Shown: one piece after another, positions 1 through 17,226 of the stretch
Layout: every line of letters starts with the position of its first letter
How positions within the stretch are numbered: position 1 is the first letter of the stretch
Assembly: GCA_002372735.1 (NCBI GenBank)
Contig: DFIE01000102.1
Coordinates: forward strand, 1-17,226
DNA length: 17,226 nt
Direction of reading: 5' to 3'
DNA from: Clostridiales bacterium UBA3705
Lineage (GTDB): Bacteria > Bacillota_A > Clostridia > Oscillospirales > Oscillospiraceae
The notes under the pieces: model-generated
Seen by the model: only the letters and a program-made list of their open reading frames with translations
Databases searched by the model: none
Told to the model about the DNA's origin: nothing
Made by a program: the position numbers and the translations under genes

Positions 1-585
1 GGAGCCCATCTGCTTGATGTTGCCCTCGGTGGTGTCAAAGTGGCCGTTGGAGGGAATGGTGAACACCTTGCCGGGATGCCGGGCCCCCATGATCTTTTTG
101 ACCATCTCAAAGAGCACGGACTCCGCCGCCCGGCCCTGCTGAATCAAAAAGGTATTGGGCCGCTCCAGCTGGGCCGCGCCGCCGTTGAAGAAGCCGCCCT
201 CGTATTCGCACAGGTACAGCTCCTTCATCAGCTTTTCGATGTCGGTGCAGTCGGTGCGGATGAGGTCGATGGACTTTTTCCAGTTCTTCTCGCCGCCCCG
301 CTCAAACACGTCGCGGAAGGCGTCCAGCAGCACGTAGTAGCCCTTGTTGCGGCCGTAGGACTCGTCGCCCAGGAACATGGTGGACCACTGCACGTCGGTC
401 ATGGCGGTGGTGCCGGAGTCGGAGAGCATGTCCACGGTGAGCATGCCGGCGGGGAAGGCAAACTCGTTGTAGTGGGTGGCCCGCAGGGCCCGCTCGCGCT
501 GGTCCACGGTGACCTCCGGGATGTTCCGGGTGACGTAGGTGAGAGATCTGGGGGTGGGGACGTTCAGAGGATAGGAATTGCTCAT
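1..585 (-). CDS. tnaA: Tryptophanase-like PLP-dependent beta-eliminating lyase, partial (N-terminal 195 aa)
   Basis: An open frame runs from the ATG at 583-585 off the left edge without a stop, giving 195 residues. It resembles the tryptophanase / tyrosine phenol-lyase family, which splits Trp (to indole, pyruvate, ammonia) or Tyr with pyridoxal phosphate in the cytoplasm. Family landmarks are SDSGTTAM (residues 55-62), GDESY (73-77), the cofactor phosphate-binding QGR (150-152) and the HFDTTEGN stretch (182-189). Compared with E. coli TnaA there are about 40 extra residues between GYYVLLDAFRDVF and the QGR motif (about 97-144). The start is supported by AAAGGAG at about the right distance; an in-frame ATG at 606 has no ribosome site. 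The PLP lysine and the rest of the enzyme lie outside the window, so tryptophanase versus another beta-eliminating lyase cannot be settled here. Confidence 0.78.
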   Translation of the reverse strand, partial: MSNSYPLNVPTPRSLTYVTRNIPEVTVDQRERALRATHYNEFAFPAGMLTVDMLSDSGTTAMTDVQWSTMFLGDESYGRNKGYYVLLDAFRDVFERGGEKNWKKSIDLIRTDCTDIEKLMKELYLCEYEGGFFNGGAAQLERPNTFLIQQGRAAESVLFEMVKKIMGARHPGKVFTIPSNGHFDTTEGNIKQMGS

Positions 586-662
586 GATGATTACTCCTTT
601 GCGCATAATACACAAAAAATGCGGTTTCTGTGGGCTGCAAATGCAGCAGTCCGCTCAGAGTT

Positions 663-691
663 ATTTTATCAGACTTTTCCTCTGCTGTCAA
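663..691 (-). promoter_or_regulatory. Sigma-A-type promoter of the tryptophanase-like gene
   Basis: On the minus strand TTGACA (686-691, perfect -35) is followed after exactly 17 nt by TAAAAT (663-668, 5 of 6 matches to the -10 consensus). Transcription should start near 656, leaving a leader of about 70 nt before the ATG at 585. I see no Trp-containing leader peptide of the TnaC kind in that leader. Confidence 0.75.
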
Positions 692-720
692 TGAATCAGG
701 CAAAACTTTCGTCAGCAGAC

Positions 721-763
721 AAAAACCGGGCCCGGAACCGGCCCTTGTCCGGTTCCGGGCCCG
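721..763 (-). terminator. Intrinsic terminator of the ASRT-family gene
   Basis: A perfect 15-bp inverted repeat (arms 727-741 and 749-763, 7-nt loop, very GC-rich) is followed on the minus strand by TTTTT (725-721). It begins 4 nt past the ASRT-family stop codon (768-770) and separates that gene from the tryptophanase-like promoter. Confidence 0.88.
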
Positions 764-767
764 CCGG

Positions 768-1109
768 TCAGACCATGGTGGTCATAAGGGCAAAGCCGGG
801 GCGGGCGGCGTCCGCCCGGGTATACTGCACAGGGATGTCCTGGTCGGACTCCAGCAAAATGGCATAGGGGGTATCGTGGGGGATGGCGACGCTGGCCTCA
901 TCCGCCAGCTCGTCCATGCGGATGTGCATGGCCCGCTCGGGCTGCACCAGGGTCTCGTAGCCGGAGACCTTCTCCCGGTCTTCAAAGTACAGGGTCAGCC
1001 GGACCTTGACCGGCTGGGCATGGGGATTCACCACGCAAATGGTCTCGTGACTGGTGCAGGCAGCGTTCTTTGTGCTGGGCCAGTAGCAGTCGGGAATGAT
1101 CTTTCTCAT
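768..1109 (-). CDS. Anabaena sensory rhodopsin transducer (ASRT) family protein
   Basis: This 113-residue soluble protein has no signal or membrane segment. It lines up nearly end to end with the Anabaena sensory rhodopsin transducer: SHETICVVN (residues 22-30), then a strand LTLYFEDREKVSGYETL, IPHDTPYA near residue 78, and PVQYTRAD near residue 95. ASRT is a tetrameric beta-sandwich that couples sensory rhodopsin to downstream events in cyanobacteria; relatives without a rhodopsin partner are thought to be small-molecule (possibly sugar) binding proteins. No rhodopsin gene is present here, so the ligand and role are unknown. The ATG at 1107-1109 is chosen because AAGGAG lies about 8 nt upstream; the frame extends to 1160 but without such support. 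It is a single-gene unit with its own promoter candidate and terminator. Confidence 0.85.
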   Translation of the reverse strand: MRKIIPDCYWPSTKNAACTSHETICVVNPHAQPVKVRLTLYFEDREKVSGYETLVQPERAMHIRMDELADEASVAIPHDTPYAILLESDQDIPVQYTRADAARPGFALMTTMV

Positions 1110-1141
1110 TGTATTTTCTCCTTGATTTCTGAATCGGGGAC

Positions 1142-1170
1142 AGTATCGCGATGTTTCCATGAAATGTCCA
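1142..1170 (-). promoter_or_regulatory. Probable promoter of the ASRT-family gene
   Basis: On the minus strand TGGACA (1165-1170, 5 of 6) and GATACT (1142-1147, 4 of 6) are spaced by 17 nt. A palindromic site (1154-1164) fills the upstream part of the spacer, which suggests repression or another control at this promoter. Confidence 0.5.
1154..1164. promoter_or_regulatory. Operator-like palindrome, proximal copy
   Basis: TTTCCATGAAA is an 11-bp palindrome with one mismatch. It lies between the -35 and -10 of the ASRT-family promoter and matches a second copy 46 bp away (centre to centre). A regulator binding here would block polymerase. The regulator is unknown. Confidence 0.35.
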
Positions 1171-1199
1171 GCGGAAAATTACACGAGTATCTGCCGATA

Positions 1200-1210
1200 T
1201 TTCCAGGAAA
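1200..1210. promoter_or_regulatory. Operator-like palindrome, distal copy
   Basis: TTTCCAGGAAA is a perfect palindrome around a central base, extendable by one further pair on each side (1199-1211). It sits about 30 bp upstream of the -35 of the ASRT-family gene and differs from the proximal copy at one position. Confidence 0.35.
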
Positions 1211-1240
1211 TTTCAGACATTTTTACCTCGTCCGGCAGAG

Positions 1241-1265
1241 AAAAAGCGGGCCCGGAGGGGCCCGC
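1241..1265 (-). terminator. Intrinsic terminator of the MATE gene
   Basis: An 8-bp GC stem (arms 1246-1253 and 1258-1265, 4-nt loop) is followed by TTTTT on the minus strand (1245-1241). It lies 9 nt past the MATE stop codon. Its core sequence is nearly the same as that of the terminator at 721-763. Confidence 0.85.
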
Positions 1266-1274
1266 CTGAGAAGC

Positions 1275-2648
1275 TTATTTTGCGGTGTCAAAGCCGTGAA
1301 TCCAGTCGGAGAAGAGATAGTAGAACAGATAGATCACCGAGCTGATGCCCCAGGTGATGGGATAGGCCCAGAACAGCAGAATAATCTCATGGCACAGCTT
1401 CATGGCCACGGTGATATAGGCAATGCGGATGACACACCACACCAGCAGCATGATCAGCATGGGCACAAAGGCCTTGCCCGCCCCCCGGCAGATGCCCGCC
1501 ACGCAGTGGGAAAAGGCCAGCAGACAGAAGAACAGGGCCTCGGTGCGGCACTGGGTGACGCCGATGGCAATGGCCTCCGCCCCCTGGACAAAGGCGCTGA
1601 TGAACACCCTGCCCCCCAGGAACACCGCCAGGCCGATGAGCTCCGCCAGGGCCACAGAGGTGAGGATGCCGAACCGGGCGCCCCGGCGGGCCCGGTCGTA
1701 CTCCTTGGCGCCCAGGTTCTGGCCGATGTAGGTGGTCAGGGCCATGGAGTAGCTGGTAATGGGCAGGAAGGCAAAGCCCTCAATCTTGGAGTAGGCCCCG
1801 CAGGCTGCCATGGCGGTATCGCCAAAGTCGTTGATGTTGGTCTGCACCAGCACGTTGGCAAAGGCGATGACGGAGTTCTGCACGCCGGTGGGCAGACCGT
1901 ACTTGAGAATCTGGCGGAGCTTGTCGCTGTGCAGACGCAGGCCGGACCAGGTGAGCTGGTAGACCGTCCCCTTTTTGCACAGCTGTCTGAGACACAGCAG
2001 GGCCGAGGCCGCCTGGGAGATGGTGGTGGCAATGGCCGCCCACTGGATGCCAAGGCCCATCACCCCCACAAAGAGCCAGTCCAGAGCCACGTTCAGCACC
2101 GAGGAGAAAATCAGATAGTACAGCGGCCGGCGGCTGTCGCCCACGGCGCTCATGATCCCCTTCAGGGCGTTGTACATCACCATGGCCAGGGCGCCCATGA
2201 AGTAGTAGCGGAAGTAGAGGATGGAGTGGGGCATGACCTCCTCGGCGGTGTCCATCCAGCCCAGGATGGTGGGGGTGAAAATCACGCCGGTGACGGTGAG
2301 GATGACCCCGGAGATCAGGCACAGCAGCACATTGGTGTGCACCGCCTGGGACACATGGGTGTTCTCCCCGGCGCCGAAGTACCGGCTGATCACCACCCCG
2401 GCGCCCATGGAGGTGCCCACAAAGAAGCTGATGAACAGAAAAATCAAGCTGCCGGAGGAGGACACCGCGGCAAAGGCGTCGTCCCCCAGGTAGTGGCCGA
2501 CGATCCACGCGTCGGCAATATTATACAGCTGCTGGAACAGCTGGCTGAGAAAAATCGGCATGGCAAAGCCGGTAATCACCCGCTTGGGGTCCCCCTGGGT
2601 GAGCAGGGTGGTCTCCCCCCGGTGCCGGCGCAGGGTCTGCTGGGCCAT
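1275..2648 (-). CDS. MATE family multidrug/Na+ (H+) antiporter
   Basis: This 457-residue polytopic membrane protein has about 12 predicted hydrophobic segments in two halves, as in MATE transporters (usual length 440-480). It starts with a cytoplasmic basic stretch and the family-typical first-helix region PIFLSQLFQQLYNIADAWIVG (about residues 31-51). The second half repeats the pattern with GLPTGVQNSVIAFANVLVQ and a QNLGAKEYDRARRG loop. MATE pumps export cationic drugs and metabolites using Na+ or H+ gradients; the substrate cannot be read from the sequence. The ATG at 2646-2648 follows AAGGAGG at good spacing. The gene is divergent from the NAD(P)H-hydrate dehydratase gene and has its own promoter and terminator. 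It is the upstream-most of three separately transcribed minus-strand genes. Confidence 0.93.
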   Translation of the reverse strand: MAQQTLRRHRGETTLLTQGDPKRVITGFAMPIFLSQLFQQLYNIADAWIVGHYLGDDAFAAVSSSGSLIFLFISFFVGTSMGAGVVISRYFGAGENTHVSQAVHTNVLLCLISGVILTVTGVIFTPTILGWMDTAEEVMPHSILYFRYYFMGALAMVMYNALKGIMSAVGDSRRPLYYLIFSSVLNVALDWLFVGVMGLGIQWAAIATTISQAASALLCLRQLCKKGTVYQLTWSGLRLHSDKLRQILKYGLPTGVQNSVIAFANVLVQTNINDFGDTAMAACGAYSKIEGFAFLPITSYSMALTTYIGQNLGAKEYDRARRGARFGILTSVALAELIGLAVFLGGRVFISAFVQGAEAIAIGVTQCRTEALFFCLLAFSHCVAGICRGAGKAFVPMLIMLLVWCVIRIAYITVAMKLCHEIILLFWAYPITWGISSVIYLFYYLFSDWIHGFDTAK

Positions 2649-2692
2649 GGGTGCGCCTCCTTCCGTAAACGTTTTCGCTATAAACCCTTGGT

Positions 2693-2721
2693 ATTATACG
2701 CGGGGCGGCGGGGTTTGTAAA
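2693..2721 (-). promoter_or_regulatory. Promoter of the MATE gene
   Basis: On the minus strand TTTACA (2716-2721) and a perfect TATAAT (2693-2698) are separated by 17 nt. It is back to back with the promoter of the rightward operon, whose -35 starts at 2750. Confidence 0.8.
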
Positions 2722-2749
2722 GAGGAATTGGGGATTTTGTGATTTTCAT

Positions 2750-2778
2750 TTGACGAAAGGGACCTGTTGGAGTATAAT
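2750..2778 (+). promoter_or_regulatory. Promoter of the nnrD-lipoprotein-alr operon
   Basis: TTGACG (2750-2755) and perfect TATAAT (2773-2778) have a 17-nt spacer. Initiation near 2785 leaves a leader of about 18 nt before the ATG at 2803, which argues against any start codon upstream of 2785 in the same frame. Confidence 0.82.
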
Positions 2779-2802
2779 AGGCGAAAAAACGGAGGGACCT
2801 GT

Positions 2803-3702
2803 ATGGACGAACGGATGAGACAGGCGCTCAGGCGCCAGCAGCTGCTGCATCAGGCCGGCTGTGTGCGGCTGGACCACGAGGCTGTGCAGGCCATGCTGCC
2901 GGACCGGAAGCCCAACGCCCACAAGGGCGATTTCGGCCGGGTGCTGATTGTAGGCGGCTCGGTGGGCTACACCGGCGCGCCGGTGCTGGCCGCCAACGCC
3001 GCCCTGCGCACCGGGGCGGGGCTGATCTTTGTGGGCGTGCCCGAGGCGGTCTACCCCATTGTGGCCCACAAGCTGGACGAGCCCATGGTCTTCCCCCTGG
3101 GCTGTGACGAGGCCGGCCGGGTGAACACCCGGGCCGCCGCAGAGCTGGCCGGCCGGCTGGACCGGATGGACGCCGTGCTGGTGGGCCCGGGCCTGGGCCG
3201 GAGCCCCGCCGTGCTGGACGTGGTGGGCGCGGTGCTGCGCCTGGCCAGGTGCCCGGTGATTCTGGACGCGGACGGCATAAACTGCCTGGAGGGGAATATA
3301 GATATTCTGGAAACGGCCAAATGTCCCGTGATCCTCACCCCCCATGACGGAGAGTTCCGCCGCCTGGGCGGCGACCCCGCCCGCAAGCTGGAATCCGGCA
3401 TGGCGCTGGTGCGCCGCTACGGCGTGACCCTGCTGCTCAAGGGCCACAGGACCCTGATCCTGGGGCCGGAGAAGGTCTATCTGAACACCACCGGCAACCC
3501 AGGCATGGCCACCGGCGGCAGCGGCGACGTGCTGGGCGGCATCATTCTGGCCCTGGTGGGCCAGGGACTGGCCCCGGTACAGGCCGCCGCGGCAGGGGCC
3601 TGGCTCCACGGCGCGGTGGGCGACCTGTGCGCCGGGCTGATGGGCCAGTACGGCATGACCCCCACGGACATGATCGCCAACCTTCCACAATTCCTCAAAT
3701 AA
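2803..3702 (+). CDS. nnrD: ADP-dependent NAD(P)H-hydrate dehydratase
   Basis: This cytoplasmic repair enzyme of 299 residues dehydrates the damaged cofactor (6S)-NAD(P)HX back to NAD(P)H using ADP. Ribokinase-like landmarks are all present: KGDFGRVLIVGGS (41-53), VGPGLGRS (127-134), ILDADGINCL (153-162), TPHDGEF (179-185), LLKGHRTLI (211-219) and the catalytic/nucleotide loop NPGMATGGSGDVL (232-244, catalytic Asp242). Many bacteria fuse this to an NnrE epimerase domain; here it stands alone, with only about 40 residues before the core. The ATG at 2803 is chosen because GGAGGG lies at 2791-2796 and the predicted transcript starts near 2785. It leads a likely operon with the lipoprotein (15-nt gap) and alr, the classic Bacillota neighbourhood of alr. 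Confidence 0.93.
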   Translation: MDERMRQALRRQQLLHQAGCVRLDHEAVQAMLPDRKPNAHKGDFGRVLIVGGSVGYTGAPVLAANAALRTGAGLIFVGVPEAVYPIVAHKLDEPMVFPLGCDEAGRVNTRAAAELAGRLDRMDAVLVGPGLGRSPAVLDVVGAVLRLARCPVILDADGINCLEGNIDILETAKCPVILTPHDGEFRRLGGDPARKLESGMALVRRYGVTLLLKGHRTLILGPEKVYLNTTGNPGMATGGSGDVLGGIILALVGQGLAPVQAAAAGAWLHGAVGDLCAGLMGQYGMTPTDMIANLPQFLK

Positions 3703-3717
3703 AAAGGATGTGCGGCA

Positions 3718-4284
3718 ATGCGGAAGAGACTGCTTCCGTACCTTGCGATGCTGCTTTGCCTGCTGTGTGCCTGCGGCGGCAAGGAAAACAACCCACTCCA
3801 GGCACCCATGGACTTCCGTGCCGGGCTGCTGGCCGCGGGGGGCTGCACCTACACCGGGCACGTCACCCTGGACACCGGCGAGCGGGTGTATGACTACACC
3901 CTGCAGACCGACTGGTCGGCAGACGGCCGGATGGAGGCCCGGATCACTGCCCCGGACCTGCTGGCGGGCATCACCGCCCGGCTGGAGCCCGGCAGCACCC
4001 GGCTGGAATACGACGGGGTGGCCATGGACCTGGGCGACACCGGCGGCGGGCCCATCTGCCCCATGAACGCCCCGGCCCTGGTCTGCGCCGGCTGGAGCGA
4101 GGGCTATATCGCCTGCGCAGACACCTCCCCTGCCCCAACGGTGACCTACGAGTCCGGCTGGGGGGCGGACACGGTGACGGTGAACACCCGGTTTGAGGAC
4201 GGCCTGCCCGTGTGGGCGGAGCTGGTCTACCGGAACAGGACCGTGCTGACCATGGAGATCACCGACTTCTCCCTCTCCGGCTGA
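3718..4284 (+). CDS. Small secreted lipoprotein, alr-linked (LolA/YdcC-position)
   Basis: The protein has 188 residues. A short basic start (MRKR) and a hydrophobic stretch lead into a lipobox-like L16-C17-A18-C19, so Cys19 should be lipidated and the protein anchored outside the membrane. The mature part is predominantly beta, with alternating strands ending in VWAELVYRNRTVLTMEITDFSL, which is reminiscent of LolA-fold carriers. B. subtilis has the LolA-like lipoprotein YdcC directly before alr, so position supports this reading, but sequence similarity visible by eye is weak and the function is unknown. AAGGA at 3704-3708 sets the ATG. The gap to alr is 37 nt and no terminator is seen, so cotranscription is likely. 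Confidence 0.8.
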   Translation: MRKRLLPYLAMLLCLLCACGGKENNPLQAPMDFRAGLLAAGGCTYTGHVTLDTGERVYDYTLQTDWSADGRMEARITAPDLLAGITARLEPGSTRLEYDGVAMDLGDTGGGPICPMNAPALVCAGWSEGYIACADTSPAPTVTYESGWGADTVTVNTRFEDGLPVWAELVYRNRTVLTMEITDFSLSG

Positions 4285-4321
4285 GGGCCGGAGAAAATCT
4301 TTCCAACATCGGAGTATACCT

Positions 4322-5491
4322 ATGAAGCTACTGAAACGAACCTGGGCTGACGTCAGCCTGGACAATCTGTCCCACAACTATCACTATCTGCGCAGCCTGG
4401 TGCCCGCCTCCTGCCGGTTTTTGGGCGTGGTGAAGGCCGACGCCTACGGCCACGGGGCCATCCCGGTGAGCCGGCACCTGAAGGATCTGGGCGCGGACTT
4501 TTTGGCTGTGTCCAACTTTGAAGAGGCCCTGCAGATCCGTCGGGGCGGCATCCGCCTGCCCATCCTGATTTTGGGCTACACGCCCCCTGCCTACACCGAG
4601 GACATGGCGGTGCTGGGCATCAGCCAGGAGATCCACTCCCTGGACTATGCCAAGCAGCTGAGCTATGCCCTGCAGGGCACCGACAAGCGGCTGAAGATCC
4701 ACATCAAGCTGGACACCGGCATGTCCCGCCTGGGCTTTATGGGCTATGACGACGCCCTGACCGCCCAGTGCATTGCCGCTGTGGCAAGGCTGCCCCAGCT
4801 GGAGCTGGAGGGCATCTTCACCCACTTCCCGGTGGCGGACTCCTTCGCCCCGGAGGACGTGCGCTTTACCCGGCTGCAGTACAGTCGGTTCACCGAGATG
4901 ATCGACCGGCTGAAGACCATGGGGGTGGAGTTCCCCATCCGCCACTGCTGCAACTCCGCAGCCACCCTGCTGTACCCGGAGTTCTGCATGGATATGATCC
5001 GGCCGGGCATTGCCACCTACGGCATCAGCCCCAGCCCGGAGCTGGCAGGCCGTTTCCCCCTGCGGCCGCTGATGAGTCTGAAAACCACAGTGTCCCAGCT
5101 GCGGCACTACGAGGCCGGGGTGGGCATCAGCTACGGGCTGAGCTACACCACCACCCGGCCCTGCACCGTGGCCGTGCTGGCCATCGGCTATGCCGACGGG
5201 CTGAGCCGGGGCCTGTCCGGGCGGGTGTCCTTCCTGCTCAGGGGCCGGCCGGTGCCGGTGCTGGGGCGGATCTGCATGGATATGTGTATGGTGGACGTCA
5301 CCGACGTGCCCGATGCCCGGGTGGGCGACGAGGTCACTGTCTTTGCCGCCGAGGGGCCCATGACCGTGGACGCCCTGGCCGAGAAGATGGACACCATCCC
5401 CTACGAGATTCTCTGCGACATCAACAAGCGAATCCCCCGGATCTACCTGGACGGGGCCCAGCGGATCGAAATTCTGCAATATATCGTCTGA
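4322..5491 (+). CDS. alr: Alanine racemase
   Basis: This PLP-dependent enzyme interconverts L- and D-alanine and supplies D-Ala for peptidoglycan in the cytoplasm. At 389 residues it has the usual length. The PLP lysine is Lys38 in the signature [11 protein letters not shown] (36-46). The second catalytic residue, Tyr271, is in [10 protein letters not shown]. The C-terminal beta domain has [13 protein letters not shown] and ends in the usual [16 protein letters not shown]. The ATG at 4322 has a modest GGAG site at 4311-4314. A hairpin with a T-run ends the transcript 32 nt after the stop, between alr and the MazF gene. Confidence 0.97.
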
Positions 5492-5523
5492 TTCCGGCAC
5501 AGGCTGTGCCCCCGGACGCATAC

Positions 5524-5559
5524 AATATACCGAACGGTGTTCCGTTCGGTATATTTTTT
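5524..5559 (+). terminator. Hairpin with T-run between alr and the MazF gene (probable terminator)
   Basis: A perfect 14-bp inverted repeat (arms 5524-5537 and 5542-5555, loop TGTT) runs into TTTT at 5556-5559. As RNA this is a good intrinsic terminator and would uncouple the MazF gene from alr. The AT-rich outer and GAACGG..CCGTTC inner symmetry also resembles a TetR-type operator, and a TACAAT (5521-5526) abuts it, so a regulatory role is a possible alternative. Confidence 0.72.
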
Positions 5560-5607
5560 CTCAACCGGTGGAACACTATCAGCACAAGCACATCGGAGCG
5601 TGAGACT

Positions 5608-5961
5608 ATGGATGAGAGCGTGAAGCGTGGAGATATCTATTACGCGGACCTGAGCCCCGTGGTGGGCAGCGAGCAGGGCGGCACCAGGCCGGTGCTGATT
5701 GTCCAGAACGACACCGGCAACCGCCACTCCCCCACCGTGATTGCCGCAGCCATCACCAGCAAGCTGGGCAAGGCCCGGCTGCCCACCCACATCACCGTCC
5801 CCGGCCGGGAGGTGGGGCTGCGGAAGGATTCGGTAATCCTGCTGGAGCAGATCCGGACCATCGACAAAAAGCGTCTGCGGGAGCACATGGGCCGACTGAC
5901 CCCTGCCCAGATGGAGCAGGTGGACAGCGCCCTGGCGGTCTCCTTTGGGCTGAACGGGTAA
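5608..5961 (+). CDS. ndoA: MazF/EndoA (PemK) family endoribonuclease toxin
   Basis: The 117 residues align from [25 protein letters not shown] onward with B. subtilis EndoA (NdoA), a sequence-specific mRNA interferase that cuts single-stranded RNA at U-rich sites. Catalytic residues map to Arg27 and Thr50 (EndoA Arg25 and Thr48), and the core [17 protein letters not shown] is intact, so it should be active. The ATG at 5608 follows a weak CGGAG. In B. subtilis the antitoxin gene ndoAI sits between alr and ndoA; here the 116-nt interval holds only a hairpin and no antitoxin-like frame. Downstream is a hairpin at 5966-5986 and an unrecognised gene. The family call is secure; how the toxin is restrained is not shown by the window. 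Confidence 0.93.
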
Positions 5962-5965
5962 CAAC

Positions 5966-5986
5966 ACGGCGGGCCCGGCCCGCCGT
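5966..5986. other. GC-rich hairpin after the MazF gene, no T-run
   Basis: A 9-bp stem (5966-5974 with 5978-5986) with a 3-nt loop starts 4 nt past the stop codon. It lacks a T-run on either strand, so it may stabilise the 3' end or terminate weakly; readthrough into the next gene is possible. Confidence 0.4.
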
Positions 5987-6037
5987 ACATAATAACGCCC
6001 CCTGCCGCATAGGGTATACGGAAGGGAGCGTGTGTCT

Positions 6038-6583
6038 ATGGAATTTCCGATTGGGTCTCAAGCCGGGCAGGTGGGGGTAGTCCGCCTGGAGCGGGAGGGC
6101 CTGTACTGCCGTGTGCAGGCCAAATGCAGAGACCTGGGGCCGGGGGTACACCGGCTTTGGGGCATATACGGCACGGAAAGCCGGCCCCTGGGGGTATTTT
6201 GCCCCGAGGACGGCGACCTGGCACTGGAGCGGCGGCTCTCCGCCCGGCAGCTGGGCAGCCCGGAGGCCTTTGTGGCCGGCCGGGCGCTGCGGGGCTGGCG
6301 GCCCTGGCAGGGCCGGCTGGGGGGCCGGGAGATCCCCTGGGGCCGGATGGGCCCCGACGGCCTGGCCCTGCCCCTGACCCCCGGGGCAGATCTGCCCTGG
6401 GTGGCCCACATGGGGGCGCTGGCGCCCCTGGAGTTGGAGGACGGCCATTGGGTCATCGTCCCACCCGCCCTGTGGGACGCCCCGGACCCGGCGCCGGAGC
6501 CCGCCCTGCCGGCAGCGCCGGAGACAGCCGAGCCCCCGGCGCCAATCCAGGCAGCCGAGGCGGCCCAGGCCCCGGAGGCTTAG
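6038..6583 (+). CDS. Unrecognised protein with Pro/Ala-rich C-terminal tail
   Basis: I do not recognise this 181-residue protein. It has no signal peptide or membrane segment and is likely cytoplasmic. The first ~145 residues look beta-rich, with a pattern of short strands around EGLYCRVQAKCRDL, HRLWGIYG, RPLGVFCPEDGDLALERRL, then many Gly/Trp/Arg residues. The last ~35 residues are a low-complexity Pro/Ala/Glu tail, probably disordered. The ATG at 6038 is preferred because GAAGGGA lies at 6021-6027; a GTG at 6032 in the same frame is too close to it. The composition matches its neighbours, so it does not look recently transferred. Its TAG overlaps the TAA of the exodeoxyribonuclease gene on the other strand. 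It may be read through from the MazF gene. Confidence 0.7.
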   Translation: MEFPIGSQAGQVGVVRLEREGLYCRVQAKCRDLGPGVHRLWGIYGTESRPLGVFCPEDGDLALERRLSARQLGSPEAFVAGRALRGWRPWQGRLGGREIPWGRMGPDGLALPLTPGADLPWVAHMGALAPLELEDGHWVIVPPALWDAPDPAPEPALPAAPETAEPPAPIQAAEAAQAPEA

Positions 6584-7329
6584 TCCAGCACCAGCTCCAC
6601 CGGGCAGTGGTCGGAGCCCAGGATGTCCTGGTGGATCCGGGCCTCCCGGATCCGGCCCTGCAGCCGGTTGGAGACCACGTAGTAGTCGATGCGCCAGCCC
6701 ACGTTCTTAGCCCGGGCCTGGAAGCGGTAGCTCCACCAGGAGTATTCCACTGCCTCCGGGTGGAGATAGCGGAAGGTGTCGGTAAAGCCCGCCTCCAGCA
6801 GCTGGGTGAATTTGCCCCGCTCCTGGTCGGAGAAGCCGGCGTTGCCCCGGTTGGTCTTGGGGTTTTTCAGGTCGATCTCCTGGTGGGCCACGTTCAGGTC
6901 GCCGCAGTAGATCACAGGCTTGATCCTGTCCAGCCGCTGCATATACGCCCGCAGGGCGTCCTCCCACTGCATGCGGAAGTCGATGCGCTTGAGCCCCTCC
7001 TGGGCGTTGGGCGTGTAGCAGGTGAGCAGGTAAAACTCCGGATACTCCAGGGTGATGAGCCGGCCCTCATGGTCCAGCGCCTCCTCCCCCAGGCCCAGGG
7101 TGACGGAAAGGGGCTGCTGCCGGGCAAACACCGCCGTGCCGGAATAGCCCTTCTTTTCGGCGCTGTACCAGTACTGGTGGTAGCCGGGCAGATCCAGCTC
7201 CAGCTGGCCCGGCTGGAGCTTGGTTTCCTGAAGACTGAAAAAATCGGCGTCCAGCCGGCGGAAGGTCTCGGCAAAGCCCTTGCCCATGCAGGCGCGCAGG
7301 CCGTTGACGTTCCAGGATACAAATTTCAT
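6580..7329 (-). CDS. xth: Exodeoxyribonuclease III / AP endonuclease (ExoA type)
   Basis: This 249-residue Mg2+-dependent enzyme of base-excision repair cuts 5' of abasic sites and trims 3' ends. All active-site residues of the exonuclease III family can be placed: Asn7 (SWNVNGLRA), Glu35 (SLQETK), Tyr105 (CYTPN), Asp144 and Asn146 (YCGDLNVAH), Asp240 and His241 (GSDHCPVEL). The length matches B. subtilis ExoA (about 250). The ATG at 7327-7329 follows GGAGGA. The gene points against its neighbours: divergent from murT, and convergent with the unrecognised gene, with which it shares 4 nt at the stop codons and no terminator between them. Confidence 0.96.
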   Translation of the reverse strand: MKFVSWNVNGLRACMGKGFAETFRRLDADFFSLQETKLQPGQLELDLPGYHQYWYSAEKKGYSGTAVFARQQPLSVTLGLGEEALDHEGRLITLEYPEFYLLTCYTPNAQEGLKRIDFRMQWEDALRAYMQRLDRIKPVIYCGDLNVAHQEIDLKNPKTNRGNAGFSDQERGKFTQLLEAGFTDTFRYLHPEAVEYSWWSYRFQARAKNVGWRIDYYVVSNRLQGRIREARIHQDILGSDHCPVELVLD

Positions 7330-7358
7330 ATAGGATTCCTCCGTCCGGTTTTTTCCTC

Positions 7359-7387
7359 ATTTTACCAAGAAATCCCGAATTACGCAA
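7359..7387 (-). promoter_or_regulatory. Probable promoter of the exodeoxyribonuclease III gene
   Basis: On the minus strand TTGCGT (7382-7387, 3 of 6) and TAAAAT (7359-7364, 5 of 6) are spaced by 17 nt, about 30 nt upstream of the start codon. Only 9 bp separate its -35 from the -35 of the divergent murT promoter. Confidence 0.5.
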
Positions 7388-7396
7388 TAGTTCTTG

Positions 7397-7425
7397 TTGT
7401 AAATCCGGAGAAAATGTGCTATACT
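7397..7425 (+). promoter_or_regulatory. Extended -10 promoter of the murT operon
   Basis: TTGTAA (7397-7402) and TATACT (7420-7425) have a 17-nt spacer, and TGC directly before the -10 makes it an extended -10. The 13 bases AATGTGCTATACT (7413-7425) recur exactly in front of trkA (11366-11378). Initiation would fall at about 7431-7434, at or next to the ATG of murT. Confidence 0.6.
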
Positions 7426-7433
7426 CTTTCGGT

Positions 7434-8807
7434 ATGAAAAAGATCAGAATTTTCCTTGCCGTGCTGGCCTGCAAGCTGGCCCGCACGGCCATCCGGCTGC
7501 TGGGCCGGGGCGGCACAGACTTCCCCGGCAGAGTGGCCCTGAAAATCTGCCCTGATCTGCTCGGCGAGCTGGCAAAGACCGTCACGACGGTGATCGTGAC
7601 CGGTACCAACGGCAAGACTACGACTTCTCGTATGATTGAGCAGTCCTTCCTCGACGCCGGAATCTCTTATTTTGCCAACAAAACCGGTGCAAACCTGATC
7701 AGCGGCATCACGGCGGAGTTTGCCGTCCATTCCACCGCTGGGGGCAAATGCAAGTATCCCTATGCGGTAATCGAGTCTGACGAGGCCGCCTTTAAGCAGG
7801 TGGGCCGGGCCGTCAACCCCAAGGCTGTGGTGGTCACCAACGTGTTCCGGGACCAGCTGGACCGGTACGGCGAGGTCACCCACACCCTGAACAACATCCG
7901 CATCGGCCTGGAGGGCTGCCCCAACGCCGTGGTCTGCCTGAACGCCGACGACTCCCTCTCCGCCTCTCTGGCCGGGGAGCTGCCCAACAAGGTGCTGTTC
8001 TACGGCGTGAACACCCCCATCTATAAGACCCGGGTGGAGGAGGTCTCCGACGCCCCCTACTGCATCAAGTGCAAGAGCGAGTACGTCTATGACTTTGTCA
8101 CCTACGGCCACCTGGGCGGCTATCGCTGCCCCAAGTGCGGCTATGCCCGGCCTGTGCCCCGGGTGGCGGTGAACAAGGTCATCTCCTCTGACACAGAGCG
8201 CTCCCAGGTGGTCATCACCGCCGGCGGGCGGAACTACGAAACCACTGTGAATCTCCCCGGCGGCTATAACATCTACAACGCCGTGTCCGCCATGGCCGCG
8301 GGCCAGGCCCTGGGGCTGGATCTGGAGCTGGTGAGCAACGCCCTGAGCCACTTTGCCTGCGGCTTCGGCCGGATGGAGAAGTTTGACATCAACGGCCACA
8401 GCCTGCGGATGATCCTGATCAAAAATCCCGCCGGCTGCAACCAGGTGCTGAACTTCCTCACCGACGCCACAGAGCCCTTCCTGTTTGTGGCCTGCCTGAA
8501 CGACCGGGCCTTTGACGGCAAGGACATCAGCTGGATCTGGGACGTGGACTTTGAACGGCTCACCGACATGGGCGAGCTGCTCACCGGGGTGTACGTCTCC
8601 GGCGTGCGGGCCGACGACATGGCCACCCGGTTTAAGTACGCCGGGGTGCCCACCGAAAAGCTGCGGATCTACAAGGATTACTCCCAGCTGCTGAAGGCCT
8701 GCCTGGAGCAGGACAAGCCGGTGTTCATCATGCCCACCTACACCGCCATGCTGGATCTCCGGGCCGCCATCAGCAAGAACTACGGGTTCAAGAACTTCTG
8801 GGAATAA
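7434..8807 (+). CDS. murT: Lipid II isoglutaminyl synthase, MurT subunit
   Basis: With GatD this ATP-dependent Mur-ligase-like subunit amidates the alpha-carboxyl of D-Glu in lipid II, at the inner face of the membrane. The protein has 457 residues. Landmarks are an N-terminal basic/hydrophobic helix, the Mur ligase P-loop GTNGKTTT (57-64, Lys61), a Cys4 zinc ribbon inserted in the central domain (Cys210, Cys213, Cys232, Cys235) and a C-terminal DUF1727-type domain with DGKDISWIWDVDFE. The start is uncertain: ATG 7434 matches the usual MurT N-terminus but has no Shine-Dalgarno and lies at the predicted transcription start, whereas GTG 7416 in the same frame has GGAG at 7407-7410 but overlaps the -10. 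The stop is 12 nt before gatD, which reuses the end of murT for its ribosome site. Confidence 0.95.
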   Translation: MKKIRIFLAVLACKLARTAIRLLGRGGTDFPGRVALKICPDLLGELAKTVTTVIVTGTNGKTTTSRMIEQSFLDAGISYFANKTGANLISGITAEFAVHSTAGGKCKYPYAVIESDEAAFKQVGRAVNPKAVVVTNVFRDQLDRYGEVTHTLNNIRIGLEGCPNAVVCLNADDSLSASLAGELPNKVLFYGVNTPIYKTRVEEVSDAPYCIKCKSEYVYDFVTYGHLGGYRCPKCGYARPVPRVAVNKVISSDTERSQVVITAGGRNYETTVNLPGGYNIYNAVSAMAAGQALGLDLELVSNALSHFACGFGRMEKFDINGHSLRMILIKNPAGCNQVLNFLTDATEPFLFVACLNDRAFDGKDISWIWDVDFERLTDMGELLTGVYVSGVRADDMATRFKYAGVPTEKLRIYKDYSQLLKACLEQDKPVFIMPTYTAMLDLRAAISKNYGFKNFWE

Positions 8808-8819
8808 GGAGGACACGGC

Positions 8820-9551
8820 ATGGAACTGAAAATCTGTCATCTGTTTCCCGACGTTCTGAATCTCTACGGCGACCGGGGCAATGTGATCTGCATGTCCCAC
8901 CGGCTGGGCTGGCGGGGCATCGACGTCCGGGTGGACAAGGTCTCCATCGGCCAGAAGCTGCAGGCTGCAGAGTATGACCTGTTCTTCATCGGCGGCGGCC
9001 AGGACTTTGAGCAGGAGGTGCTGCTCTCCGATCTGAAGGGCGAGAAAACCGCCGAAATCAAGGCCGCCATTGAGGACGGAAAGACCTTTTTGTGCATCTG
9101 CGGCGGCTACCAGATGCTGGGCAGCTACTACAAAACCTGGGACGGCCAGCAGTGCGACTTTATCGGCGCGCTGGATCTGTACACCATCGGCCACAAGGAC
9201 CGGATGATCGGCAACTATATGTTTACCTGCGAGGAGCTGGGCGGCGCCACGGTGGTGGGCTTTGAAAACCACTCCGGCAAGACCTATCTGGGCAGCGGCC
9301 TGCGGCCCATCGGCAAGGTGCTCTCCGGCTACGGCAACAACGGCGAGGACGGCATGGAGGGCGCCAGATACAAAAACGTGTTTTGCACCTATTCCCACGG
9401 CTGCCTGCTGCCCAAAAACCCCCTGCTGGCCGACCACATTCTGAAAACCGCCCTGGAGCGGAAGTACGGCTCCGCAGAGCTTGCCCCCCTGGACGACACC
9501 ATTGAGCTGGCCGCCCACGGGTATATGGAGCAGCGGCTGCGCAAGGCCTGA
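8820..9551 (+). CDS. gatD: Lipid II isoglutaminyl synthase, glutaminase subunit GatD
   Basis: This class I (CobB/CobQ-like) glutamine amidotransferase releases ammonia from glutamine and passes it to MurT. The protein has 243 residues. The nucleophile is Cys94 in CICGGYQMLG (92-101), and the catalytic histidine is His193 in YSHGCLLPKNP; these match Cys94 and His189 of S. aureus GatD. The early motif LYGDRGN (15-21) is typical of the family. AAGGAGG lies immediately after the murT stop codon, 8 nt before the ATG, so the two subunits are cotranscribed and probably made in step. Confidence 0.96.
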   Translation: MELKICHLFPDVLNLYGDRGNVICMSHRLGWRGIDVRVDKVSIGQKLQAAEYDLFFIGGGQDFEQEVLLSDLKGEKTAEIKAAIEDGKTFLCICGGYQMLGSYYKTWDGQQCDFIGALDLYTIGHKDRMIGNYMFTCEELGGATVVGFENHSGKTYLGSGLRPIGKVLSGYGNNGEDGMEGARYKNVFCTYSHGCLLPKNPLLADHILKTALERKYGSAELAPLDDTIELAAHGYMEQRLRKA

Positions 9552-9575
9552 GCCCGGGGCAAAGGAGAATCCCCT

Positions 9576-10397
9576 ATGTCTGTCATCGAATTCTTGAAGG
9601 TCCTTTTTCTGGGCCTGGTGGAGGGCATCACCGAGTGGCTGCCCATCTCCAGCACGGGGCATATGCTGCTGGTGGATGAGCTTTTGCAGCTGGACGCCTC
9701 CCAGGACTTTAAAGGCACCTTCTTTGTGGTGATTCAGCTGGGCGCCATATTGGCGGTGGTGATCCGCATGTGGCCCAAGCTGTGGCCCCTGGAGGCCCGG
9801 GGCGGGCTGCGGCTGAAACAGGACGTGCTCTCCACCTGGGGCAAGGTGGCCCTGGCCTGCGCGCCCGGGGCGGCAGCAGAGCTGCTGCTGGGCGACTATG
9901 TGGACGCCCACCTGGAGAATTTTGTCACCATCGCCTGCGCGCTGATCTTTTACGGCATCGTCTTTTTGGTGGTGGAGGGGATGCACCGCTCCGCCCCCAG
10001 GGTATCCACCGTGGAAGCCCTGCCCTGGACCACTGCCCTGGGCATCGGCCTGTTCCAGGTGCTGGCGCTGATTCCCGGCACGTCCCGCTCCGGCGCCACC
10101 ATCATCGGCGCGCTGCTGCTGGGAGTTTCCAGAGTGGCCGCCACAGAGTTCACCTTCCTGATGGCTGTGCCCGTAATGCTGGGCATGAGCGCCCTGAAGC
10201 TGCTGCAGCACGGTCTGAACTTCTCCGGCCGGGAGCTGGCCATCCTGGCACTGGGCATGGTTACGGCGTTTTTGGTGAGCATGGCGGTGATCCGCATGAT
10301 TCTGCGCTACATCAAAACCCACAGCTTCAAGGTCTTTGGCTGGTACCGGATCGCCCTGGGCGCCCTGGTGCTGCTGTATTTCCTGGTGATCAAATAA
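9576..10397 (+). CDS. uppP: Undecaprenyl-diphosphatase (BacA/UppP type)
   Basis: This integral membrane phosphatase converts undecaprenyl pyrophosphate, released at each round of wall polymerisation, to the monophosphate carrier used for lipid I; the family also confers bacitracin tolerance. The protein has 273 residues, the usual length, with about 8 hydrophobic segments. Signature motifs are EGITEWLPISSTGH (16-29, with Glu16 and Glu20) and PGTSRSGATI (about 167-176, with Arg171). AAAGGAG at 9561-9567 sets the ATG. The gap to gatD is 24 nt, so it belongs to the murT-gatD operon, linking lipid II modification with carrier recycling. A 7-bp hairpin without a T-run follows at 10398-10416. Confidence 0.97.
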   Translation: MSVIEFLKVLFLGLVEGITEWLPISSTGHMLLVDELLQLDASQDFKGTFFVVIQLGAILAVVIRMWPKLWPLEARGGLRLKQDVLSTWGKVALACAPGAAAELLLGDYVDAHLENFVTIACALIFYGIVFLVVEGMHRSAPRVSTVEALPWTTALGIGLFQVLALIPGTSRSGATIIGALLLGVSRVAATEFTFLMAVPVMLGMSALKLLQHGLNFSGRELAILALGMVTAFLVSMAVIRMILRYIKTHSFKVFGWYRIALGALVLLYFLVIK

Positions 10398-10416
10398 GTC
10401 CCGGCGGCTCCGGGAC
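10398..10416. other. Small hairpin between uppP and mrp
   Basis: A 7-bp GC stem (10398-10404 with 10410-10416) and 5-nt loop directly follow the uppP stop codon. With no T-run it is at most a weak terminator or an RNA-processing or stability element. I find no convincing promoter in the 57-nt uppP-mrp gap. Confidence 0.35.
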
Positions 10417-10454
10417 CTGTCATTGAACTAAACAACAAAAGAGGTATCATCAAC

Positions 10455-11276
10455 ATGAGCGAATCCTGCAACAACAATTGCGCCTCCTGCGGGCAGAACT
10501 GCGCTTCCCGCACCCAGGAGAGCCTGCTGGCCAAGCTGAACGAGCACGCCAGCGTCAAGAAGGTCTACGCCGTGGTCTCCGGCAAGGGCGGCGTGGGCAA
10601 GTCCACTGTGGCCGCCATGCTGGCGGTGGCCATGCAGAAATCCGGGGCCCGCACCGCCATTCTGGACGCGGATATCACCGGCCCCTCCATTCCCAAGGCC
10701 TTCGCCCTGGATCACGCCGAGGCCATGGAGGACGTGGGCCTGCTGCCCGCCCTGACCCGCACCGGCATCCAGGTGATGTCTGTGAATCTGCTGCTGAACG
10801 ACGAGACCGACCCCGTGCTGTGGCGCGGCCCTGTGCTGGGCGGCGCAGTGAAGCAGTTCTGGACCGACGTGGTCTGGCAGGACGTGGACTATATGTTTGT
10901 GGATATGCCCCCCGGCACCGGCGACGTGCCCCTGACCGTGTTCCAGAGTCTGCCCATTGACGGCATCATTCTGGTCACCACCCCCCAGGATCTGGTCTCT
11001 ATGATCGTGTCCAAGGCGGTGAAGATGGCCAACATGATGCACATCCCCGTGGTGGGCATTGTGGAGAACTACGCCTGGCTGGAGTGCCCCGACTGCGGCA
11101 GGCGGATTGAGGTCTTCGGCAAGAGCCATGTGCAGGAGCTGGCCGACCGGTACCAGCTGCCGGTGCTGGCCCGGCTGCCCATTGACGCCAGAGTGGCCGG
11201 CTTTATGGACGCCGGCGAGGCCGAGAGCGTGGACACCGCCCCCCTGGAGGAGGCTGTCCGGCTGCTGCGGCAGTGA
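10455..11276 (+). CDS. mrp: Mrp/Nbp35-type Fe-S cluster carrier ATPase
   Basis: This cytoplasmic P-loop ATPase of the ApbC/Nbp35 group holds and passes on Fe-S clusters. The protein has 273 residues. The N-terminus carries a four-cysteine cluster site (Cys5, Cys9, Cys12, Cys16), as in Nbp35-like proteins. The deviant Walker A is GKGGVGKST (43-51, Lys44 and Lys49), followed by LDADITGPSIP and DMPPGTGD. The C-terminal CPDC (Cys211, Cys214) is the usual dimer-interface cluster motif. It likely sits at the end of the murT-gatD-uppP operon, though its 57-nt gap is longer than the others and it could have its own promoter. An intrinsic terminator follows at once. Confidence 0.94.
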   Translation: MSESCNNNCASCGQNCASRTQESLLAKLNEHASVKKVYAVVSGKGGVGKSTVAAMLAVAMQKSGARTAILDADITGPSIPKAFALDHAEAMEDVGLLPALTRTGIQVMSVNLLLNDETDPVLWRGPVLGGAVKQFWTDVVWQDVDYMFVDMPPGTGDVPLTVFQSLPIDGIILVTTPQDLVSMIVSKAVKMANMMHIPVVGIVENYAWLECPDCGRRIEVFGKSHVQELADRYQLPVLARLPIDARVAGFMDAGEAESVDTAPLEEAVRLLRQ

Positions 11277-11277
11277 G

Positions 11278-11318
11278 AAAAAACAGGAGCCTTTCTGCGG
11301 AAAGGCCCCTGTTTTTTG
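11278..11318 (+). terminator. Intrinsic terminator of the murT-gatD-uppP-mrp operon
   Basis: An 18-bp stem with one A/C mismatch (arms 11279-11296 and 11301-11318, loop TGCG) begins with six A and ends with six T. It starts 3 nt after the mrp stop codon. The symmetric A/T ends mean it could work in both directions. Confidence 0.9.
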
Positions 11319-11349
11319 CATTGTACCGGGTTTTTCCCGAAGAAAGTCA

Positions 11350-11378
11350 TTGCATCCCGGGCATGAATGTGCTATACT
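11350..11378 (+). promoter_or_regulatory. Extended -10 promoter of trkA-trkH
   Basis: TTGCAT (11350-11355, 3 of 6) and TATACT (11373-11378) have a 17-nt spacer, with TGC just before the -10. The block AATGTGCTATACT is identical to the murT promoter. Initiation near 11385 gives a leader of about 175 nt. Confidence 0.6.
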
Positions 11379-11384
11379 GGACTG

Positions 11385-11559
11385 GAATCCGGTTTTATAC
11401 GGAGCTCCATAAACTGCATTTCAAACGCATTTACGTTGCGCTCGTATGAGACAGATTTTGTGCCTGTGGCACAAAGCGGCAGCGTGCGGCGCACGGTGCC
11501 GCTCCAATGAAAATCTTCAGTTTTCATAGGAGTATCGTATTAGAAAGGTATGCCAGATT
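11385..11559 (+). promoter_or_regulatory. Structured 5' leader of trkA with three hairpins and a short upstream ORF
   Basis: Three consecutive perfect or near-perfect stems lie in this leader: 11457-11475 (8 bp, loop TGT); 11476-11502 (6 bp, one G/G mismatch, 5 bp, loop GGC); and 11507-11527 (7 bp, loop TCTTCAG). An 18-codon frame starts inside the third stem (ATG 11507) and ends at TGA 11561-11563, overlapping the trkA ATG as ATGA. None of the stems is followed by a T-run, so control, if any, would be translational or through a protein or ligand. I do not recognise a known riboswitch. The first 70 nt of the leader show only short, weak inverted repeats. Confidence 0.5.
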
Positions 11560-12918
11560 ATGAAAATTATTGTAGTTGGCTGCGGTAAAATCGGCGAGGC
11601 CCTGCTGCACACCTTTGTGCGCGAGGGGCACGACGTGGTAGCCATGGATAACCAGGATTCTGTCATCCAGAATCTGACCAACAAATATGACGTGATGTGC
11701 GTGTGCGGCAACGGCGCCGACTGCGAAACCCTGGAGGAGGCCGGCGTGGCAGAGGTCGATCTGCTGGTGGCCGTCACCGGGTCTGATGAGATGAATATGC
11801 TCAGCTGCTTCCTGGCCCGGCGGATGGGCGCAAAGCACACCATCGCCCGGATCCGCAACCCGGAGTACAACGACCGGTCGCTCAGCTTTATGCGCCAGCA
11901 GCTGCACCTGTCCATGTCCATCAACCCCGAGCTTCTGGCCGCCCAGGAGCTGTACCATATGCTGAAGCTGCCCCCCGGGGTCAAGGTGGAGTTCTTCTCC
12001 CGCCGGATGTTTGAGATGATCGAATCCAAGCTCAAGCCCGGCTCCCCCTTCTGCGGCATCCCCCTGGCGGAGCTGCGCAACCGCCACAAGGCCAACTTCC
12101 TGATCTGCGTGGTGCAGCGCAACAGCCAGATCATCATCCCCCGGGGCGATTTTGTGCTGGAGCCCGGCGACAAGATCGGTCTGACCGCCAAGCCCTCTGA
12201 GATGAACAAGCTGTTCAAGTCCATGGGCATCACCAACCGCACCGCCCGGGACGTCATGCTGCTGGGCGGCAGCAAAACCGCCTTTTACCTGGCCAAGATG
12301 CTTACCTCTGCCGGCACCAACGTCAAGATCATTGACACCGACCGCCACGTCTGCCGGGATCTGTGCGACGCCATCCCCGCAGTGTCCGCCATTCACGGCG
12401 ACGGCACCCACCAGGAGCTGCTGCTGGAGGAGGGCCTGGGGGACCAGGACGCCTTTGTGGCCCTGACCGGTATGGACGAGGAGAACATTCTGGTCTCCTT
12501 CTTTGCCACCTCCCAAAAGGTACCCAAGGTCATCGCCAAGGTCAACCGGGAGGAGATGGCCCAGCTGGCCGACCAGCTGGGGCTGGACTCCATCATCCGC
12601 ACCAAGGAGATCGTCAACAATGTGGTGCTCCGCTACGCCCGGGCCCTGGACAGCTCTAAGGGCAGCAGCATCGAAACCCTGTACCAGGTGATGGACGGCA
12701 AGGCCGAGGCCCTGGAATTTGTGGTTCAGCAGCAGAGCCGGGTCACCGGCACGGCGCTGAGGGACCTTGCCATCAAGCCCAACATCCTGATTGCCGGCAT
12801 CGTCCGGGAGCGCAAAACCATCATCCCCTCCGGCGAGGACATGATCCTGCCCGGGGATCGGGTGGTGGTCATCGCCGCCGACCAGCGGCTCAACGCCCTG
12901 GGCGACATCCTCAAATAG
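11560..12918 (+). CDS. trkA: Trk potassium uptake system, regulatory subunit TrkA
   Basis: This cytoplasmic nucleotide-binding subunit gates the TrkH channel. Its 452 residues match the duplicated TrkA architecture: RCK-N (1-130), RCK-C (about 140-220), a second RCK-N (about 230-355) and a second RCK-C (to the end). The first Rossmann motif GCGKIG (7-12) with Asp30 at the end of strand 2 is canonical for NAD(H) binding. The second site (LLGGSKTAFYLA) is less canonical. A GAAAGG site at 11543-11548 is rather far from the ATG, and the ATGA overlap with the upstream mini-ORF could help initiation. trkH follows after 12 nt, so the two are cotranscribed. Confidence 0.95.
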   Translation: MKIIVVGCGKIGEALLHTFVREGHDVVAMDNQDSVIQNLTNKYDVMCVCGNGADCETLEEAGVAEVDLLVAVTGSDEMNMLSCFLARRMGAKHTIARIRNPEYNDRSLSFMRQQLHLSMSINPELLAAQELYHMLKLPPGVKVEFFSRRMFEMIESKLKPGSPFCGIPLAELRNRHKANFLICVVQRNSQIIIPRGDFVLEPGDKIGLTAKPSEMNKLFKSMGITNRTARDVMLLGGSKTAFYLAKMLTSAGTNVKIIDTDRHVCRDLCDAIPAVSAIHGDGTHQELLLEEGLGDQDAFVALTGMDEENILVSFFATSQKVPKVIAKVNREEMAQLADQLGLDSIIRTKEIVNNVVLRYARALDSSKGSSIETLYQVMDGKAEALEFVVQQQSRVTGTALRDLAIKPNILIAGIVRERKTIIPSGEDMILPGDRVVVIAADQRLNALGDILK

Positions 12919-12930
12919 CGGGAGGGGCCT

Positions 12931-14376
12931 ATGAATCGCAAAATGGTATTCTACCTGCTGGGCCGGCTGATCCTGCTGGAGGGCGCCCTGCTGGTGGCGC
13001 CGCTGTTGGTGTCGCTGGTTTACCACGACCTGGGCACGGTGCCCTTTCTCATCACCATCGGCATCTGCCTGGGCCTGGGCGGGGCACTGAGCCTGTTCTG
13101 CCACACCGGCGACCAGGTGATCTTTGCCAAAGAGGGCTTTATTGTCACCTCGCTGGCCTGGCTGGCGGTCTCCGCCCTGGGCGCACTGCCCTTTGTCATC
13201 GCCGGGGAGATTCCCTCCTACGTTGACGCCTTCTTTGAAACCGTCTCCGGCTTTACCACCACAGGCGCCTCCATCCTCACCGACGTGGAGGCCATGTGCC
13301 ACTCCATGCTGTTTTGGCGCAGCTTTACCCACTGGATGGGCGGCATGGGCGTGCTGGTGCTGATGGTGGCCATTGTGCCCAATCTCTCCGGCCGGACCAT
13401 CCACGTGCTCCGGGCAGAGATGCCCGGCCCCACCATGGGCAAGCTGGTACCCAAGCTGCGGGACACCGCGCGGATCCTGTACCTGCTGTACATGGCGCTG
13501 ACGGCCCTGGAGTTTGTCCTGCTGCTGCTGGGCGGCATGCCCCTGTTTGACAGCGCCGTCCACGCCCTGGGCACCGCCGGCACCGGCGGCTTCGGCATCC
13601 GGGGCGACTCCATCGGCTCTTACTCCGCCTATGAGCAGTGGGTGATTGCCGTGTTTATGATGCTCTTCGGCGTGAACTTCAACCTCTACTACCTGCTGCT
13701 GATCCGGCGGTTTAAGCCGGTGTTCCGCAGCGAGGAGTTCTGGACCTATGTGTGCGTGGTGCTGGCCGCCACCGGGGTGATCACCGTAAACATCCTGCCC
13801 CTGTACGGCAACGTGGCCGAGGCCACCCGGCACGCCTTCTTCCAGGTGAACACAGTGGTGTCCACCACAGGCTTCTCCACCGCAGACTTCAACCTGTGGC
13901 CGGAGCTGTCCAAGGCGATCTTGGTGCTGCTGATGTTTATGGGCGGCTGCGCGGGCTCCACCGCCGGCGGACTGAAAGTCTCCAGGCTGGTGCTGCTGTA
14001 CAAGACCACCAAGCGGGAGCTGCGCCACCTGCTCCACCCCAGGTCTGTGGGTGTGGTCCGGTTTGAGGGCAAGCGGGTGGACAACTCGGTGCTGGTGTCT
14101 GTGAGCACCTACTTTGCCCTGTATATGGGCCTGTTCGCCCTGTTCTTCTTCATCACCTCCTTCCAGCCGGGGTACGACTTCACCTCCAACTTCACGGCGG
14201 TGGCCTCCTGCTTCAACAACATCGGCCCGGGCCTGAATCTGGTAGGTCCGGCGGCCAACTTTGCAGGCTACACCCCGCTGATCAAGGTGGTGCTCTCCAT
14301 TGCCATGCTCTTTGGCCGGCTGGAGATCTATCCCCTGCTGCTGAGCTTCTCCCCCAGCACCTGGATCAAGAAATAA
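12931..14376 (+). CDS. trkH: Trk potassium uptake system, channel subunit TrkH
   Basis: This K+-translocating membrane subunit has 481 residues, the size of E. coli TrkH (483). It has the four-fold M1-P-M2 plan of the Trk/Ktr/HKT superfamily. The four selectivity-filter loops are visible: SGFTTTGAS (about 106-114), GTAGTGGFG (about 214-222), STTGFS (311-316) and NNIGPGLN (about 429-436). Each holds the glycine that lines the filter. GGGAGGGG precedes the ATG. It forms an operon with trkA and is closed by a palindromic terminator shared with the converging HtrA-like gene. Confidence 0.96.
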   Translation: MNRKMVFYLLGRLILLEGALLVAPLLVSLVYHDLGTVPFLITIGICLGLGGALSLFCHTGDQVIFAKEGFIVTSLAWLAVSALGALPFVIAGEIPSYVDAFFETVSGFTTTGASILTDVEAMCHSMLFWRSFTHWMGGMGVLVLMVAIVPNLSGRTIHVLRAEMPGPTMGKLVPKLRDTARILYLLYMALTALEFVLLLLGGMPLFDSAVHALGTAGTGGFGIRGDSIGSYSAYEQWVIAVFMMLFGVNFNLYYLLLIRRFKPVFRSEEFWTYVCVVLAATGVITVNILPLYGNVAEATRHAFFQVNTVVSTTGFSTADFNLWPELSKAILVLLMFMGGCAGSTAGGLKVSRLVLLYKTTKRELRHLLHPRSVGVVRFEGKRVDNSVLVSVSTYFALYMGLFALFFFITSFQPGYDFTSNFTAVASCFNNIGPGLNLVGPAANFAGYTPLIKVVLSIAMLFGRLEIYPLLLSFSPSTWIKK

Positions 14377-14418
14377 AAAATGATTGCCGCGTTCTGCAGA
14401 ACGCGGCAATCATTTTTT
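14375..14418. terminator. Bidirectional intrinsic terminator, 44-bp perfect palindrome
   Basis: The two 22-nt arms (14375-14396 and 14397-14418) are perfect reverse complements, starting with six A and ending with six T, so a T-run follows the stem in both directions. It overlaps the trkH stop codon by 2 nt on the left and the HtrA-like stop codon by 2 nt on the right, serving both converging genes. Confidence 0.93.
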
Positions 14419-15676
14419 ATCCGGCCAGCACCGGCACCGTGGCAGTGTACCAGTTGCCGGCTCGGTAGATGGTGAGCTTGACGGTGTCGCCCACCTGGTG
14501 GGCGCTGAGACAGTCCCGGTATTGCTCCAGGGTGCTGACCTCCACGCCGTCCACGGCGGTGATCACGTCAAGGGGATAGAGTACCTGATCCACGGGGCTG
14601 CCCTCGTACACGGCTTCTACCCAGAGCCTGCCGGGATAGCCGAAGTACTGCAGGTAGTTCTCCGGGATCAGACCCACCTCCATACCCAGGCTGAGACTCT
14701 GGCCGCTGCCCGCTGTGAGCAGGGCGGAGACCACGCTCTGCAGGCCGGTGCTGTCCAGGGCAAAGCAGGGGTCGCTGCCGTCTGCGGTGAACCAGCGCCC
14801 CACCGGGCAGGTCAGCCCCACCACCTGGCCGTAGACGTTAAAGATGGGGCAGCCGTGCTCCCTGCCGTCGCCGGCGGTGGTTTGCAGCAGCTCCAGGGAC
14901 GCGCCCCCCAGGCTCTGGCTGGTCTTGGCGGAGAGAATCCCCTGGGTGAGCACCCGGGGCATGGCCGCGCCGTAGGGATTGCCCACGCTGTACACCGTCT
15001 GCCCCACCTGGAGATTGGCGCTGCGGCCGAACTCCGCGGGGCTCAGCCCCTCGGCCTCTACCTTGAGCAGGGCAATGCCGGTGGAGCTGTCCTCCGCCAC
15101 CCGCTGGGCGGTGGTGCGGGTGCCGTCGGGCAGGGTGGCGTACAGGGCGCTCACCCCGGCAAGACTCTCGGCGGCGGTGAGCAGATAGCCATCCTGGGTG
15201 AGCACCACCCCGGTGGCGGTACAGGTCTCATACAGGGTACTGTACTCCAGCAGCACCACGCTGCCGGACACCTTGCGGTACACCGCGGCGGCGTCCAGGG
15301 CGCCGGCGGCGTCAGAGGCGCCCTGAAGCCGGATGCCGGCCTCCCGCTGGTCCGCTGCCCGCTGGGTGACGGTGCTCTGCCCGGCCTGGACCGGAGACAG
15401 GGCCTGGATCTGCCGCTCGTCAGACTCGGTCAGCCGGCGCTCCGCCACGGTGAGCATCCAGCCGTCTGCATCAGAGTGGACCAGGCGGATCTCCAGCATG
15501 GCCAGAAGCACCGTCACGCTGGAGACCAGCACCACCGCCAGACACAGGCTGACCCACAGGGGGGTGAGATCCCGCTTGGGCACCTGGGGGGTGGCAGTGC
15601 CGTAAAAATCACAGGGCTTGGCAGGGGGCTGCATTTCCAGCACCTCTGCCTCCATGGGAATTAACTTGTCTTCCAC
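14417..15676 (-). CDS. Membrane-anchored HtrA-like protein with PDZ domain, catalytic triad lost
   Basis: The 419 residues consist of a cytoplasmic tail (1-37), one transmembrane helix (38-62), a linker, a trypsin-like HtrA domain (about 130-325) and a PDZ domain (about 330-415). The order copies HtrA/DegP of Gram-positives. Landmarks are kept: TGVVLTQDGYLLTA (155-168), ALLKVE (202-207), VGQTVYSVGNPYG (224-236), LTQGILSA (243-250), LLQT (263-266) and GQVVGL (283-288). By this alignment the catalytic His is Glu170, the Asp is Gly200 and the Ser is His274 (REHGCP instead of NSGGP). So it is probably a non-proteolytic binding or sensing protein. The start is a GTG (15674-15676) 16 nt after the kinase stop; an in-frame ATG at 15655 is possible. 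It is the last gene of the regulator-kinase operon. Confidence 0.85.
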   Translation of the reverse strand: MEDKLIPMEAEVLEMQPPAKPCDFYGTATPQVPKRDLTPLWVSLCLAVVLVSSVTVLLAMLEIRLVHSDADGWMLTVAERRLTESDERQIQALSPVQAGQSTVTQRAADQREAGIRLQGASDAAGALDAAAVYRKVSGSVVLLEYSTLYETCTATGVVLTQDGYLLTAAESLAGVSALYATLPDGTRTTAQRVAEDSSTGIALLKVEAEGLSPAEFGRSANLQVGQTVYSVGNPYGAAMPRVLTQGILSAKTSQSLGGASLELLQTTAGDGREHGCPIFNVYGQVVGLTCPVGRWFTADGSDPCFALDSTGLQSVVSALLTAGSGQSLSLGMEVGLIPENYLQYFGYPGRLWVEAVYEGSPVDQVLYPLDVITAVDGVEVSTLEQYRDCLSAHQVGDTVKLTIYRAGNWYTATVPVLAG

Positions 15677-15692
15677 TGCGGTTCACCGCCCT

Positions 15693-17120
15693 TCAGGCTT
15701 TTTTCACGGTAAAGGAGAACTCGGTCTCCCCGCCCCGGCTGGTGACGTACACGTCCTCGCCGTGGCTGAGAATGATGGTTTTGACGATATACAGGCCCAG
15801 GCCCACCCCGTCCCGGTCCACGCTGCGGCTCTTGTCCGTCTTGTGGAAGCGGTCAAACACCAGGGGCAGCTCCTCGGGGGCAATGGTGGGGCCGGTGTTT
15901 TTCACCGAGACCAGATACTTGTTCTGCTTGGTCTGCTTGACCGCCAGGCTCAGCACCCCGTCCTGGGGGCAGAACTTCACGGCGTTATCAATGAGATTAT
16001 ACACCACCTGGGTGATGGCGTCCGGGTCGGCCACGGCCCGGGCCCCCTGCTCAGGCATATCCACCTGGACGTCCAGGTGCTTTTGGTTGATCTTCTGCTC
16101 AAAGCTGATGAGCACCTGGCCCACCGTGTCGCAGACGTCAAAGCTCCGCATCCGTTCGGGAGGGATGCCCTTGTCCTGCAGGCGGGAGATCTCCAGCATG
16201 GAGCGCACCAGCCGGGACAGGCGCTTGACCTCCTGGGAGATGGTCTGCATATACCGGGGTTGGTCCTCTGCGGGGATGGTGCCGTCCAGCATGCCGTCCA
16301 TGTAGCCGGAGATGGTGGTCATAGGGGTTTTCAGCTCGTGGCTGACGTTGGCCACAAACTCCTGCCGCTTGTGCTCAGAGGTCTGCAGGGCCTGGGCCAT
16401 GTTGTTAAAGGCCACCGCCAGCTCGTCCATCTCGGCGGTGTTGTCGCCGCCGGTGGGCACCCGGGCGTCCATCTGGCCGTGGCCCAGGCGGCGGGCCGCG
16501 GCGGTGAGCTCTTTGATGGGCTTGGTCTGGCGCTGCACCAGGGCCCACACCAGGGGCAGAGAGAGCACCATCACCGCCACCACGGTGACCAGATTGATCT
16601 TGGTGGCGTTGCCCATCAGCGAGTGCAGCTGCCCGGCATCCACCGAGGAGAGCACATAGAGCTCTGTGCTGCCGGCGCCCAGGGTGACCGGGGCCAGGCA
16701 GGCCATGCGGGCGGTGGGATAGCAGTCCGCCCGCAGGCCGGTGGTAAACCGGGAGCCGGCATCGTCCTTGGCTGCAAGCTGGTCCAGCTCCACCCGGCTG
16801 CCCAGGTGCTCGCAGCTCTGCATCCCGCAGGAGCAGGCCACCACGGTGCCGGTCTGGTCCAGGACCACAGTGTCATAGCCCGTGGCCCGGGCGGTGTAGT
16901 TCAGCTGCAGGCGGAGCATCAGGGAGGACTGCAGCCCCCCGTCCAGCCCGTACAGGCCTGTCATATCCGCCGCCGCCGTGGCCGAGGAGGTGAGCCCCTG
17001 GCGCAGCAGGGCCAGGGTGGACTGGTAGTATAAAAACTGGGTGGAGGCGCTCAGCACAATCAGCGTGAGAAAGATCAGGCTGATGGTCATCATGAGCTGG
17101 CCGGTAAAGCTGCGCTTCAC
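15693..17120 (-). CDS. Sensor histidine kinase of an OmpR-type two-component system
   Basis: This 475-residue membrane kinase has TM1 (about 9-31), an extracytoplasmic sensor domain (about 32-173), TM2 (about 174-196), HAMP (about 197-250), HisKA with the phosphoacceptor His261 in FVANVSHELKTPM, and an HATPase_c domain with NLIDNAVKFCP and DRDGVGLGLYIVK (about 365-473). The sensor domain holds five cysteines: Cys96, Cys98 and Cys103 (followed by Glu104 and His105) and Cys133 and Cys141. This suggests a disulfide or metal site. The start is a GTG (17118-17120) that overlaps the regulator's TGA as GTGA, so translation is coupled. The stimulus is unknown; the HtrA-like protein 16 nt downstream suggests envelope state. 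Confidence 0.94.
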   Translation of the reverse strand: MKRSFTGQLMMTISLIFLTLIVLSASTQFLYYQSTLALLRQGLTSSATAAADMTGLYGLDGGLQSSLMLRLQLNYTARATGYDTVVLDQTGTVVACSCGMQSCEHLGSRVELDQLAAKDDAGSRFTTGLRADCYPTARMACLAPVTLGAGSTELYVLSSVDAGQLHSLMGNATKINLVTVVAVMVLSLPLVWALVQRQTKPIKELTAAARRLGHGQMDARVPTGGDNTAEMDELAVAFNNMAQALQTSEHKRQEFVANVSHELKTPMTTISGYMDGMLDGTIPAEDQPRYMQTISQEVKRLSRLVRSMLEISRLQDKGIPPERMRSFDVCDTVGQVLISFEQKINQKHLDVQVDMPEQGARAVADPDAITQVVYNLIDNAVKFCPQDGVLSLAVKQTKQNKYLVSVKNTGPTIAPEELPLVFDRFHKTDKSRSVDRDGVGLGLYIVKTIILSHGEDVYVTSRGGETEFSFTVKKA

Positions 17121-17226
17121 GGGTTGGCCACCTCGAACTTATAGCCCACGCTCCACACGGTTTTCAGGCTCCACTGGTCGGACACGCCCTCCAGCTTCTC
17201 CCGCAGGCGCTTGATGTGCACGTCCA
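17117..17226 (-). CDS. OmpR/PhoB-family response regulator, partial (C-terminal 35 aa)
   Basis: The frame enters from the right edge and ends with TGA at 17117-17119. The visible 35 residues, DVHIKRLREKLEG followed by LKTVWSVGYKFE, are the recognition helix and wing of an OmpR/PhoB winged-helix DNA-binding domain. The receiver domain lies outside the window. The gene precedes and overlaps the histidine kinase by 4 nt, so it is the cognate regulator. Confidence 0.9.
   Translation of the reverse strand, partial: DVHIKRLREKLEGVSDQWSLKTVWSVGYKFEVANP

Follow-up and report, generated by a model that had tools for sequence, protein, structure and literature searches.

Operons in which a response regulator (RR) gene and a histidine kinase (HK) gene precede an HtrA gene are known, and so are HtrA pseudoproteases; their combination was not met in our literature search, which mostly covered papers outside subscription and turned up no naturally dead HtrA as the third gene of such an operon. 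MprAB-PepD of Mycobacterium has the same RR-HK-HtrA neighbours as the locus described here, but PepD is presented in the accessible text as a working protease and chaperone (PMC3062566), whereas our protein lacks the triad. In the CssRS-HtrA/HtrB system of Bacillus subtilis, the two-component system lies directly upstream of htrA (called 'htrA2' in the review) and controls it (PMC12826053, as excerpted). According to the available sections of these sources, the HtrAs of such systems are induced by the two-component system (PMC12826053, PMC3062566). The Bacillus HtrA is active and its dead form was engineered (PMC10715036, accessible portion), whereas the dead form described here is natural. 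CutRS of Streptomyces was considered as a further parallel and set aside, the available part of PMC10433416 showing regulation of HtrA3 and HtrB only.

We also compared two other HtrA relatives. Among the DegS/AlgW proteins, DegS signals by cleaving RseA (PMC12826053, as excerpted). Our protein has one predicted transmembrane (TM) anchor and one PDZ domain, as DegS-like sensors do, but no catalytic residues; it scores 71.8 bits against the NCBIfam DegS model (cut-off 422.95). MamO of magnetotactic bacteria is described in the accessible text as a pseudoprotease of the HtrA fold whose triad is degenerate and whose position 193 is not Gly; it forms a clade and acts with the protease MamE, and inactive MamE copies are also known HtrA-fold pseudoproteases (PMC4794232). 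The clade to which our protein belongs matches these traits, having a degenerate triad, a non-Gly at position 193 (2/17 rows keep Gly) and retention as a clade. However, MamO is a metal-binding magnetosome protein for which that text mentions no kinase operon (PMC4794232), whereas our gene lies in one, and the score against NCBIfam MamO is 30.3 bits (cut-off 800).

The window (the whole stretch of DNA analysed, 17,226 nt) holds RR, HK and HtrA genes in this order on one strand with short gaps, the RR being recognized by eye. Only the 3' end of the RR gene is present (its last 35 codons, 17117..17226, minus strand), with an OmpR-type C-terminus, again by eye. The stop codon of the RR gene and the start codon of the HK gene overlap (GTGA at 17117-17120). 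The HK (15693..17120, minus strand; 475 aa) has an extracytoplasmic PAS/Cache-like sensor and HAMP, HisKA and HATPase domains, and carries the H-, N- and G-box motifs. The HtrA-like gene (14417..15676, minus strand) starts with GTG 16 nt after the HK stop and encodes 419 aa with no internal stop; the initial annotation had reported both the intact frame and the 16-nt spacing, and both held. Just after the gene, and before a convergent trkH, lies a terminator-like 20-pair hairpin with a T tail (14373..14420, minus strand), which, as a guess, may serve trkH as well. A search for a sigma-70-like site in 14300-17226 found none, a weak test in which shuffled sequences gave 0.4. The convergent genes are a trkA-trkH-like potassium uptake pair recognized by eye (11560-14376, plus strand). 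For the trk, mrp and other upstream genes of the window, no match was found within the available flanks of the seven closest loci from our genome scan (L001-L007).

The encoded protein comprises a tail (aa 1-37), a single predicted TM helix (aa 38-60), a linker modelled partly at low confidence and, in the model, a trypsin-like domain (about aa 128-325) followed by a PDZ domain (about aa 326-416). Residues 154-288 match Pfam Trypsin_2 (E 7e-21) and 350-416 match PDZ_2 (E 3e-10); sequence and model together show that the protein has retained the fold and the PDZ. The N-terminal tail (MEDKLIPMEAEVLE...FYGTA; 15566..15676, minus strand) is kept across the clade and is, by inference, cytoplasmic. 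Thus the trypsin-like fold and PDZ of the HtrA (S1C) peptidases are present, and their His-Asp-Ser triad and oxyanion Gly are absent. Because the defining triad was checked and is absent, we class the protein, by sequence, as an HtrA relative rather than an HtrA peptidase. Its score against the NCBIfam Do family (TIGR02037; 121.6 bits, cut-off 416.2) does not discriminate, since the two triad-intact operon copies that were scored (272.7 and 274.8 bits) also miss the cut-off.

The catalytic His, Asp and Ser positions are occupied by Glu170 (15167..15169), Gly200 (15077..15079) and His274 (14855..14857; all minus strand). In phmmer alignments against solved AlgW and DegP-like chains, AAE aligns with NNH, STGIALL with TDLAVL and DGREHGCPI with NPGNSGGAL/NPGNAGGPL; a multiple alignment with the best 80 of 227 genome loci gave exactly the same three residues, as the initial annotation had read them. 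That annotation had also described the landmarks around the catalytic positions as preserved, which is only partly right: some remain, but several are gone in the clade. Asn168, Asn270 and Asn273 are invariant in 47 triad-intact operon copies and replaced in 17/17, 15/17 and 16/17 clade rows, respectively. Arg272 stands where all 47 triad-intact copies with an upstream HK have Gly; this oxyanion Gly has been lost from 15/17 clade rows, the window protein included. In the VEGxGFAIP strand, most clade rows have lost the Gly residues and the Pro. With these catalytic residues lost, S1 peptidase chemistry gives no reason to expect proteolysis by the usual mechanism.

A survey of the triad positions in homologues, proposed in the initial annotation, recovered a clade whose members have intact frames and no triad: 19 distinct proteins including the window protein, none with the His or the Asp. 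Eight near-full-length relatives came from a protein search (P0002-P0009, 36-41% identical by BLASTP, all triad-less), of which P0005, at least 88% identical to L005, was dropped from the counts. Seven came from the genome scan (L001-L007), scoring above 445 bits with the clade profile when the next locus among the best 80 of 227 scored 254, and four more (L112, L113, L150 and L152) from genomes sampled within the family. Where compared, members are 34-46% identical to the window protein. Clade members occur in at least 5 of 300 sampled family genomes and, in a second, overlapping draw, in at least 8 of 400; these are lower bounds, at most five or four candidates having been scored per genome, the triad having been read in 30 of the best-matching loci of the smaller draw, and the larger draw requiring E 1e-60 to one clade member. 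The pseudoprotease is a minority trait in the family. Because the whole clade has the triad-less pattern, chance or a frame or sequencing error was rejected as its origin. The frame is unbroken in 12/12 clade loci with DNA, a count to be read knowing that the searches favour intact frames.

In the 17 aligned clade rows, the His position holds D (6), S (4), E (3), Q (2), A (1) or G (1) and the Ser position Y (6), G (3), N (2), S (2), H (2), F (1) or C (1), while the Asp position is Gly in every row. The two later-added members read N-G-W and E-G-Y, so that Gly200 is found in 19/19. L002 and L112 retain the Ser but neither the His nor the Asp. Other residues mark the clade: Trp352 in the PDZ domain (14621..14623, minus strand) is present in all 17 aligned rows and in 19/19 members, the corresponding residue being Tyr in 32/47 triad-intact operon copies, and Ala10 and Glu11 are each found in 16/17 rows. 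Cys276, two residues past the old Ser position, occurs in 16/19 members (14/17 aligned rows and the two later ones), and the PDZ-loop Gly331 is kept in 16/17 rows.

The linkage to the kinase reported by the initial annotation extends across the clade, the same kinase lying upstream in 12/12 members with DNA. An ORF of RR size, identified by size and position, ends at the HK start in 7/7 of loci L001-L007, whose kinases are 60-73% identical to the window HK. Among the best 80 of 227 loci, 51 have a relative of the window kinase nearby: these seven, and 44 beside other HtrAs, one of the latter matches being weak (L070). The remaining 29 have none and are mostly Ruminococcus-type. The RR-HK-HtrA arrangement is common in these Clostridia (Oscillospiraceae, Flavonifractor and Clostridia in the record titles). 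Since its triad-intact form is common in relatives, the dead copy occupies the slot of an active one. The initial annotation had reasoned that triad-bearing homologues in the same operon position would mark this copy as merely degraded. Such homologues do exist (48 triad-intact rows with an HK ORF no more than 900 bp upstream, near-duplicates removed), but degradation does not follow, because the dead copies, all with intact frames, group in one divergent clade. In 20 of the best 80 of 227 loci (L010, L012-L020 and ten more), none of which belongs to the pseudoprotease clade, the opposite strand carries an uppP-like gene (undecaprenyl-diphosphatase), usually some 1 kb upstream of the kinase match; the window's own uppP (9576-10397) is differently placed relative to the operon.

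In an HtrA tree built without the triad columns (79 of 105 rows, Ruminococcus-type rows as outgroup), the 17 triad-less rows formed one clade (support 100/100; branch length 1.33 changes per column). Seventeen near-identical rows, L046, L070 and the duplicate loci L111, L114 and L115 were left out. A second HtrA tree gave the clade SH-aLRT 100, with several of its rows flagged for letter make-up or long branches. In a separate kinase tree, the ten kinases beside pseudoproteases likewise formed a 100/100 clade (18 short, partial or duplicate HKs were left out of the kinase trees); with midpoint rooting this clade was nested inside kinases of triad-intact operons, a nesting that depends on the assumed root. 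Because the dead copies and their kinases each form one clade, the simplest reading of these sequences is that an active operon protease lost catalysis once, in a common ancestor, and that the dead version was kept.

Over the whole tree, the fewest triad-loss changes were four with the outgroup and three in the other HtrA tree. L078 (Q-N-S; 5758-7095) occupies the same operon position with a shortened loop before the Ser, in a genome that holds two separate intact HtrAs. Partial losses are also seen in related HtrAs: P0017 and L124 read H-D-Y, P0014 A-D-S and L125 K-D-S. The losses in these five proteins look separate from that of the clade, and triad erosion recurs in this HtrA group. P0014 and L116 both have the N-tail motif and were considered as stepping stones, but the tree pairs them (97/92) apart from the clade, and we therefore claim no order of losses. 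L125 as the sister of the clade was also set aside, with support of only 85/69.

We estimated selection within the clade. In the two closest pairs, dN/dS was 0.24 (L004-L006) and 0.25 (L005-L113); ten triad-intact control pairs gave 0.11-0.42. Among the 45 clade pairs, most of the distant ones show higher values, reaching 0.77; these have a large dS and weigh little. We also compared conservation in clade and triad-intact copies at matched kinase identity, in bins of 0.55-0.62, 0.62-0.70 and 0.70-0.82 (16, 16 and 11 clade pairs against 101, 64 and 40 intact pairs, the pairs not being independent). The protease domain was much less conserved in the clade (clade/intact 0.40/0.70, 0.43/0.70 and 0.58/0.74) and the PDZ slightly less or equally so (0.41/0.46, 0.40/0.48 and 0.56/0.56), whereas the N-tail was more conserved (0.49/0.40, 0.47/0.42 and 0.59/0.47). 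The TM helix (0.28/0.36, 0.37/0.46 and 0.44/0.51) and linker (0.17/0.23, 0.19/0.26 and 0.30/0.36) were lower in the clade; greater conservation of the TM helix, suggested by an unmatched comparison, was reversed once matched on HK identity. This pattern is as expected if catalysis was freed from selection while binding and the tail remained under it.

Decay was weighed as a rival reading. Carriage of a dying remnant by the operon would account for the relaxed protease domain, for a pseudoprotease that diverges faster than its HK (window and L001 are 46% identical in the former and 74% in the latter) and for the full or partial losses in L078, L124, L125, P0014 and P0017. It sits badly with unbroken frames in every clade locus with DNA, even in searches that favour such frames, with the dN/dS of the two closest pairs and with residues as fixed as Gly200 and Trp352; on these last two grounds we disfavour simple decay and consider it very improbable. 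The initial annotation's view of a selected pseudoprotease is thus borne out by the triad-less clade of intact frames, its invariant residues and the purifying selection in the closest pairs, and we hold with high confidence that the window protein is a retained pseudoprotease. That the active site was rebuilt and the protein is still an enzyme is the least credible reading, with hardly any probability: Cys276 is widespread in the clade but missing from three rows, the His and Ser positions hold six and seven kinds of residue in 17 rows, and the oxyanion Gly is mostly gone.

We searched 11 clade genomes, all relatives of the window organism (G001-G007, G268, G305, G355 and G410), for a second HtrA. 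In every one of the 11, a different contig carries one or more additional HtrA-like frames reading H-D-S; three more Trypsin_2 matches in clade genomes (L110, L146 and L158) lie outside this full-triad reading. No close relative of the window kinase was found in the short flanks of the second HtrAs (L153-L155 fell outside this check), and L092 has a weak HK match nearby (50 bits). More than one Trypsin_2 match, counting matches rather than triads, was found in 26/29 genomes with triad-intact operons; the other three, and also G012 and G172, have one only, all being drafts. Probably most relatives of the clade also hold a separate intact HtrA. As a cause of triad loss the second HtrA was rejected as non-discriminating: because relatives with triad-intact operons mostly have several Trypsin_2 matches, it allows the loss without explaining it.

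As an account of the whole we rather favour a third gene of an RR-HK-HtrA operon whose product, having lost its catalytic centre in a common ancestor, was retained without cutting and may feed back on the kinase. The operon probably serves envelope stress. Rather than cut, the pseudoprotease would probably bind damaged proteins or tune the sensor; most likely it would work as a sensor or holdase that carries a PDZ, does not cut and acts back on the kinase. The TM helix would anchor it so that the tail lies in the cytoplasm and the HtrA-PDZ part outside it. Its PDZ may bind exposed C-termini of misfolded or mislocalized proteins, and through the PDZ and membrane parts it could bind substrates or the kinase. 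Depending on whether it is bound or free, it might then turn the adjacent kinase up or down, giving feedback without cleavage, and cutting would be left to the separate intact HtrA of the same cell. In the accessible portion of PMC10715036, CssS and CssR were more abundant later in culture in B. subtilis with a dead HtrA than with none; thus a non-cutting HtrA can alter the output of such a system, in what may be either direction. That the pseudoprotease acts through the kinase is nevertheless put at slightly under an even chance: the HK has its own PAS/Cache-like sensor and could bind its own ligand, and, once HK identity is matched, intact copies conserve the TM helix and linker better than the clade does.

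A holdase that is induced by the kinase and shields misfolded secreted proteins at the membrane, with no feedback, is an unlikely alternative of some weight. It suits the retained fold and PDZ and, in the text available from PMC10715036, HtrA proteins are credited with cleavage-independent chaperone activity and a protease-dead HtrA raised amylase yield in B. subtilis. It leaves unaccounted for both the constant adjacency of the same kinase (12/12 clade loci) and a tail that is kept while the protease domain drifts. The protein could instead be a regulatory subunit that adjusts a separate active HtrA, as MamO promotes MamE-dependent proteolysis (PMC4794232, accessible text), and an H-D-S partner is at hand in every clade genome searched. 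We judge this quite improbable: a separate HtrA is common also without a pseudoprotease, and in these draft assemblies the second HtrAs are found on different contigs, so linkage does not speak in its favour. The clade bears on a wider question. HtrA is presented as a protease with chaperone activity besides, and engineered dead mutants have been used to ask which of the two counts. The clade is evolution's own dead-HtrA experiment: triad-intact copies in the same operon slot of relatives serve as its natural controls, the kinases of the two sets are related, and a non-proteolytic HtrA role beside a two-component system thereby becomes directly testable.

The HK sensor carries a C-x-C-x4-C-x-H motif (HK aa 96-105), all four residues of which are present in 10/10 aligned clade kinases; Cys98 is replaced by Asp in 25 of 47 other kinases. 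From its residues it is a possible metal or redox site. A more elaborate scheme seems to us a long shot: in a three-part sensor with the dead protease as receptor subunit, the PDZ would read exposed protein C-termini and signal to the kinase, and the remodelled old active site with Cys276 would form a joint metal/redox unit with this motif.
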